From Simplicispira psychrophila DSM 11588 (lineage in GTDB: Bacteria > Pseudomonadota > Gammaproteobacteria > Burkholderiales > Burkholderiaceae_C), in NCBI RefSeq assembly GCF_000688255.1, contig NZ_JHYS01000007.1:1-64000 (forward strand): a stretch of DNA of 64,000 bases, given 5' to 3'. The position numbers were made by a program, and so were the translations under genes. Positions within the stretch are counted from its first letter, which is position 1, and each line of letters opens with the position of its first letter. Shown piece by piece: positions 1 to 64,000 of the stretch. The notes under the pieces were generated by a model that did not search any database, was not told the DNA's origin, and was given only the letters and a program-made list of their open reading frames with translations.

Positions 1-289
<289 letters not shown>

Positions 290-642
290 GTTTGATCAAG
301 CACACTTATTCGTGATTCCTGAGCGGCTCAGCGAACGCTCCTACCCTCGGGTCGTCAAACGTCGGCCTATGAAATATCCAACAAAAATGCCAGTCAGCTC
401 TTAACTGACTGGCATGAGACTTCGGCCCTCTTTTTTTGCCTAGGCACAGGCGGCGGCGCACCCAAGGCCTTTCAGTTTCCAGACGCTGGCCGCCTGGCAG
501 GCGCAAGCAACTCGCCAGTTCCATTGGCTTCAATGGATACAAATTGTCAAGCACAATCCTCCATTTTTCTGATTTTCGCCAGCAACAGCCAGATGAGGCT
601 CTGGCGCCAAGTTTTTCATCACTGACCAAGAGACATACACAC
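290..642. other. Non-coding stretch between the IS end and the chemoreceptor gene
   Basis: This 353-bp stretch holds one strong hairpin (387-415) and the leader of the chemoreceptor gene. An open frame continues upstream of 643 in the receptor frame, but it lacks the hydrophobic start expected of a receptor and is taken as non-coding. I saw no convincing sigma-28 flagellar promoter. Confidence 0.6.
387..415. terminator. Perfect 11-bp hairpin, probable terminator
   Basis: ATGCCAGTCAG (387-397) pairs perfectly with CTGACTGGCAT (405-415) around a 7-nt loop. Read on the minus strand it runs into a short T tract; on the plus strand the T run comes about 18 nt later. No gene lies directly upstream on the minus strand, so the gene it serves is unknown. 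Confidence 0.6.
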
Positions 643-2481
643 ATGGCGTTTTCAAATATGAAGGTAGGCGTTCGCCTGGGGCTGGGGTTTATGTTGATGA
701 TTCTGGCCGGTCTGGCCGTGGCCATTTTGGGTCGCATTGCGCTGGGCTCGATTGATGATGAGATGCACCTGCTGGTCTCGGACCGCATGGTCAAGGTGGG
801 GCAGCTGAATCAGGTAAAAAATAATCTCAACCAGGTCGCACGCTCCATACGCAACATGATCCTGTCGAACGACGACCAGGATATGCAAACCGAAAAGCAA
901 CGCATCGAGACCACGCGAGCCCAAAACACCACGCTGCTGGAGCAACTCAACACCACCATCCAGACCGCTGAAGGCCGCCAGCTGCTGCAAAAAGTAATGC
1001 AGATTCGCCCTTCTTACAACACCAGCACCGACAAAACTATAGCTTTTGCCTTGGCGCACTCCAACGAGGAGGCCAGCATCGTTTTGAGGAAAGAAACCCA
1101 GCCGATACTGGGCAATTATTTGCAAGCCCTGGACGACACCATCAAGCTGCAAGAAAAATTGATGAACGACGCTGCCCAGGACGTGCAAGCCAGCACCAGC
1201 TGGACCGGCAAGTTGCTGTTGGCCATTGCCAGCGCTGCTGCGCTGATAGGTGCAATCATTGCGTGGACGCTGACGCGCTCCATCACGCGCCAACTCGGTG
1301 GCGAGCCCGACTACACCACCCAGGTGGTGCATGAGATTGCCGCTGGCAACCTGGCGGTTGACATCCACACCCGCTCCGGCGACACCACCAGCTTGCTGGC
1401 CCAGATCAAGGGCATGCGCGACAGCTTGGCCAAAGTAGTCGCCCATGTGCGTGAAAGTTCGGAAGCCGTGGCCTCGGCCAGTACGCAGATTTCCGAGGGC
1501 AACAACGACCTGTCGGGCCGCACCGAAGAGCAGGCCAGCGCCCTGCAGCAGACGGCGGCCTCCATGGAGCAGCTCAGCTCCACTGTCAAGCAAAACGCCG
1601 ACAACGCGCGCCAAGCCAATCAGCTGGCCCAAAGCGCCAGCACCGTGGCTCTGCAAGGCGGCGACGTGGTAGCCCAGGTGGTGGACACCATGAAGGGCAT
1701 CAATGATTCGAGCAAGAAAATCGCTGACATCATCAGCGTGATCGATGGCATTGCCTTCCAGACCAACATCTTGGCACTCAACGCTGCCGTGGAAGCCGCC
1801 CGTGCGGGTGAGCAGGGGCGCGGCTTTGCCGTCGTCGCCAGCGAGGTGCGCAGTCTGGCCGGACGCTCAGCGGACGCAGCCAAAGAGATCAAGCAATTGA
1901 TCACCGACAGCGTCGATCGCGTGGAACAAGGCTCCACCCTGGTCGGCCAGGCGGGCGTGACGATGAGTGAGGTGGTCAGCAGCATCCGCCGCGTCACCGA
2001 CATCATGGGCGAGATCAGCGCCGCCAGCTCCGAGCAAAGCGCTGGCGTCTCGCAGGTGGGCGAAGCCGTGACGCAAATGGACCAAACCACGCAGCAAAAC
2101 GCCGCCCTAGTGGAAGAAATGGCCGCTGCCGCGTCCAGCCTGAGCAGCCAGGCACGGGATCTGGTGCAGACGGTCGCGGTGTTCAAGCTGGGTGCCGACT
2201 ACGCCGTCAGCACCGTACGCGCGCCGCGCACCAGTCCTCACATCACCCCACCTGCTCCCTCACGCACAAAGCCTGCCCCCATCCGGCACAGTGCACACAC
2301 CCTGCCTGCAGCCGCACCAGCGGGGCTCGCAGCCCCTGGCGCCCAGGCCCGTACCGCCAAGGCCGCGCCGCGCAGCACCTCGCCCGCACCCAAGGCCGCA
2401 CCCCATAAAGCCCTGCCGCACAACGCCTCCAGCACGTCCAGTGCCAAAGCGGACAACATGGACGATTGGGAGAGTTTTTAA
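643..2481 (+). CDS. Methyl-accepting chemotaxis protein with C-terminal CheR-docking peptide
   Basis: Transmembrane chemoreceptor of 612 residues that controls CheA through CheW. TM1 spans about residues 11-33, followed by a periplasmic four-helix-bundle type sensor (about 34-188), TM2 at 190-211, HAMP (212-265) and a long cytoplasmic signalling coiled coil. The hairpin tip (about 368-400) reads GIAFQTNILALNAAVEAARA, the strongly conserved CheA/CheW contact. A Pro/Ala-rich linker leads to the last residues DWESF, which fit the xWxxF pentapeptide that tethers CheR in Tar/Tsr-type receptors. The start at 643 is chosen because MAFSNMKVGVRLGLGF begins directly before TM1; longer in-frame starts add a non-membrane extension. 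The ligand cannot be predicted. A terminator follows at 2514. Confidence 0.95.
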   Translation: MAFSNMKVGVRLGLGFMLMILAGLAVAILGRIALGSIDDEMHLLVSDRMVKVGQLNQVKNNLNQVARSIRNMILSNDDQDMQTEKQRIETTRAQNTTLLEQLNTTIQTAEGRQLLQKVMQIRPSYNTSTDKTIAFALAHSNEEASIVLRKETQPILGNYLQALDDTIKLQEKLMNDAAQDVQASTSWTGKLLLAIASAAALIGAIIAWTLTRSITRQLGGEPDYTTQVVHEIAAGNLAVDIHTRSGDTTSLLAQIKGMRDSLAKVVAHVRESSEAVASASTQISEGNNDLSGRTEEQASALQQTAASMEQLSSTVKQNADNARQANQLAQSASTVALQGGDVVAQVVDTMKGINDSSKKIADIISVIDGIAFQTNILALNAAVEAARAGEQGRGFAVVASEVRSLAGRSADAAKEIKQLITDSVDRVEQGSTLVGQAGVTMSEVVSSIRRVTDIMGEISAASSEQSAGVSQVGEAVTQMDQTTQQNAALVEEMAAAASSLSSQARDLVQTVAVFKLGADYAVSTVRAPRTSPHITPPAPSRTKPAPIRHSAHTLPAAAPAGLAAPGAQARTAKAAPRSTSPAPKAAPHKALPHNASSTSSAKADNMDDWESF

Positions 2482-2513
2482 CTCTGTCCTTTGGTCACTG
2501 CTACCACCCCAAA

Positions 2514-2541
2514 AAAAGGAGCTTCGGCTCCTTTTCGTTTT
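2514..2541 (+). terminator. Rho-independent terminator of the chemoreceptor gene
   Basis: AAAAGGAGC-TTCG-GCTCCTTTT forms a 9-bp stem with a stable UUCG tetraloop, followed by CGTTTTT. It lies 33 nt after the stop codon. Confidence 0.85.
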
Positions 2542-2608
2542 TCATTCCGCACGCGGCAAGCACCAAGCCATGTCCCTTGCATCGCCGGGGCTTTGGCCAA
2601 TCCGCCAC

Positions 2609-2623
2609 TAGACGACCGGTCTA
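2609..2623. promoter_or_regulatory. Operator 1 of the TetR regulator (NemR-box-like palindrome)
   Basis: TAGACGACCGGTCTA is an inverted repeat (TAGAC-N5-GTCTA) 20 bp upstream of the tetR start. Nearly the same sequence recurs before yqhD at 3309. The AGACCGGTCT-like core resembles the NemR box of E. coli, so autoregulation is inferred. Confidence 0.7.
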
Positions 2624-2643
2624 TTTAAATCATAATCACCTCC

Positions 2644-3267
2644 ATGCTGACTGCACAACCCACCGCCAGACACCACATCCTCGACTGCGGCGAGCGCCTG
2701 ATTGCGCACAAGGGGTTTGTCAGCGTCGGCCTGGCGGAAATCCTCGCCGTGGCGGGCGTGCCCAAAGGCTCTTTCTACCATTACTTCAGCTCCAAAGAAC
2801 GCTTTGGCAAAGAGTTGCTGACGCGTTACATCGCCACCTACCTGGACCGCCTGGAGCACCTGCTGCGTGCTGACGGCAGCCCGGCCCGCAGCCGTCTGAT
2901 GCGCTATTGGTCTTACTGGAACCTCTCGCAGTGCAGCACCAGCACGCCGGACTGCGGCGCACAGGACAGCGGCAACAAATGCCTGATCGTCAAGCTCAGC
3001 GCCGAAGTGGCCGACATCTCCGAGGGTATGCGCCTGGCACTGCGGGATGGCACCGAACAGGTGGTACAGCGCCTGGCCCAATGCCTGGAAGAAGCCCGCA
3101 CCGACGGCTCCGTGCCTGCCGCTCTGGTCGCCCAGGATATGGCCCTGACACTGTACGAACTGTGGTTGGGCGCCAGCCTGCTGGCCAAGCTGCGCCGCGA
3201 TGGCAGCGCATTCGACCATGCCCTGCGCAGCACCGAGTTGCTGCTCGGCGCGCCGCCCAACCCCTAA
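2644..3267 (+). CDS. TetR/AcrR-family regulator, NemR-like
   Basis: A 207-residue TetR-type repressor. The N-terminal helix-turn-helix lies at about residues 27-50 (GLAEILAVAGVPKGSFYHYF, a typical TetR recognition helix). The rest is a helical ligand-binding domain with Cys residues near 97 and 103 (SQCSTSTPDCGAQDSG), of interest because NemR senses electrophiles through cysteine. The same palindrome lies in front of this gene and in front of yqhD, and the downstream genes encode aldehyde and enone reductases and a DJ-1 protein. A role as a reactive-electrophile-responsive repressor of the cassette is therefore inferred. AcuR-type regulators are a close alternative. Confidence 0.85.
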   Translation: MLTAQPTARHHILDCGERLIAHKGFVSVGLAEILAVAGVPKGSFYHYFSSKERFGKELLTRYIATYLDRLEHLLRADGSPARSRLMRYWSYWNLSQCSTSTPDCGAQDSGNKCLIVKLSAEVADISEGMRLALRDGTEQVVQRLAQCLEEARTDGSVPAALVAQDMALTLYELWLGASLLAKLRRDGSAFDHALRSTELLLGAPPNP

Positions 3268-3308
3268 GACCTGCTGCCTGCTCTTAGTATCTGCATTTGT
3301 CTATTGAC

Positions 3309-3323
3309 TAGCCGACCGGTCTA
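3309..3323. promoter_or_regulatory. Operator 2, promoter of the aldehyde cassette
   Basis: TAGCCGACCGGTCTA differs from operator 1 at one position. It starts at the end of a good -35 box (TTGACT, 3304-3309), so a bound repressor would block RNA polymerase at the yqhD promoter. The yqhD start is 36 bp further on. Confidence 0.7.
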
Positions 3324-3358
3324 TTTTTACTTTCCCTTTCACTCCCCCAGCAACTACT

Positions 3359-4522
3359 ATGCAAAATTTTGACTTTCACAACCCCACCCGCATCGTTTTT
3401 GGCAAGAACCGCATTGCAGATCTGAACAAGCTGGTGCCTGCTGATGCCAAGGTACTGATCTTGGTCGGTGGCAGCAGCGCCGAGAAAACCGGCACGCTGG
3501 CCGAAGTGCGCCAAGCACTGGGAGGACGCACGCACGCCACTTTCAGCGGCATCGAACCCAACCCCAGTTACGAGACGGCGATGCAAGCAGTGCAACAGGT
3601 ACGCGACGGCGGCCACGATTTTTTGCTAGCCGTGGGCGGCGGCTCGGTGATCGATGCAGTCAAATTTATTGCCGCCGCTGCACTGTTCGAGGGCGATGAT
3701 GCTTGGCACATCATGGAAAAAGGCGGGCGCAACATCACCCAAGCGCTGCCATTTGGCACGGTGCTGACGCTGCCAGCCACCGGCTCGGAGATGAACAACG
3801 GCGGCGTCATCACACGCCGCGATATCGGCGCCAAACTGCCCTTCAGCAGCCGTTACTGCTATCCGCTGTTTTCAGTGCTCGACCCAACCAAGACCTACAC
3901 CCTGCCGCCCCAGCAGTTGGCTAATGGCGTAGTCGATGCCTTTGTCCACACCGTCGAGCAGTACCTGACCTACCCGGTCGATGGCCGCGTACAAGACCGT
4001 TTTGCCGAGGGCATTTTGCAAACCCTGGTCGAAATTGGCCCGCGCCTGCTGACCGCTACCGAGCCCGACTACGACGACCGTGCCAACTTGGTGTGGGCCG
4101 CTACCATGGCGCTCAACGGCCTGATTGGCGCCGGCGTGCCGCAAGACTGGTCCACGCACATGATTGGCCACGAACTCACTGCCCTGTATGGCATTGATCA
4201 CGCCCGCACCCTGGCCCTCGTGCTGCCAGCCCTGCTGCACGAGCGCCGTGCACAAAAGCAGGCCAAGCTGCTGCAATACGGCGAGCGTGTCTGGGGCATC
4301 ACCAGCGGCAGCAACGAAGAACGCATGGATGCCGCTATTGCGCACACGCGTAGTTTCTTTGAAGCCATGGGGATTCCCACCCGCCTGAGCGACTATGGCT
4401 TGGGCGCTGACGCCATCGACAGCGTCATCCACCAGTTGCAAGCCCATGGCATGACCCAACTGAGCGAACACCGCGACCTGACCCCGGCCATCAGCCGCAA
4501 GGTGCTCGAAGGCGCGCTGTAA
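3359..4522 (+). CDS. yqhD: NADPH-dependent alcohol dehydrogenase / aldehyde reductase YqhD
   Basis: Iron-containing (type III) alcohol dehydrogenase of 387 residues, co-linear with E. coli YqhD from the N-terminus (NFDFHNPTRIVFGKNRIADL) to the end. The nucleotide-binding GGGSVIDAVKF stretch is at about 93-103. The metal ligands fit Asp193 and His197 (VVDAFVHTVEQ), His267 and His281 (GIDHA). YqhD reduces short-chain and lipid-peroxidation aldehydes, and glyoxal or methylglyoxal, with NADPH in the cytoplasm. It is the first structural gene behind operator 2, followed by curA and a DJ-1 gene on the same strand, which fits a detoxification operon. Confidence 0.95.
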   Translation: MQNFDFHNPTRIVFGKNRIADLNKLVPADAKVLILVGGSSAEKTGTLAEVRQALGGRTHATFSGIEPNPSYETAMQAVQQVRDGGHDFLLAVGGGSVIDAVKFIAAAALFEGDDAWHIMEKGGRNITQALPFGTVLTLPATGSEMNNGGVITRRDIGAKLPFSSRYCYPLFSVLDPTKTYTLPPQQLANGVVDAFVHTVEQYLTYPVDGRVQDRFAEGILQTLVEIGPRLLTATEPDYDDRANLVWAATMALNGLIGAGVPQDWSTHMIGHELTALYGIDHARTLALVLPALLHERRAQKQAKLLQYGERVWGITSGSNEERMDAAIAHTRSFFEAMGIPTRLSDYGLGADAIDSVIHQLQAHGMTQLSEHRDLTPAISRKVLEGAL

Positions 4523-4567
4523 GCAACGCCCTTGCGCAGCCCACCCTCACCGAACCAAGGCATCCCC

Positions 4568-5602
4568 ATGGCACAAAACTCCACCACCAACCGCCAGATC
4601 CTGCTGGCTTCGCGCCCCGTGGGCGCGCCCACAGCCCAAAACTTTGCGCTGGCACAACCCGCCATCCCGGTGGCCAGGGCTGGCCAGGTGCTGCTGCGCA
4701 CCGTGTATCTGTCGCTGGACCCCTACATGCGTGGCCGCATGAGCGACGCCGCCAGCTACGCCGCCCCCGCCGCGCTGAATGAGCCCATGGTCGGCGCCAC
4801 CGTGTGCCGTGTGGCCGCCAGCCAGCATCCCGACTATGCCGAGGGCGACTGGGTGCTAGCCTACACCGGCTGGCAGGATTACGCCCTGTCGGACGGCACG
4901 GGTCTGACCAAGCTGGACGCCAACCTAGCGCACCCATCCTATGCGCTCGGTGTGCTGGGTATGCCCGGGTTTACGGCTTACATGGGCCTGCTCGACAGCG
5001 GTGCGCCCAAGGCGGGTGAAACGGTGGTGGTGGCCGCTGCCACCGGCGCCGTCGGCTCGGTGGTGGGGCAAATCGCCAAGCTCAAGGGCTGCCGCGTGGT
5101 CGGCATTGCCGGCAGCGCGGACAAATGCCGCTCAGCGGTGGAGGAGTTGGGCTTTGACGCCTGCATTGACCACCACAGCCCCGACCTAGCAGCCCAGCTG
5201 GAAGCAGCCTGCCCACAGGGCATTGACGTGTATTTTGAAAACGTCGGTGGCAAGGTGTTCGATGCCGTACTGCCGCTGCTCAACACCAGCGCGCGCGTGC
5301 CGGTGTGCGGCCTGATCTCCCAGTACAACGCCACCGCCCTGCCGGACGGCCCTGACCGTACTCCGCTGCTGATGCGCACCCTGCTGAGCAAGCGCATTCA
5401 CATGCAGGGCTTCATCATCTTTGACGACTACGGCCACCGCTACCCCGAGTTCGTCAAAGACATGGGTGAATGGCTGACACAAGGAAAGATCCAATTCCGC
5501 GAAGATATTGTGGACAGCCTGGAAAACGCGCCGCAAGCCTTCATCGGTCTGCTCGAAGGCAAGAACTTCGGCAAGCTGGTGGTGCGCGTGGCCAATGACT
5601 GA
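4568..5602 (+). CDS. curA: NADPH-dependent enone/curcumin reductase family protein
   Basis: A 344-residue zinc-independent medium-chain reductase of the leukotriene B4 12-hydroxydehydrogenase/CurA group. Hallmarks are TVYLSLDPYMRGRMSD near residue 50, the NADPH-binding motif AAATGAVGSVVGQIAKLKGC at about 155-175, and FENVGGKVFDAVLPLLN. It follows E. coli CurA closely over the whole length. These enzymes reduce the C=C bond of alpha,beta-unsaturated ketones and aldehydes. The start at 4568 gives the family N-terminus (NRQILLASRPVGAP). The gene lies 45 bp after yqhD. The symbol is by family resemblance; the true substrate is not known. Confidence 0.9.
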   Translation: MAQNSTTNRQILLASRPVGAPTAQNFALAQPAIPVARAGQVLLRTVYLSLDPYMRGRMSDAASYAAPAALNEPMVGATVCRVAASQHPDYAEGDWVLAYTGWQDYALSDGTGLTKLDANLAHPSYALGVLGMPGFTAYMGLLDSGAPKAGETVVVAAATGAVGSVVGQIAKLKGCRVVGIAGSADKCRSAVEELGFDACIDHHSPDLAAQLEAACPQGIDVYFENVGGKVFDAVLPLLNTSARVPVCGLISQYNATALPDGPDRTPLLMRTLLSKRIHMQGFIIFDDYGHRYPEFVKDMGEWLTQGKIQFREDIVDSLENAPQAFIGLLEGKNFGKLVVRVAND

Positions 5603-5637
5603 ACGATCTTCCCACCTCTGATAGAAAGACACATCCC

Positions 5638-6321
5638 ATGACCAAAAAAATCTTGATGGTGCTGACCTCGCACAGCGACCTGGGTAACACGGGCAAAAAA
5701 ACCGGCTTCTGGCTGGAAGAATTTGCTGCGCCGTACTACGTATTCCTCGATGCCGGCGCCGCCATCACGCTGGCTTCGCCCCAGGGCGGTCAGCCACCGC
5801 TCGACCCCAAGAGCGACGCACCCGACGCACAGACCGACGCCACCCGCCGCTTCAAATCGGACGCCGCAGCCCAAAAAGCATTGGCGCACACACACACACT
5901 GGCTGCGGTGGCGGCAGGCGACTTTGACGCGGTGTTCTACCCTGGCGGCCACGGCCCCTTGTGGGACCTGGCCGAGGATAAAAGCTCGCTTGCACTGATC
6001 GAGCAACTGCTGGCCGCCGGCAAGCCGGTGGCTGCGGTGTGCCACGCGCCCGGCGTGCTGCGCCACGCCAAGACCGCCGATGGCACATCGGTGGTGCGCG
6101 GCAAGCAAGTCACCGGCTTCACCAATACCGAGGAAGAGGCTTCTGGCCTGACCGATGTGGTGCCGTTTCTGGTCGAGGACATGCTCAAGAAGAACGGCGG
6201 CCAGTACTCCAAGGCGGGCGATTGGCAGCCGCATGTGCTGACCGACGGTCTGCTGATCACCGGCCAAAACCCGGCTTCATCTGAACCAGCGGCCCAGGCG
6301 CTGCTGAAAAAACTCGGCTGA
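5638..6321 (+). CDS. DJ-1/PfpI-family protein (glyoxalase III / deglycase-like)
   Basis: A 227-residue class I glutamine-amidotransferase-like protein of the Hsp31/DJ-1 superfamily. The nucleophile elbow AAVCHAPGVL puts the reactive Cys at 135, with a partner Glu at 27 or 28 (TGFWLEEFAAPYY). Family members convert methylglyoxal to lactate without glutathione or repair early glycation products. The gene is 35 bp after curA, so a role in dicarbonyl detoxification fits the neighbours. Alternatives are a holding chaperone or an uncharacterised hydrolase. It is probably the last gene of the cassette. Confidence 0.85.
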   Translation: MTKKILMVLTSHSDLGNTGKKTGFWLEEFAAPYYVFLDAGAAITLASPQGGQPPLDPKSDAPDAQTDATRRFKSDAAAQKALAHTHTLAAVAAGDFDAVFYPGGHGPLWDLAEDKSSLALIEQLLAAGKPVAAVCHAPGVLRHAKTADGTSVVRGKQVTGFTNTEEEASGLTDVVPFLVEDMLKKNGGQYSKAGDWQPHVLTDGLLITGQNPASSEPAAQALLKKLG

Positions 6322-6395
6322 CAGGCGCGGCCGCACCCCACAGTGGCCGTGCGACGCGGCCGTAGGACGCACCGGCCTCTGGTACGCTCAATCCG

Positions 6396-7667
6396 ATGTC
6401 TGTCCCTTCCACTCCTTCTGCGTCTGCCACTCCACTTTCACCCACCGCTGCGGGCGCCGATGGTCCCAGCAGCATCGCGCCCGGCATGGCCATTCTGGTG
6501 CTCACGCTGCTGCTAAGCATCCAGCCGGTCACTACCGACCTGTACCTGCCCGCCCTGCCAGCACTGACACGCAGCCTGGGCGCACCGGTGGCTGCCGGAC
6601 AACTCACCCTGAGCGCGTTGCTGCTGGCTTTTGGTAGCTCGCAATTGGTGTGGGGTCCGCTGGCCGACCGCTTTGGCCGCCGCCCGGTGATGTTGACTGG
6701 CCTGTGCCTCTACACCTTGGCCTCCCTCGGCAGTGCCTGGGCGCCCACCATGGCGCTGCTGATTGCCTGGCGCATTGCCCAAGGCGCCGCGATGGGCGCG
6801 GTGGTGATGTGCGCCCGCGCCATCGTCCGCGATCTCTACACACCACTGACCGGCGCACGCGCCATGTCGAAAGCGCTCACCGGGTTGGGCATCGTCGCCT
6901 GCCTGTGCGCCCCGCTGGGCGGGCTGCTGACCGAGTGGCTGGGCTGGCGTGCTGCCCTGCTGGCACTCACCGCCTATGCGCTGATCACCCTGACGCTGGT
7001 CGCCTTGCGTCTGCCAGAAACGCATCCACAAAAGAACCCCCGCGCCCTGCAACCAGCCACGCTGGTGCGCACCTGGATCACCGTGCTGCGCCACCCGACG
7101 TTCTGGGCGTTTTCGCTGTTGACCACGGCCAGTTACGGCGGGCTGTTCACGTTTCTGGCAGCCTCGTCGTTTGTCTTTATCGAAGTGCTCGGGCTGACGC
7201 GCACACAGTACGGCTGGGTACTGCTGTCGAGCGCGCTGGCCTACTTTGTCGGCACCTTTGTCTGCCGCTTCCTGCTGACACGCCACGGCCTGCGCCACAC
7301 GGTAGCGCTGGCGGGCGGATTGAGCGTGGCCGGCGGCACGCTACTGACCGTGGTCGCCGCCCTGGGCTGGCACCAGCCGTGGGCGCTGTTGCTGCCGTTT
7401 TATCTGTTCATGCTCGGCCACGGCATCCACCAGCCGTGCGGACAAACCGGCGCGGTCGGGCCATTTCCGCAAGCGGCCGGCGTAGCCTCGGCACTGAACG
7501 GTTTCATGATGATGCTGGCCGCTTTTGCCATGGGTGGCTGGGTCGGGCGGCACCTGGACGGGACGGTGTGGCCGCTGGTCTACGGCGTGTGGTTCTGGTC
7601 GCTGGTGCTGGGCGCTGTCGCCTGGATTTTGGTGCCCCGGTTTGGAGAACCCCGTGAAAACGACTGA
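6396..7667 (+). CDS. MFS drug-resistance transporter, Bcr/CflA type
   Basis: A 423-residue inner-membrane exporter with 12 predicted membrane segments. Motif A of the major facilitator superfamily is visible as [17 protein letters not shown] after TM2, preceded by the DHA1-type [15 protein letters not shown] in TM1, which is typical of Bcr/CflA exporters of bicyclomycin, sulfonamide or chloramphenicol type compounds. Motif C region is [20 protein letters not shown]. The long N-terminal Ser/Pro-rich tail before TM1 is of low complexity. The stop overlaps the miaA start by 14 nt, so the two are translationally coupled. The substrate is unknown. Confidence 0.9.
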
Positions 7668-8673
7668 AGAACAAGCCCACGCCCTGCCCTGCCTGGCGAT
7701 TGCCGGCCCTACCGCCTCGGGCAAAACGGCTGGAGCGCTGGCCGTCGCCGCCGTGCTCGCGCGGCGCCTGCCGGTGGAAATCATCAGCGTTGATTCAGCT
7801 CTGGTGTACCGCAGCATGGACATCGGCAGCGCCAAACCGACGCCGCTGGAACGCGCCGCCGTGCCGCACCACCTGATCGACCTCCGCGACCCGCTGCACG
7901 CCTACAGCGCGGCCGAGTTTGTACGCGACGCCACACAACTGATCACTGAGATCCGCGCCCGTGGCGCACTGCCGCTGCTGGTGGGCGGCACCATGCTGTA
8001 TTTCAAGGCGCTAATGGATGGCATCGACGACATGCCCGCCGCCGACCCCGGCGTGCGCGCACAGATTGAGGCACAGGCGCAACAGCGCGGCTGGCCGGCC
8101 TTGCACGCCGAGCTGGCGCAGATAGACCCAACCACCGCAGCACGGCTGGCGCCCGCTGACAGCCAGCGCATTCAGCGCGCACTGGAAGTGTGGCAAGTCT
8201 CAGGACGCCCCTTATCCAGCTTTCACACTACAAAAAAAATAGCTAATAGCGCACGCCCCATATGCGTTAGAGACCTATTTTGCTTAGAACCACAAAACCG
8301 CAGCTGGCTGCACGAACGCATCGCACTGCGCTTTGACACCATGCTGGACCAAGGTTTTATCGACGAAGTACGCCACCTGCGCGCGCGCGGCGACCTGCAC
8401 CCTGACTTGCCATCGATGCGCTGCGTCGGTTACCGCCAGGCGTGGCAGGCGCTAGACACCCAAGCAGCCGCCGGGCCGGGCGCGCCACTGGATGTGGCAG
8501 AACTGCGGGAGCGCGGCACCATCGCCACGCGCCAGCTGGCCAAGCGCCAAGTCACTTGGCTGCGCAGTATGGAGGGGCGCCAAGTGATTGCTTGTGACGC
8601 GCCCGACGCCACGGTGCAGCTGGTGCAGGCCGTGCTGCAACGGCTGGAGACAGGCTTGGTCGCAAAGGCATAA
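7654..8673 (+). CDS. miaA: tRNA dimethylallyltransferase MiaA
   Basis: Transfers a dimethylallyl group to N6 of A37 in tRNAs reading UNN codons. The 339-residue product has the P-loop [11 protein letters not shown] (about 16-26), [34 protein letters not shown] and the C-terminal [12 protein letters not shown]. The start is GTG at 7654, because GGAG lies 6 nt upstream and the protein then begins shortly before the P-loop; no ATG fits. It overlaps the MFS gene. Residues of about 193-210 ([16 protein letters not shown]) are unlike MiaA and are encoded by a copy of the interspersed repeat that has kept the frame; the normal [13 protein letters not shown] resumes after it. Confidence 0.95.
8232..8281 (+). 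repeat. Interspersed TAGCT/AGCGC repeat, in frame inside miaA
   Basis: The copy carries the paired cores ATAGCTAATAGCGC and GCGTTAGAGACCTATTTT of the repeat family found throughout the window. Its 50 bp are read through in the miaA frame without a stop. Confidence 0.75.
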
Positions 8674-8675
8674 AG

Positions 8676-9335
8676 ATGCAAACGAACACGCTGCACGTTA
8701 CCGCGCTGGGCAAGCACTACGGTAGCACCCCAGTGTTTACCAACGTCGATTTCAGCGTGCAGCCGGGTGAATTTGTTGCCATCGTCGGCGATTCCGGGGT
8801 GGGCAAATCCACCCTGCTCAACTGCCTAGCCGGATTGGACGAGTGGGACAGCGGCCGCATCGTGCAGGGCGATACCGATCTGGGAACGCTGGACGAAACC
8901 CAGCGCGCCCTGTGGCGGCGCGTGCAGGTCGGCTTTGTGTTCCAGGCCTTCCACGTCTTGCCGCACCTCGATGTAGCGCAAAACGTCGCCCTGCCACTGT
9001 TGCTGCTAGGCCGCCCCGATGCCGCACGGGTGCAGCACATGCTGGACGCAGTCGGCCTGGGCGATCTGGGTGCGCGCCTACCGCAGCAATTGAGCGGTGG
9101 CCAATTGCAACGCGTGGCGCTGGCGCGGGCGCTGGTACACCGCCCAGCCCTGCTGCTGGCCGACGAGCCGACCGGCAACCTCGACCCTGGCACCGCAGCG
9201 CGCACCATGGACTTGCTGCTGGCACAAACGCGCGAACAAGGCGCCGCGCTGGTGCTGGTCACGCACTCGGCCAGTGCAGCCGCACGCGCCGACCGGGTAC
9301 TGCGCCTGACAGCGCAGGGCATGGGCCCGGCCTGA
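8676..9335 (+). CDS. ABC transporter ATPase of the LolD/MacB group
   Basis: A 219-residue cytoplasmic ATPase. Walker A is GDSGVGKST (38-46), the Q loop is in GFVFQAFHVLPHLDVAQNV, the signature is LSGGQLQRVALARAL and Walker B is LLLADEPTG. The sequence FQAFHVLPHL is typical of LolD/MacB/FtsE ATPases that pair with FtsX-type permeases. The start codon lies 2 nt after the miaA stop. The fitting permease is on the same strand at 13614, but more than 4 kb away, with a protease gene on the other strand in between. The two probably formed one operon before that gene arrived. Confidence 0.9.
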   Translation: MQTNTLHVTALGKHYGSTPVFTNVDFSVQPGEFVAIVGDSGVGKSTLLNCLAGLDEWDSGRIVQGDTDLGTLDETQRALWRRVQVGFVFQAFHVLPHLDVAQNVALPLLLLGRPDAARVQHMLDAVGLGDLGARLPQQLSGGQLQRVALARALVHRPALLLADEPTGNLDPGTAARTMDLLLAQTREQGAALVLVTHSASAAARADRVLRLTAQGMGPA

Positions 9336-9345
9336 TGCGGACTAG

Positions 9346-9423
9346 AAAAAAGCCCCCACAGCTTGTAATACAAGCGCTGAGGGCTATTTAAACCATAGCA
9401 CCATCCGCTATGGCGCTGCTTTT
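9346..9423. terminator. Hairpins between the convergent ABC ATPase and protease genes
   Basis: Two inverted repeats fill the gap. AGCCCCCACAGCTTGTAATA followed by CAAGCGCTGAGGGCT forms a long imperfect stem flanked by A and T tracts on both sides, and CCATAGC-N7-GCTATGG is followed by CGCTGCTTTTTT. Either strand could terminate here. The first hairpin also looks like a diverged copy of the interspersed repeat (AAGCGCTGAGGGCTATTT). Confidence 0.7.
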
Positions 9424-12400
9424 TTAAAAGCGGGCGGCGTACTCTGAGGAGCGCAGCAGACTGTCAATCAGCTCCAAGACCCTAGAAGGTTCAGCCTGGA
9501 TGTCCACAAGCCACTGGGAGTGCTCCATGCTATGGGGCACCCGTCGCAACATACCCACGTATGTGATGGTGACAAGCTGCGAGTTGGCACTGGCTTGCTG
9601 GTTTTCGGTGGATTCGGAAAAGCCCAACATCACCTCGCCACGCGGCATGCCATCAGCCAAGCGCCCCACCCAGTAAGCGTAGCCTTCAGGCTCTGGGTCA
9701 CGACCCAACACATTTTGGTACACGCGGGTAATAAAACCGGTATTGCTCAGCTGTCCATAGGTCGCAATAAATTCACTCGATTGAGCGAAGGCGTCAGATA
9801 CCTTCACTAAATTCAAGCCGGTGCTGCTGCGGGGGTACATGCTGTTAAACCAATACATCAACCCCTCGTAATCAGGCAGGCGTTTGAAGTAGGCGGTGTA
9901 CAACCGCACGATGGGATCAAGGCGGCCTCGGAATGCATCCGACTTCATGAGTGACTCCACGACCTGTGCACGCGTGGTAGTACCGAATTTGAGCCGATTG
10001 ACCCAATCATCCAAGCTGACAGCATCCGGCGTAAGACCCAAGAAGTCTCGATACTGCTGTGTGACGAAATTCGCTGGGTCAGACAGGGGATCAAAGCCGT
10101 TGGTACTGAAATTCGCTGTCACGCTAAGCGCGCTGTCCAAAGTCACGGTACAACTGTCGTCAGTACCGCTGCAAGCACCACCCCAGCCAGCAAAGTTGCT
10201 GCCGTTACTGGCTTGGGCACGTAACGTGATGGTGGTGTTGGTGTCCACTGTGGCCAGGCAGGAATCGCCGCAATTCAGCAGCGGAGCGCCCAGGGCCAGT
10301 TGGGTCTGCGTTTGCAGCCAAGGCTGATAGTTGGCAACCCGCGTGTAAACACCAGGGTAGTCAGGTGAAGCACAGCCCTCCCCCCAACTGACGATGCCTG
10401 CCAGTACATGACCACCTTGGCCATTGGACACCACCAGAGGACCACCGCTGTCACCTTGGCAGGAATCTTTGCCGCCTTGCTTGTAGCCGGCGCAGATCAT
10501 GTTGCTCGACAATTGACTGCTGGGGTAGGCAGATTGGTTAGCACAATCACTGCTGCTGATCAGTGGGACTTGCGCCTGCATCAACACCGTCGATACGCTA
10601 CCGCCTGGGCTGGTAGTGCCCCAACCGGTGACAGTAGCCAATGTGGTGGTAGCAGCCAGTTGCTGCTCTTGGGATGCTGACAGGGGCGCTATCGGGCGGA
10701 TAGTGCTTGATAGTGGCAGCGGGCTAGACAGGCGCAGCAAAGCAATGTCGTTGTCGGTAGTAGCCGTCTCATAGGCATAGTGTTTGATCACGCGACTCAC
10801 GCCGACTACCACACCGCCACTGTCCTTTTGCAGTGAACCGGCGCGCACCGTGACGTTGGCAGGACTGATGGTGCTATTTGCGTCATCTTCGATGCAATGT
10901 GCGGCTGTGAGCACCCATTGATCAGACACCAGGGTGCCGCCGCACAAGAAGCTGCCTTGCTGGGTAGTAATGTTCAGACGTACTTGCCAGGGCCATGCGC
11001 CAAGCTGTGCTGGCCCGCCACCGACGATAGTGGGACCAGACAAACCGGCAGGTGAAGGCATTTTTGCTGCCATGGTCGATGAGGAGGACTGCACTGTACC
11101 CTGGCCTGCGCCTGTTTTGGTCACGTTCAGCGTAGCCTTGGAACTGGGCATCCGGTAAGTTACGCGCAGCGTGATACCTCTGTAGGCCTCATACCCGTTG
11201 AGCAGGATGTAATAGTCGCCCGAACGGGGTGTTGTCAGACCACAGCTTTCTGCATTGCCTGAGTTGTTGGATTTGCAGTCATACGCTTTCAGGGTAGGTG
11301 GTGCACCAAATTTGACGTACAAGTCCGCATCACCCAGTCCGCCTGAAGTGGTCACGGCCAGATTAGTGGCGCCAGGAGGCAGCTGCACCACAAAATTAGC
11401 AGAGCCGCTAGCTGCATCTGAAAGGTTGGACAGGTGGAGGAGTGTGACCGCCTCAATTGCGCTGCTGCTGTTGAAGAGGGCCGTGACATTAGCGGTGCCG
11501 GTGCCTGCGGCGATATTGCATTGACTGGTACCGCTGCAAGCGCCACTCCAGCCCGCAAAGGTGCTACCCGCTGCCGGGGTGGCTGTCAAAACAAGGGGAC
11601 TGGCGGATGGAAAGTTCGAGGAGATGCTACCGCAAGATACGTCACAGTAGAGGCCGGCAGGAGCGCTAGCTACAGTTCCCTTGCCCGATTTGCTCAATGC
11701 GACCAGTCGCATACCTCCTGTAATAGCAAAGCTGGCCGTCACGCTGCGTGCAGCGCTCATAGTGACAGTACAAGTGCTGGTTGTGCCGGTGCAGGCACCA
11801 GTCCAGCCCAGAAAAGAGCCACCGCCAGAAGCAACAGCGGTCAAAGTCACACTGCTATTGGTACTGAAAGTCGAAGAGCAGTTGGTGCCGCAATTCATAC
11901 CGGCAGGAGCACTGGTCACGGTGCCATCGCCAGACTTGGTCACGGACAAGGTATAGCCACCGACGTTAATAACATCCAGAGCCTGCGACACTTGGATACG
12001 TGGCTTGGTCATGCCACTTCTCAGATCAGCCACTGACTTGCCTGTAACGACGAAGGCATTGAGCACCTCATCGACCGTAGCAGACGGTTTTTTCTGTTTC
12101 AAGACAGCCCATGCTCCTGCGACATGAGGCGTAGCCATGGAGGTACCAGAATAACTATCGTACGCGTTACCCACAATAGAAGAGTTAATCTCGGATCCTG
12201 GCGCCAAGAGGTTCAGGAACGATACCGAATTGGAGAAGCATGAAATATCGTCTGTAGCAGAGATACCTAAGTTGTTACCGAGGCAAGAATTGTCCAATCC
12301 TGCTTTAGCCCAAGTCGAACCCACACTAATGGCAGTGGAGATACAGCCCGGTGCAGCCATGGCATTGATGTAACCACCATTACCTGAAGCAATGATGGTG

Positions 12401-13464
12401 GCAATATTGGCAGCACGCAGGTTGTCAATCGCAACTTTGGTCGCCGCATTCTCACTATCGCAAGTTGGCTGGCTGGTATATTTCCCGCCCCCCAAACTCA
12501 TGTTAACGGCAGCAATTGAGTAGGTATTACGCAACGCATAAACCCGCTCTAAAGCCATGATGATGTCAGAGTCATAGCTAGACACGCAGGGGGCTTGACC
12601 AACCCCACAGGCATCTTCCGTGCTGAACTTGGAGAATACCTGCATCGCAATGATGCTGGCATCTTTGGCAACACCCACAGGCGCATTGCTGGGTCCGCCG
12701 TTGCCCGCTACGATGCCTGCCACATGGGTACCATGCGAACAACTATCGATGCCGACGCAAGGCGCACCAGAGCCCACAGCCGTAGAGACCGCCACCCCAC
12801 CAGGGCAAACGGAGGCAGCACCTTCGCGTACATCTGTGGTGGAAAAGCAGGCTTCTGCAATCACTTTATTTCTCAGAAATGGGTGGATTTTTTCTACCCC
12901 GGTATCTAGTACAGCCACTGCTTGCCCAGCACCGCTATAGCCACCGCTCGACGCCGTGTTGCCGCCAATATGTGGCACGCTGTTGAAAAGAGTGACGGGT
13001 AGTGCCTTGTCTTTCTGGATCGAAGTGATCTCAGGCATTTGCTGCAAAGTTTTCAAATCCTGTGCAGTCACCGACATGGCCAAGTACGGAATACTGGAAA
13101 AGCGCCGCACGGTGCTGTTTTGCTGTACTAATTGGGGCAGGCGCGCCAGCACTGCCGATTGCGCGCCGGCGATTTCATTGCGCTGCTGAACCACAGCAGT
13201 TGCAGGCAGCTTCCCCTCAGGCGCAAACGCGACACGGACACCAACAATTACGCGGACTGAGCCATTTGTTTGCGCAGTGCTTGCCAAGTCTTGCAAAGTT
13301 GCGCGCAACGCTGGCGACGATACCGCCGCTTGACCTATACCTACAGTTTCGCCCAGCACTTCTCTGTCTATGACAGCGGCGCTGGCGGCTGACAAGGCCA
13401 AACCCACTATCGCCACCACGATGGTGCACCGCAGAGTGTTCAAAATTCTCCATGAATTTTTCAT
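9424..13464 (-). CDS. Secreted double protease: subtilisin S8 plus trypsin S1 in one chain
   Basis: A 1346-residue exported protein; the start at 13464 has AAGGA upstream and gives a signal peptide (about 1-29). Domains in order: I9-like propeptide (70-156); subtilisin domain (160-500) with Asp187 (DTG), His244 (HGTHVAG), Asn362 and Ser442 (GTSMATPHVAG); two InlB-like repeats (504-580, 585-664); a PPC domain (683-771); the first strand of a third repeat (777-793); a trypsin domain (813-1050) with IVGG, His856 (TAAHC), Asp906 (DNDIALL), Asp1000 (S1 pocket, Arg/Lys specificity) and Ser1006 (GDSGGP); the rest of the third repeat (1059-1121); then DUF4214-like units to the end. All six triad residues are present. 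The gene interrupts the ABC operon and looks less GC-rich than its neighbours, so acquisition by transfer is likely. Confidence 0.9.
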   Translation of the reverse strand: MKNSWRILNTLRCTIVVAIVGLALSAASAAVIDREVLGETVGIGQAAVSSPALRATLQDLASTAQTNGSVRVIVGVRVAFAPEGKLPATAVVQQRNEIAGAQSAVLARLPQLVQQNSTVRRFSSIPYLAMSVTAQDLKTLQQMPEITSIQKDKALPVTLFNSVPHIGGNTASSGGYSGAGQAVAVLDTGVEKIHPFLRNKVIAEACFSTTDVREGAASVCPGGVAVSTAVGSGAPCVGIDSCSHGTHVAGIVAGNGGPSNAPVGVAKDASIIAMQVFSKFSTEDACGVGQAPCVSSYDSDIIMALERVYALRNTYSIAAVNMSLGGGKYTSQPTCDSENAATKVAIDNLRAANIATIIASGNGGYINAMAAPGCISTAISVGSTWAKAGLDNSCLGNNLGISATDDISCFSNSVSFLNLLAPGSEINSSIVGNAYDSYSGTSMATPHVAGAWAVLKQKKPSATVDEVLNAFVVTGKSVADLRSGMTKPRIQVSQALDVINVGGYTLSVTKSGDGTVTSAPAGMNCGTNCSSTFSTNSSVTLTAVASGGGSFLGWTGACTGTTSTCTVTMSAARSVTASFAITGGMRLVALSKSGKGTVASAPAGLYCDVSCGSISSNFPSASPLVLTATPAAGSTFAGWSGACSGTSQCNIAAGTGTANVTALFNSSSAIEAVTLLHLSNLSDAASGSANFVVQLPPGATNLAVTTSGGLGDADLYVKFGAPPTLKAYDCKSNNSGNAESCGLTTPRSGDYYILLNGYEAYRGITLRVTYRMPSSKATLNVTKTGAGQGTVQSSSSTMAAKMPSPAGLSGPTIVGGGPAQLGAWPWQVRLNITTQQGSFLCGGTLVSDQWVLTAAHCIEDDANSTISPANVTVRAGSLQKDSGGVVVGVSRVIKHYAYETATTDNDIALLRLSSPLPLSSTIRPIAPLSASQEQQLAATTTLATVTGWGTTSPGGSVSTVLMQAQVPLISSSDCANQSAYPSSQLSSNMICAGYKQGGKDSCQGDSGGPLVVSNGQGGHVLAGIVSWGEGCASPDYPGVYTRVANYQPWLQTQTQLALGAPLLNCGDSCLATVDTNTTITLRAQASNGSNFAGWGGACSGTDDSCTVTLDSALSVTANFSTNGFDPLSDPANFVTQQYRDFLGLTPDAVSLDDWVNRLKFGTTTRAQVVESLMKSDAFRGRLDPIVRLYTAYFKRLPDYEGLMYWFNSMYPRSSTGLNLVKVSDAFAQSSEFIATYGQLSNTGFITRVYQNVLGRDPEPEGYAYWVGRLADGMPRGEVMLGFSESTENQQASANSQLVTITYVGMLRRVPHSMEHSQWLVDIQAEPSRVLELIDSLLRSSEYAARF

Positions 13465-13613
13465 GGGCCGTTCCTTTGTGTGTATTCGAAAAAATGCGGT
13501 GTGATCAGTGCTTCTCATGGCATAAAGCGCTGCGCTGAGCAAGTGTAGCTCGGTGTAACTTTGTCTCACCCGAGGTGAGATCGAAGCCGGGGCGGCGCGC
13601 CACAATAGGCGCC

Positions 13614-16250
13614 ATGTGGGATTTGCTTCGCCTTTGGTCTGTACAGGAACTGCGCCACCACCCTTGGCGCAGCACAGCAGCCGTGTTTGCGGTGGTGTTG
13701 GGCGTGGCGCTGGCGTTTGCCGTGCACACCATCAATGCCTCGGCGCTGGGGGAGTTTGCCCAGGCGCTGCGCAGCGTCAGCGGCCAGCCGGACTTGCAAT
13801 TGCGCGCCGCCCAGGGCAGTCTGGATGAAGCGCTGTTCGCTCGCCTGGCCACCCACCCGCAGGTGGCGCACGCCAGTCCGATACTCGATATATCGGTGCT
13901 GGCACTGCCGGCCCCGGCTGCCGGCAACGACGCCACAACGTCCGATACGGCTGGCACTCCCGCAATACCCATCGCACTGCGCCTGATCGGCGCCGATGCG
14001 TTGCTGCTGCCGCGCATGGCGCCCGACCTGATGCCACGCCCGTTTGCCTCCTTGGAGCCGGATCGTTTGGTGCTGTTCGCTCCTGCCACAGTATTTCTCA
14101 ACGCTGCCGCGCAGCAGGCGCTGGGCCTGGGCGATACGCCGTCGCAGGCGCCACAACTGCTGCTGCAAGTCGGCTTGCAACGCCTGCAAGTGCGCGTGGC
14201 CGGTAGCGTGGCGGCAAGCGGCGCACCACTGGCGGTGATGGACATTGGCGCCGCACAAGACCTGCTCGGGCGCATCGGTGAACTCAGCCGCATTGACGTG
14301 CAGCTGCGCCCCGGCACCGTGCCCAGCCCCTTCCGCCAGTCCTTGCAGGACGCACCCGACTGGCCTGCCGGACTGATCTGGTCTGAGCCGGGCGACGCAG
14401 CGCAGAGCGTGCACCAACTATCACGCGCTTACCGCGTCAACTTGACGGTGCTGGCGCTGGTGGCGCTGTTCACTGGGGCCTATCTGGTGTTTTCGGTGCT
14501 GGCGCTGAGCGTGACGCAGCGCGCGCCGCAGTTTGCACTACTGGCGGTGCTGGGCGCCACGCCGCGCCAGCGCCTGTTGTTGGTGCTGACCGAGTCGCTG
14601 GTGTTAGGGCTGGTCGGCAGCGCCAGCGGTATTGCACTGGGCACGGCGCTGGCAGCGGGCGCGCTTCAACTGCTGGGCGGTGATTTGGGCGGCGGCTATT
14701 TTTCGGGTACGCAACCGGCGTTGCAGTTCAGCACAACGGCGGCGCTGATCTATGGCGCACTGGGCACCGGTGCGGCACTGCTGGGCGGCTGGTGGCCGGC
14801 GCGCACAGCGCAGGCGCTGCCGGCGGCGCAAACCCTGAAAAGCCTGGGGCTGAGCGACACGCGCCAGCCGTCGGGCCGCTGGGGCATGATTTTGATAGCT
14901 ATCAGCGCTGGCCTGGTCTACGTTCCACCCATTTTTAGCATTCCTCTGGCAGCGTATGTGGCGATTGGCCTGGGGCTGGTCGGCGGCATTGCGCTGCTGC
15001 CCTGGGGTGTGGCACTGCTGCTGCGCGCCCTGCGGCCGCTGGTGCAGCAGCGCTTGCTGCCCCTGCTGGCCCTGGAACGCGCCCGGCGTGCACGCGGCAC
15101 GGCGGCGGTGGCGGTCGGCGGGGTCGTGGCCAGTCTGAGTCTGGCGGTGGCACTGACGGTGATGGTGGGCAGCTTTCGCGGCTCGGTGATGGACTGGCTG
15201 GACGCGGTATTACCAGCACCACTGTACGTGCGCAGCGCCGGCGCGCGCAGCGGCGACACGCCGGCCTTCAGCGCGGCGCTGGTGCAGCGCATTGCGCAAC
15301 TGGACGGTGTCGAGCGCGTGCAAGGCGCGCGCTATGTGCCGCTACTGCTGGCACCGACACGGCCGTCCCTCGTGCTGATCGCGCGGTTACTCACCAACGA
15401 CCCAGCGCGCACCCTGCCGCTGGTGGCACCCGCCCTGCCAGTGCCGGCAGGCCGTATCGGCATTTATGTCAGCGAGGCTGTGGTGGACTTATGGAAAGTG
15501 GCGCCAGGGGAGAATTTTGCAGCGTTTTCTGAGTCTTTTAGGCCTCTAGCCCATACAAATCATGCGCTAGTAGCTTCTTTTTTTATAGCAGGGGTGTGGC
15601 GCGACTATGCCCGCCAGAGCGGTACAGTGGTGATGGATGCGGCTGACTACACGCGCCTGACGGGCGACGACCGCGCCAATGACTTGTCGCTGTGGCCACG
15701 CCAGGGCACGGATCTGGCGGCGCTGGAGCACGCCATCAGCACGCTGGTTGCGCCGGGGGTTTCAGAGACTTCAGCGCAAGGCTTGCTGGAATTTACCGCC
15801 GCCCAAACCATCCGCACGCGCTCACTGCAGATTTTTGACCGCAGCTTTGCCGTCACCTACTGGCTGCAGGCGGTCGCCATCGGCATTGGCCTGTTTGGCG
15901 TCGCCGCCAGCTTCAGCGCGCAGGTGCTGGCGCGGCGCAAGGAGTTTGGCCTACTGGCCCACCTGGGTCTGACGCGGCGGCAGATTTTGACGGTGGTCGC
16001 TGGCGAAGGCGTAGCTTGGACAACGGTGGGCGCGCTGGCTGGCGTGCTGCTCGGCTTGGCGGTATCGGTGGTGCTGGTGCATGTGGTGAATCCACAGAGC
16101 TTTCACTGGACGATGGATTTGCGCGTACCTTGGGAGCGTCTGCTGGCGCTGGCGCTGGCCGTGGTGGTGGCCGGCACCGCCACGGCTTGGCTGGCCGGGC
16201 GCGCCGCAGCGGGGCAGCAGGCAGTGCTGGCCGTGAAGGAAGATTGGTAA
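13614..16250 (+). CDS. ABC transporter permease with two FtsX domains
   Basis: An 878-residue inner-membrane protein: one N-terminal membrane helix (about 18-40), a large periplasmic part, an FtsX block of three helices near 275-410, two more helices near 430-480, a further periplasmic part and a second FtsX block at the C-terminus (about 755-865). This MacB/YbbP-type layout pairs with the LolD-like ATPase at 8676. Such systems act on the periplasmic or outer-membrane side, for example on lipoproteins or exported molecules; the substrate is not evident. It is followed after 3 nt by the CrtC-like gene. Two repeat copies lie in frame (14889-14939 and 15531-15586), adding sequence such as FRPLAHTNHALVASFF. 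Confidence 0.85.
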   Translation: MWDLLRLWSVQELRHHPWRSTAAVFAVVLGVALAFAVHTINASALGEFAQALRSVSGQPDLQLRAAQGSLDEALFARLATHPQVAHASPILDISVLALPAPAAGNDATTSDTAGTPAIPIALRLIGADALLLPRMAPDLMPRPFASLEPDRLVLFAPATVFLNAAAQQALGLGDTPSQAPQLLLQVGLQRLQVRVAGSVAASGAPLAVMDIGAAQDLLGRIGELSRIDVQLRPGTVPSPFRQSLQDAPDWPAGLIWSEPGDAAQSVHQLSRAYRVNLTVLALVALFTGAYLVFSVLALSVTQRAPQFALLAVLGATPRQRLLLVLTESLVLGLVGSASGIALGTALAAGALQLLGGDLGGGYFSGTQPALQFSTTAALIYGALGTGAALLGGWWPARTAQALPAAQTLKSLGLSDTRQPSGRWGMILIAISAGLVYVPPIFSIPLAAYVAIGLGLVGGIALLPWGVALLLRALRPLVQQRLLPLLALERARRARGTAAVAVGGVVASLSLAVALTVMVGSFRGSVMDWLDAVLPAPLYVRSAGARSGDTPAFSAALVQRIAQLDGVERVQGARYVPLLLAPTRPSLVLIARLLTNDPARTLPLVAPALPVPAGRIGIYVSEAVVDLWKVAPGENFAAFSESFRPLAHTNHALVASFFIAGVWRDYARQSGTVVMDAADYTRLTGDDRANDLSLWPRQGTDLAALEHAISTLVAPGVSETSAQGLLEFTAAQTIRTRSLQIFDRSFAVTYWLQAVAIGIGLFGVAASFSAQVLARRKEFGLLAHLGLTRRQILTVVAGEGVAWTTVGALAGVLLGLAVSVVLVHVVNPQSFHWTMDLRVPWERLLALALAVVVAGTATAWLAGRAAAGQQAVLAVKEDW
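14889..14939 (+). repeat. Interspersed repeat, diverged copy in the FtsX permease gene
   Basis: GATAGCTATCAGCGCTGGCC, then CCCATTTTTAGC, matches the copy at 48861 (TAGCTAGTAGCGCT, TGGT, CCATTTTTA) in the same order and spacing. It is in frame and encodes part of a membrane helix. Confidence 0.5.
15531..15586 (-). repeat. Interspersed repeat, inverted copy in the FtsX permease gene
   Basis: On the minus strand the copy reads GAAGCTACTAGCGCATGATT, then GGGCTAGAGGCCTAAAAG, a good match to the family. It is read in frame in the permease gene at about residues 640-658. Confidence 0.75.
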
Positions 16251-16253
16251 ACC

Positions 16254-17384
16254 ATGCACCGCACCCCATTGAATCTGTCCTCTCCGCTGCGCCGTCAATG
16301 GCTGTTGGGCAGCGCCGCCGTGGGTACGGCGCTGCTGAGCGGTTTGCCGCTGACAGCGCAGGCCTTGCCGCCGCGCCAGTTGCAGTTTCCACGCGACTTT
16401 GGTAGCCACCCCGATTTGCGCACCGAATGGTGGTACATCACCGGACTGGCGCTGGCTGGCGGTCGGCGCTGGGGGTTCCAGGTGACATTTTTTCGCTCAC
16501 GCGTGCCGGCCACGCAAGGGCTGCGCTCAGCCTTTGCCGCGCGCCAGCTGATCTTTGCCCACGCCGCGCTGACCGACCTGCAGGCCGGGCGCATTGCCCA
16601 TGACCAGCGCATTGCCCGCGCCGGCTTTGGCCTAGCACAGGCCAGTGACACCGACACGGCCGTGCAGCTACAAGACTGGTCCCTGGTGCGCAGCACGCAG
16701 GGCACTGGCAGCCGCTACACGGCGCAAGTGCAGGCCAATGATTTTGCTTTTGCGCTGCAATTCGACACCACCCAGCCAGTGCTGCTGCAAGGCAACAACG
16801 GCCTGTCGCGCAAAGGGCCGCAGGCTGAGCAGGCCAGCTACTACTACAGCCAGCCGCAGATGCAGGTCTCAGGCCGCCTGCAGCGCGGCAGCGAGCGCTT
16901 TGTTGTCGAACCGGCCAGCGCACCCGGCGACAACCGCGCTTGGCTAGACCATGAAGCCAGCGATGTGCTGATGAATCCGCAGGCTGTCGGCTGGGACTGG
17001 ATTGGCATGAATCTGCACAATGGCAGCGCGCTGACTGCGTTTCGGCTCCGCCGCGCCGATGGCTCAACCCTGTGGGCCGGCGGCTCCATGCGGCCACCCG
17101 GCCAGGCAGCACGCATTTTTGGCGTGGAGGAAGTCATTTTTACGCCGCTGCGCCATTGGGTCAGCCCGCTGGAAGGCACGCGCTACCCGGTGCAGTGGCG
17201 CGTGGCGACGCCATCGGGCACGTTTGAAGTGCGCGCGCTGCTGGACAACCAGGAGCTGGACAGTCGCGCTTCGACCGGTGCGGTGTACTGGGAAGGGGTG
17301 TGCGAACTGCGTGACAGCGCCGGTGCCCTGCGCGGCCACGGTTATCTGGAGATGACCGGCTACACGCAAGCGCTGCGCCTGTAA
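16254..17384 (+). CDS. CrtC/AttH-like lipocalin-domain protein, probably Tat-exported
   Basis: A 376-residue protein of the carotenoid 1,2-hydratase (CrtC)/AttH group with the family start FPRDFGSHPDLRTEWWYITG and later WDWIGMNLHNGSALTAFRLR. The N-terminus holds RRQWLLGSAAVGTALLSG, a twin-arginine-like signal, so a folded protein is probably exported to the periplasm. In many genomes this family sits next to an FtsX-type permease and a LolD-like ATPase, as here, and works with that transporter rather than in carotenoid synthesis; no other carotenoid genes are in the window. The catalytic role is unknown. Confidence 0.8.
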   Translation: MHRTPLNLSSPLRRQWLLGSAAVGTALLSGLPLTAQALPPRQLQFPRDFGSHPDLRTEWWYITGLALAGGRRWGFQVTFFRSRVPATQGLRSAFAARQLIFAHAALTDLQAGRIAHDQRIARAGFGLAQASDTDTAVQLQDWSLVRSTQGTGSRYTAQVQANDFAFALQFDTTQPVLLQGNNGLSRKGPQAEQASYYYSQPQMQVSGRLQRGSERFVVEPASAPGDNRAWLDHEASDVLMNPQAVGWDWIGMNLHNGSALTAFRLRRADGSTLWAGGSMRPPGQAARIFGVEEVIFTPLRHWVSPLEGTRYPVQWRVATPSGTFEVRALLDNQELDSRASTGAVYWEGVCELRDSAGALRGHGYLEMTGYTQALRL

Positions 17385-17406
17385 AGCTGATGGGACAGAC
17401 CGTAAA

Positions 17407-17438
17407 ACGCCCCGCTGGCCTGTAAACCAGCGGGGCGT
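17407..17438. terminator. Bidirectional terminator between the CrtC-like gene and livM
   Basis: CGCCCCGCTGG (17408-17418) pairs perfectly with CCAGCGGGGCG (17427-17437), flanked by A-rich and GTGAAAAAT sequence. It lies between two convergent genes. Confidence 0.8.
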
Positions 17439-17471
17439 GAAAAATCTCCGACCGTCAGACCCCGGACGTTC

Positions 17472-18476
17472 TCAGGTTTTATGTCCGGCCCGCAAACGTG
17501 CCAGCCAAGCAATGATTTCGCCCATGATGCCGCGGCGGAAGGCCAGCACACAGATGACAAAAATCAGACCGGTCACGATGGTGACCGATTCGCCCAACGA
17601 GTGAAACCACTCGATACCCGAGATGCTGGCCAGCAACTCACCCAAGTCGCCAATCTTGTTTTCCAGTAGCACCACCACCGCCGAACCCACCAGCGGCCCC
17701 GACAAGGTACCCAGTCCGCCGACCAAGGTCATCAGCACCACGTGGCCAGAAGCCGACCAGTGCGCATCACTCAGGGTGGCAAAACCGAGCACCAGCGTTT
17801 TCAGCGAACCGGCCAAGCCCGACAGCGCGGCCGACAACACAAAGGCCAGCAGCTTGAAGCGGTTGGTGTCGTACCCCAGCGAGATGGCGCGCGCTTCGTT
17901 CTCCTTGATGGCCTTGAGCACCTGGCCGTAGGGCGAGTGGATGGTGCGCACAATCAGCAAGAAGGCGGCGACGACGACTGCCAGCACAACGTAGTACATG
18001 ACCAGATCGCTTTGCAGATCCAGCACACCAAACAGCTTGCCGCGTGGCACCCCTTGCAAGCCATCTTCACCGCCGGTAAAGGGTGTCTGCAAGAATACGA
18101 AAAACAGCATCTGTGCCAGCGCCAGCGTGATCATGGTCGAATAAATGCCCTCACGGCGGATGGCAAAGAATCCGACCACCAGGCCCAGCAACGCACCACT
18201 GGCCGTACCCATCAGCAGGCCCACTTCGGGCGTGAAGCCCCACACTTTCATGGAGTGGCCAGCAGCGTAAGCGGCGCCGCCGAGAAAGGCAGCGTGGCCA
18301 AACGACAGCATGCCGGTGTAGCCGAGCAGCAGATTGAAGGCCGAAGCAAACAGTGCAAAGCACATCAGCTTCATGACAAAAACTGGGTAGGCACCCAGCG
18401 CGGGCGCCAGCAGCAAGCCGATGAACAGCAGGCTGTAGCCGATCGCCGTCAACCTTTGAGAATTCATGCGTGTCAT
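17472..18476 (-). CDS. livM: Branched-chain amino-acid type ABC permease LivM
   Basis: A 334-residue inner-membrane permease of the LivM family with about nine membrane segments and the hallmark LLLGYTGMLSFGHAAFLGGA, plus the EAA-like loop IKENEARAISLGYDTNRFK that contacts the ATPases. The start at 18476 has AAGGGG 8 nt upstream. It is the last of five genes (livG, livF, binding protein, livH, livM) on the minus strand. This importer class takes up branched-chain amino acids, amides, urea or aromatic acids; the substrate here is set by the binding protein and is not clear from sequence. Confidence 0.9.
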   Translation of the reverse strand: MTRMNSQRLTAIGYSLLFIGLLLAPALGAYPVFVMKLMCFALFASAFNLLLGYTGMLSFGHAAFLGGAAYAAGHSMKVWGFTPEVGLLMGTASGALLGLVVGFFAIRREGIYSTMITLALAQMLFFVFLQTPFTGGEDGLQGVPRGKLFGVLDLQSDLVMYYVVLAVVVAAFLLIVRTIHSPYGQVLKAIKENEARAISLGYDTNRFKLLAFVLSAALSGLAGSLKTLVLGFATLSDAHWSASGHVVLMTLVGGLGTLSGPLVGSAVVVLLENKIGDLGELLASISGIEWFHSLGESVTIVTGLIFVICVLAFRRGIMGEIIAWLARLRAGHKT

Positions 18477-18488
18477 ATATGTGGCCCC

Positions 18489-19373
18489 TTATTTCTCTTT
18501 GCCGAACAGGCCGGCGGGGCGGATCAGAAGAACGATGACCATGACAGCGAACACCACCGTGGACGAGGCTTCTGGATAAAACACTTTGGTAAACCCTTCC
18601 ACAATCCCCAGGCCCAGCCCGGTCAGGATGGAGCCCATGATGGAGCCCATGCCGCCAATCACCACCACGGCAAACACCACGATGATCAGGTTTTGTCCCA
18701 TCAAGGGCGACACCTGGTACACCGGCGCCGCCAGCACGCCGGCAAAGGCGGCCAGTGCGACACCGAAGGCGTAAGTCAGCGTGATCATTACCGGCACGTT
18801 GATGCCGAAAGCTTCAACCAGGCGGGGATTTTCGGTACCGGCGCGCAAGTAAGCGCCCAGCTTGGTTTTCTCAATCACGTACCAGGTCGCCAGACACACT
18901 ACCACCGACGCCACCACCACCCACATGCGGTAGTTGGGCAGCATCATGAAGCCCATGTTGGTCGCACCTTCGAGCAGCTCGGGCGTGTCGTAACCCAGCC
19001 CCGAGACGCCGTACATGGAGCGAAACAGCCCCTCGATCAGCATCGCCAGACCCAGCGTCAGCAGCAGACCATACAGATGATCTAGTTTGTAGATCCAGCG
19101 CAGCAGCAGGCGCTCGATCAGCACCCCGAACAAGCCCACCACCAGCGGCGCCAGAATCAGCATCCACCAGTAGCCGATGCCCAGGTAATTCATGGCCATC
19201 CAGGTCACTACCGCACCCATCATGAACAGCGCCCCATGGGCGAAGTTAATGACGTTGAGCAGGCCAAAAATGACCGCCAGCCCCAGGCTGAGGATGGCGT
19301 AAAACGAACCATTGACCAACCCGAGCAGGAGTTGGCTCAGCATGGCCGGTAGAGAGACACCAAAGATTTCCAT
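18489..19373 (-). CDS. livH: Branched-chain amino-acid type ABC permease LivH
   Basis: A 294-residue inner-membrane permease. LivH hallmarks are LLLGLVNGSFYAILSLGLAV near the N-terminus, GLLNVINFAHGALFMMGAVV, and VVIGGMGSIMGSILTGLGLG near the C-terminus. The ATG at 19373 (MEIFGVSLPAML) is chosen; a TTG four codons upstream is possible. It ends 12 nt before livM, with which it forms the membrane channel, and follows the binding-protein gene. Confidence 0.9.
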   Translation of the reverse strand: MEIFGVSLPAMLSQLLLGLVNGSFYAILSLGLAVIFGLLNVINFAHGALFMMGAVVTWMAMNYLGIGYWWMLILAPLVVGLFGVLIERLLLRWIYKLDHLYGLLLTLGLAMLIEGLFRSMYGVSGLGYDTPELLEGATNMGFMMLPNYRMWVVVASVVVCLATWYVIEKTKLGAYLRAGTENPRLVEAFGINVPVMITLTYAFGVALAAFAGVLAAPVYQVSPLMGQNLIIVVFAVVVIGGMGSIMGSILTGLGLGIVEGFTKVFYPEASSTVVFAVMVIVLLIRPAGLFGKEK

Positions 19374-19476
19374 GGGCGGCAGCAAAGAGTAAGGGGATCA
19401 GGTCATCAGACGGGAGGAAGGTTGATTTCCAGCCCAGCAGCGCCACTGCAGGCGCCCGCTGGTACTGAAATCTGAA

Positions 19477-20673
19477 TTACTTCCAGAGAGCGCACTTGCT
19501 CTCAGCTTTGGTGGTGAAGATCTGTTCGCCAGGAATTTTCTTGACTACCTTGTAGTAGTCCCAAGGCTTGGTCGATTCGGCCGGCTTCTTCACTTCCATC
19601 AGGTACATGTCGTGGACGTAGCGACCATCCGGACGCAGGACGCCCGTCGCGTAGAAGTCGTTCATCTTCATGCCGCGCCAAGCGGTCATGACCTTATCGG
19701 CATCAATGCTCTTAGCGGCTTCCACGGCCTTGAGGTAATTCATCGTGGCCGAATAGTCGGCGGCTTGAATGGACGTCGGCATCCGCTTGGTCTTGGCGAA
19801 GAATCGATTGGCAAACTTGCGCGAATCGTCGTTCAGATCCCAGTACCAGCTGGTAGTCAGCTGCAGGCCGGCAGTGTTCTTCAGGCCCAGGCTGTGGATG
19901 TCGGTGATGAACATCAGCAGACCGGCCATCTTCATGGTCTTGTCAATACCGAACTCCTTGGCCGCCTTGATGGAGTTGATGGTGTCGCCACCCGCATTCG
20001 CCAGGCCCAGAATTTGCGCCTTGGAATTTTGTGCCTGCAACAGGAACGAGGAGAAGTCCGAGGCATTGAGTGGATGGCGCACCGAACCCACCACCGTACC
20101 GCCCTTGGCCTTGACGGCAGCCGCCGTGTCGGCTTCCAGCGCGTGGCCGAAGGCGTAGTCGGCTGTCAGAAAGAACCAGCTCTTGCCGCCGTTTTCGACA
20201 ATCGCCGAGCCCGTGCCGCGTGCCAGGGCCACGGTGTCGTAGGCGTAGTGCACAGTGTAAGGTGAGCACTGTTCGTTGGTCAGTACCGACGAACCGGCGC
20301 CATTGTTGATATAAACGCGTTTTTTCTCAGCGGCAATCTTGGCCGATGCCAGAGCGGTACCCGAGTTGGTGCCGCCAAACAGCACCGTCAGGCCTTGGGT
20401 ATCAATCCACTCACGCGCCTTGGAGGCGGCGATATCGGCCTTGTTCTGGTGGTCGGCGGTCAGCAGTTCGACCGGCATGCCCATGACCTTGCCGCCGAAG
20501 TCGTCGATGGCCATCTGGATCGCCACGGCGCCGTTTTTGCCTTCGATGTCAGCGTACAGGCTCGACATGTCGGTGATGAAACCGATCTTGACCTTTTCTT
20601 GCGCCTGGGCCGCTGTGGCCATCAGGCCTGCTGCGCTGAGCATCAGGGCGAGTGCGGTAAGTTTGTTTTTCAT
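19477..20673 (-). CDS. Periplasmic binding protein of the Liv-type importer
   Basis: A 398-residue type I periplasmic binding protein (Peripla_BP_6). A signal peptide (MKNKLTALALMLSAAGLMAT, cut after AQA) precedes KVKIGFITDMSSLYADIEGK, the usual start of the mature family. The start at 20673 is chosen because it begins the signal peptide and GGAG lies upstream. It captures the substrate and delivers it to LivHM. The residues that read a branched-chain amino acid in LivJ/LivK are not recognisable by eye, so an aromatic or other carboxylate is equally possible. A gap of 75 nt separates it from livF, and one of 103 nt from livH. Confidence 0.85.
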   Translation of the reverse strand: MKNKLTALALMLSAAGLMATAAQAQEKVKIGFITDMSSLYADIEGKNGAVAIQMAIDDFGGKVMGMPVELLTADHQNKADIAASKAREWIDTQGLTVLFGGTNSGTALASAKIAAEKKRVYINNGAGSSVLTNEQCSPYTVHYAYDTVALARGTGSAIVENGGKSWFFLTADYAFGHALEADTAAAVKAKGGTVVGSVRHPLNASDFSSFLLQAQNSKAQILGLANAGGDTINSIKAAKEFGIDKTMKMAGLLMFITDIHSLGLKNTAGLQLTTSWYWDLNDDSRKFANRFFAKTKRMPTSIQAADYSATMNYLKAVEAAKSIDADKVMTAWRGMKMNDFYATGVLRPDGRYVHDMYLMEVKKPAESTKPWDYYKVVKKIPGEQIFTTKAESKCALWK

Positions 20674-20748
20674 GGAGTCTCCTTGGGGTGTTTTTAGTAG
20701 ACGAGGGAACAACGGGTACATAGGCCACTGCGATAGAGGTACAGCGCA

Positions 20749-21474
20749 TCAGACGCCGAGCAATTGATTCAACACGGGCATTTTTTCTTGCAACTCACTG
20801 GCACCAAAGCGCTCAACGATGCGGCCGTGCTCCATCACATAAAAGCGGTCGGCCAGCGGCGCAGCAAAGCGGAAGTTCTGCTCGACCATGACCACCGTGT
20901 AGCCGCGCTCGCGCAGCATGGTGATCATCCGGGCCAGTGCCTGCACGATGACCGGTGCCAAGCCTTCGGAAATTTCATCGAGTAGCAGCAACTGCGCGCC
21001 AGTGCGCAGGATGCGTGCTACTGCCAGCATTTGCTGCTCACCGCCGGACAGGCGCGTTCCTTGGCTGTGGCGGCGCTCGGCCAGATTGGGGAACATGGCA
21101 TAGATTTCTTCCACGCTCATGCCCTTTCTGCCGGTATTCAACACCGGCGGCAACAGCAGGTTTTCTTCACATGACAGGCTGGAGAAAATGCCGCGCTCTT
21201 CGGGGCAATAACCGACGCCCAGGTGCGCAATGCGGTGCGTGGCCATCGCAATGGTCTCTACCCCATTGATCTGCACGGAGCCACGGCGCGCGCCGGTCAG
21301 GCCCATGATGGCGCGCATGGTGGTGGTGCGCCCAGCGCCGTTGCGCCCGAGCAGCGTGACCACCTCCCCGGGCTGCACGACCATGTCAACGCCATGCAAA
21401 ACGTGCGATTCGCCATACCAGGCTTCGAGGTTGCGGATTTCAAGTGCGGGGGTGTTGGAGGATGCCGTGGCCAT
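20749..21474 (-). CDS. livF: Liv-type importer ATPase LivF with Arg in Walker A
   Basis: A 241-residue ATPase of the LivF family. The Q-loop region is YCPEERGIFSSLSCEENLLL, the signature LSGGEQQMLAVARIL and Walker B LLLLDEISEGLAP. The Walker A motif reads GRNGAGRTT: the phosphate-binding Lys is Arg (codon CGC), while LivG next door has the normal GAGKTT. Arg at this place is conservative and may occur in other LivF proteins of this order, but it should lower ATP hydrolysis at one of the two sites. The start at 21474 lies directly behind the livG stop. Confidence 0.9.
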   Translation of the reverse strand: MATASSNTPALEIRNLEAWYGESHVLHGVDMVVQPGEVVTLLGRNGAGRTTTMRAIMGLTGARRGSVQINGVETIAMATHRIAHLGVGYCPEERGIFSSLSCEENLLLPPVLNTGRKGMSVEEIYAMFPNLAERRHSQGTRLSGGEQQMLAVARILRTGAQLLLLDEISEGLAPVIVQALARMITMLRERGYTVVMVEQNFRFAAPLADRFYVMEHGRIVERFGASELQEKMPVLNQLLGV

Positions 21475-21475
21475 A

Positions 21476-22246
21476 TCAGTGGGCTCCCTGAAGTTGACCG
21501 TCTGTGGTACCCATATACGCTTCCATGACCTGGGGGTTGCTGGAGACTTCGGCGTACGGGCCTTCGGCCAGCACGGCGCCGCGCTGCAGCACGGTAATGC
21601 GATCGGCAATGGTGGACACCACCTTCATGTTGTGCTCGACCATCAAGATGGTGCGACCAACCGACACTTTCTTGATCAGCTGCGTGACCCGGTCCACGTC
21701 TTCATGGCCCATGCCCTGGGTGGGTTCGTCCAGCAGCATCAACTCAGGTTCCATGGCCAGGGTAGTGGCAATCTCCAACGCGCGCTTGCGGCCATACGGC
21801 AGGTTGACGGTGAGTTCGCCCGCCATGTCGGCCAAGCCCACCTCGGTCAGCAACTCCATGGCACGTGCGTCAAGCTGGTGCAAGCTGGCATCACTTTGCC
21901 AAAAATGAAACGCCGTGCCCAATTTGCGCTGCAGTCCGACGCGCACGTTTTCTATCAAGGTCAGGTGTGGAAACACCGCAGAGATCTGAAACGAGCGGAT
22001 CACGCCCCGGCGTGCAATGGCTGCTGGCGACTCACGGGTGATGTCGGTGCCATTGAAACGGATCGTGCCCGACGTCGGCTCGAGAAATTTGGTCAGCAGG
22101 TTAAAGCACGTCGTTTTGCCGGCGCCATTGGGACCAATCAGTGCATGGATGGAGCCACGGCGCACCGACAGCGTTACATCACTGACAGCGGTAAAACCCT
22201 TGAACTCTTTGGTCAGGTGGGTGGTTTCGAGTATGAAGTCGCTCAT
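21476..22246 (-). CDS. livG: Liv-type importer ATPase LivG
   Basis: A 256-residue ATPase with a normal Walker A (GPNGAGKTT), the LivG-type RSFQISAVFPHLTLIENVRV, and Walker B LMLLDEPTQGMGHED. It is the first gene of the importer cluster; the start at 22246 (MSDFILETTHLTKEF) gives the usual N-terminus, with a longer start 33 nt upstream possible. The signature region (NLPYGRKRALEIATTL) has YGRKR in place of LSGGQ, which is the normal form in LivG (YGxQR). Confidence 0.9.
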   Translation of the reverse strand: MSDFILETTHLTKEFKGFTAVSDVTLSVRRGSIHALIGPNGAGKTTCFNLLTKFLEPTSGTIRFNGTDITRESPAAIARRGVIRSFQISAVFPHLTLIENVRVGLQRKLGTAFHFWQSDASLHQLDARAMELLTEVGLADMAGELTVNLPYGRKRALEIATTLAMEPELMLLDEPTQGMGHEDVDRVTQLIKKVSVGRTILMVEHNMKVVSTIADRITVLQRGAVLAEGPYAEVSSNPQVMEAYMGTTDGQLQGAH

Positions 22247-22486
22247 TGCGCCTGGGCTGCTCCGTAGGAATGAAAACAAAGCGACTCCAAAGAGACGCCG
22301 CGCAGATATCTTGGCTGCTTTGTATGTTAAAGCGCATTTTGCCGATCAAAACCTGGGGCTTACGCCTATGTATAAATGCCTATTGCTCTCAAGTTTGACC
22401 CTTACCTCAACGCTGGCCTGCTCCAGCTTGCAAGTCACCGACACACCAAAGCACAGCCTCACCAAGCCGCCCTCTACACTGCAAGC

Positions 22487-24313
22487 ATGGCTTCTTCCCA
22501 CCCTTCTGCCGCACCGACCGCGCCGGCACGCTCGCTCAGTGGGCTCCTGCCTTTTTTGCATCCCTACCGCGGGCGCATTGCCGCAGCATTGCTGTTTTTA
22601 ATCCTGGCTGCCTTGGCGACACTGGCCTTTCCCTTGGCACTGCGCACCCTGATTGACGCTGGCATGGGCACGAGTGCCGAGCGCAACGCCCAGGCCCTGG
22701 CACTGCGCGGTCGTTTTTCAACGCTGTTTGGCGTGGCTGTGGCGCTGGGCATTTTTTCAGCAGCACGTTTTTACATGGTCAGTTGGCTCGGCGAGCGCAT
22801 CACCGCCGACCTGCGCAACGCCGTCTACACCCATGTACTGCGCCAAAGCCCCCAATTTTTCGAGACTACGCAAAGCGGCGAAGTGCTGTCGCGCCTGACC
22901 ACCGACACCACGCTGGTGCAAACCGTCGTCGGCTCATCGCTATCGATGGGGCTGCGCAACGCTGTCATTGGCCTGGGCGCCCTGGTGATGCTGGTGTGGA
23001 CCAACCCCTACACCATGGGCGTGGTGCTGCTGATGATGGTGGTGGTGGTGCTGCCTGGTATGTGGATTGGCCGGCGCGTGCGCCGCCTGTCGCGTACCAG
23101 CCAGGATTGCATTGCCGACTCCAGCGCCATCGCTGCTGAAATTTTGAATGCCGTCCCGGTGGTGCAAAGCTACACTGCCGAACCCCAGGAAGCAGCGCGT
23201 TTTGCCCGGGCCACCGAAAGCGCCTTTGCTGCCGCCGTGCGCCGCACCAGTGCACGCGCACTGTTAGTGGCGTTCATCATCATTGCCAATGCTGGCCTAC
23301 TGCTGTGGGGCTTGTACCGGGGCACCGAAGCCGTGCTGGCTGGCCAGATGAGCGCCGGCCACCTGGGGCAAACCGTCGTCTATGTGGCGCTGCTGGCGGG
23401 CGCCGTGGCGGTACTGGGCGAAGTCTATGGGGATCTGCTGCGCGCCGCCGGTGCCACCGAGCGCCTGATGGAGTTGCTGGCCAGCGAATCGCCCGTCTCC
23501 TCGCCCGCGCACCCGACCGCCCTGCCCGTCACCGGCCACGGTCTGGCGGTGGCGTTTGAGCAGGTCAATTTTCACTATCCCTCGCGCCCGGGCGTGGCGG
23601 CGCTGCAGGATTTCTCGCTCACCCTGTCGCCCGGCGAAACCGTGGCACTGGTCGGGGCCAGCGGCGCCGGCAAGACCACCGTTTTTCAGTTGCTGCAACG
23701 CTTCTATGACGTGGACAACGCAGACGGCGCAGGCAGCGCCCCGCAGGGCCGTATCTACCTCAATGGCATCGACCTCCGCGCACTAGCCCTGCAGACGCTC
23801 CGCAGCCACATCGGCACCGTGCCACAAGATGCCGTGATTTTTTCTGCCAGCGCGCTGGACAACATCCGCTATGGCAATCCGCAGGCCAGCGACGCAGAGG
23901 TCAAGGTCGCCGCACAAGCAGCCTTTGCACACGATTTTTTGCAGGCCTTGCCAGAAGGCTATGCCACCTTTCTGGGTGAACGCGGAGTGCGCTTGTCCGG
24001 CGGCCAACGCCAGCGCATCGCCATCGCGCGCGCCCTCCTGAAGAATCCAGCCCTGTTGTTACTGGACGAAGCCACCAGCGCCCTCGACGCCGAAAGCGAG
24101 CGCATGGTGCAGGCCGCGCTGGATTCGGCCCTGCAACGCAGCACCGGCCAGCGCACTACGCTGGTCATCGCACACCGTCTGGCAACAGTAAAAAACGCCG
24201 ACCGCATCGTCGTGCTGGAACATGGCCGCATCGTCGAGCAAGGGCGACATGAGGAATTGCTGGCATTGAACGGCGTGTATGCGCAGCTGGCTGCTCTGCA
24301 GTTCAGTGCCTGA
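22487..24313 (+). CDS. ABC exporter, fused membrane and ATPase domains (MsbA-like)
   Basis: A 608-residue half-transporter that works as a homodimer. Six membrane helices lie between about residues 20 and 310, with the ATPase domain from about 350. Walker A is GASGAGKTT, the Q loop GTVPQDAVIFSASALDNIRY, the signature LSGGQRQRIAIARAL, Walker B ALLLLDEATSALD and the H loop VIAHRLATV. The start at 22487 (MASSHPSAAPT) is chosen; an upstream in-frame start at 22376 would add a non-membrane leader. MsbA-like lipid flippases and multidrug exporters look alike here, and no neighbour settles it. Confidence 0.9.
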   Translation: MASSHPSAAPTAPARSLSGLLPFLHPYRGRIAAALLFLILAALATLAFPLALRTLIDAGMGTSAERNAQALALRGRFSTLFGVAVALGIFSAARFYMVSWLGERITADLRNAVYTHVLRQSPQFFETTQSGEVLSRLTTDTTLVQTVVGSSLSMGLRNAVIGLGALVMLVWTNPYTMGVVLLMMVVVVLPGMWIGRRVRRLSRTSQDCIADSSAIAAEILNAVPVVQSYTAEPQEAARFARATESAFAAAVRRTSARALLVAFIIIANAGLLLWGLYRGTEAVLAGQMSAGHLGQTVVYVALLAGAVAVLGEVYGDLLRAAGATERLMELLASESPVSSPAHPTALPVTGHGLAVAFEQVNFHYPSRPGVAALQDFSLTLSPGETVALVGASGAGKTTVFQLLQRFYDVDNADGAGSAPQGRIYLNGIDLRALALQTLRSHIGTVPQDAVIFSASALDNIRYGNPQASDAEVKVAAQAAFAHDFLQALPEGYATFLGERGVRLSGGQRQRIAIARALLKNPALLLLDEATSALDAESERMVQAALDSALQRSTGQRTTLVIAHRLATVKNADRIVVLEHGRIVEQGRHEELLALNGVYAQLAALQFSA

Positions 24314-24340
24314 GCAGCAAATCAGCTCGATCGACACTAT

Positions 24341-24398
24341 TAAAAAATGAGCTATAACCGCTTGCAGAAAGGTAATTCGAGACTGTTTTGCATCTGAA
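24341..24398 (+). repeat. Interspersed repeat, diverged copy
   Basis: AAAAAATGAGCTATAACCGC, TTGCAG and TTCGAGACTGTTTTGC follow the family order (AGCT, GC core, AGAC/AGGC, T run). It lies between the convergent ABC exporter and DUF2818 genes. Confidence 0.45.
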
Positions 24399-24496
24399 AA
24401 CCAATAAATACGTGCGGTATATGCTCACTTTTTTAATCACTGCTGCTGCCAATGCAGCAAGTGAAAAGTCTAGGTGCCTGCCCTGGGCGTCGCGCA

Positions 24497-24802
24497 TCAA
24501 TGGCGACGGCGTACCAAGTAGCGATAGATAAAGCCGGGAAATGCCAAGGTGATGAATAGCGTACCGGTGATCGCGTAGAACTCCCAGCCCTGGGGTGCGA
24601 TTTGCCCGGCACGCTTTTCGAGCAAAAGTCCCAAACCGCCCACCACAAAATACAGCACCACCATCTCGGCCAAGCGGACGATCAACGCTTTGCGCGGCCG
24701 CAGAACAGGCCCCACCGCTAAAACGCGGTGATTTAAAAATGGTGCATTGGCTGCTATGCAGGCGAGAAAAATGACCAGCCAGATGGCCCCAGTGGTAGAC
24801 AC
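24497..24802 (-). CDS. DUF2818 inner-membrane protein
   Basis: A 101-residue protein with three hydrophobic segments (about 5-25, 43-62 and 76-95) ending in YRYLVRRRH. It fits the DUF2818 family, which regularly follows nuoN in Burkholderiales, as here (19 nt after nuoN). The place at the end of the complex I operon suggests a membrane or assembly accessory of NADH dehydrogenase, but no function is established to my knowledge. Confidence 0.8.
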   Translation of the reverse strand: MSTTGAIWLVIFLACIAANAPFLNHRVLAVGPVLRPRKALIVRLAEMVVLYFVVGGLGLLLEKRAGQIAPQGWEFYAITGTLFITLAFPGFIYRYLVRRRH

Positions 24803-24821
24803 CAGTGAAGAACCCCGCGCT

Positions 24822-26315
24822 TCAGGAAGCCAGCGAGCGCACGATGGCGTCAGCGCACAAAGCCATCAGGCCACCGGGCAAAAGGCCCAGCCCCAACACC
24901 AGCGCGCCGTTGATGGTGAGCACCACGCGCACTTCCAGCGGGGCAGAGACCTTGATGGTCGTCGTCGGCGCATCAAAATACATGACCTTGACCACACGCA
25001 GGTAGTAGAAAGCGCCAATCAACGACATGACCACGGCAAACACGGCAAGTCCGATATAGGCCGCCTGGCCCGAGGCCATCAAGGCCTGCAGCACCGACAA
25101 TTTGGCGTAGAAACCCACCAGTGGCGGAATGCCAGCCATCGAAAAGAGGCATACGGCAAGTACACCGGCGTACAGCGGGCTGCGCTGATTCAAGCCGGCC
25201 ATGTCGGAGATTTCTTCACTCTCGAAACCTTCGCGGGCCAACAGCAAGATGACACCAAACGCCGCCAAAGTCGTCAGCACATAAGTGATGACATAGAACA
25301 TGGCCGAGCTGTAAGCGCCCGAGACCGTCGTCGGGTCCACGTTGCCGTTGATCACGCCCGACATCAGGCCCAGCAGCACAAAGGCCATCTGTGAAATCGT
25401 CGAATAGGCCAACATGCGCTTAAGGTTGGTCTGGGCAATCGCCGCGACATTACCCACCAACAGCGAACCAATCGCCAACACCGCCAGCATCTGCTGCCAG
25501 TCAATCGCCAATGGCAACAAACCATCCACCAGCAAGCGCATGGTCATAGCAAAACCGGCCAACTTGGGGGCGCCACCAATCAGCAGTGTCACCACCGTTG
25601 GCGCACCTTGATAGACGTCGGGAATCCACATGTGGAACGGCACGGCCCCGAGCTTGAACGCTAAGCCGGAAACGATGAACACCAGACCGAACACCAGCAC
25701 TTGGTGGCGAATTTGCCCTGAGTTGATCGCTTTGAATACTTCACCAATGTCTAGCGAACCGGTGGCGCCGTACATCATCGACAGGCCATAGAGCAGAAAA
25801 CCACTGGCCATGGCGCTGAGCACGAAATACTTCATGGCAGCCTCGGAGGCCGTTGCGTCATCGCGGCGCAGCGCCACCAGTGCATAGCTCGACAGTGCCA
25901 TCAACTCCAGCCCCAGATAAATCATGAGGAAGTTGTTGGCGCCGATCATGATGAACATGCCCAGCAGTGAGAACAAGGACAGGGTAAACAGTTCGCCACC
26001 ACGCAGCATGGCCCGATCGGCCGCATAAGGACGACCATAAACCAGTGTCACCATCAAGGCAATCGTGGAAAAGCACTTAAGCCAGTTGCCCATGCTGTCG
26101 CTGACCACCATGTTGCTGAAAGCATAGAAAGTATTGCCGCTGCTGGCATACATGCCTTGCAGCACTGCCACCACCGCCAGCGTAAGCATAGTCAGTACAT
26201 AGGTACCGGTGCGGCGTGAACTGGAGACGCCAAGGTCTACCAGCGCAATCACGCAGGCCATCACCAGAAGCAGAATCTCCGGGTAAATCGCAAGCCAACT
26301 GATGTTGTCAATCAT
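24822..26315 (-). CDS. nuoN: NADH-quinone oxidoreductase subunit N
   Basis: A 497-residue antiporter-like subunit of the membrane arm of complex I, with 14 membrane helices. [38 protein letters not shown] and [19 protein letters not shown] are the family's lysine- and histidine-bearing proton-channel motifs (Lys in FKLGAVPFH and in LKRMLAYS). It is the last nuo gene, 24 nt after nuoM. Confidence 0.97.
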
Positions 26316-26339
26316 CTCGGGTCTCTCAGTTCAGTCTGG

Positions 26340-27815
26340 TCAATTCAGCTTGGAAAGTGCCACGTGCTTCAAAAGCTCGGCCACGGAGGTATCCATCACG
26401 TCAGTGAAGGGTCGCGGGAAAACGCCCATGTACAAAATCGCGACAGTCAACACGGCCAACACGAGGAATTCGCGTGCACCAATGTCTTGCAATGCCCTGA
26501 CCTTGTCGTTGCCCGGCGCACCCAGGTAAACGCGCTTGTAGAACCACAGGCTGTAAGCCGCGCCCCAAATCACCGCTGTCGCAGCACCGATGCCCAGCCA
26601 GAAATTGGCCTTTACGGTCGCCAAAATCACCATCCACTCGCCGACGAAACCAGCCGTGCCTGGCAAGGCCAGATTAGCCATGGTGAACAACAGCACAAAA
26701 GCAGCAAATTTTGGCATCACGTTCACGACACCACCGTAGTCGGCGATTTCACGCGAATGCATACGGTCATACAGCACGCCAATCGACAAGAACATGGCGG
26801 CAGACACAAAGCCGTGCGCAATCATCTGCACCAGACCGCCGGACATACCCAAATCATTGAAGATGAAAAAACCCAGCGTGACAAAACCCATGTGCGCTAC
26901 AGAAGAGTAAGCGACGAGTTTTTTCATATCCTTCTGCACCATCGCCACCAAGCCTACATAGATCACGGCAATCAGCGACAGCGCAATCATCAACCAGGCC
27001 CATTCGTGCGCAGCATCAGGAGCAATCGGTAGCGAAAAACGCAGGAAACCATAAGCACCAAGTTTCAGCATGATGGCCGCCAGCACCGCCGAGCCACCGG
27101 TAGGCGCCTCCACGTGCACGTCAGGCAACCAAGTGTGCACTGGCCACATGGGCACCTTGACAGCAAACGCCGCAAAGAAGGCAAAGAACAGGAAGGTCTG
27201 TGTGCGCCCATCCAGCGGCAGCTGGTGCCAAGCAGCAATATCAAAGCTGCCGCCCGATTTGTGGTACAGGAAAATCAGCGCGATCAGCATCAGCAGCGAG
27301 CCAAACAAGGTGTACAGAAAAAATTTGAACGCTGCGTAAATTTTTCTTGGTCCACCCCAGATACCGATGATGAGGTACATCGGAATCAATGTGGCTTCAA
27401 AGAAAACATAAAACAACATGCCATCCAGGGCACTGAAGACACCGATCATGAGTCCCGAGAGAATCAGGAAAGCGCTCATGTACTGGTTCACGCGCTCAGT
27501 AATGGCTTCCCAGGAAGCAATGACCACAATTACCGTAATGAAGGCCGTCAGCGGCACGAACCACAGCGATATTCCATCCACTCCCAAGTGGTAATAGATA
27601 TTCAAACCTTTGATCCACGGAGATTTCTCGACAAACTGCATCGCTGCAGTGCCCAGCTTGAAACCGTTGTACAGCGGCAGTGTGACGATAAAGCTGATCA
27701 GCGCACCGATCAATGCCAGCCACCGAACCATGCGTGCATGGTTGGCGCGGCCAAATAACAGCAGCAATGCGCCAAAGGCGATAGGCACCCAAATGGCAAG
27801 ACTCAACAAACCCAT
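26340..27815 (-). CDS. nuoM: NADH-quinone oxidoreductase subunit M
   Basis: A 491-residue antiporter-like proton-pumping subunit. The quinone-arm motifs FFEATLIPMYLIIGIWGGPR, AVKVPMWPVHTWLPDVHVEA and QKDMKKLVAYSSVAHMGFV contain the conserved Glu and Lys of the channel. It lies between nuoL (13 nt) and nuoN, in the standard order. Confidence 0.97.
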   Translation of the reverse strand: MGLLSLAIWVPIAFGALLLLFGRANHARMVRWLALIGALISFIVTLPLYNGFKLGTAAMQFVEKSPWIKGLNIYYHLGVDGISLWFVPLTAFITVIVVIASWEAITERVNQYMSAFLILSGLMIGVFSALDGMLFYVFFEATLIPMYLIIGIWGGPRKIYAAFKFFLYTLFGSLLMLIALIFLYHKSGGSFDIAAWHQLPLDGRTQTFLFFAFFAAFAVKVPMWPVHTWLPDVHVEAPTGGSAVLAAIMLKLGAYGFLRFSLPIAPDAAHEWAWLMIALSLIAVIYVGLVAMVQKDMKKLVAYSSVAHMGFVTLGFFIFNDLGMSGGLVQMIAHGFVSAAMFLSIGVLYDRMHSREIADYGGVVNVMPKFAAFVLLFTMANLALPGTAGFVGEWMVILATVKANFWLGIGAATAVIWGAAYSLWFYKRVYLGAPGNDKVRALQDIGAREFLVLAVLTVAILYMGVFPRPFTDVMDTSVAELLKHVALSKLN

Positions 27816-27828
27816 TTTTGTTCTTCTC

Positions 27829-29865
27829 CTACTTGTTGAGCCAGACGAAATACGTCATCAGCACAAAGATGCCCAAAATCATGGCCAGCGCATAGTGGTA
27901 GATGTAGCCGGTCTGAAGGCGGCGCATCACGCCAGCCACCCAGCCCACCAACTTCCATGAGCCATTCACAAACAGCCCGTCAATAACGGTCTGATCTCCA
28001 ACCTTCCATAAGCCTATACCGAGGCCCCGAGCACCACGTGCGAGGACATTCTCATTGAACCAGTCGAGGTAGTACTTGTTTTCAAGCAAGGTGAAAATCG
28101 GTGAAAAATTGCGCTTGATGGCTGTAGGCAACGCCGGATTTACCATATACATGTAGTAAGACATCGCCACGCCCGCCACTGCCAACCAAAAGGGCACCGA
28201 CGAGAACGCGTGCAAAGCCATCGCTACAGGGCCATGGAAATGGTGTGCCAACTCTGCCATTGCAGGGTGCTTGGCGGCGTCCACAAAAATCACATCTTTG
28301 AAGAAATCACCAAACAGCATCGGCTGGACAGTGAAATAACCAATCACCACGGAAGGAATGGCTAACAGTACCAAGGGAAGCGTCACTACCCAAGGAGATT
28401 CGTGGGGCTTCGAATGATCGCTGTCGTCATGGTGCGAATCGACCTCTTCATCCGCAGCATGGTGGTGCGGCTCAGGATTCTGGTCATAGCGCTCCTTGCC
28501 ATGGAACACCAGAAAGTACAAACGGAAGGAATAGAACGCCGTAACAAAGACCCCAGCCAGTACCGCGAAATAAGCCAGCTTGGCAGCCGGAAGATTGCTG
28601 GCCTCGACCGCCAGAATGATGCTGTCCTTCGAGTAGAAACCTGAGAACAGAGGAGTTGCAATCAATGCCAATGAACCAAGCAAAAAGGTAATCCAGGTAA
28701 TCGGCATGTACTTGCGAACTCGACCCATCCAGCGAATATCCTGGTTGTGATGCATTCCAATGATGACTGAGCCCGCTGCCAAAAACAGCAGCGCCTTGAA
28801 GAAAGCATGCGTCATCAAATGGAACACCGCGACCGAGTAAGCCGAAGCCCCCAGGGCCACCGTCATGTAACCCAGCTGCGACAGCGTGGAATAAGCAATC
28901 ACACGCTTGATATCGTTCTGAATAATGCCCAAGAAACCCATGAACAAGGCAGTGATGGTGCCAATGATCAGAATAAAATTCAGGGCGGTGTCGCTCAGTT
29001 CAAATAATGGCGACATGCGCGCCACCAAGAAAATACCTGCCGTGACCATGGTAGCCGCATGGATCAGTGCCGAAATGGGGGTAGGACCTTCCATCGAATC
29101 AGGCAGCCACACATGCAGCGGAAACTGTGCACTTTTTGCCATGGCACCAATGAAAAAGCAGATGCAGATCACGGTAATCAGCATCCAGTCGGTACCGGGC
29201 AATGTCAAAGCGCTCAATTGACCAGATTTGGCAAAAATCTCGGCGTAATTGAGGGTTCCGGTATAAGCGGCGACCAAACCAATACCGAGAATGAAGCCAA
29301 AGTCGCCGATACGGTTGACTAAAAATGCCTTCATATTGGCAAAAGTGGCCGTCGGCTTGTTGTACCAAAAACCGATCAACAAATAGGACACCAGGCCCAC
29401 ACCTTCCCAGCCGAAGAACAGCTGCAGCAGGTTGTTGCTCATCACCAGCATTAGCATGGAGAAAGTAAACAGCGAGATGTAAGAGAAGAAGCGGTTATAG
29501 CCCTCATCCTCTTGCATGTAGCCAATGGTGTAGATATGCACCATCAAAGAGACAAAGGTGACCACGCACATCATCATGGCCGTCAGGCTATCGATAAGAA
29601 AACCAACTTCCATCTTGAGATCGCCCACCACCATCCAGGTGTAGAGCGTCTCGCTAAAACGCGCACCATCCAGCACCACACTTTTGAGCGTGAGTGCAGA
29701 GAGTACAAACGCGATAAACACACCAAGAATGGTCACCGTATGAGAAAGGCGGCGGCCAATCAGGTTACCGCCGAGCGCCGTGCCAAAAATACCGGCCAAC
29801 AAAGCGCCCACCAGCGGTGCCAGCGGAACGGCCAGCAGGGTTGAAGCAGAAAGGGTTTGACTCAT
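27829..29865 (-). CDS. nuoL: NADH-quinone oxidoreductase subunit L
   Basis: A 678-residue distal proton-pumping subunit with the long lateral helix expected at the C-terminus. FSMLMLVMSNNLLQLFFGWE, KSAQFPLHVWLPDSMEGPTP and NDIKRVIAYSTLSQLGYMTV are the channel motifs. A His- and Asp-rich loop (PEPHHHAADEEVDSHHDDSD, about 465-485) is a lineage-type insertion that could bind metal; such loops occur in other proteobacterial NuoL proteins. Confidence 0.97.
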   Translation of the reverse strand: MSQTLSASTLLAVPLAPLVGALLAGIFGTALGGNLIGRRLSHTVTILGVFIAFVLSALTLKSVVLDGARFSETLYTWMVVGDLKMEVGFLIDSLTAMMMCVVTFVSLMVHIYTIGYMQEDEGYNRFFSYISLFTFSMLMLVMSNNLLQLFFGWEGVGLVSYLLIGFWYNKPTATFANMKAFLVNRIGDFGFILGIGLVAAYTGTLNYAEIFAKSGQLSALTLPGTDWMLITVICICFFIGAMAKSAQFPLHVWLPDSMEGPTPISALIHAATMVTAGIFLVARMSPLFELSDTALNFILIIGTITALFMGFLGIIQNDIKRVIAYSTLSQLGYMTVALGASAYSVAVFHLMTHAFFKALLFLAAGSVIIGMHHNQDIRWMGRVRKYMPITWITFLLGSLALIATPLFSGFYSKDSIILAVEASNLPAAKLAYFAVLAGVFVTAFYSFRLYFLVFHGKERYDQNPEPHHHAADEEVDSHHDDSDHSKPHESPWVVTLPLVLLAIPSVVIGYFTVQPMLFGDFFKDVIFVDAAKHPAMAELAHHFHGPVAMALHAFSSVPFWLAVAGVAMSYYMYMVNPALPTAIKRNFSPIFTLLENKYYLDWFNENVLARGARGLGIGLWKVGDQTVIDGLFVNGSWKLVGWVAGVMRRLQTGYIYHYALAMILGIFVLMTYFVWLNK

Positions 29866-29892
29866 TGGGGAGAACCTTGCGTGTCCGGCGGT

Positions 29893-30201
29893 TTAGCCGC
29901 GGAGGGTGTCGAGGGTGTCCGCATTGATGTTCGACTTATTGCGGAACAGCAGCACCAAAATAGCCAGTCCAATGGCTGATTCAGCGGCAGCCACCGTCAT
30001 GATGAAAAAGACAAAAACCTGGCCGTGCATATCACCGAGATAGTGAGAAAACGCGACGAAATTCATGTTGACAGCCAGCAGCATCAACTCAATCGACATC
30101 AATAAGACAATGATGTTTTTGCGATTCAAGAAGATACCAATGACCGCCATCGAAAACAGCATGGCGCCCAGTGATAGAAAATGCCCAAGAGTCAAGCTCA
30201 T
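29893..30201 (-). CDS. nuoK: NADH-quinone oxidoreductase subunit K
   Basis: A 102-residue subunit of three membrane helices with the two conserved membrane glutamates ([20 protein letters not shown] and [19 protein letters not shown]). Its start overlaps the nuoJ stop by 4 nt (ATGA), so the two are coupled. Confidence 0.97.
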
Positions 30202-30866
30202 GATTTTTTCTCCTCGGCCCTTGGCTCAGCGACCACTTCTGCCAATGGCTTTTGTATTGCACCCATTTTCAATAATCGCACACGGTCTTGAGAGCGCACG
30301 CGCAACTGGATGGACGGACTGATAGCCTTGCTATCCGTGCGTTTACGCAACGTCAGGGCAATGGCAGAAACCATGGCTACCAACAAGATGACAGCAGCGA
30401 TTTCAACCGGATAAAGGTACTGCGTATACATCAACCGGCCCAAGGCCAACGTATTCGAATATGGAATCACATCGCCCGCAGCATTCAGCATTTCAGCGAC
30501 TGCTTTAGGCTCGTCCATACCACGAAATCCACCCATCAACACAGCAGCCATTTCAAAAGCGATCAGAGCGCCCATGGCGGCAGCCAAAGGGAAGTGCTTC
30601 CAGAAACCTTGGCGTACCGTGCTGACGTTGATATCAAGCATCATCACGACGAACATGAATAACACCATGACCGCCCCTAAATAAACGAGCACCAGCACAA
30701 TGGCCAGAAACTCGGCTTTCAGGAGCAACCACACACCGGCTGCCTGTGAGAAGGCCAACATGAGGTGCAACACGGCATGAACCGGGTTGCGCGCGGTAAT
30801 GACCCGGAAGGTTGCATATAGCAACACAACCGAGAACAGATAGAAAAACCCAGTCTTGGCGTCCAT
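30198..30866 (-). CDS. nuoJ: NADH-quinone oxidoreductase subunit J
   Basis: A 222-residue subunit of five membrane helices. [20 protein letters not shown] is the TM3 segment with the pi-bulge region that takes part in coupling. The C-terminal tail is charged ([13 protein letters not shown]). The gene sits between nuoI (45 nt) and nuoK (4-nt overlap). Confidence 0.95.
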
Positions 30867-30911
30867 GAATCGGTTCTTTGTAGAGTTCTGGCTTGAATTA
30901 GACGCTGTGGC

Positions 30912-31421
30912 TTAGCGATATTTGGCGTCAGCTGCCCGAGCAGCAGCGATTTCGCCTTCGTAGCGGTCTCCGACCGCAAGCAACATATCTTTGGTGAAAT
31001 ACAAATCACCGCGTTTTTCGCCGTGGTATTCGAAGATATGGGTTTCGACAATCGAATCGACTGGGCAACTTTCTTCACAGAAACCGCAAAAAATACACTT
31101 TGTCAAATCAATATCGTAGCGCGTAGTACGGCGAGATCCATCATCGCGCACGGCTGATTCAATTGTAATCGCCGTAGCGGGACATACTGCCTCGCACAGC
31201 TTACAGGCAATGCATCTCTCTTCGCCATTTTCATAGCGTCGCAATGCATGCAGACCTCTAAAACGAGGCGAAAGTGGTGTTTTTTCTTCTGGAAATTGCA
31301 CCGTGACCTTGCTTCGAAACGCATAGCGTCCGGTCAGGGCCATGCCCTTGACAAGTTCAACGAGCAAAAAACTCTTGAAGAAATCCTTGATGGAAAAAGA
31401 TGCAGCAGCAACGGCAGCCAT
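30912..31421 (-). CDS. nuoI: NADH-quinone oxidoreductase subunit I
   Basis: A 169-residue subunit that carries iron-sulfur clusters N6a and N6b in the peripheral arm. Two ferredoxin motifs are complete: [12 protein letters not shown] and [12 protein letters not shown]. The N-terminal amphipathic stretch ([20 protein letters not shown]) anchors it to NuoH. It follows nuoH after 15 nt. Confidence 0.97.
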
Positions 31422-31436
31422 GTGTGTGTCCCCCGC

Positions 31437-32519
31437 TTATTTCCAAATATTCCATGGCGAGTGCAACCACACGCCAATAATGAGCAACCACACCAGCGTC
31501 ACCGGAATAAAAATCTTCCAGCCCAAACGCATGATCTGGTCATAACGAAACCGAGGGAACGTTGCACGAATCCAGATAAACATGGATACCACAACAAAGG
31601 TTTTGACACCCAGCCAAATCCAGCCTGGAACCCAATTGAAAAGCGCATGATCAATGGGAGACATCCAGCCGCCCAAGAACATCAGTACGGCAAGAATGGA
31701 AACCAGCCACATGCTGGCATATTCAGCCAAGAAGAAAATGGCAAACCCCATACCCGAATACTCAACCATATGGCCGGCCACAATTTCAGCCTCACCTTCG
31801 ACCACGTCAAAGGGATGCCGATTAACCTCAGCCACACCCGAAATCAGGTAGACGATGAAGATCGGCAGCAGAGGCAGCCAGTTCCAAGACAAGAAATTTA
31901 GACCCATAGCGGCGGCCGATCCCTTACCCTGTCCCATCACGATCTCGCTCAGATTCATGCTGCCCGACACCATAACCACCACCAGGAAGCAAAATCCCAT
32001 GGCGATTTCATAGCTGACCATTTGGGCAGATGCACGCATGGCCCCCAGAAAGGGATATTTTGAGTTAGATGCCCAACCCGCAATAATCACGCCATAGACC
32101 TCAATGGACGTAATAGCCAGCATCAGCAACAGACCTGCACTGACATTGGTCAATACCACCTCAGGGCCAAACGGAATGACGACCCATGCAGCTAGTGCAG
32201 GCATGATGGCCATGGCCGGGCCAATAAAAAATAACCCTTTATTGGCTGCCGTAGGCTGAATGATTTCCTTGGTCAAAAGCTTAAGTGCATCGGCAATTGG
32301 CTGCAACAAACCAAAGGGACCTACCCGATTAGGGCCATGGCGCACCTGCATAAATCCTAGCAGTTTGCGCTCCCAAAGCGTCAGATAAGCCACGGCTCCC
32401 ATCAGGGGAGCCACCAGCACGACAATCTTGAGCAAAACCCAGATGACAGGCCACGCGACGGCAGTCCACCATGTCTGATTCAAGAGACCCAAGCCACCGG
32501 TGTAGAGCGTATCGATCAT
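31437..32519 (-). CDS. nuoH: NADH-quinone oxidoreductase subunit H
   Basis: A 360-residue membrane subunit forming the quinone chamber. [20 protein letters not shown], the highly conserved first loop, and [20 protein letters not shown], the acidic quinone-site loop, are both intact. Its start overlaps the nuoG stop by 4 nt. Confidence 0.97.
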
Positions 32520-34663
32520 GCCCCAGCTCCTTCACGTGCCAATCGTGCATCCGCTGTGAGTTGCAGCGAACTTGCGCGGCGGACGAGGCCATCGAGCTGG
32601 TAGATCGATGCAACCACAGGATCAGGCACTTCTATGGACATGCCAGCGATGGTGGCAACAGGCATGACAGGCGTTGTGTTGTTCAGCAAGTTAGCAGGCA
32701 CGCTGATGACTTCTCCGACTGGTGCGTTCGTGGCTTGTGCCAATACGTCTTGCGCTGTCTGAAATTCAAAACCAGGAATATCCAGCAAATTAGCCAGTAC
32801 GCGCAGTACCTTCCAGCCTGGCCGTGTTTCGCCTAACGGTTTGACCACCGCATGAAAGCTCTGCAAACGTCCTTCGGCATTGACAAAACTGCCAGAGGTT
32901 TCAGTGAATGGTGCAACAGGTAACAGCACATCGCTGAACTCCATATTGGCCTTGAATGGGCTCAGAGTGATGACCATATCAGACTGCGCCAATGTTTGAG
33001 CCACGCCTGCACCTGCAGCGCTGTCCCATTCCGGCTCAGCATTCAGCAGCAGCACGCCTTTCAAGCCTCCACCCAGCATTTGTTCGGCATTTTTGCCACC
33101 CTTGGCTGGCATGGCGCCCATCCACTGTGCACCTACCGTGTTGGCCGCTTCAGTCAAATAACCTACCGTTGCACCAGTGTTTTCAGCAATCCACTGTGCT
33201 AATGCCAGTAATGCGGAAGCCTGCGCATGGTGTGCGGCCGCATTGCCGAGCAATACTGCTTTGCGCTCACCACGCAGCAAAGAACGCGCAATGGCCAGCG
33301 CCACTTCGCCCGTCTTTCCCGGATATTCAGGAGCAGAAATGCCTTTTTCTTGTGCAATGGCAGCAGCGACATCCGCCAGTGCCTGAACCCAGCCAGCAGG
33401 GGATGCCAGCAAGGTATTGGCAACGGGCATGGCCCAATCGCGCACAGCAGAATCAATAGACGACACCACTGCCCCCTTGCGCGTTGCTTGACGCACACGC
33501 TGGGCAAAAAGCGGATGGTCTTTGCGCAGATTGGAACCCACTACCAAAGCCACCTGTAAAGAAGTCAAAGATGCAATGGAACATCCCAGCCAGCGGACAC
33601 CCTGAGAAACAGTGAATTCGGCATTGCGCAAACGGTAATCAATGTTATCGCTGCCCAGACCCTGCATCAGACTACGGGCAAGGAACAACTCTTCCAAGGT
33701 GCTGTGTGGACTGACCAGTGCGCCTATGCTCTGGCCACCGTGCTCACCCTTGATCTGCTGCAAACCGTTGGCTACATATTCGAGTGCCGTTTGCCAATCA
33801 ACTTCGCTCCACGCCCCACCTTGTTTGAGCATAGGTCGGGTCAAGCGCTCATCGCTGTTGAGCGCCTCATAAGAAAAACGATCGCGGTCTGCGATCCAGC
33901 ACTCATTGACATCCTCGTTCTCCAGCGGAAGAACGCGCATCACCTTGTTATTCTTGACTTGCACCACCAAGTTCGCACCTGTGGAGTCATGTGGACTGAC
34001 AGATTTGCGACGCGACAACTCCCAAGTACGAGCGCTATAACGAAATGGCTTGCTGGTGAGCGCGCCGACGGGACAGATATCAATCATGTTACCGGACAAT
34101 TCGGAGTCGATCGTATCGCCGGCCACGGTGGTAATTTCTGAATGCTCGCCTCGATGGATCATGCCCAGTTCCATCACGCCACCAATTTCTTGACCAAAAC
34201 GGACGCAACGGGTGCAGTGGATGCAACGCGTCATTTCTTCGGTCGAAATGAGTGGCCCCACCTCCTTGTGCAAAACCACACGCTTTTCTTCTTCATAGCG
34301 GGTCGTCGATGCACCATAACCGACGGCAAGGTCTTGCAACTGGCATTCACCAGCCTGATCACAGATAGGGCAATCCAAAGGATGGTTGATGAGCAAAAAT
34401 TCCATCACGGATTTCTGCGCTCGAATGGCCTTATCACTTTTGGTGCGCACCACCATACCTTGCGTGACCGGGGTAGCGCAGGCAGGCATCGGCTTTGGCG
34501 CCTTCTCCACCTCGACCAGACACATCCGGCAACTCGCTGCAATAGAGAGTTTCTTGTGATAACAGAAATGCGGAATATAGGTACCCGCTTTTTCGGCAGC
34601 GTGCATGACCATGCTGCCTTCAGCGATTTCTACTTTTTTACCGTCAAGTTCAATTTCAACCAT
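32516..34663 (-). CDS. nuoG: NADH-quinone oxidoreductase subunit G
   Basis: A 715-residue peripheral-arm subunit. The N-terminus has the 2Fe-2S ligands ([15 protein letters not shown] and a later Cys in PACATPV), [18 protein letters not shown] for cluster N5/N4 and [17 protein letters not shown], followed by a molybdopterin-oxidoreductase-like fold without a cofactor. The length is that of the short betaproteobacterial form. It is coupled to nuoH and lies 15 nt after nuoF. Confidence 0.97.
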
Positions 34664-34678
34664 ATGCTTTACTCGCGA

Positions 34679-36046
34679 TCAGGCAGAAGTTGCGGCCTGA
34701 GAATTCTTTTTCGGGATCAGCGCTTCAAACTCAGGCCGAAAATGTTTAATCATGGCTCGCACGGGCATGGCTGCAGCATCTCCCAGAGCACAAATGGTGC
34801 GCCCCATGATGTCGCCAGCAACAGAATCAAGCACGTCCAAGTCTGCAGAACGACCTTCACCACGATGGATGCGGTCGACCAGACGCCACAGCCATCCGGT
34901 GCCTTCGCGGCATGGCGTGCACTGGCCACAGGACTCATGCATATAAAAATACGACAAGCGCTTCAAGGACTCGACCATGCACCGGCTGTCATCCATGACG
35001 ATCACTGCACCTGAACCCAGCATGGAGCCCGCCTTGGCTATAGAGTCGTAGTCCATGGTGCATTCCATGATGATGTCTGCAGGCAATACCGGCGAGGAAG
35101 ACCCCCCTGGAATGACGGCCTTGAGCTGGCGACCCTGGCGAACGCCACCAGCAAGTTCAAGCAATTTGGCAAATGGCGTCCCCATGAGCACTTCATAGTT
35201 GCCTGGTTTTTCAACATCACCACTGACCGAATAAATTTTGGTGCCGCCATTGTTTGGCTTGCCGCAAGCCAGATAGGCAGCGCCACCATGGCGGATGATC
35301 CACGGCACTGCCGCGAATGTTTCAGTGTTGTTGATCGTGGTGGGCTTGCCATACAGACCAAAACTAGCAGGAAAAGGCGGCTTGAAGCGCGGCTGACCTT
35401 TTTTGCCTTCAAGCGATTCCAGCAAGGCAGTCTCTTCGCCGCAGATGTAGGCGCCAAATCCGTGGTGGGCATGCAGTTGGAAGCTGAAATTGCTGCCTAG
35501 AATATTGTTGCCCAGATAACCTGCGGCACGAGCCTCTTCCAAGGCTTCCTCAAAGCGGTCGTAAACTTGGAAAATTTCGCCGTGGATGTAGTTGTAGCCT
35601 ACAGTGATACCCATGGCATAAGCCGCAATGATCATGCCTTCGATTACGCTGTGCGGGTTGTACATCAGGATGTCACGGTCTTTACAGGTACCTGGCTCGC
35701 CCTCGTCCGAGTTGCATACAAGGTATTTCTGTCCCGGAAACTGGCGTGGCATGAAGCTCCACTTCAGACCCGTCGGGAAGCCTGCACCGCCCCGCCCACG
35801 CAAGCCGGATTCTTTTACCGTGGCAATCACTTGGTCTTGTGTCAGGCCTTCAGCGCCTTCAGCACTCGCTACCTTACCCAGGATTTTGCGCAAGGCCTGA
35901 TAGCCGCCGCGCGCTTCATAGTCGCTAATGCCCCAATTGGAGCCATTGAGACCAGCGTAGATTTGCGGCTCAATGTGGCGACCGTGGAAACAGGTTTCTA
36001 CGCCTGCTGCCTGAAACTGCGAAAGAATATGGGCTGCTGTGGTCAT
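34679..36046 (-). CDS. nuoF: NADH-quinone oxidoreductase subunit F
   Basis: A 455-residue NADH- and FMN-binding subunit. The glycine-rich NADH site [16 protein letters not shown] (about 83-98), the FMN-site [15 protein letters not shown], and the N3 cluster motif [15 protein letters not shown] are present. It is the electron entry site of complex I, reached together with NuoE. Its start overlaps the nuoE stop by 4 nt. Confidence 0.97.
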
Positions 36047-36534
36047 TTTTGCGACTCCCCGGCACGCAGACTGTCCACGAGTTGATCGAGTTTCTCGTCA
36101 CTCATAAAGCTGCACATATTGCGGTCATTGACTAACATGGCGGGAGCATCGGCACAAGCGCCGAGACACTCGCATTGCTGCAAGGTAAACAGACCATCGG
36201 CTGTGGTCTGCCCCATTAAAATGCCCAATTTACGCTCTAAATACTCAAGCGCCTTGCCACCATCACGCAGCAAACAGGGCAAATTGGTACAAACTGCCAG
36301 CTTGTATTTGCCTACAGGCTGCTGGTTGTACATGTTGTAGAAGGTGGTGACTTCGTGTACAGCGATTTCAGGCATATCCAAATATTGGGCGATGAATGCT
36401 TCGCTGTCCTTACTGACAAAACCTTGCTCTTGCTGCATGATGGCCAGACAAGCCATCACGGCAGACTGCTGGTGGCCTGCAGGGTATTTGGCCACTTCGC
36501 GCGCAAAGCGCTCTTGAGTCGCTTCAGAAATCAT
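36043..36534 (-). CDS. nuoE: NADH-quinone oxidoreductase subunit E
   Basis: A 163-residue thioredoxin-fold subunit that holds the 2Fe-2S cluster N1a. The four ligands are in CTNLPC and [27 protein letters not shown] is typical of the family. Both ends overlap neighbours by 4 nt (nuoD upstream, nuoF downstream), which points to tight co-translation. Confidence 0.97.
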
Positions 36535-37784
36535 CGGTCAATCTCTCCGAACACGATATCCATAGTGCCAATAATCGCCACTACGTCGGTCAACATGTGA
36601 CCACGTGACATCTCGTCCATGGCAGCAAGATGCGGAAAACCCGGCGCACGGATCTTCAAGCGATAGGGCTTATTGGCTCCATCACTGACCAGATAAACAC
36701 CAAACTCCCCCTTGGGATGCTCTACGGCTGCATAGGCCTCACCTTCGGGAACGTGAAAACCTTCACTGAAAAGTTTGAAATGGTGAATCAAATCTTCCAT
36801 TCCAGTTTTCATCATTTCGCGCGATGGCGGGGCTACTTTGTGGTTGCTGGTAATTACAGGGCCAGAATTGGCACGCAACCAATCAACACACTGCTTGATG
36901 ATGCGATTGGACTGGCGCATTTCCTGTACACGCACAAGATAGCGGTCATAGCAATCACCAGTCTTGCCAACAGGCACATCAAAATCCATACAGTTATACA
37001 CATCGTATGGCTGCATCTTGCGCAAATCCCAACCGATGTCTGAACCACGCAGCATCGGCCCGGTCATACCCATATTCAGGGCGCGCTCGGCAGATACCAC
37101 GCCAACTCCAACAGTACGCTGTTTCCAGATACGATTCTCTGTCAATAACAACTCATATTCATCGACGCAGGTAGGAAAGCGTTGTGTGAAATTCTCAATA
37201 AAATCAAGCAACGAGCCCTTGCGGTTTTGATTGCGCGCTTCAAGCGACTTGGCATTGCGCACCTTGCTCGCCTTATACTGCGGCATGGTGTCAGGCAGGT
37301 CACGGTAGACACCGCCCGGACGGAAATACGCCGCATGCATACGTGCACCAGAAACGGCCTCGTACATGTCAAACAGATCTTCACGCTCGCGGAAGGTGTA
37401 CACCAGAATGGTAGAACTGCCGCAATCGTTGCCGTGTGAGCCCAACCACATCAGGTGATTCAACAGACGGGTAATTTCAGCAAACATCACACGGATATAT
37501 TGCGCACGTATCGGCACATCAATGTGCATCAATTTTTCGATGGCCAAGCAGTACGCGTGCTCATTGCACATCATGGACACGTAATCGAGCCGATCCATGT
37601 AAGGCAAGGACTGGATATAGGTCTTGTGCTCTGCCAATTTTTCAGTAGCACGATGCAACAGACCAATATGCGGGTCGGCGCGCTGCACTACCTCGCCGTC
37701 AAGTTCCAGCACCAAGCGCAACACACCGTGCGCGGCTGGGTGCTGCGGCCCGAGATTCAGGGAATAGTTCTTTATTTCAGCCAT
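36531..37784 (-). CDS. nuoD: NADH-quinone oxidoreductase subunit D
   Basis: A 417-residue 49-kDa-type subunit that lines the quinone pocket. [20 protein letters not shown] (conserved His of the quinone site), [19 protein letters not shown] and [20 protein letters not shown] mark the family. NuoC and NuoD are separate genes here, unlike the fused NuoCD of E. coli. Confidence 0.97.
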
Positions 37785-37810
37785 GGTAGATCACAAAAAC
37801 GCCAAGCGCT

Positions 37811-38419
37811 TCAGTGCAGGCCTCCGTAGTTATCTTCGCGGATGATGCGGGGAGTGATTTCGCGCGGCTCAATACTGACGGTTTCATAAATAACGCGACG
37901 CTGATCGTTGTCATAGCGCATTTCTACGTGACCTGACAGCGGAAAATCCTTACGGAAAGGATGGCCGATGAAACCATAATCGGTCAAGATACGGCGCAAA
38001 TCGTTATGACCATCGAATACGATACCAAACAGGTCAAATGCTTCACGCTCGTACCAGTTGGCCGAATTCCAGAGATGCATGACTGACGCAACGACAGGAA
38101 AATTGTCGTCCGCACAAAAAACTTTCACACGCAGACGCTGGTTCAAGCTGATAGACAAAAGATGGGAAACCACACAATAGCGCAAGCCTTCCTGCTCACG
38201 ATCACCATAGGTGGAATAGTCCATGCCACACAAATCAACCAACTGCTCGAACTGGCAGCCAGGGGCATCACGCAGCATCTGCATGGCTTCCAAATAATGT
38301 GCAGCAGCTATTTCTACCGTGACTTCCTCAAGAACAACCGCTACCTGGCGCACCTTATCGCCCAATACTGCAGCAATCGTGTCCTTGATTTTATTGGTGT
38401 GAATGGCAACAGTTGTCAT
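37811..38419 (-). CDS. nuoC: NADH-quinone oxidoreductase subunit C
   Basis: A 202-residue 30-kDa-type subunit. Its signature is [20 protein letters not shown] followed by [20 protein letters not shown]. It joins NuoB and NuoD in the connecting module between the hydrophilic arm and the membrane. It lies 10 nt after nuoB and 26 nt before nuoD. Confidence 0.97.
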
Positions 38420-38429
38420 GAAAACCCTT

Positions 38430-38909
38430 TTAAACGCGCGCGATGGTGTTGGTGCGGCGAATTTTTTGCTGCAACTGGATAATGCCGTAAATCAATGCCT
38501 CGGCTGTGGGAGGACAACCCGGCACATACACATCCACAGGCACGATGCGATCGCAGCCGCGCACGACCGAATAACTGTAGTGATAATAACCCCCCCCATT
38601 GGCACATGAACCCATGGAAAGAACCCAACGCGGCTCACTCATCTGGTCATATACCTTGCGCAGGGCTGGCGCCATTTTATTACAGAGCGTACCTGCCACA
38701 ATCATTAAATCGGATTGACGTGGACTGGCGCGAAATACTTCTGCACCAAAACGACCAATATCGTAACGCGCAGCGGCTGCATGCATCATTTCGACGGCGC
38801 AACAGGCCAGACCAAAGGTCATGGGCCAGATAGAACCTGTCTTGGCCCAGTTCACCACAGAGTCGTAACTCGTGGTGATGAAGCCTTCTTTCATCACGCC
38901 TTCAATCAT
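38430..38909 (-). CDS. nuoB: NADH-quinone oxidoreductase subunit B
   Basis: A 159-residue subunit with the terminal cluster N2. The ligands are the tandem cysteines of [12 protein letters not shown], Cys in [12 protein letters not shown] and Cys in [12 protein letters not shown]. It hands electrons to quinone at the NuoB-NuoD interface. The gene lies 25 nt after nuoA. Confidence 0.97.
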
Positions 38910-38934
38910 TATGCTTATCCTCGCTTATGCCAGG

Positions 38935-39294
38935 TCATTCCCAATCCAGGGCGCCTTTTTTCCATTCGTAGACAAAGCCTACAACAAGGATGGCCAAGAA
39001 AACAATAACCCCGATGAAACCCACCAATCCTACATCGTGGAGCGCAACAGCCCAAGGAAAGAGGAAAGCAATTTCAAGATCGAAAAGAATGAACAAAATG
39101 GCGACTAAATAGTAGCGCACATCGAATTTCATACGCGCATCTTCAAACGCATTAAATCCACATTCGTAGGGGGAGTTTTTCTCAGCGTCAGGACGATTTG
39201 GACCGAGGATATAGCCCAATACCAAAGGTATGACACCAACGGCAAAGCCGACCAAAATAAACAGAAGAACGGGGAGATATTGATCGAGGTTCAT
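38935..39294 (-). CDS. nuoA: NADH-quinone oxidoreductase subunit A
   Basis: A 119-residue subunit of three membrane helices with the family motif [20 protein letters not shown], whose loop near the quinone chamber is highly conserved. It is the first gene of the nuo operon; a tRNA-Leu gene ends 73 nt upstream. Transcription may enter from the secG and tRNA side. Confidence 0.96.
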
Positions 39295-39367
39295 CTTTTG
39301 GATGTGCTCACCGCTGTAATTTGATCCTTCATGCCCACTGACTGGGTCATGAAGCCAAATTTTTATT

Positions 39368-39452
39368 TGGTGCCGTCGGCGAGACTCGAACTCGCACAGC
39401 TTTCGCTACTACCCCCTCAAGATAGCGTGTCTACCAATTTCACCACGACGGC
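39368..39452 (-). tRNA. leuU: tRNA-Leu(GAG)
   Basis: The minus strand folds as a class II tRNA: acceptor GCCGTCG/CGACGGC, D arm with AAATTGGTAGACACG, anticodon stem CTATC/GGTAG with loop TTGAGGG (anticodon GAG), a long variable arm, T loop GTTCGAGTC and an encoded CCA end. It reads CUC and CUU. The place directly after secG is the same as that of leuU in E. coli. Confidence 0.96.
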
Positions 39453-39566
39453 CATTTTTTATCTGGATGGCTTGAGGAACCTTTCGGCTTTGTTGCTCTC
39501 CAGACTGCCTTATATTCTAACTCGGAAAAAAGCTGCTTTCAACGCAACCCGCTTTTTTGCGGCAGT

Positions 39567-39983
39567 TTATTTAGCCGGAATCTGGCCCGCTCCTGTAACC
39601 GCCGGAGCTGGTGCAGGATCAGGTTGTTGCACAACCGTCACTGGCGGTGCATTACCTGGAATGGCGGCTGCAGGGCCAGACTCCGCTGCCGGCACGACCA
39701 GTGCAGGCGCTGCACCTTCCAACACACTACCCGTGCTGGTGGGACGTGGATTGCCAAAGTAAGCCAATGCCAGCGTGGCGACAAAAAACACACCTGCCAG
39801 CACTGCTGTAGTACGCGACAGGAAGTTGGCACTGCCGCTGGCGCCAAACAGGCTGCCCGAGCTGCCACTGCCAAAGGCTGCACCCATGTCCGCTCCCTTG
39901 CCATGCTGGATCAAAATCAGGCCAATCATGCCCAGGGCGGCCAGCATTTGCACCGCCAAAATTACATTCACAAGCGCATTCAT
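39567..39983 (-). CDS. secG: Protein translocase subunit SecG
   Basis: A 138-residue inner-membrane subunit of SecYEG. Two membrane helices (about 5-25 and 58-76) flank the conserved loop IQHGKGADMGAAFGSGSSGS and LFGASGSANFLSRTTAVLAG. The last 50 or so residues are a Pro/Ala-rich tail of low complexity, usual in betaproteobacteria. It lies between tpiA (41 nt) and tRNA-Leu. Confidence 0.95.
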   Translation of the reverse strand: MNALVNVILAVQMLAALGMIGLILIQHGKGADMGAAFGSGSSGSLFGASGSANFLSRTTAVLAGVFFVATLALAYFGNPRPTSTGSVLEGAAPALVVPAAESGPAAAIPGNAPPVTVVQQPDPAPAPAVTGAGQIPAK

Positions 39984-40024
39984 TCTTCAATAACTCCTAA
40001 TTTAATAGCATTCACCGCTTATAT

Positions 40025-40771
40025 TTACTGGGCTGCAGCAATAATTGCCTGAAAATCAGCCGCTTTGAGCGACGCTCCTCCAACCAAACCACCATCAATA
40101 TCGGCCTGACTCAGCAACTGCGCCGCATTGCCTGCATTCATGCTGCCGCCATAAAGCAGACGAATGCGTGGTGCCTGATCGCTGGCAGCTGCCAATTGGG
40201 CACGCAGCACGGCGTGCACCTGCTGGGCCTGCTCAGGCGAAGCGGTTTTACCCGTGCCAATCGCCCACACCGGCTCATAGGCCACCACCACCTCGCTGAT
40301 GCAATGGCCATTCAAATGGATGACTGCTGCCAGCTGCCGCTTCACCACGGCTTCGGTCTGACCGGCCTCGCGCTCAGCCAAGGTTTCACCCACACACACG
40401 ATGGGCGTGATGCCAGCAGCCAATGCACGCTGTGCCTTGGTGGCCACATCGGCATCGGTTTCATCATGGAACTGGCGGCGCTCAGAGTGCCCGACCAACA
40501 CATAGCGCACGCCAAAATCGCGCAGCATGGCCGCCGACACCTCACCGGTATAGGCGCCCGCTGCATGTTGCGATACATCTTGTGCCGCCAGCGCCAGGGC
40601 CGAGCCTTGCGCCAGCGCTTGCACCTGCGCCAGATAAGGCGCAGGCACGGCGACAGCCACATCACAGCCGCCCGCAGATGCCAAACCAGCGACCAGCGCA
40701 CGCACCAGCGCTTCGTTATCGGCCAGGCTGCCGTTCATTTTCCAATTGCCTGCAATGAGTTTTTTCTTCAT
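40025..40771 (-). CDS. tpiA: Triosephosphate isomerase
   Basis: A 248-residue TIM-barrel enzyme that interconverts dihydroxyacetone phosphate and glyceraldehyde 3-phosphate. The catalytic residues are in place: Lys13 (AGNWKMNGS), His in VGHSERR and Glu in [12 protein letters not shown]; the phosphate loops LLYGGSMN and LVGGASLK are also intact. The order tpiA-secG-tRNA-Leu-nuo is a stable arrangement in Burkholderiales. Confidence 0.98.
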
Positions 40772-40786
40772 GCGATTACTAGGGAA

Positions 40787-41773
40787 TTACCACGTCAAAA
40801 CAATCTTGCCAATGTGTTGGCTGGACTCCATCAAGGCATGTGCCTTGGCGGCGTCCTGCGCCATAAAGGTGGTGTAAATCACCGGTCGCACCGCACCAGA
40901 TGCCAGCCAAGGCCAAACCTGCGCACGCAGTGCGCGTGCAATGGCGCCTTTGAAGACCACCGGACGCGGGCGCAGTGTCGAGCCCGTGATCGTCAGGCGC
41001 CGGCGCAGCACCAGACCCGCATTGAATTCACCCTGCGTGCCGCCCTGTAGCGCAATGATGACCAAGCGACCATCCTCCGCCAGACATTGCACCTCACGCG
41101 CCACATAGCTGCCGGACACCATGTCCAGCACCACATCAACGCCTTTGCCATCGGTGATGCGCTGCACTTCGGCGACAAAATCTTGTGTCTGGTAATTGAT
41201 GGCGTGGTGTGCACCGAGTGCCAGGCAGGCGGCGCATTTGTCATCGCTGCCAGCCGTCACAATGACTGTGGCGCCCCACGCCCGAGCCAGCTGGATGGCA
41301 GTCACACCAATGCCGCTGCTACCGCCCTGCACCAACAAGGTTTCGCCGGGCTGCAAGCGCCCCCGGTCAAACACATTGCTCCACACGGTGAAGAACGTCT
41401 CGGGCAGCGCAGCGGCCTCTACGTCCGTCAGACCAGCCGGTACCGGCAGACATTGCTCCACCGGCGCCACGCACCACTGCGCATAACCACCGCCGCCGAC
41501 CAGCGCACACACCCGATCGCCGACACGCAAGCCGGCTTGCGCCATGGCTGCAGCGTCACCGCTCTCAATAACGCCCGCCACTTCCAGACCGGGCAGGTCA
41601 GAAGCGCCAGGCGGCGGTGCATAGTGGCCTTTGCGCTGCAACACGTCGGGGCGGTTGATGCCACTGGCCGCCACGCGGATCAGTAACTCTCCCGCCCCCG
41701 CCACCGGCATGGGACGCTCCCCCAGACGCAGAACGTCCGGTGGGCCGAACGAGGTAATTTCTACTGCACGCAT
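40787..41773 (-). CDS. NAD(P)H:quinone oxidoreductase (zeta-crystallin/PIG3 type)
   Basis: A 328-residue medium-chain reductase without zinc ligands. ASGINRPDVLQRKGHYAPPP and the nucleotide-binding VQGGSSGIGVTAIQLARAWG are typical of the PIG3/QOR group, which reduces quinones with NADPH. The start at 41773 (MRAVEITSFG) has AAGGGG 8 nt upstream; a longer start at 41794 has no ribosome-binding site. It lies between pnp and tpiA and is probably part of the same transcription unit. Confidence 0.9.
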   Translation of the reverse strand: MRAVEITSFGPPDVLRLGERPMPVAGAGELLIRVAASGINRPDVLQRKGHYAPPPGASDLPGLEVAGVIESGDAAAMAQAGLRVGDRVCALVGGGGYAQWCVAPVEQCLPVPAGLTDVEAAALPETFFTVWSNVFDRGRLQPGETLLVQGGSSGIGVTAIQLARAWGATVIVTAGSDDKCAACLALGAHHAINYQTQDFVAEVQRITDGKGVDVVLDMVSGSYVAREVQCLAEDGRLVIIALQGGTQGEFNAGLVLRRRLTITGSTLRPRPVVFKGAIARALRAQVWPWLASGAVRPVIYTTFMAQDAAKAHALMESSQHIGKIVLTW

Positions 41774-41798
41774 GGTCGATACCCCTTGGTTCATTTGA

Positions 41799-41858
41799 AT
41801 GATTTAAGCCTCTAGCGCACTGTTTACATGCGCTAGCAGCTCTTATATCAATAGCAAA
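41799..41858 (-). repeat. Interspersed repeat between pnp and the quinone oxidoreductase gene
   Basis: The minus strand reads AGAGCTGCTAGCGCATG, then AGTGCGCTAGAGGCTTAAATC, a clear member with both GC-rich cores (AGCGC and GCGCT) as an inverted pair. It starts 7 bp after the pnp stop and could fold into a hairpin in the transcript. Confidence 0.75.
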
Positions 41859-41865
41859 TTAAGGG

Positions 41866-44181
41866 TTAGCTGTTGCGCGGGGCTTGCTGATCCAGCGGCA
41901 AGTCTTGCTGCGGCTGTGAATCTTGCTCACGCGCTGGCGCCTCGCGGCGTGGCTCGTCGCGGTAGTCGTTGCGCTCTTGGCGCTCTGGACGTTCGCTACG
42001 GCCATGGCGTTCGCCGCCACGGTCTGGACGATCGCCTCGGTCGTTGCGGTCACCCCGGTCTGCTGGCGGACGGTCGTTGGTGCCCGCAGGACGCTCCGAC
42101 AAAACCTTCATGGACAGCTTGATGCGGCCCTTTTCATCGGTTTCCATGACCTTGACCTTGACGATCTGGCCTTCGGTCAGGTAATCGCTCACGCGCTCGA
42201 CGCGCTCGTGGGCGATCTGGCTGATGTGCAGCAGACCATCTTTACCCGGCAGCAGATTGATCAGCGCGCCAAAATCCAAAATCTTGGTGACGGGGCCTTC
42301 GTAAATTTTGCCGATTTCAACTTCAGCCGTGATCTGCTCAATGCGGCGCTTGGCTTCATCGGCCTTAGCGGTATCGGTCGAAGCGATGGTGATCACGCCG
42401 CTTTCGTCGATATTGATCTGGCAACCGGTCTCTTCGGTCAAAGCACGAATTACCGAGCCGCCCTTACCGATCACGTCACGGATCTTCTCGGGGTTGATCT
42501 TCATGGTGTAGAGCTTAGGCGCGAAGCTGGACACCTCGGTGTTGGCCTCGCCCATCGCTTCTTGCATCTTGCCCAAGATGTGGATGCGCGCTTCTTTGGC
42601 CTGGGCCAAAGCCACTTGCATGATTTCTTTGGTGATGCCTTGGATTTTGATGTCCATCTGCAGCGCGGTGATACCCGCGGTGGTGCCGGCAACCTTGAAG
42701 TCCATGTCACCCAAGTGATCTTCGTCGCCCAAGATGTCGGTCAACACGGCAAAGCGGTTGTCTTCCTTGATCAGGCCCATGGCGATACCGGCCACGTGCG
42801 CCTTCATCGGCACGCCGGCATCCATCATCGACAGGCAGCCGCCGCAGACCGAAGCCATCGACGAGGAACCGTTGGACTCGGTGATTTCAGACACCACACG
42901 CATGGTGTAGGGGAATTCTTCTTTGCTTGGCAGCACGGCGACCAGTGCACGCTTGGCCAGACGACCGTGGCCGATTTCGCGGCGCTTGGTCGAGCCCATG
43001 CGGCCCACTTCGCCGGTGGCAAAGGGAGGCATGTTGTAGTGCATCATGAAACGGTCTTCGTACTCGCCAGCCAGCGCATCAATGCGCTGCGCATCGCGCT
43101 CGGTGCCCAGCGTGGTCACGACCAGCGCTTGGGTTTCACCACGCGTAAACAGCGACGAGCCGTGTGCGCGGGGCAGCACGCTGCTGCGGATTTCGATAGC
43201 GCGCACGGTGCGCGTGTCGCGGCCGTCGATACGCGGCTCACCGGCCAGAATCTGGCTGCGCACAATTTTGGCTTCGATGTCAAACAACATGCCATCGACC
43301 TTGACGCCGTCGAACTCGACACCGGCTTCTTTCAGATCGGCCTTGACCACGGCATAGGCTTCACGGCAAGCGTGCGTACGCGCCTGCTTGTTGCGGATTT
43401 GGTAGGCAGCGCGCAGCTTTTCTTCGGCCAGAGCACCGACCTTGGCAATCAGCGGCTCGTCCTTGACAGGAGCGATCCAATCCCACATCGGCTTGCCAGC
43501 GTCACGCACCAGCTCGTGGATAGCGTTGATGGCCAGCTTGCTCTGCTCATGGCCAAACACCACCGCGCCCAGCATGATTTCTTCAGACAGTTGCTGCGCT
43601 TCTGACTCGACCATCAACACGGCAGCTTCGGTGCCAGCCACGATCAGGTCCATCTGGCTGCTCTTGCGCAGTGTTTGACCGGGGTTGAGCACGTATTCGC
43701 CGTTGACGTAACCCACGCGGGCCGCGCCCACTGGACCGCTGAACGGAATGCCAGAGATAGCCAATGCGGCGCTCGACGCGATCAGCGCAGCGATGTCGGC
43801 ATCGACTTCAGGGTTCAGCGACAGCGTGTGGATAACCACATGCACTTCGTTGAAGAAACCTTCGGGAAACAGCGGGCGAATCGGGCGATCGATCAGGCGA
43901 CTGGTCAGGGTTTCGTGCTCGCTGGGCTTGGCTTCGCGCTTGAAGAAGCTGCCGGGAATTTTGCCCGCAGCGTAAGTTTTCTCGATGTAATCCACCGTCA
44001 GCGGAAAGAAATCTTGGCCGGGCTTGGAGCCCTTAGAAGCCACCACGGTAGCCAGCACCACGGTGTCGTCAATGTTCACCAGCACCGCGCCGGAGGCTTG
44101 GCGCGCGACTTCGCCGGTTTCCATGATGACGGTCTTGTCACCCCATTGGAAAGACTTGCTTACTTTGTTAAAAATGCTCAT
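41866..44181 (-). CDS. pnp: Polyribonucleotide nucleotidyltransferase (PNPase)
   Basis: A 771-residue phosphorolytic 3'-5' exoribonuclease, a core part of the RNA degradosome. Two RNase PH domains (about 10-230 and 310-550; catalytic region [20 protein letters not shown] and [19 protein letters not shown]), a KH domain (about 555-615, [20 protein letters not shown]) and an S1 domain (about 625-695, [20 protein letters not shown]) follow in order. The C-terminus is a long tail of Asp, Arg, Gly and Glu repeats. The start at 44181 has AGGAG and the family start [15 protein letters not shown]. Upstream lies a repeat hairpin and then rpsO. Confidence 0.97.
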
Positions 44182-44191
44182 TTTTGCTCCT

Positions 44192-44239
44192 GTTTGAATA
44201 GCTGGTAGCGCACTACCAGCAAGCGCCAGAGGCCAATTC
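44192..44239 (+). repeat. Interspersed repeat in the pnp leader with a perfect hairpin
   Basis: The copy reads GAATAGCTGGTAGCGC, then AAGCGCCAGAGGCC. GCTGGTAG-CGCA-CTACCAGC (44201-44220) is a perfect 8-bp stem. On the minus strand the hairpin lies 20 nt before the pnp start, the region in which E. coli pnp mRNA carries its RNase III control hairpin, so an effect on pnp expression is possible. Confidence 0.7.
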
Positions 44240-44326
44240 AGCACACGATGGCATTCCAGTGAATCTGCGCGCAGAACTTCAGTGGAATGACACAGCTTCG
44301 CGCCTTGTTGTGCACACCGGCAAAGT

Positions 44327-44365
44327 AAAAAACGCCTGAGCTAGCGCACTAACCCAGGCGTTTTT
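44327..44365 (-). terminator. Terminator of rpsO
   Basis: AAAAACGCCTG and CAGGCGTTTTT form an inverted repeat with a T tract on the minus strand, 16 bp after the rpsO stop. Read-through into pnp is still possible, as in E. coli. Confidence 0.75.
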
Positions 44366-44380
44366 GTCATGTGACTGCGA

Positions 44381-44647
44381 TTACTTACGCAGACCCAGCT
44401 TGGCGATCAGCGACAAATAACGCTGGCCGTCTTTGGACTTGAGGTAGTCCAAAAGCTTGCGGCGACGGCTGACCATGCGCAGCAGGCCACGGCGACCGTG
44501 GTGGTCTTTAGCGTGGGTCTTGAAGTGGGGCATCAGCTCGTTGATGCGGGCCGTCAGCAGGGCCACTTGGACTTCTGGGCTACCGGTGTCGTTGGCAGCA
44601 CGGGCATTGGCCTTAACAACTTCGGCCTTGATAGAGGATGCGATCAT
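44381..44647 (-). CDS. rpsO: 30S ribosomal protein S15
   Basis: An 88-residue primary 16S rRNA-binding protein of the small-subunit platform. [40 protein letters not shown] and [20 protein letters not shown] are the full family signature. rpsO next to pnp is conserved in most proteobacteria. A repeat-like hairpin lies in its leader (44658-44700). Confidence 0.98.
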
Positions 44648-44657
44648 TTGGATTTTT

Positions 44658-44700
44658 TCCGAAAATATAGGCCTGTAGTCAGCAATAAAGAGCTACAGAC
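44658..44700 (-). repeat. Possible interspersed repeat / hairpin in the rpsO leader
   Basis: The minus strand reads CTGTAGCTCTTTATTGCTGA, then CTACAGGCCTATATTTTC. CTGTAG and CTACAG form a stem, and the ACAGGCCTATATTTTC end resembles the AGAGGCCTATTTT end of the repeat family. It lies about 10 nt before the rpsO start. S15 autoregulation through a leader structure is known in E. coli, but this hairpin is not the same shape. Confidence 0.4.
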
Positions 44701-44915
44701 ACTGGTTTTACTTGCGCCAGAAGCTGGAAGGGCCACCGGCGTGCGTCTTGCACCATGCAAAACCCGCCGATTATAACGCGGGCTGTTTTGTAGCTGATGC
44801 CAAGGCAACGCACATAGGGTATGCGCGCAAACCGGGTGCGCAGCAGGCATGGCAGGATGCCAACGCCCCCCCAGATCGCACCTCCACCAAAGCACACACC
44901 ACAGATCGCCCCGCC

Positions 44916-45212
44916 ATGCGCCACACCGCCCCATCAGCCAATCGCCGCACGCTACCCACCACACTGCTGTGCGCCTGCATCGCCCTGTGCCTGTTCAGCA
45001 CAGCACCTGAAGCCCATGCCGCGCGCAAAAAAACCAGCCAAACCACCAACACCACAGACTCCAACAAGTCTGCGCAAAAAAAAGGCGGTGGCAAAACCAA
45101 GCATTACAGCAGCTCCTCAGAAGAAAGCACGGCAGAGCGCGATCGGCGCCTGTACCGCGAATGCTGGGGCCGACCCAATGCCGGCGCTTGCTCGGGATAC
45201 ACCCGGCGATAA
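44916..45212 (+). CDS. Small secreted protein, unknown function
   Basis: A 98-residue protein with a probable signal peptide (about 1-33, LPTTLLCACIALCLFSTAPE, cut after AHA). The mature part is Lys, Thr and Ser rich (KKTSQTTNTTDSNKSAQKKG) and ends with ERDRRLYRECWGRPNAGACS, where two cysteines could form a disulfide. I do not recognise the family. It lies between rpsO and the pilin cluster; a longer overlapping frame at 44821 lacks these features and is judged a shadow. The whole call rests on the signal peptide and the cysteine pattern. Confidence 0.55.
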   Translation: MRHTAPSANRRTLPTTLLCACIALCLFSTAPEAHAARKKTSQTTNTTDSNKSAQKKGGGKTKHYSSSSEESTAERDRRLYRECWGRPNAGACSGYTRR

Positions 45213-45361
45213 AGCGGCCGCTGATCAAGCATTTAGCGCCACTGGTCTGCGCACACTAGCCAGCGCAAGGCAATGGCCGCACTATCGGAGACATGTATTT
45301 TTATTTTTCCGATATTCGTGCCTCTCATCCTTCGCTCCACTCGCGGAGCCAGCGCCAAACC

Positions 45362-45847
45362 ATGCACGGCTTTAGCCTTCTTGAAGTCATGGTCGTGGTG
45401 GCCATTTTGGGCATCCTCGCCGCTATTGCCGCCCCCAGCTTCACCCCAACCATCGAGCGCTGGCGCGTGCGTGACGCGGCAGAAAGTCTTACATCGACCT
45501 TGTATTACGCCCGCTCCGAGGCCATCAAGCGCGGTGGCGGCATCACTATTGACGCCACTGGTGGCTGGAACACGGGCTGGAAGGTCAAACAGACTGGCGC
45601 AACTGACCCGCTGAGGGAAATTACTGCGCCCAGCAACATCGCTATGGCACACAGCAATAGCAAAGTCGTTTTGTACGTTGACCGTTGGGGAATGCTTACT
45701 GAAACCGATGGCGGCGTACCGGCAGCCATGAATATTGCGCTTTACCCCACAGGAAAAACCGCGACCGACAACAGCGCGATCAGGCTCTGTATTGCCCTTG
45801 GCGGGCGTATCACGCAAATAAACAAAGGGGCTGCCTGCCCCACCTAA
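45362..45847 (+). CDS. Type IV minor pilin, GspH/FimT-like (first copy)
   Basis: A 161-residue prepilin. The leader is only MHG; PilD would cut before FSLLEVMVVVAILGILAAIA, with Glu5 in place. The start at 45362 is chosen for the short leader; a start at 45293 would give an unusual leader of 26 residues. The remainder matches the GspH/FimT domain (WRVRDAAESLTSTLYYARSE). It is the first gene of the minor-pilin cluster and is strikingly like the next gene. Confidence 0.85.
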   Translation: MHGFSLLEVMVVVAILGILAAIAAPSFTPTIERWRVRDAAESLTSTLYYARSEAIKRGGGITIDATGGWNTGWKVKQTGATDPLREITAPSNIAMAHSNSKVVLYVDRWGMLTETDGGVPAAMNIALYPTGKTATDNSAIRLCIALGGRITQINKGAACPT

Positions 45848-45868
45848 TCCCTCCTGATCAAAGCCTTT

Positions 45869-46444
45869 ATGCATACCCACCACCACCCTCCATCGCAGGC
45901 TTGGCATCTTGTCGCTGGCTTCACCACCATCGAGTTGATGGTGACGGTATCCATCTTGGCCGTGCTCATGGCGCTGGCCGCACCCAGCTTTATTCCCTTG
46001 ATCGAAAGCTGGCGCGTGCGCCAAGCCACAGAGCAATTGCAATCCACCCTGAATTACGCCCGCTCCGAAGCCATCAAACGCGGCGGCCAAGTGGCTATAC
46101 ACAAGCTGCCCAACAACACCAACGGTTGCACCAGCGCCACAGACACCCGCGATTGGGGCTGCGGCTGGATCGTTTGCCATGACACCAACAGCAACGGCGT
46201 ATGCAATCCAAACGAGCCGGTATTGCAGCGCATAGATACCCCAGCCAAAGTGCAGGTCAGCCGTACTGGCGGCGGTGTGAGCATCAAGATCAACCGCTGG
46301 GGTTTAGTCGATGGAACTTATCTGGGATTCAACCTAGTGCCACTCGACAAATCCACCAATCATCCCGGCGCGCGCGGCCTGTGCATGAGCTCAGGCGGCC
46401 GTATTCGCGTTATTCCTCCCGAGGACATTCCATGCACCGGCTGA
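45869..46444 (+). CDS. Type IV minor pilin, GspH/FimT-like (second copy)
   Basis: A 191-residue prepilin with a 17-residue leader (MHTHHHPPSQAWHLVAG) cut before [20 protein letters not shown]. It repeats the first copy in ESWRVRQATEQLQSTLNYAR and SEAIKRGG. It has four to six cysteines in the globular part, which suggests disulfides. The two proteins together probably play the FimT/FimU role at the pilus tip. Confidence 0.85.
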   Translation: MHTHHHPPSQAWHLVAGFTTIELMVTVSILAVLMALAAPSFIPLIESWRVRQATEQLQSTLNYARSEAIKRGGQVAIHKLPNNTNGCTSATDTRDWGCGWIVCHDTNSNGVCNPNEPVLQRIDTPAKVQVSRTGGGVSIKINRWGLVDGTYLGFNLVPLDKSTNHPGARGLCMSSGGRIRVIPPEDIPCTG

Positions 46445-47091
46445 CACTTATGACTACACCATCATTTTCCCGAAAACGCCTGCGCGGCGTCTCGCTGATC
46501 GAATCCCTAGTGGCCATCGTCGTTATGGCGCTGGGCATCCTCGGGATAGTGGGTGTGCAAATGCGTACCCTGGCAGATACCCAAACCAGCGTGCGCCGGG
46601 CGCAGGCCATCCGGCTGATTGAAGACATCGGCGAACGCGCCAAGGCCAACCCCAATGCTCTAGCCAACATCAATGCTTACCTCACCGGATTTGGCGATGC
46701 CCCCTCAGTGCCTGACTGCTCTAGTGGTTGCGGCCCAGCGCAATTGGCTGCCTATGACGTAGCCGTTTGGAAAAAAACCATCAAAGAAAACCTTCCGCTG
46801 GGTCAAGCGGCCATCTTTATCCCACCGGCAGAGAGTGCATTAACAACTGGACAGCGCCAACTGGGCGTAATGATTGCTTGGCGCGAAAACGAACGCCACG
46901 ATGCCGATAGCACATTCAAAGACAACACCGACACCACCAAGATTCTTGACAACGGCGAGTGGAAAGCGGGCGCAGGCGATACGGCTTGTCCAGACAAGCA
47001 CACCTGCCACCTGCAATACCTCCCCGTCGCATCGCGCTGTGCGCCTTACTCTCCTGGTGGCGTCACGTCGTACTACTGCCCAGGGCCTTAA
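46432..47091 (+). CDS. pilV: Type IV pilus minor pilin PilV
   Basis: A 219-residue prepilin. A basic leader is cut at G/V before VSLIESLVAIVVMALGILGI, which is typical of PilV. The start at 46432 has GAGG upstream and overlaps the previous gene by 13 nt; ATG at 46450 is an alternative. The C-terminal half holds eight or so cysteines (SSGCGPAQL, CPDKHTCHLQY, SRCAPYSPG). Minor pilins of this type prime pilus assembly with PilW, PilX and PilY1. Confidence 0.85.
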   Translation: MHRLTLMTTPSFSRKRLRGVSLIESLVAIVVMALGILGIVGVQMRTLADTQTSVRRAQAIRLIEDIGERAKANPNALANINAYLTGFGDAPSVPDCSSGCGPAQLAAYDVAVWKKTIKENLPLGQAAIFIPPAESALTTGQRQLGVMIAWRENERHDADSTFKDNTDTTKILDNGEWKAGAGDTACPDKHTCHLQYLPVASRCAPYSPGGVTSYYCPGP

Positions 47092-47092
47092 A

Positions 47093-48058
47093 ATGAAATC
47101 AAAAAACATAGCTGGCAGCGCTTCATCTGCAAGGGTTTCAAGCCAAGTATGGCCAATAGAACTGCCAAAACACCGACACGCTCAGCGCGGCGTCACGCTA
47201 ATCGAGTTAATGGTGGGCATCACCATCGGTCTGCTCACCATCGCCGTGGCCATGGGCGCGCTCATGGTCTCGCGCGGCATCTCGGGCACGATAAGCGACG
47301 CTAGTGGCATCCAGCAGCAAGCTGCGTATGCCATGCGCGTCATCGGTCTACAACTGCGCCAAGCCGGCTCGCTGCGGCTTAACCTCGATCCAGGCACCGC
47401 CACAACTGCGGAACCTTACTTGACACCGGTGGCATTTGAGGCAGCCGTATCCACTGATACACACCCTGCTTTAGATAGTTTTGACCCGGCAAAAGCCACC
47501 CTCAGCGGCACCGCTTCCCCTGCGTCCTTAACGCTAGGCTACCGCCGCTATACAGAGCCTACTTTTGCCAGCGCCACAGAACAAGCTTTCTCCCGCAACT
47601 GCTTGGGCGGCCCAGCAGATACCAGCACCCACCAGCGGTTGCAAAGCGCATTTTGGCTTAGCAGTAAAAACGAATTGCGATGCGCAGGAAATCAAAATAT
47701 CTCAGCTCCACCGCTCGACACTGAGGGGCAGCCAATCCTGCAAAACGTCGCCAACTTTCAAGTGCGCTATTTACTGCAAGACACCACCACCACACCAGGC
47801 ACCAGCACCATCAAATCCACCGATGCAGCCGGCGTGACCAATTGGGCCCAAGTGCAAGCCGTAGAAGTATGCCTAGTCCTCTATGGCAACGAATCTATTG
47901 GGATGCCCACAGACGGAACAGCTACCTATACCGATTGCGATGGCGTCACCAAAGTGGACATGGCTACCGTCACCGGTGAGCGTAATAAACGCCTGCATGT
48001 TCCATTCCGCAACATTTTCCAGCTGCGCAGCCAAGGCTTGGTCGGCTCGGTGCTTTAA
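47093..48058 (+). CDS. pilW: Type IV pilus minor pilin PilW
   Basis: A 321-residue prepilin, cut before VTLIELMVGITIGLLTIAVA after a long basic leader of about 33 residues. It fits the PilW family in length, in the QQAAYAMRVIGLQLRQAGSL helix and in the C-terminal QVQAVEVCLVLYGNESI region. Its ATG comes one base after the pilV stop. It belongs to the pilus-tip priming complex. Confidence 0.85.
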   Translation: MKSKNIAGSASSARVSSQVWPIELPKHRHAQRGVTLIELMVGITIGLLTIAVAMGALMVSRGISGTISDASGIQQQAAYAMRVIGLQLRQAGSLRLNLDPGTATTAEPYLTPVAFEAAVSTDTHPALDSFDPAKATLSGTASPASLTLGYRRYTEPTFASATEQAFSRNCLGGPADTSTHQRLQSAFWLSSKNELRCAGNQNISAPPLDTEGQPILQNVANFQVRYLLQDTTTTPGTSTIKSTDAAGVTNWAQVQAVEVCLVLYGNESIGMPTDGTATYTDCDGVTKVDMATVTGERNKRLHVPFRNIFQLRSQGLVGSVL

Positions 48059-48064
48059 ACCTGA

Positions 48065-48856
48065 ATGAGAAAAATTACCATGCCAAGGAAGCCCATCACC
48101 CGGCACCCGCGCCAGCGTGGCGTGGCGCTGTTTGTCGTCATTGTGTTTGTCATGCTGTCCATGCTGCTAGCGCTGTGGGCATCACGCACCTCGTTGTTCA
48201 ACGAAATGCTCGTCGGCAACGATGCTGACTACCAGCGTGCCTTTGAAGCCACCCAAGCTCTGCTGCAAGACGCAGAACTGGACATCCGTAACGAAAATCC
48301 CGACGGTTCCTTCTGTATTGGCAACAAGTGTCGCAACAACATCAGCACAGCCAAAAAAATCCCGCTCGATGCCCAAGAAGTTACGCCCCTGCTGGCCGAT
48401 CTCGACACAGCAACAACCAAATGCCATAGTGGCCTGTGTATTAAACGCACAGGACGGCAAGATTTCTGGAATAAAAAAGACAGCACAGGCCTATTGACCG
48501 GGGAAGTCAAACTCGCAGACATGACCAAACCTGGCATCGGGGCACGCTACGGTGAATACACCGGAGCCACCTTAGGTGACGCCGCAAACCCTGCCAACCC
48601 CATTTTGGCCGACCGTAGCGCCAATGATCGTGGCGGTTGGTACTGGATTGAAGTGATGCGCTATGACGAAAGCAGCAAAAACTCAGGCCTGATCATTGAG
48701 AGCACCCCCCCTCCAAACACCCCCCCTCCAAACCTGCTGAGCCTGAACCTCAAGCCCAATGTGGTGTACCGCATTACCGCTTTGGCCTATGGCCGCAAGA
48801 CGGGCACCATGGCCGTACTGCAGCAAACCTACGCCCGCCAAGTGCGCAAAAACTGA
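48065..48856 (+). CDS. pilX: Type IV pilus minor pilin PilX
   Basis: A 263-residue protein with the PilX N-terminus: RQRGVALFVVIVFVMLSMLL, then WASRTSLFNEMLVGNDADYQ and RAFEATQALLQDAEL. It has no clean Glu5 motif, as is common in PilX. Residues near 219-227 repeat TPPPNTPPPN, coded by a tandem repeat at 48705-48733. The gene starts 6 nt after pilW. A repeat copy separates it from pilY1. Confidence 0.85.
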   Translation: MRKITMPRKPITRHPRQRGVALFVVIVFVMLSMLLALWASRTSLFNEMLVGNDADYQRAFEATQALLQDAELDIRNENPDGSFCIGNKCRNNISTAKKIPLDAQEVTPLLADLDTATTKCHSGLCIKRTGRQDFWNKKDSTGLLTGEVKLADMTKPGIGARYGEYTGATLGDAANPANPILADRSANDRGGWYWIEVMRYDESSKNSGLIIESTPPPNTPPPNLLSLNLKPNVVYRITALAYGRKTGTMAVLQQTYARQVRKN

Positions 48857-48860
48857 TTAA

Positions 48861-48915
48861 CTATCAAAATAATAGCTAGTAGCGCTTTATTGGTAAGCCT
48901 TATAGCCATTTTTAC
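48861..48915 (+). repeat. Interspersed repeat between pilX and pilY1
   Basis: AATAATAGCTAGTAGCGCTT, then GTAAGCCTTATAGCCATTTTTACT, a well-kept member. It starts 4 bp after the pilX stop and could act as an intercistronic hairpin. Confidence 0.75.
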
Positions 48916-48945
48916 TCTATAACCATTCTGACCTAAGGAGCAGCT

Positions 48946-51900
48946 ATGCCCCGCCACACCCCACCCCGTTTTCGCAAAACTTTGCTCGCCATGGCCGTTG
49001 GCGCAGCGCTGGCGCCATGGAGCGCTTGGGCAATAGATCTGGCAGAGGCCCCACCGGGCACAGTGGAGCCGTATGTGCGACCCAACGTCATCATCTCAAT
49101 CGACGATTCGGGCAGTATGGACTGGAAGGTTACAAGTGGCAGTGCCGGGTCAGCGTCTATTACCTCTCCCAACCCTGACGGCAGCTGGAGTACCAACGCC
49201 AAGCGCATCAATATTCTTAAGTACTCTCTCAAGCAGGTATTCAACGACCAGAACCTGCTGCCGGACAAAAAAATTCGTCTCTCTTGGCAAGCCATGTGGA
49301 ACAACGGCAACTCGCCCAATGCCAAAAGCGTGAACGAAACCAGCATGAAGCAGAACTCGATGCGTGTGCTAGACAACACCCACCGCACGAACTTTCTTAG
49401 CTTTGTTAATAACCTGAGCGCCAGCGGTGGCACGCCCTCACACCTGATGTTCAGCCAAGCTGACGCCTATATGCGTCAACCCCTAGGGACTAGCAGCGCT
49501 TGGGCAACTGACCCAGGAACCACCGGGGCACCCTATTTGGGCTGCAGGCGCACTTACCACATCTTCATGTCTGACGGACGCTGGAACGGCAGTGTTTCCG
49601 GTAGTACGCGCGACGACAATACGAAGGCTCAGACGCTGCCAGACGGAATGGTCTATGGCAGCACCAACGCCGCAACTAGGCCATACAACAACATCTATCA
49701 CGACACCTACAGCAACACCTTAGCCGACTGGGCCTTCTACAGCTGGGCCAAACCGCTACGTATCGATCTAACTGGTGCCATGCAGGCTGCTGCCGATTAC
49801 CGCAAAGCACCAGCGAATGAGAATTTCAGCCCCAATCCAGCCAAACCAGCCATCCTTGATCGGTATTGGAACCCGCGCTACAACCCCGCTACTTGGGCGC
49901 ACATGGTGACATACACCATTGGCTTCAGCACTGACGCTATCACATGGCCAGGATCCACCATCGTGGCTCCCACTCAGCAAGTTCCGTTCGGGTATGACAA
50001 GGGTTTTATCGATCTCGTGACCGGGGATAAAAAATGGCCGGATATGGGCACGGGTGAAAATGTCCGCGCCCTCGACCTCTGGCATGCAGCCATCAACGGA
50101 CGCGGGCGTTTTTACGCAGTCGATGAGGGCGCAGATCTGGAAAAAGCCTTCCGAGAAATCGTAGGCCAAATCAACACTGCCACCGACCCAGACCTGAGTG
50201 CCAGCGCAACCAGTGGATCGAACGTATCGCGCAGCGAAGTCGGAAAATACACCGCCGCCTATGAGCCCACCAAATCTTGGAAGGGTTTTTTAACGGCTGA
50301 TAAAGTAAAAACTGACGGAACCACCACACCAGACCTTGGGTGGGAAGGCAAGAACACCGCCGACAAGCTCGACGCCATCACCACCAGCAGCCGCTTGGTA
50401 TTGAGCTGGAGCGACAAGTGGGACAGCACCAAGAGCAAGGGTGGCGTGCCATTTAAGTGGGCAACGGACGACAGCAACCTCAGCACAGCGCAAAAACTCT
50501 GGCTGCAAACCAATGTAGGTGGCACCGTCGAGACTGCCGCCAAAGGCCAGCAGCGGCTTGATTTCATCCGTGGCGAGCGCGGCCTAGAAGGCTCTGAGGC
50601 CACTGGCTACCCCACCTCCAATCCATACCGTCAACGCTACAGCCGCCAGGGCGACATCATCAACTCCGACGTGTGGTATACGGGCGCGCCCGCTGGCGAA
50701 ACGCTGCTCAAAGGCTATTCGACTTTCGTGCGGAGCAACAGCTCACGCCCAGGAATACTCTACGTGGGCGGCAACGACGGTATGCTGCACGGCTTTGCGG
50801 CTGCCGATGGCCAAGAAAAAATCGCCTATGTCCCCCGTGGCGTGATCCCCAGCCTAACGCTGCTAACCGACCCGCAGTACAACAGCAAGCACAAATACTT
50901 TGTCGATGGCTCACCCATGACCGGCGACGTGGACATGAACGGCGGCATGCAAAACCCAGAAAGCTCTGACTATGGTGCTTATGTACCCGATTGGCGAACT
51001 CTTTTAGTGGGATCGCTGGGATTGGGCGGCAAAGGCTATTTTGTACTGGACGTGACCAACCCCACCGCCACCCCACTACCCAATGGAACGCCTGGCTTTA
51101 CTGAGGGCAATGCACCACAATTGGTAAAACTAGACCGCACCCGTGGCCCCATAGAGCCCGTGATCAACTGCGGTGCTATCGCTGCCGGAGCCGAGAAAAC
51201 CGCTTGCGAAAAGGCCGTGGACGAAGACAAAGACATTGGCTACATCACAGCCAAGCCCATGCGCGACGACAACGACCCTATGCGCAGCGCACAAATCACA
51301 CGCTTAAACAACAACCGCTGGGCAGCAGTGCTGGGCAATGGCTACAACAGCACCAACCAGCGCCCGGTGCTGCTGCTGCAATACCTCGACGGTGACAAAG
51401 CACTGGTACGCATTCCTACAGTAGGCACCGCAAATACGCCACCTACCCCTGGCACCGGGCTGGCTAAAGACAACGGCCTAGCATCGCCACGCTTGGTTGA
51501 CCTCAATGGCGACGGTCTGGCCGACGTGGTTTATGCTGGCGATAACTTGGGCAATTTGTGGAAGTTTGACCTTACCAGCCACAACCCTAGCAACTGGAAA
51601 GTCGCCTTTGGCGGCGACCCATTGTTCACCGCCAGTGGCCCGACAGCGCTGAATGGTTCCACGCGCCCCAAAATTCAGCCAATCACAACTCCACCTACCA
51701 CACGCGCCAACGACCGCACCAAGATAATAGGCAGTGGATCCAGTGCCAAAACCGAGCGCGTGGGCGGCATGATGGTGGCTTTTGGTACGGGCCGCAATGT
51801 AAGCAAGGATGACCCCTCCAGCGTAGACGTACAAACCGTCTACTCCGTGCTGGACAACACGCGCTATCGGCCAATCAGCACTACCTTAGGCAAGCGCCTA

Positions 51901-52545
51901 GAGGTACACCCCGGCAGCGGCACCTGCCCCAATGGCGACGACTGCGTACCCACACCTGCCGCCTTGGGCGCGGGTGTGGTCACGGCCAAATTGGCCAAGC
52001 AAGAGTTCATTGAAGTCGATGGTGGTGACTTTGGTGCCATCAAACCGGTGGACGAATTGAAAGCCGCAACCTGGGCCAACTACAACGGTTGGTACCTCGA
52101 CCAGCCCTCTGTCGGCGAGCGCCTGCTCAAGCCTTTCGAGTTCTACGATGCCAGCAACCTGCTAACGGTGTGGTCTCAAGTGCCCGCCAAAGGCTCGGAC
52201 GTTGACCCCAACGTAGAGAGCTGCGACTCCTCCTCGGTGGACGCCGAGCGCCAGTACCGAACCTTTGTCAACATCATGGACGGCAAGGCCCCTACGGTGC
52301 AGATTGTCGATAAAAATGGCGATGGCAAATTCAACATGGCCACTGGCGACGGCGTTGCATTCAGCGGAAGTGGAAACATAGGGGGATACCTCAGCATTTC
52401 CCGCAAAAAAGTCACCAAGGGCCCGCACAGCATCATCAGCACCGGCAAGTACGAAAACATCGATATTGATGCGAAGAACAACAAGGAAAAACTTGCCACC
52501 ATGCCTGAAGAGTCTTTGCGTCCCAGCTGGCGCCAGATCCAATGA
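48946..52545 (+). CDS. pilY1: Type IV pilus tip adhesin / biogenesis factor PilY1
   Basis: A 1199-residue exported protein with a signal peptide (1-29, cut after AWA). The N-terminal von Willebrand-A-like part starts with a MIDAS motif, DDSGS at residues 53-57. The C-terminal PilY1 beta-propeller is introduced by [20 protein letters not shown] and holds an EF-hand-like Ca site, [10 protein letters not shown] (about 851-860). A second such loop, DKNGDGKFN, lies near 1122. PilY1 links Ca binding, surface sensing and pilus extension. It lies between pilX and the pilin gene, with its stop overlapping an alternative start of the next gene. Confidence 0.93.
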
Positions 52546-52556
52546 CAGGAGGCTCT

Positions 52557-53003
<447 letters not shown>

Positions 53004-53048
53004 GTGGCCAGAAAAAGCCAGTAGCCACTGCGCTACCATCCGGGCGCA

Positions 53049-54170
53049 ATGACCACACCTGCGCTCACTTTCATGCACCAAGCGCTTGGGCTCGCCGCCC
53101 AAGCGCTTTTTCTTTCCAGCCCCAATCCACGTGTCGGCTGCGTACTGGTCGCTGCCGATGGCCGGGTGATTGGCCAAGGCTTTACCCAGCAAGCCGGTGG
53201 CGCGCACGCCGAGGTGATGGCGCTGCGCGATGCTGCCGCCGCCGGCGAATCCACGCGCGGGGCCACGGCCTATGTCACGCTGGAGCCGTGTTCGCACCAA
53301 GGGCGCACGGGGCCGTGTTGCGATGCGTTGGTGGCCGCGGGCGTGGCGCGGGTGGTGGCGTCGCTCGAAGACCCCAATCCGCTGGTCGGCGGGCGCGGTT
53401 TTGCGCGACTGCGGGCAGCAGGCGTGGAGGTGGAAGTCGGGCCGGGCGCAGCCGAGTCGCGCGCTTTGAATATTGGTTTTTTCAGCCGCATGGTCCGCGG
53501 CACACCGTGGGTACGGCTGAAGGTGGCCGCATCGCTGGACGGCACCACTGCACTGCACAACGGTGCCAGCCAGTGGATCACCTCACCCGCAGCGCGCGCC
53601 GATGGCCACGCTTGGCGCGCGCGGGCCTGCGCTGTGCTGACCGGCATTGGCACCGTGTTGCACGACAACCCGCGCCTGAACGTGCGCGAGGTCAGCACGC
53701 CGCGCCAGCCACAAGTGGTGGTGCTGGACAGCCGTTTGCAGACGCCGCCTGATGCTCATCTATTAGTAGCTGTTCGCGCTTGCTCTATATACGCTGCAGG
53801 CAGTTTGGATGCTGATTTTGACGCGAGGCAAGCGGCTTTGCAGGCGTGCGGCGCTGCGGTAGTGCAGTTACCGGGTGCCGAGGGCCGGGTGGATTTGGCT
53901 GCCGTGCTGCGCGACTTGGGCCAGCGCGGTATCAACGAGCTGCATATCGAAGCCGGGCAGCAGTTAAATGGCGCCCTGCTGCGCGCCGGGCTGGTGGACG
54001 AGCTGCTGCTGTATCTGGCGCCCAAGCTGCTGGGCGCGGGGCTGGGCATGGCGAATATTGGCCCGTTGCCGTCGCTGGCCGAGGCGCTGGCGCTGGAGTT
54101 CACCGACGTGCAGCGCGTCGGGCCGGACTTACGCGTACTGGCGCGGCCACCGGGCAGAGGCGATTTTTAA
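53049..54170 (+). CDS. ribD: Riboflavin biosynthesis deaminase/reductase RibD
   Basis: A 373-residue bifunctional enzyme for the second and third steps of riboflavin synthesis. The N-terminal deaminase has the zinc motifs GGAHAEVMALRDA and TLEPCSHQGRTGPC; the C-terminal reductase has RLKVAASLDGTTALHNGASQ, SRQP-like RQPQVVVLDSRLQ and EAGQQLNGALLRAGLVDELL. A repeat copy at 53759-53821 is read in frame near residues 237-258 (LLVAVRACSIYAAGSLDADF). It precedes ribE by 16 nt and may be co-transcribed. Confidence 0.95.
   Translation: MTTPALTFMHQALGLAAQALFLSSPNPRVGCVLVAADGRVIGQGFTQQAGGAHAEVMALRDAAAAGESTRGATAYVTLEPCSHQGRTGPCCDALVAAGVARVVASLEDPNPLVGGRGFARLRAAGVEVEVGPGAAESRALNIGFFSRMVRGTPWVRLKVAASLDGTTALHNGASQWITSPAARADGHAWRARACAVLTGIGTVLHDNPRLNVREVSTPRQPQVVVLDSRLQTPPDAHLLVAVRACSIYAAGSLDADFDARQAALQACGAAVVQLPGAEGRVDLAAVLRDLGQRGINELHIEAGQQLNGALLRAGLVDELLLYLAPKLLGAGLGMANIGPLPSLAEALALEFTDVQRVGPDLRVLARPPGRGDF
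53759..53821 (+). repeat. Interspersed repeat, diverged copy inside ribD
   Basis: TATTAGTAGCTGTTCGCGCT, then TGCAGGCAGTTTGGATGCTG, follows the family order (TAGCT, CGCTT, AGGC, T run). It is read in frame in a surface region between two strands of the reductase domain. Confidence 0.5.
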
Positions 54171-54186
54171 GCCACAATCGTCCCCC

Positions 54187-54822
54187 ATGTTTACAGGAAT
54201 CATCACCGGCATGGGGCGCATCGCCGCCGTGCACTCTTTGGGCGACGCGCCCGGCCATGGCAAGCGCCTGACCATTCAAGCGCCGCCTGCGTATTTGGAC
54301 GATGTCAGCTTGGGCGACAGCATTGCGCTCAACGGCGCCTGCATGACCGTGACCACGCTGTCACCGGCGCAGCAGCAGTTCACCATCGACATCTCTGCCG
54401 AGTCGCTGTCCAAAACAGCGGGTCTGGACGCCATCGGCCCGATCAATTTAGAAAAAGCCCTGCGCGCCAACGACCGCTTGGGCGGTCATTTGGTGTCGGG
54501 GCATGTCGATGGGCTGGGCAGCGTCACGCACTTTGCGCAGGTCGGCGAGAGCTGGGAGCTGCGCGTGCTGGCCCCGCCCGAGCTGGCGCGGTTTTTGGCC
54601 TACAAGGGCTCCATCGTCGTCAATGGCGTCAGCCTGACAGTGAACCGCATTGCCGACCTGCCAGACGGCTCAGGCTGCGAGATGAGCATCAACCTGATTC
54701 CGCACACCGTGCAAAACACCGCACTAGGGCATTTGCGCGCGGGTTCTAGCGTCAATTTAGAGGTGGACTTGATCGCGCGTTATTGCGAGCGGATGCTGAA
54801 TTTTCCTGCTGCGGCGCGGTAA
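54187..54822 (+). CDS. ribE: Riboflavin synthase alpha subunit
   Basis: A 211-residue enzyme that makes riboflavin from two molecules of dimethylribityllumazine. The start MFTGIITGMGRIAAV and the internal duplication are typical: DSIALNGACMTVTTL in the first barrel and GSIVVNGVSLTVNRI in the second, with GGHLVSGHVDGLG in between. It lies 16 nt after ribD. Confidence 0.95.
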   Translation: MFTGIITGMGRIAAVHSLGDAPGHGKRLTIQAPPAYLDDVSLGDSIALNGACMTVTTLSPAQQQFTIDISAESLSKTAGLDAIGPINLEKALRANDRLGGHLVSGHVDGLGSVTHFAQVGESWELRVLAPPELARFLAYKGSIVVNGVSLTVNRIADLPDGSGCEMSINLIPHTVQNTALGHLRAGSSVNLEVDLIARYCERMLNFPAAAR

Positions 54823-54871
54823 CTGTGGCGGTCACATTTTTTCAGCCATTTGAGATGCAGGAAAAATATTA

Positions 54872-54950
54872 CGCGACATTGAATATGTCGCGATAATTCT
54901 TTACCGACATTTTTCTTTGCTTAATATCGCGATAACAGCAATGCGCGACA
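54872..54950. promoter_or_regulatory. Cluster of CGCGACAT-type palindromes before the Fic-like gene
   Basis: CGCGACAT-TGAAT-ATGTCGCG (54872-54892) is a perfect 8-5-8 inverted repeat. Further half sites are CCGACAT (54904-54910) and CGCGACA (54944-54950), and TATCGCGATA (54925-54934) is another palindrome. The AT-rich spacers suit a promoter. The neighbouring gene encodes a wHTH domain, so autoregulation is inferred. Confidence 0.65.
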
Positions 54951-54958
54951 GAAAATCC

Positions 54959-56353
54959 ATGACCAAGCCCCTACCAACACACCCTTATGAAGCGGTGATT
55001 GACGCACTTGCCCGCCTTCCCAGCGCAGCCAGCATCGAGCAGATTGAAGAAAGTCTTGCTGAGCCCCCCCATCGGCGTACTTTGCAGCGCTGGCTCAATG
55101 ACCTGATGGCGCAAGAGCGCGTGCTGCGCGAAGGCCAAGGGCGTGCCACCAAGTATCGACACAGGAAGATAGTGAGCGCATCGGCAGACATCGGCGCAAA
55201 AGCCATCGCCACGGCTTACGCTGAAACCTTGATTCCTTTGTCACCCGAAGCCAAGCAAGTGGAATCTCTGGTTCGCCAGCCCTTGATGCTGCGTACACCG
55301 GTCGGCTACGACCGCGCTTTTTTGGACAAGTACCGACCTAACGCAAGCTATTACCTATCCCAAAACATTCGCGATGAACTGCTGTCGCAGGGCCAGGCGG
55401 TCAGCACCAACGAGCCGGCAGGCACTTACGCGCGGCAACTGGCCAACCGCTTGCTGATTGATCTGTCCTGGAACTCAAGCCGTCTTGAAGGCAATACCTA
55501 TTCGCTGCTGGAGACCGAAAGGCTAATTTCCGCTGGCGAGGCAGCCACCGGTAAAAACGCGTTTGAAGCGCAGATGATTCTGAATCACAAGGGGGCGATT
55601 GAGTTTTTGATCGATGCAGCCGATGAGATTGGCTTCAATCGCTACACCCTGCTGAATCTGCACGCGCTGCTGTCAGACAACTTGCTCGACGACCCCACCG
55701 CCAGTGGCCGCTTGCGCAATATCTCGGTCGGCATCGGGCAGAACACCTTCCTGCCGCTGGAGGGGCCGCAGCGGATCGAGGAGTGTTTTGAGCAGGTGCT
55801 CGACACCGCCGCCGCCATACACGACCCGTTTGAGCAGGCCTTTTTTGCAATGGTGCACTTGCCCTATTTGCAGCCCTTCGAGGATGTCAACAAGCGTGTC
55901 TCGCGCCTAGCGGCCAACATTGCGCTGATCAAGCACAACTTGTGTCCGCTGTCCTTCGTGGATGTTTCACAGTCAACTTACATCAGCGCCATGCTGGGTG
56001 TCTACGAACTCAATCGGGTTGAATTGCTGCGCGATGTATTTGTCTGGGCATACAAACGCTCCTGCACCCGCTATTCCGCAGTGCGCCAGTCGCTAGGCGA
56101 CCCCGACCCATTTCGTCTACAGCACCGCCAGCACATTGCCCAAGCTGTTGCCGATGTAGTGTGCGGAAAAATGAGCAAGCCACAAGCCGTCAGCTACATC
56201 CAGCGCTTTGCGCACGAGCAGATCGAAGCATCTGACCAAGGGCGCTTCATTGAAGTGGTCGAGACGCAGTTACTCAGTCTGCACGAAGGCAACATTGCCC
56301 GCTATCGCCTGCGCCCCAGTGAGTTTCATGCTTGGCGTGGCGTCTGGAAGTGA
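54959..56353 (+). CDS. Winged-helix/Fic-domain protein with altered Fic motif
   Basis: A 464-residue protein. Residues of about 1-70 form a winged-helix-like DNA-binding domain (EQIEESLAEPPHRRTLQRWL, NDLMAQERVLREGQGRATKY). A Fic fold follows with an inhibitory helix motif SSRLEG (173-178). The active-site loop reads QPFEDVNKRVSR (305-316) where typical Fic proteins have HPFxDGNGRxxR: the catalytic His is Gln, and the second Gly is Lys as in the kinase-like Doc. AMPylation is therefore doubtful, and a sensor or regulator role more likely. The start at 54959 leaves the palindrome cluster untranslated; ATG at 54941 is possible. It has no partner antitoxin gene beside it. Confidence 0.8.
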   Translation: MTKPLPTHPYEAVIDALARLPSAASIEQIEESLAEPPHRRTLQRWLNDLMAQERVLREGQGRATKYRHRKIVSASADIGAKAIATAYAETLIPLSPEAKQVESLVRQPLMLRTPVGYDRAFLDKYRPNASYYLSQNIRDELLSQGQAVSTNEPAGTYARQLANRLLIDLSWNSSRLEGNTYSLLETERLISAGEAATGKNAFEAQMILNHKGAIEFLIDAADEIGFNRYTLLNLHALLSDNLLDDPTASGRLRNISVGIGQNTFLPLEGPQRIEECFEQVLDTAAAIHDPFEQAFFAMVHLPYLQPFEDVNKRVSRLAANIALIKHNLCPLSFVDVSQSTYISAMLGVYELNRVELLRDVFVWAYKRSCTRYSAVRQSLGDPDPFRLQHRQHIAQAVADVVCGKMSKPQAVSYIQRFAHEQIEASDQGRFIEVVETQLLSLHEGNIARYRLRPSEFHAWRGVWK

Positions 56354-56370
56354 CTGTTTGCACAATTCAG

Positions 56371-57465
56371 TCAGACACACACCAAGCGACTGCGGCCCTC
56401 TGCGGTGTTCGCATTCGCCTGCATCTGGCCGATAGCCGCCGCACTGTCAAAACCAGCGCTGCGAAAAGCCTCCAAAACCGCATCCGCGGTATCCGGGCTG
56501 CAACTGACCAGCAGGCCACCGCTGGTTTGCGGGTCGGTCAACAGGGCGCGCTGCCATTCGGGCGCGGCCTCCGGCCACTGCACTTCGCTGCCGTACGCCG
56601 CCCAGTTGCGCGCCGAGGCGCCAGTCGCCATGCCCTGGCGGGCAAATTCCACTGCGCTGGCGATCAACGGCACTTGTGCCAGGTTGATGTACGCCGACAA
56701 CTGCGAGCCTCGGCACATTTCCAGCAAATGGCCGGCCAGGCCAAAGCCGGTGACATCGGTCATGGCGCGCACGCCGTCCAATTGCGCCAGCGCGATGCCG
56801 ACGCGGTTGAGCTGCGTCGTGTGGCGCAGCATTTCTGCATAGCCTGCGGCACCCAGCACCCCTTGTTTCAGCGCCGCCGACAGCACGCCCACGCCCAGCG
56901 GCTTGCCCAGCACCAGCACGTCACCGGCTTGGGCATCGGCGTTGCGGCGCACCCGATCGGGGTGCACTAGGCCCAGGCCGACCAGGCCGTAAATCGGCTC
57001 GACCACATCAATGCTGTGGCCACCGGCAATCGGAATGCCCGCCTCGCGGCACACGGCGGCGCCGCCTTCGAGGACGCGGCCAATCACCTCAGGCGACAGC
57101 TTGGCAATGGGCATACCGACCAGCGCCAGCGCCAAAATCGGTGTGCCGCCCATGGCATAGATGTCGGACAGCGCGTTGGTGGCGGCAATGCGGCCAAAGT
57201 CATACGCGTCATCGACGATGGGGGTGAAAAAATCAGTGGTGGCCACCAGCGCTTGGCTGTCATTCAAGCGATAAACGGCGGCATCGTCAGCGGTCTCGGT
57301 GCCGACCAACAACTCGGGTGGCACGATGCCTTGGGGCGCGCGTGCCAAAATCTCGCGCAGCAGGCCGGGCGCAATTTTGCAACCGCACCCGCCGCCATGG
57401 GCGAACTGGGTGAGGCGAATGGTCTCTGAAGCAACGGGGGTGGTAGCAGGAACAGTAGCGGTCAT
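56371..57465 (-). CDS. selD: Selenide, water dikinase
   Basis: A 364-residue enzyme that makes selenophosphate from selenide and ATP. The active site is GGGCGCK with Cys27 and Lys30 (Cys form, not selenocysteine). The Asp and Gly-rich sites VATTDFFTPIVDDAYDFGRI and TDPQTSGGLLVSC are intact. The start at 57465 is chosen so that the family N-terminus IRLTQFAHGGGCGC comes close to it. It is divergent to mnmH, the enzyme that uses its product on tRNA, with 93 bp between them. Confidence 0.95.
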   Translation of the reverse strand: MTATVPATTPVASETIRLTQFAHGGGCGCKIAPGLLREILARAPQGIVPPELLVGTETADDAAVYRLNDSQALVATTDFFTPIVDDAYDFGRIAATNALSDIYAMGGTPILALALVGMPIAKLSPEVIGRVLEGGAAVCREAGIPIAGGHSIDVVEPIYGLVGLGLVHPDRVRRNADAQAGDVLVLGKPLGVGVLSAALKQGVLGAAGYAEMLRHTTQLNRVGIALAQLDGVRAMTDVTGFGLAGHLLEMCRGSQLSAYINLAQVPLIASAVEFARQGMATGASARNWAAYGSEVQWPEAAPEWQRALLTDPQTSGGLLVSCSPDTADAVLEAFRSAGFDSAAAIGQMQANANTAEGRSRLVCV

Positions 57466-57558
57466 AGTGGCGGCGATTGTGCCAGCCACCCACGCTGTGC
57501 CCCGTTCGCTATCCCATTGGCCCTTCCTCGCCCCTTCCCACCCACTGGAACTCTTCCC

Positions 57559-58626
57559 ATGAGCCACCGCAGCCCCGTGCGCGTCCCCGATCGCCACGCT
57601 TTTGACGCCGTCATCGACGCGCGTTCACCGGCCGAATTTGCGCTCGACCACATTCCCGGCGCCATCAACTGCCCGGTGCTCGACGATGAGGAGCGCCGCA
57701 TTGTCGGCACGCTCTACAAGCAGCAGGGTGCGTTTGAAGCGCGGCGCATCGGCGGCGCTTTTGTGGCCGCCAACTTGGCGCGCCATTTGCAAGGGCCGCT
57801 GGCCGATCGCCCGGCGCGCTGGAAGCCGCTGATCTATTGCTGGCGCGGCGGGATGCGCAGCGGCTCGATGGTGACCTGGTTGCGCATGGTGGGCTGGGAC
57901 GCGCAGCAACTGGCGGGCGGCTACAAAAGCTGGCGCCGCCATGTGATTGATCTGATTGAGGCCCTGGCGCCGCAACTGCCGCTGCGCGTGCTGTGCGGCC
58001 CCACCGGCAGCGCTAAAACGCGCATTCTGCAAGCGCTGGCCGAGCGCGGTGAGCAGGTACTGGATTTAGAAGCCTGCGCGCGCCACCGCGGCTCGGTACT
58101 GGGTGGCTGGCCGGGCGTGCCGCAGCCGTCGCAAACGGCGTTTGAGACGCTGCTCGGGCAGCAGCTGGAGCCCCTGGATCTGCAGCGACCAATCTATGTC
58201 GAAGCGGAAAGCAGCAAGATTGGCCGCATCTCGGTACCGCCGCCGCTGATCCAACACCTGCGCGCCAGCCCGTGCATTGAAATCCAGGCCAGCCCGGCCG
58301 TGCGGCTGGAGTTTTTGCTGCGTGACTACGCCAATCTGGGCGATGACCCCGCGTTGTTGGCACAGCAGTTAGGCAGTCTGCGCGAACTGCATGGCCATCA
58401 GGTCATCGATCGCTGGCAGCACTGGGCACTCGCACGCGACTTGGCACCGTTGTTTGCCGAGCTGATGGCGCTGCATTACGACCCGCTGTATGCGCGCTCG
58501 CAAAGCAAAAACCTGTTTCAGTGGGCGCAACGACAGTCGGTGTGCGCACAGGATCTGTCGTCGGCTGGCATCAGCGCTGTGGCTGAGCAGATTATGGAAA
58601 ATAAAATGATAGCTGTAGCTGCTTGA
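57559..58626 (+). CDS. mnmH: tRNA 2-selenouridine synthase
   Basis: A 355-residue enzyme (YbbB/SelU) that replaces sulfur by selenium in 2-thiouridine at the wobble position of Lys, Glu and Gln tRNAs. An N-terminal rhodanese domain has the catalytic Cys94 in YCWRGGMRSGSM, and a P-loop GPTGSAKTRIL follows near 147. The last residues (MENKMIAVAA) and the stop are supplied by a repeat copy (58598-58656), so the native C-terminus seems to have been replaced. Confidence 0.93.
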   Translation: MSHRSPVRVPDRHAFDAVIDARSPAEFALDHIPGAINCPVLDDEERRIVGTLYKQQGAFEARRIGGAFVAANLARHLQGPLADRPARWKPLIYCWRGGMRSGSMVTWLRMVGWDAQQLAGGYKSWRRHVIDLIEALAPQLPLRVLCGPTGSAKTRILQALAERGEQVLDLEACARHRGSVLGGWPGVPQPSQTAFETLLGQQLEPLDLQRPIYVEAESSKIGRISVPPPLIQHLRASPCIEIQASPAVRLEFLLRDYANLGDDPALLAQQLGSLRELHGHQVIDRWQHWALARDLAPLFAELMALHYDPLYARSQSKNLFQWAQRQSVCAQDLSSAGISAVAEQIMENKMIAVAA

Positions 58627-58698
58627 TAACAAACAGTTTCAGGCTGTTTTATAGCTGAAACCCTTGTACAGCAAGCGCTGTAAGCTATTGTTTTATTG
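58598..58698. repeat. Two convergent copies of the interspersed repeat
   Basis: The plus-strand copy (58598-58656) reads AATGATAGCTGTAGCTGCTT and later GGCTGTTTTATAG. The minus-strand copy (58643-58698) reads AACAATAGCTTACAGCGCTT and GGTTTCAGCTATAAAAC. They overlap at their T-rich ends between mnmH and the DUF2249 gene. Confidence 0.65.
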
Positions 58699-58947
58699 GC
58701 GGATGAAATCAATCACGATCGCGCCGGGCTCGCGCTGGAGGTATTGGATTTGTACGGAGTCGCCGTAACGCGCCGCCAATTGCTGTAGCAGCGGCAGCGG
58801 ATCATGGTCGTTGACAAAGCGCATGGTCTCGCCGGTGTTGAGCGCATCCAGCGCGCCAAAGATGGCGGCATGGCGAAAACGTTTGGCCACGCCCCGGGCG
58901 TCAAACGGGTAGATGGCATCGGGCGAGGTGTGGACGTGGGCAGTCAT
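58693..58947 (-). CDS. DUF2249-family protein
   Basis: An 84-residue cytoplasmic protein of the DUF2249 family (COG4309), related in fold to TusA-like SirA proteins: FDARGVAKRFRHAAIFGALD, LNTGETMRFVNDHDPLPLLQ and YLQREPGAIVIDFIRQ. The family is often found with nitric oxide and denitrification genes. The start at 58947 is chosen because the usual family start lies just after it. An NsrR-like palindrome 20 bp upstream supports a link to nitrosative stress. The biochemical role is unknown. Confidence 0.75.
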   Translation of the reverse strand: MTAHVHTSPDAIYPFDARGVAKRFRHAAIFGALDALNTGETMRFVNDHDPLPLLQQLAARYGDSVQIQYLQREPGAIVIDFIRQ

Positions 58948-58967
58948 GGTCAATTCCGTAAAATTAA

Positions 58968-58990
58968 AAGATTCAAACAAAATGAATCTT
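58968..58990. promoter_or_regulatory. NsrR-like palindrome before the DUF2249 gene
   Basis: AAGATTCA-N7-TGAATCTT is a perfect 8-7-8 inverted repeat with the size and layout of NsrR boxes (AAGATGCA-N7-TGCATCTT), differing in one base per half. It lies in AT-rich sequence suited to a promoter. Binding is inferred. Confidence 0.55.
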
Positions 58991-59049
58991 TATTTTAGGA
59001 CGGCCCCAGGCTGTCGTGGCCGATTACCCTTGTTGCTATCGTGGCTGCG

Positions 59050-60453
59050 CTACACCATCTGCGCCGGCTGCACCCAGGCGTCAAATTCTTCCGCGCTCAG
59101 GTAGCCCGATGCCACGGCCGCTTCGCGCAGGCTGAGGCCTTCGTGGTGGGCGCGTTTGGCAATCTCGGCCGATTTGTCGTAGCCGATATGTGGATTCAAC
59201 GCCGTTACCAGCATCAGCGAACGCCCCACCAGTTCGGCAATGCGCGCGCGGTCGGGCTCAATGCCGACGGCGCAGTGCAGGTTGAAACTGTTGATGCCAT
59301 CGGTCAACAGGCGCACGCTGTGCAAAAAATTGTGGATGATCAGCGGCCGGAATACGTTCAGTTCAAAGTTGCCCGCCGCACCGCCCATGTTGATGGCGAC
59401 GTCGTTGCCCATCACCTGGCAGCACAGCATGGTCAGCGCCTCGCACTGCGTCGGGTTGACTTTGCCGGGCATGATCGACGAGCCGGGCTCGTTTTCCGGA
59501 ATGGTGATTTCACCCAGCCCACTGCGCGGGCCACTGGCCAGCCAGCGCACGTCGTTGGCGATTTTGGTCAGGCTGGCCGCCAGGGTTTTCAGGGCGCCGT
59601 GGGCGTACACCAGCGCGTCGCAGCTGGCCAGAGCTTCAAATTTGTTGGGGGCAGTGACAAACGGCAGGCCGGTCAGGTCGGCCAGTTCTTTGGCCACCGC
59701 CACGGCGTAGCCCGGCGGCGCATTCAGACCGGTACCCACCGCCGTGCCGCCCAGCGCCAGCTCGCACAGCTGCGGCAGCACCGCGCGCACCCGTTGCTCA
59801 CCAGACCCCAGCTGCGCCACCCAGCCGGACATTTCCTGCCCCAGCGTGATCGGCGTGGCGTCCTGCAGGTGGGTGCGGCCAATTTTGACAATATCGGCAA
59901 ACGCCTCAGATTTCATCTCCAGCGTGCTGCGCAGCGTGTTCAGCGCTGGCAGCAGCTGGCGCACCAGCGCGTCCACGGCGGCCACATGCATGGCGGTCGG
60001 AAACACATCGTTGCTGGACTGGCTTTTGTTCACCTCGTCATTGGGGTGCACCAGCCGCGCCTGGCCCCGTTCGCCGCTCAGCAGTTCGCTGGCACGGTTG
60101 GCCAGCACCTCGTTCATGTTCATGTTGGTTTGCGTGCCCGAGCCGGTTTGCCAGACCACCAACGGAAACTCGTCCACATGGCCACCCACAATCACCTCGT
60201 CCGCCGCCGCCACGATGGCGGTGGTTTTGACCGCGTCCAGCAAACCCAGCCGATGGTTGGTATAGGCACTGGCGCGCTTGACCTGGGCCAGCGCGCGCAG
60301 CAGTTCCGGCGGCATCCGGTCGCCGGCAATGGCAAAGTGCTGCAGCGAGCGCTGCGTTTGTGCGCCCCACAGCCGATCGGCAGGCACGTGGATGGGGCCA
60401 AAGCTGTCGCGCTCGATACGAAAAACAGTGCTGTTGCTGGGGTCGGTATGCAT
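59050..60453 (-). CDS. fumC: Fumarate hydratase class II (FumC)
   Basis: A 467-residue oxygen-stable fumarase that converts fumarate to malate in the citric acid cycle. The active-site motifs are [37 protein letters not shown] and the lyase signature [11 protein letters not shown] (about 316-326). The start at 60453 is chosen because AAGGA lies 5 nt upstream; an ATG 6 nt earlier sits on that site. It is divergent to the class I fumarase, with 132 bp between the starts. Confidence 0.96.
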
Positions 60454-60585
60454 GGCCATCCTTGGAAATGAACTGCCAGCATACCCCGCTGGCCCGCCCT
60501 GGGCCAGACCCTGCTGACAGCCTTGCGCAAGGCGTGCAGGGGATAATCGAAGGTTCGCGACTTCATCAGACCGGAACCCCCATCC

Positions 60586-62139
60586 ATGACCACGACCATC
60601 CGCCAACAAGACCTGATCGACTCGATTGCTGCGGCGCTGCAATACATCAGCTACTACCACCCCACCGACTACATTGCCCACCTGGCACGCGCCTACGAGC
60701 GTGAGCAAAGCCCGGCGGCCAAGGATGCGATGGCGCAAATTTTGACCAACAGCAAGCTCAGCGCTACTGGTCACCGCCCGATTTGCCAGGACACCGGCAT
60801 CGTCAACGTGTTCCTGAAAGTCGGTATGGACGTGCGCTGGGGTGACTTCACCGGCAGCTTGGAAGATGCCATCAACGAAGGCGTGCGCCGCGGCTACAAC
60901 CACGAAGGCAACACCCTGCGCGCCAGCGTGGTGGCCGACCCGCTGTTTGCCCGCAAGAACACCAAAGACAACACCCCCGCCGTCATCTTTACCGAGATCG
61001 TGCCCGGCAATACCGTGGATATCACCGTGGCAGCCAAGGGCGGCGGCTCGGAGAACAAGTCCAAGCTGATCATGATGAACCCCGGCGACAACCTGGTCGA
61101 TTGGGTACTGAAAACGGTGCCGACCATGGGCGCCGGCTGGTGCCCGCCCGGCATGTTGGGCATCGGCATTGGCGGCACCGCTGAAAAAGCCGTGCTGCTG
61201 GCCAAAGAAAGCCTGATGGGCGACTTGGACATGTACGAGCTGCAAGCCAAGTCGGCACGCGGCGACAAGCTCGACCAAGTCGAAGAGCTGCGCCTAGAGC
61301 TGTTCGACAAGGTCAACGCCCTGGGCATTGGTGCCCAAGGCTTGGGTGGCCTGACCACGGTGCTGGACGTCAAAATCAAGCTCTACCCGACGCACGCCGC
61401 CAGCAAGCCGGTAGCGATGATCCCCAACTGCGCTGCCACGCGCCACGCGCACTTTGTCATGGACGGCTCGGGCCCGGTCTACCTCGACCCGCCCAGCCTG
61501 GACCTGTGGCCCAAGATCGACTGGGCGCCCGACTACAACACCAGCAAAAGGGTCGATCTGAACGCCCTGACCAAAGCGGAAGTGGCCAGCTGGAAGCCCG
61601 GCGACACACTGCTCTTGAACGGCAAAATGCTCACCGGCCGCGACGCCGCGCACAAGCGCATCCAGGACATGCTGGCCAAGGGCGAGCCGCTGCCGGTCGA
61701 TTTCACCAACCGCGTCATTTACTACGTCGGCCCGGTCGATCCGGTCGCCGGCGAAGCGGTGGGCCCGGCTGGCCCGACCACGGCCACGCGCATGGACGGC
61801 TTCACCGAAATGATGCTGGCGCAAACCGGCCTGATCGCCATGGTCGGCAAGGCCGAGCGCGGTCCGACCGCCATTGCCGCTATCCAAAAGCACCAATCGG
61901 CCTACCTGATGGCCGTCGGCGGTGCGGCTTACTTGGTCTCCAAAGCCATCAAGCACGCCAAAGTGGTCGGTTTTGCAGACTTGGGCATGGAAGCCATTTA
62001 CGAGTTTGACGTGGTCGATATGCCCGTCACCGTGGCGGTCGATGCCGGCGGCACCAGCGTCCACAACACCGGCCCCGCCGAGTGGCAAGAGCGCATTGCT
62101 ACCGGTGAGTTCAAGGGCATTGAAGTAGCAGCCGCCTGA
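60586..62139 (+). CDS. fumA: Fumarate hydratase class I, iron-sulfur type
   Basis: A 517-residue oxygen-sensitive fumarase. The three ligands of the 4Fe-4S cluster are Cys67 (PICQDTG), Cys186 (GAGWCPPG) and Cys282 (IPNCAATRH). The N-terminal alpha and C-terminal beta domains are fused as in E. coli FumA/FumB. With FumC next door the organism can hold fumarase activity both at low iron or under oxidative stress and under iron-rich conditions. The symbol reflects class rather than orthology. Confidence 0.94.
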
Positions 62140-62208
62140 CGCTCTGCCCCATGTCTCCTTGCCAGCCACACCGGCTGGCAAGGCGCCGCCACCTGCCCAC
62201 CTGCCCAC

Positions 62209-63078
62209 ATGCCCATCGTTCAGCAGCCCATCGGCGTTTTTGACAGCGGCATCGGCGGCCTGAGCGTGCTGCAAGCGTTGCGCGCCGAACTGCCACACGA
62301 GCACTTTGTCTATCTGGCCGATACGGCCCACGCGCCCTATGGCGAGCGCAGCGCCGAGTTTGTTGCCGAGCGCAGCTACGCCATTGCGGCGCACTTAGTG
62401 GCGCAACACGGCATCAAGGCGCTGGTGGTGGCCTGCAACACCGCTACCGCCGCCGCCATCCACGAGATTCGGGCGCGCTACCCGCAGCTGCCGCTGGTCG
62501 GCGTCGAGCCGGCACTCAAACCCGCTGTCGCCCTGAGCCGTACCGGACGCATCGGCGTCATCGGCACACGCGGCACGTTGAACAGCGCCAAATTTGGCAA
62601 ATTGCTGATTTCATTGCAGGGGCAGGCGCAATTCATTGTCCAGCCCTGCGACGGCTTGGCGCACGCCATTGAGCGCAGCACGGCACTGGACTTATCCCGC
62701 CCTGAATTTGCTACAGAAATAAGAGCTATTTGCGCAGGATACACGAGCATTATGGGCCGTTTTGGTATTCAATCGGGGGAAATAGACACCTTGGTGCTGG
62801 GCTGCACCCATTACGTATTTGCACAAAACGAATTGCGTGATTTGCTCGGCCCTGACATCCGCCTGATCGCCACCGGCGAACCTGTGGCGCGGCAAACACG
62901 GCGCCTACTGCATACCGCCGCTGCACTGACCGCCAATCAACCCGATGGCACTGCAGCCAGCGCCGAGCGCTTACCGCTGCTACTCACCACTGGCCTGCTG
63001 ACACCACTGCAAACCGCCGCCGCGCGCTGGCTGCAACTGCCCCAGGAATGCTGCAGCACAGCGCTGGTGGCTGCTTGA
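62209..63078 (+). CDS. murI: Glutamate racemase
   Basis: A 289-residue enzyme that supplies D-glutamate for peptidoglycan. IGVFDSGIGGLSVLQALRAE begins the protein. The two catalytic cysteines are Cys76 (VVACNTATAAA) and Cys199 (LVLGCTHYVF). The region just before the second Cys, residues of about 168-188, looks derived in part from a repeat copy (62711-62770). The start lies 69 nt after the fumarase stop. Confidence 0.95.
   Translation: MPIVQQPIGVFDSGIGGLSVLQALRAELPHEHFVYLADTAHAPYGERSAEFVAERSYAIAAHLVAQHGIKALVVACNTATAAAIHEIRARYPQLPLVGVEPALKPAVALSRTGRIGVIGTRGTLNSAKFGKLLISLQGQAQFIVQPCDGLAHAIERSTALDLSRPEFATEIRAICAGYTSIMGRFGIQSGEIDTLVLGCTHYVFAQNELRDLLGPDIRLIATGEPVARQTRRLLHTAAALTANQPDGTAASAERLPLLLTTGLLTPLQTAAARWLQLPQECCSTALVAA
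62711..62770 (+). repeat. Possible interspersed repeat inside murI
   Basis: AAATAAGAGCTATTTGCGCA, then ATTATGGGCCGTTTTGGT, follows the family order, but the encoded residues also resemble normal MurI sequence. The copy is doubtful. Confidence 0.35.
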
Positions 63079-63085
63079 CCTCTAT

Positions 63086-63146
63086 TCACAATCAAATCAG
63101 GCTGCAGCCCTTATACGTCAAGTGGTATAAGCTATCAAAATAAGAG
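63086..63146 (-). repeat. Interspersed repeat after murI
   Basis: The minus strand reads TTATTTTGATAGCTTATACC, ACTTGACGTATAAGGGCTGC and AGCCTGATTTGATTGTG, in family order. It lies between the convergent murI and YgjP-like genes. Confidence 0.65.
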
Positions 63147-63154
63147 CTTGAGAA

Positions 63155-63679
63155 TCAAGCTGCCGCCCATAAACGCGCTCCGGCGCCTTCCAGGTGGGTA
63201 AGGTACAGGCGCACGTCGAACTCATACTGGTGGTAGTTCGGCTCCATGTAGGCGCACAGTTGGTAGAAGGCTTTGTTGTGCTCACGTTCGCGCAGGTGGG
63301 CCAATTCGTGCACCACGATCATGCGCAAAAACTCATCCGGCACCTGTTTGAACATCGCCGCCACACGGATCTCGTGCTTAGCCGCCAGTTTGCCGCCCTG
63401 CACGCGCGAGATGCTGGTGTGCAGCCCCAAGGCATTGCGCACAACGTGGATCTTGCTGTCAAACAGGACCTTGTTGACCGCATCGGCATTGCGCAGATGG
63501 CGGTTTTTCAGCTCGGTGGTGTAGTGGTAGAGCGCCTTGTCGGTGCGCACGGCATGGGCTTGCGGGTATTTGCGCTGCAGCATAGGCGCCAAACCATTGG
63601 CGCCGTCCCGCAGCAGAGTACGCACCTGCTCTTGCAGCGCCTCTGGGTAGGCGCGCAAGTAAGGCAGATCGCGGTGCAT
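63155..63679 (-). CDS. YgjP-like (DUF45) zinc metallopeptidase-fold protein
   Basis: A 174-residue cytoplasmic protein with the zinc motif HELAH (His124, Glu125, His128) and a third ligand His134 in REREHNKAFYQLCAYMEPNY. This matches the DUF45/YgjP group, whose members carry a peptidase-like fold; E. coli YgjP has been described as a UTP pyrophosphatase. The reaction here is therefore open. It lies 20 nt after the upstream gene on the minus strand, so the two are probably co-transcribed. Confidence 0.8.
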   Translation of the reverse strand: MHRDLPYLRAYPEALQEQVRTLLRDGANGLAPMLQRKYPQAHAVRTDKALYHYTTELKNRHLRNADAVNKVLFDSKIHVVRNALGLHTSISRVQGGKLAAKHEIRVAAMFKQVPDEFLRMIVVHELAHLREREHNKAFYQLCAYMEPNYHQYEFDVRLYLTHLEGAGARLWAAA

Positions 63680-63699
63680 GGGAGAGGGGGAAATCAGCC

Positions 63700-64000
63700 T
63701 CAGTGCAGATGGCGTGGACGGCGGCCGCCGCTGCCACCATGGCTACCGCCCGAGCCACCGGAGCCGCCAGGGCCACGGGGTGGCTTGCCAATTTCGAGTG
63801 AATTCACCAGAGCGTCAAAGCGCTGGCTGAAAAGTCGGTCGATCTCAGCCACCACACCGCCGAGTTCGGCACCGTCAAAATGGCGCTCCATCATGTTGAC
63901 CACGTCCTGCACCAGCAAATCGCGCTGTACCTGCATGATGGCGGCCGGCGTCGGGCCGACAAACAGCATGAGGAAATCATCGCGCGACTCAGCTTCTTCC
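63700..64000 (-). CDS. Unidentified protein, C-terminal 99 residues
   Basis: The frame continues past the window end, so the start is not visible. The visible part has a helical stretch (IMQVQRDLLVQDVVNMMERH, then FDGAELGGVVAEIDRLFSQR) and ends in a Gly- and Ser-rich tail (PRGPGGSGGSGGSHGGSGGR) with RRPRHLH as last residues. I do not recognise the family. The tail is probably disordered. Confidence 0.6.
   Translation of the reverse strand, partial: EEAESRDDFLMLFVGPTPAAIMQVQRDLLVQDVVNMMERHFDGAELGGVVAEIDRLFSQRFDALVNSLEIGKPPRGPGGSGGSGGSHGGSGGRRPRHLH

Follow-up and report, generated by a model that had tools for sequence, protein, structure and literature searches.

We describe a secreted bacterial protein in which a single chain combines two complete serine proteases of unrelated fold, a subtilisin (Peptidase_S8) and a trypsin (S1A), the latter apparently nested inside a split repeat. 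The protein is encoded in a 64,000-nucleotide stretch of Simplicispira psychrophila DSM 11588 (positions 1 to 64,000 of contig NZ_JHYS01000007.1; hereafter, the window). In the limited samples that we searched, S8 and S1 together in one chain are rare. The more general find is the trypsin-in-B-repeat unit: a comparison of loci shows it to be a cassette that has been recombined with different N-terminal proteases, is common to several kinds of exoprotease and occurs in apparently dead versions in one clade. The window protein itself may be an exoprotease with two predicted specificities, in which S8 activates the nested trypsin zymogen and the repeat serves as a clasp, a reading to which we give an even chance of being right.

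The gene occupies positions 9424-13464 on the minus strand (as do all of its features given below) and encodes 1346 amino acids without an internal stop in the translation. A ribosome-binding-site-like AAGGAA (13471..13476), read from the sequence, stands upstream of the ATG at 13464. The signal peptide of the original prediction is recognizable by eye in the translation at residues 1-30 (13375..13464), followed by a propeptide region at residues 31-165 (12970..13374), both boundaries being approximate. Inhibitor_I9 has no Pfam match in the window protein even at E<=10; two homologues give matches below threshold (E 0.0015 and 0.014), a weak hint that this region is I9-like. As two genes for type II secretins score above the cut-off in the genome, export by the Sec and type II pathways is likely.

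The S8 domain spans residues 178-472 (12049..12933; E 3e-31, 109.2 bits against a Pfam cut-off of 21.8), with Asp187, His244 and Ser442 of the triad and the oxyanion Asn362 in order. The trypsin domain spans residues 813-1050 (10315..11028; E 7e-67, 225.9 bits, cut-off 20.6), with the triad His856, Asp906 and Ser1006, the GDSGG motif, an IVGG start and, in the S1 pocket, Asp1000 at the 189 position. Motifs and, for the trypsin, a residue table thus place every catalytic residue where the original prediction had put it, and profiles and motifs support its central claim that one signal peptide is followed by two serine proteases, both complete and differing in fold. The protein is the sole S8 match at E<=0.001 in its 3.6 Mb genome, and its trypsin tops the five trypsin-family matches there by far (230 bits versus <=77). 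Structure prediction had been proposed as a check; the trypsin-containing residues 670-1125 were modelled with a mean pLDDT of 85.5, and the S1 part reaches a TM score (by target) of ~0.9 to the catalytic domains of factor XIa and plasma kallikrein, the latter providing the nearest solved chains by sequence (E 2e-53). Compared with the congener G004 (we refer to genomes by G numbers and to loci by L numbers), dN/dS is 0.15 for S8 and 0.08 for S1, values that point to purifying selection on both domains. S1 is the most conserved module in this comparison (85% identity), and the linker ahead of it has the highest dN/dS among the modules (0.37 versus G004, 0.47 versus G013).

Three accessory domain families are present over their Pfam cut-offs: Flg_new_2, the divergent InlB B-repeat, in three stretches (63.2 bits, cut-off 23.6), PPC (48.3 bits, cut-off 25.9) and DUF4214 (128.5 bits, cut-off 23.2). 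B-repeat 1 (residues 504-581, 11722..11955) and B-repeat 2 (residues about 584-668, 11461..11715) are whole and are followed by PPC (residues 693-756, 11197..11388); the third repeat is interrupted by the trypsin. Its N-terminal half (residues 777-795, 11080..11136), which carries LNVTKTGAGQGTVQSS from residue 779, breaks off at about position 16 of the 76-position InlB-type profile. After it come the activation linker (residues 796-812, 11029..11079), whose Pro-Thr end precedes Ile813, and the trypsin, beyond which the repeat resumes at about position 20 with its C-terminal half (residues 1063-1121, 10102..10278). A DUF4214 region in two matched stretches (residues about 1125-1346, 9427..10092) ends the chain. 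The C-terminal half covers profile positions 20-76 in the window protein, G004, G013 and G017, 6-76 in G016 and 17-76 in the Thiobaca protein. When N-terminal halves were searched for with a position matrix built from intact B-repeats of the genus, the segment 30-35 residues ahead of the trypsin start was the best match besides B-repeat 1 in 6/6 proteins tested: it ranks first in the window protein, G004, G013 and Thiobaca, and second in G016 and G017, where first place goes to the intact B-repeat 1, itself a seed row. A G022 protein without a trypsin match displays the uninterrupted layout, PPC being followed directly by an intact B-repeat. In the model, two strands (776-784 and 789-795) belong to the N-terminal half and five to the C-terminal half, and the linker falls under pLDDT 50; a model of the intact B-repeats 1 and 2 was too poor (pLDDT 43.7). 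Profile, matrix and model agree with a trypsin nested inside a split B-repeat 3. The nesting is absent from the first reading of the sequence, and so is the occurrence of this cassette behind proteases other than S8.

How such a protein might work can be sketched as follows. Removal of the propeptide would free S8, presumably a broad subtilisin-type protease. The trypsin inside B-repeat 3 would be synthesized in zymogen form; the linker that ends in its activation site has low model confidence, which may be read as disorder and hence flexibility. P1 of this site is Thr812 and not Arg or Lys, which are usual but not universal there; self-activation of the trypsin is therefore not expected, and a different protease, perhaps S8, is required. 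S8, either of the same chain or of an adjacent molecule, would most likely cut Pro-Thr-Ile-Val-Gly-Gly between Thr and Ile, and the new Ile813 end would switch on the Arg/Lys-specific trypsin by the established S1A mechanism. Since a single repeat flanks the trypsin on both sides, the trypsin should stay attached after the cut; the strand order in the model suggests that the two repeat pieces act as a clasp. The linker of the window protein contains no cysteine, so that a linker disulphide cannot tether the activated trypsin, a role that the split repeat could fill. The B-repeats, PPC and DUF4214 may hold the enzyme at its substrate or at a surface. Counting against S8 as the activator, subtilisins do not favour cleavage between a P1 Thr or Gln and Ile.

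The activation site was compared across 86 trypsin rows with readable P1, 15 rows of the lysyl-endopeptidase type and 3 unreadable ones having been left out. Arg or Lys stands at P1 in 63 of the 86. The five S8 fusions have T, T, Q, S and M, and P1 is Arg in G017 (M12B partner), in the Lcl_C protein of G827 and in L046 (M12B, nested in PPC), all three with triad, IVGG and Asp189 intact. Non-basic residues thus occur in 5/5 trypsins with S8 versus 18/81 without it (Fisher p 0.001, ignoring relatedness). On starred branches of the tree there are only two independent pairs, which go in the same direction or tie and never in the opposite one; two are too few for significance. Non-basic P1 without S8 includes the non-nested congener trypsin L016 (Q) and, among the 80 best-scoring trypsin loci (of at least 547), 6 of the 10 loci L035-L044, listed next after L033 and L034. 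As non-basic P1 also occurs without S8, its presence in the fusions may reflect descent and have no link to S8. The self-contained proteolytic cascade of the original prediction thus stands as plausible: Thr at P1 implies another activating protease, possibly S8, and the 18 of 81 trypsins with non-basic P1 and no S8 weigh on the other side. Those same 18 favour an alternative without a cascade, in which both proteases are active, the trypsin is activated in trans, e.g., by an M12B protease of the genome, and the fusion merely co-localises two specificities. The window's genome does encode an M12B + B-repeat + DUF4214 protein (L023), and the fusion genes of G004 and G016 each have a gene of this kind as immediate neighbour. 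Against this alternative, the M12B-partnered trypsin of G017 and the non-protease-partnered one of G827 have Arg at P1 and their S8-bearing tree neighbours do not, and we regard it as possible but somewhat doubtful.

Activation of the trypsin by its partner, as in the reading with S8 as activator, can be viewed against the other proteins that carry the same unit. We found 22 B-repeat-nested trypsins, whose N-terminal partners are S8 (5), an M12B metalloprotease (1), a lysyl-endopeptidase-like protease (15) and a non-protease domain (1). The M12B case, G017 (L021:4608-8531), joins B-repeats, PPC and nested trypsin in the same cassette as the window. In the order of Thiobaca trueperi, a query with the cassette matched 33 of 147 genomes. 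Examination of 22 of them, 16 with a nested trypsin and 6 of the other 17, placed nested trypsins in at least 16 genomes (17 proteins), a lower bound because two further matches, in G702 and G793, stop shortly after entering the second half of the repeat. Two of the 17 proteins are neighbours in G827: one has S8 (L195:3456-6860), the other Lcl_C and PPC ahead of the trypsin (L195:11912-14344). The remaining 15 have a Trypsin_2 N-terminal domain (Pfam on 4/15), which we take to be lysyl-endopeptidase-like; all 15 domains are homologous by phmmer and keep His, Asp and Ser at the motif positions. Behind this partner, Ser195 of the nested trypsin is gone in 14/15, and the exception, L179, retains Ser195 and lacks Ile16, Asp189 and Gly193. 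Dead trypsins behind a partner whose own His, Asp and Ser stay in 15/15 would fit a trypsin that is mainly a substrate-binding or regulatory module, its own activity being secondary. We consider this improbable for the window protein, in which, as in seven other nested trypsins (G004, G016, G013, G017, both of G827 and L046), triad, IVGG and Asp189 are intact, and whose S1 is the most conserved module versus G004, at 85% identity and the dN/dS of 0.08 given above.

A quick tree of 104 trypsin domains, from which fragments of <190 or >330 residues had been dropped, groups the 22 nested trypsins with L016, the G016 trypsin outside any B-repeat (SH-aLRT 87, not starred), a grouping compatible with one nesting event. 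L046, an M12B protein of a Competibacteraceae MAG whose trypsin lies inside a PPC domain, falls elsewhere, which suggests that trypsins became nested in accessory domains on more than one occasion. The G017 trypsin is placed within the S8-fusion branch (99, starred). For its M12B domain and B-repeats 1 and 2, the closest sequences are those of other M12B proteins in the genus (75, 71 and 70%), for its B-repeat 3 halves and trypsin those of the S8 fusions (76-82%), and for PPC the origin is undecided (65% versus 64%). These similarities mark G017 as a partner swap, with the break between B-repeats 2 and 3.

Within the genus, S8 and S1 share a chain in 4 of 26 genomes, whole in G000, G004 and G016 and, in G013, in two contig-end pieces (residues 1-469 and 752-1346) that we take as one gene. 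The whole congener proteins are 72% (G004) and 61% (G016, over residues 33-1346) identical to the window protein. The S8 protein of G827, one of 147 genomes in the Thiobaca trueperi order, represents a second lineage, with S8, a B-repeat, a sub-threshold PPC and a nested trypsin. No further chain was found among the matches listed for 200 genomes of the family, 229 of the class and 249 of the phylum, overlapping samples that contain the window's genome; none was seen in 11 genomes of trypsin relatives, or among the matches listed for 144 genomes of Bdellovibrio's phylum. The family, class, phylum and Bdellovibrio-phylum surveys scored the best 2-4 candidates per genome and left out several long frames (e.g., in G422, G293, G267, G440, G193 and G918), and the frames of G289 and G523 were cut by the locus end. 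Of at least 547 trypsin loci in 84,980 species genomes, the best 80, from which records near the window's genome may be missing, included one S8 carrier in the same frame as the trypsin, L033 (Burkholderiaceae MAG contig JAIEMS010000012.1), apparently G016's own copy; the S8 and M12B profiles used derive from five and six proteins, respectively, all from this genus, and frames end at locus ends. The claim of an unusual layout is thus borne out, the pairing being limited in the samples searched to this genus and one genome of a second order. A frameshift or misassembly between the domains, the main danger named for the original prediction, is ruled out by the whole copies in G004 and G016, and an artefact of any kind, including a recent chance gene fusion, has no point in its favour and is extremely improbable given the same layout in single open frames in G004, G016 and, in another order, G827, and the dN/dS values, which suggest purifying selection on both protease domains.

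The protease gene lies antisense between the genes of an ABC ATPase (8676..9335, plus strand), which is next to miaA, and an ABC permease (13575..16250, plus strand), the likely partner of that ATPase. Without the protease gene, this interval measures 0.5-0.75 kb in 12/12 congeners in which both genes are readable; in the two examined, G008 and G006, it holds an antisense gene that we take to be Hsp20-like. The G013 pieces adjoin the permease and the ATPase, respectively, as in the window. In G004 the ATPase-permease pair sits on another contig; in G016 the permease was looked for and not found. Horizontal transfer was considered on the basis of GC content, which is 56-57% in the 2-kb windows of the gene versus 67% on either side, and not adopted: a nuo operon in the window, identified by eye, has 50-54%, so that GC proves little here. 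Among 72,556 plasmid records, 436 match and none covers 80% of the query.

With secreted S8 subtilases that carry PPC and repeats (Subt-PPC in Table 3 of a 2008 survey of prokaryotic serine proteases, PMC2605481), the window protein shares S8, a C-terminal PPC, a signal peptide and a propeptide region, and it adds a second, unrelated protease nested in a repeat. Table 3 of that survey holds no architecture with subtilisin and trypsin together, and in the open literature, at the level of titles and abstracts, we found neither S8 and S1 in one bacterial chain nor a B-repeat-nested trypsin. The nearest solved structures, the S1A proteases plasma kallikrein, factor XIa and hepsin, share the triad, the Asp189 equivalent, the IVGG start and the fold (TM ~0.9); the window trypsin differs in its Thr at P1, its cysteine-free linker and the flanking B-repeat halves. 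The G017 protein shares the cassette, with a trypsin 80% identical to that of the window, and differs in its N-terminal zinc metalloprotease, Arg at P1 and another C-terminal end. Thiobaca trueperi L034 and 14 others have the trypsin nested at the same point of the B-repeat, behind another partner and without Ser195 in 14/15.

Taken more broadly, the B-repeat-nested trypsin might be a general plug-in of proteobacterial exoproteases, held by the clasp and activated by its partner, with P1 following that partner (non-basic with S8, otherwise Arg) and the trypsin dead behind the lysyl-endopeptidase-like one; we offer this tentatively and think it rather unlikely to hold in full. The related proteins form a natural series in which to study how a protease may come to activate a second one within its own chain, and what keeps a nested domain in place once the chain has been cut. 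Across that series one trypsin appears to have been swapped among S8, M12B and lysyl-endopeptidase-like partners, accompanied by changes in the activation site and, in one clade, by a probable loss of activity.

Ser195 is gone from the B-repeat-nested trypsin in 14 of the 15 members of one clade, which comprises the Thiobaca trueperi protein at L034:4552-7089 and those of 14 further loci (L177-L186 and L196-L199), and the N-terminal domain of the same proteins, which resembles lysyl endopeptidase, has its triad motifs in 15/15. A complete trypsin also interrupts the PPC domain of an M12B metalloprotease in a Competibacteraceae MAG (L046:289-3417), at a position on the tree separate from the B-repeat-nested group.

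B-repeat exoprotein genes are clustered at L195:3-14344 in G827, a genome in the order of Thiobaca trueperi, and encode an S8+S1 fusion, a 1100 aa B-repeat protein, a PQQ_2-matching protein of 849 aa and an Lcl_C/PPC/nested-trypsin protein. The window's own genome (G000) has a type II secretin-like gene in two pieces, with a single TAA within (C1:191601-192908), and, apart from these pieces, two secretin genes above the cut-off.

The protease gene occupies the interval between the ABC ATPase and permease genes in the window (9336-13574) and in the congener G013, whereas in the two congeners opened the same interval holds a small Hsp20-like gene in antisense orientation (L116:969-1397; L126:957-1448). 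This difference is a gene replacement at a single site.
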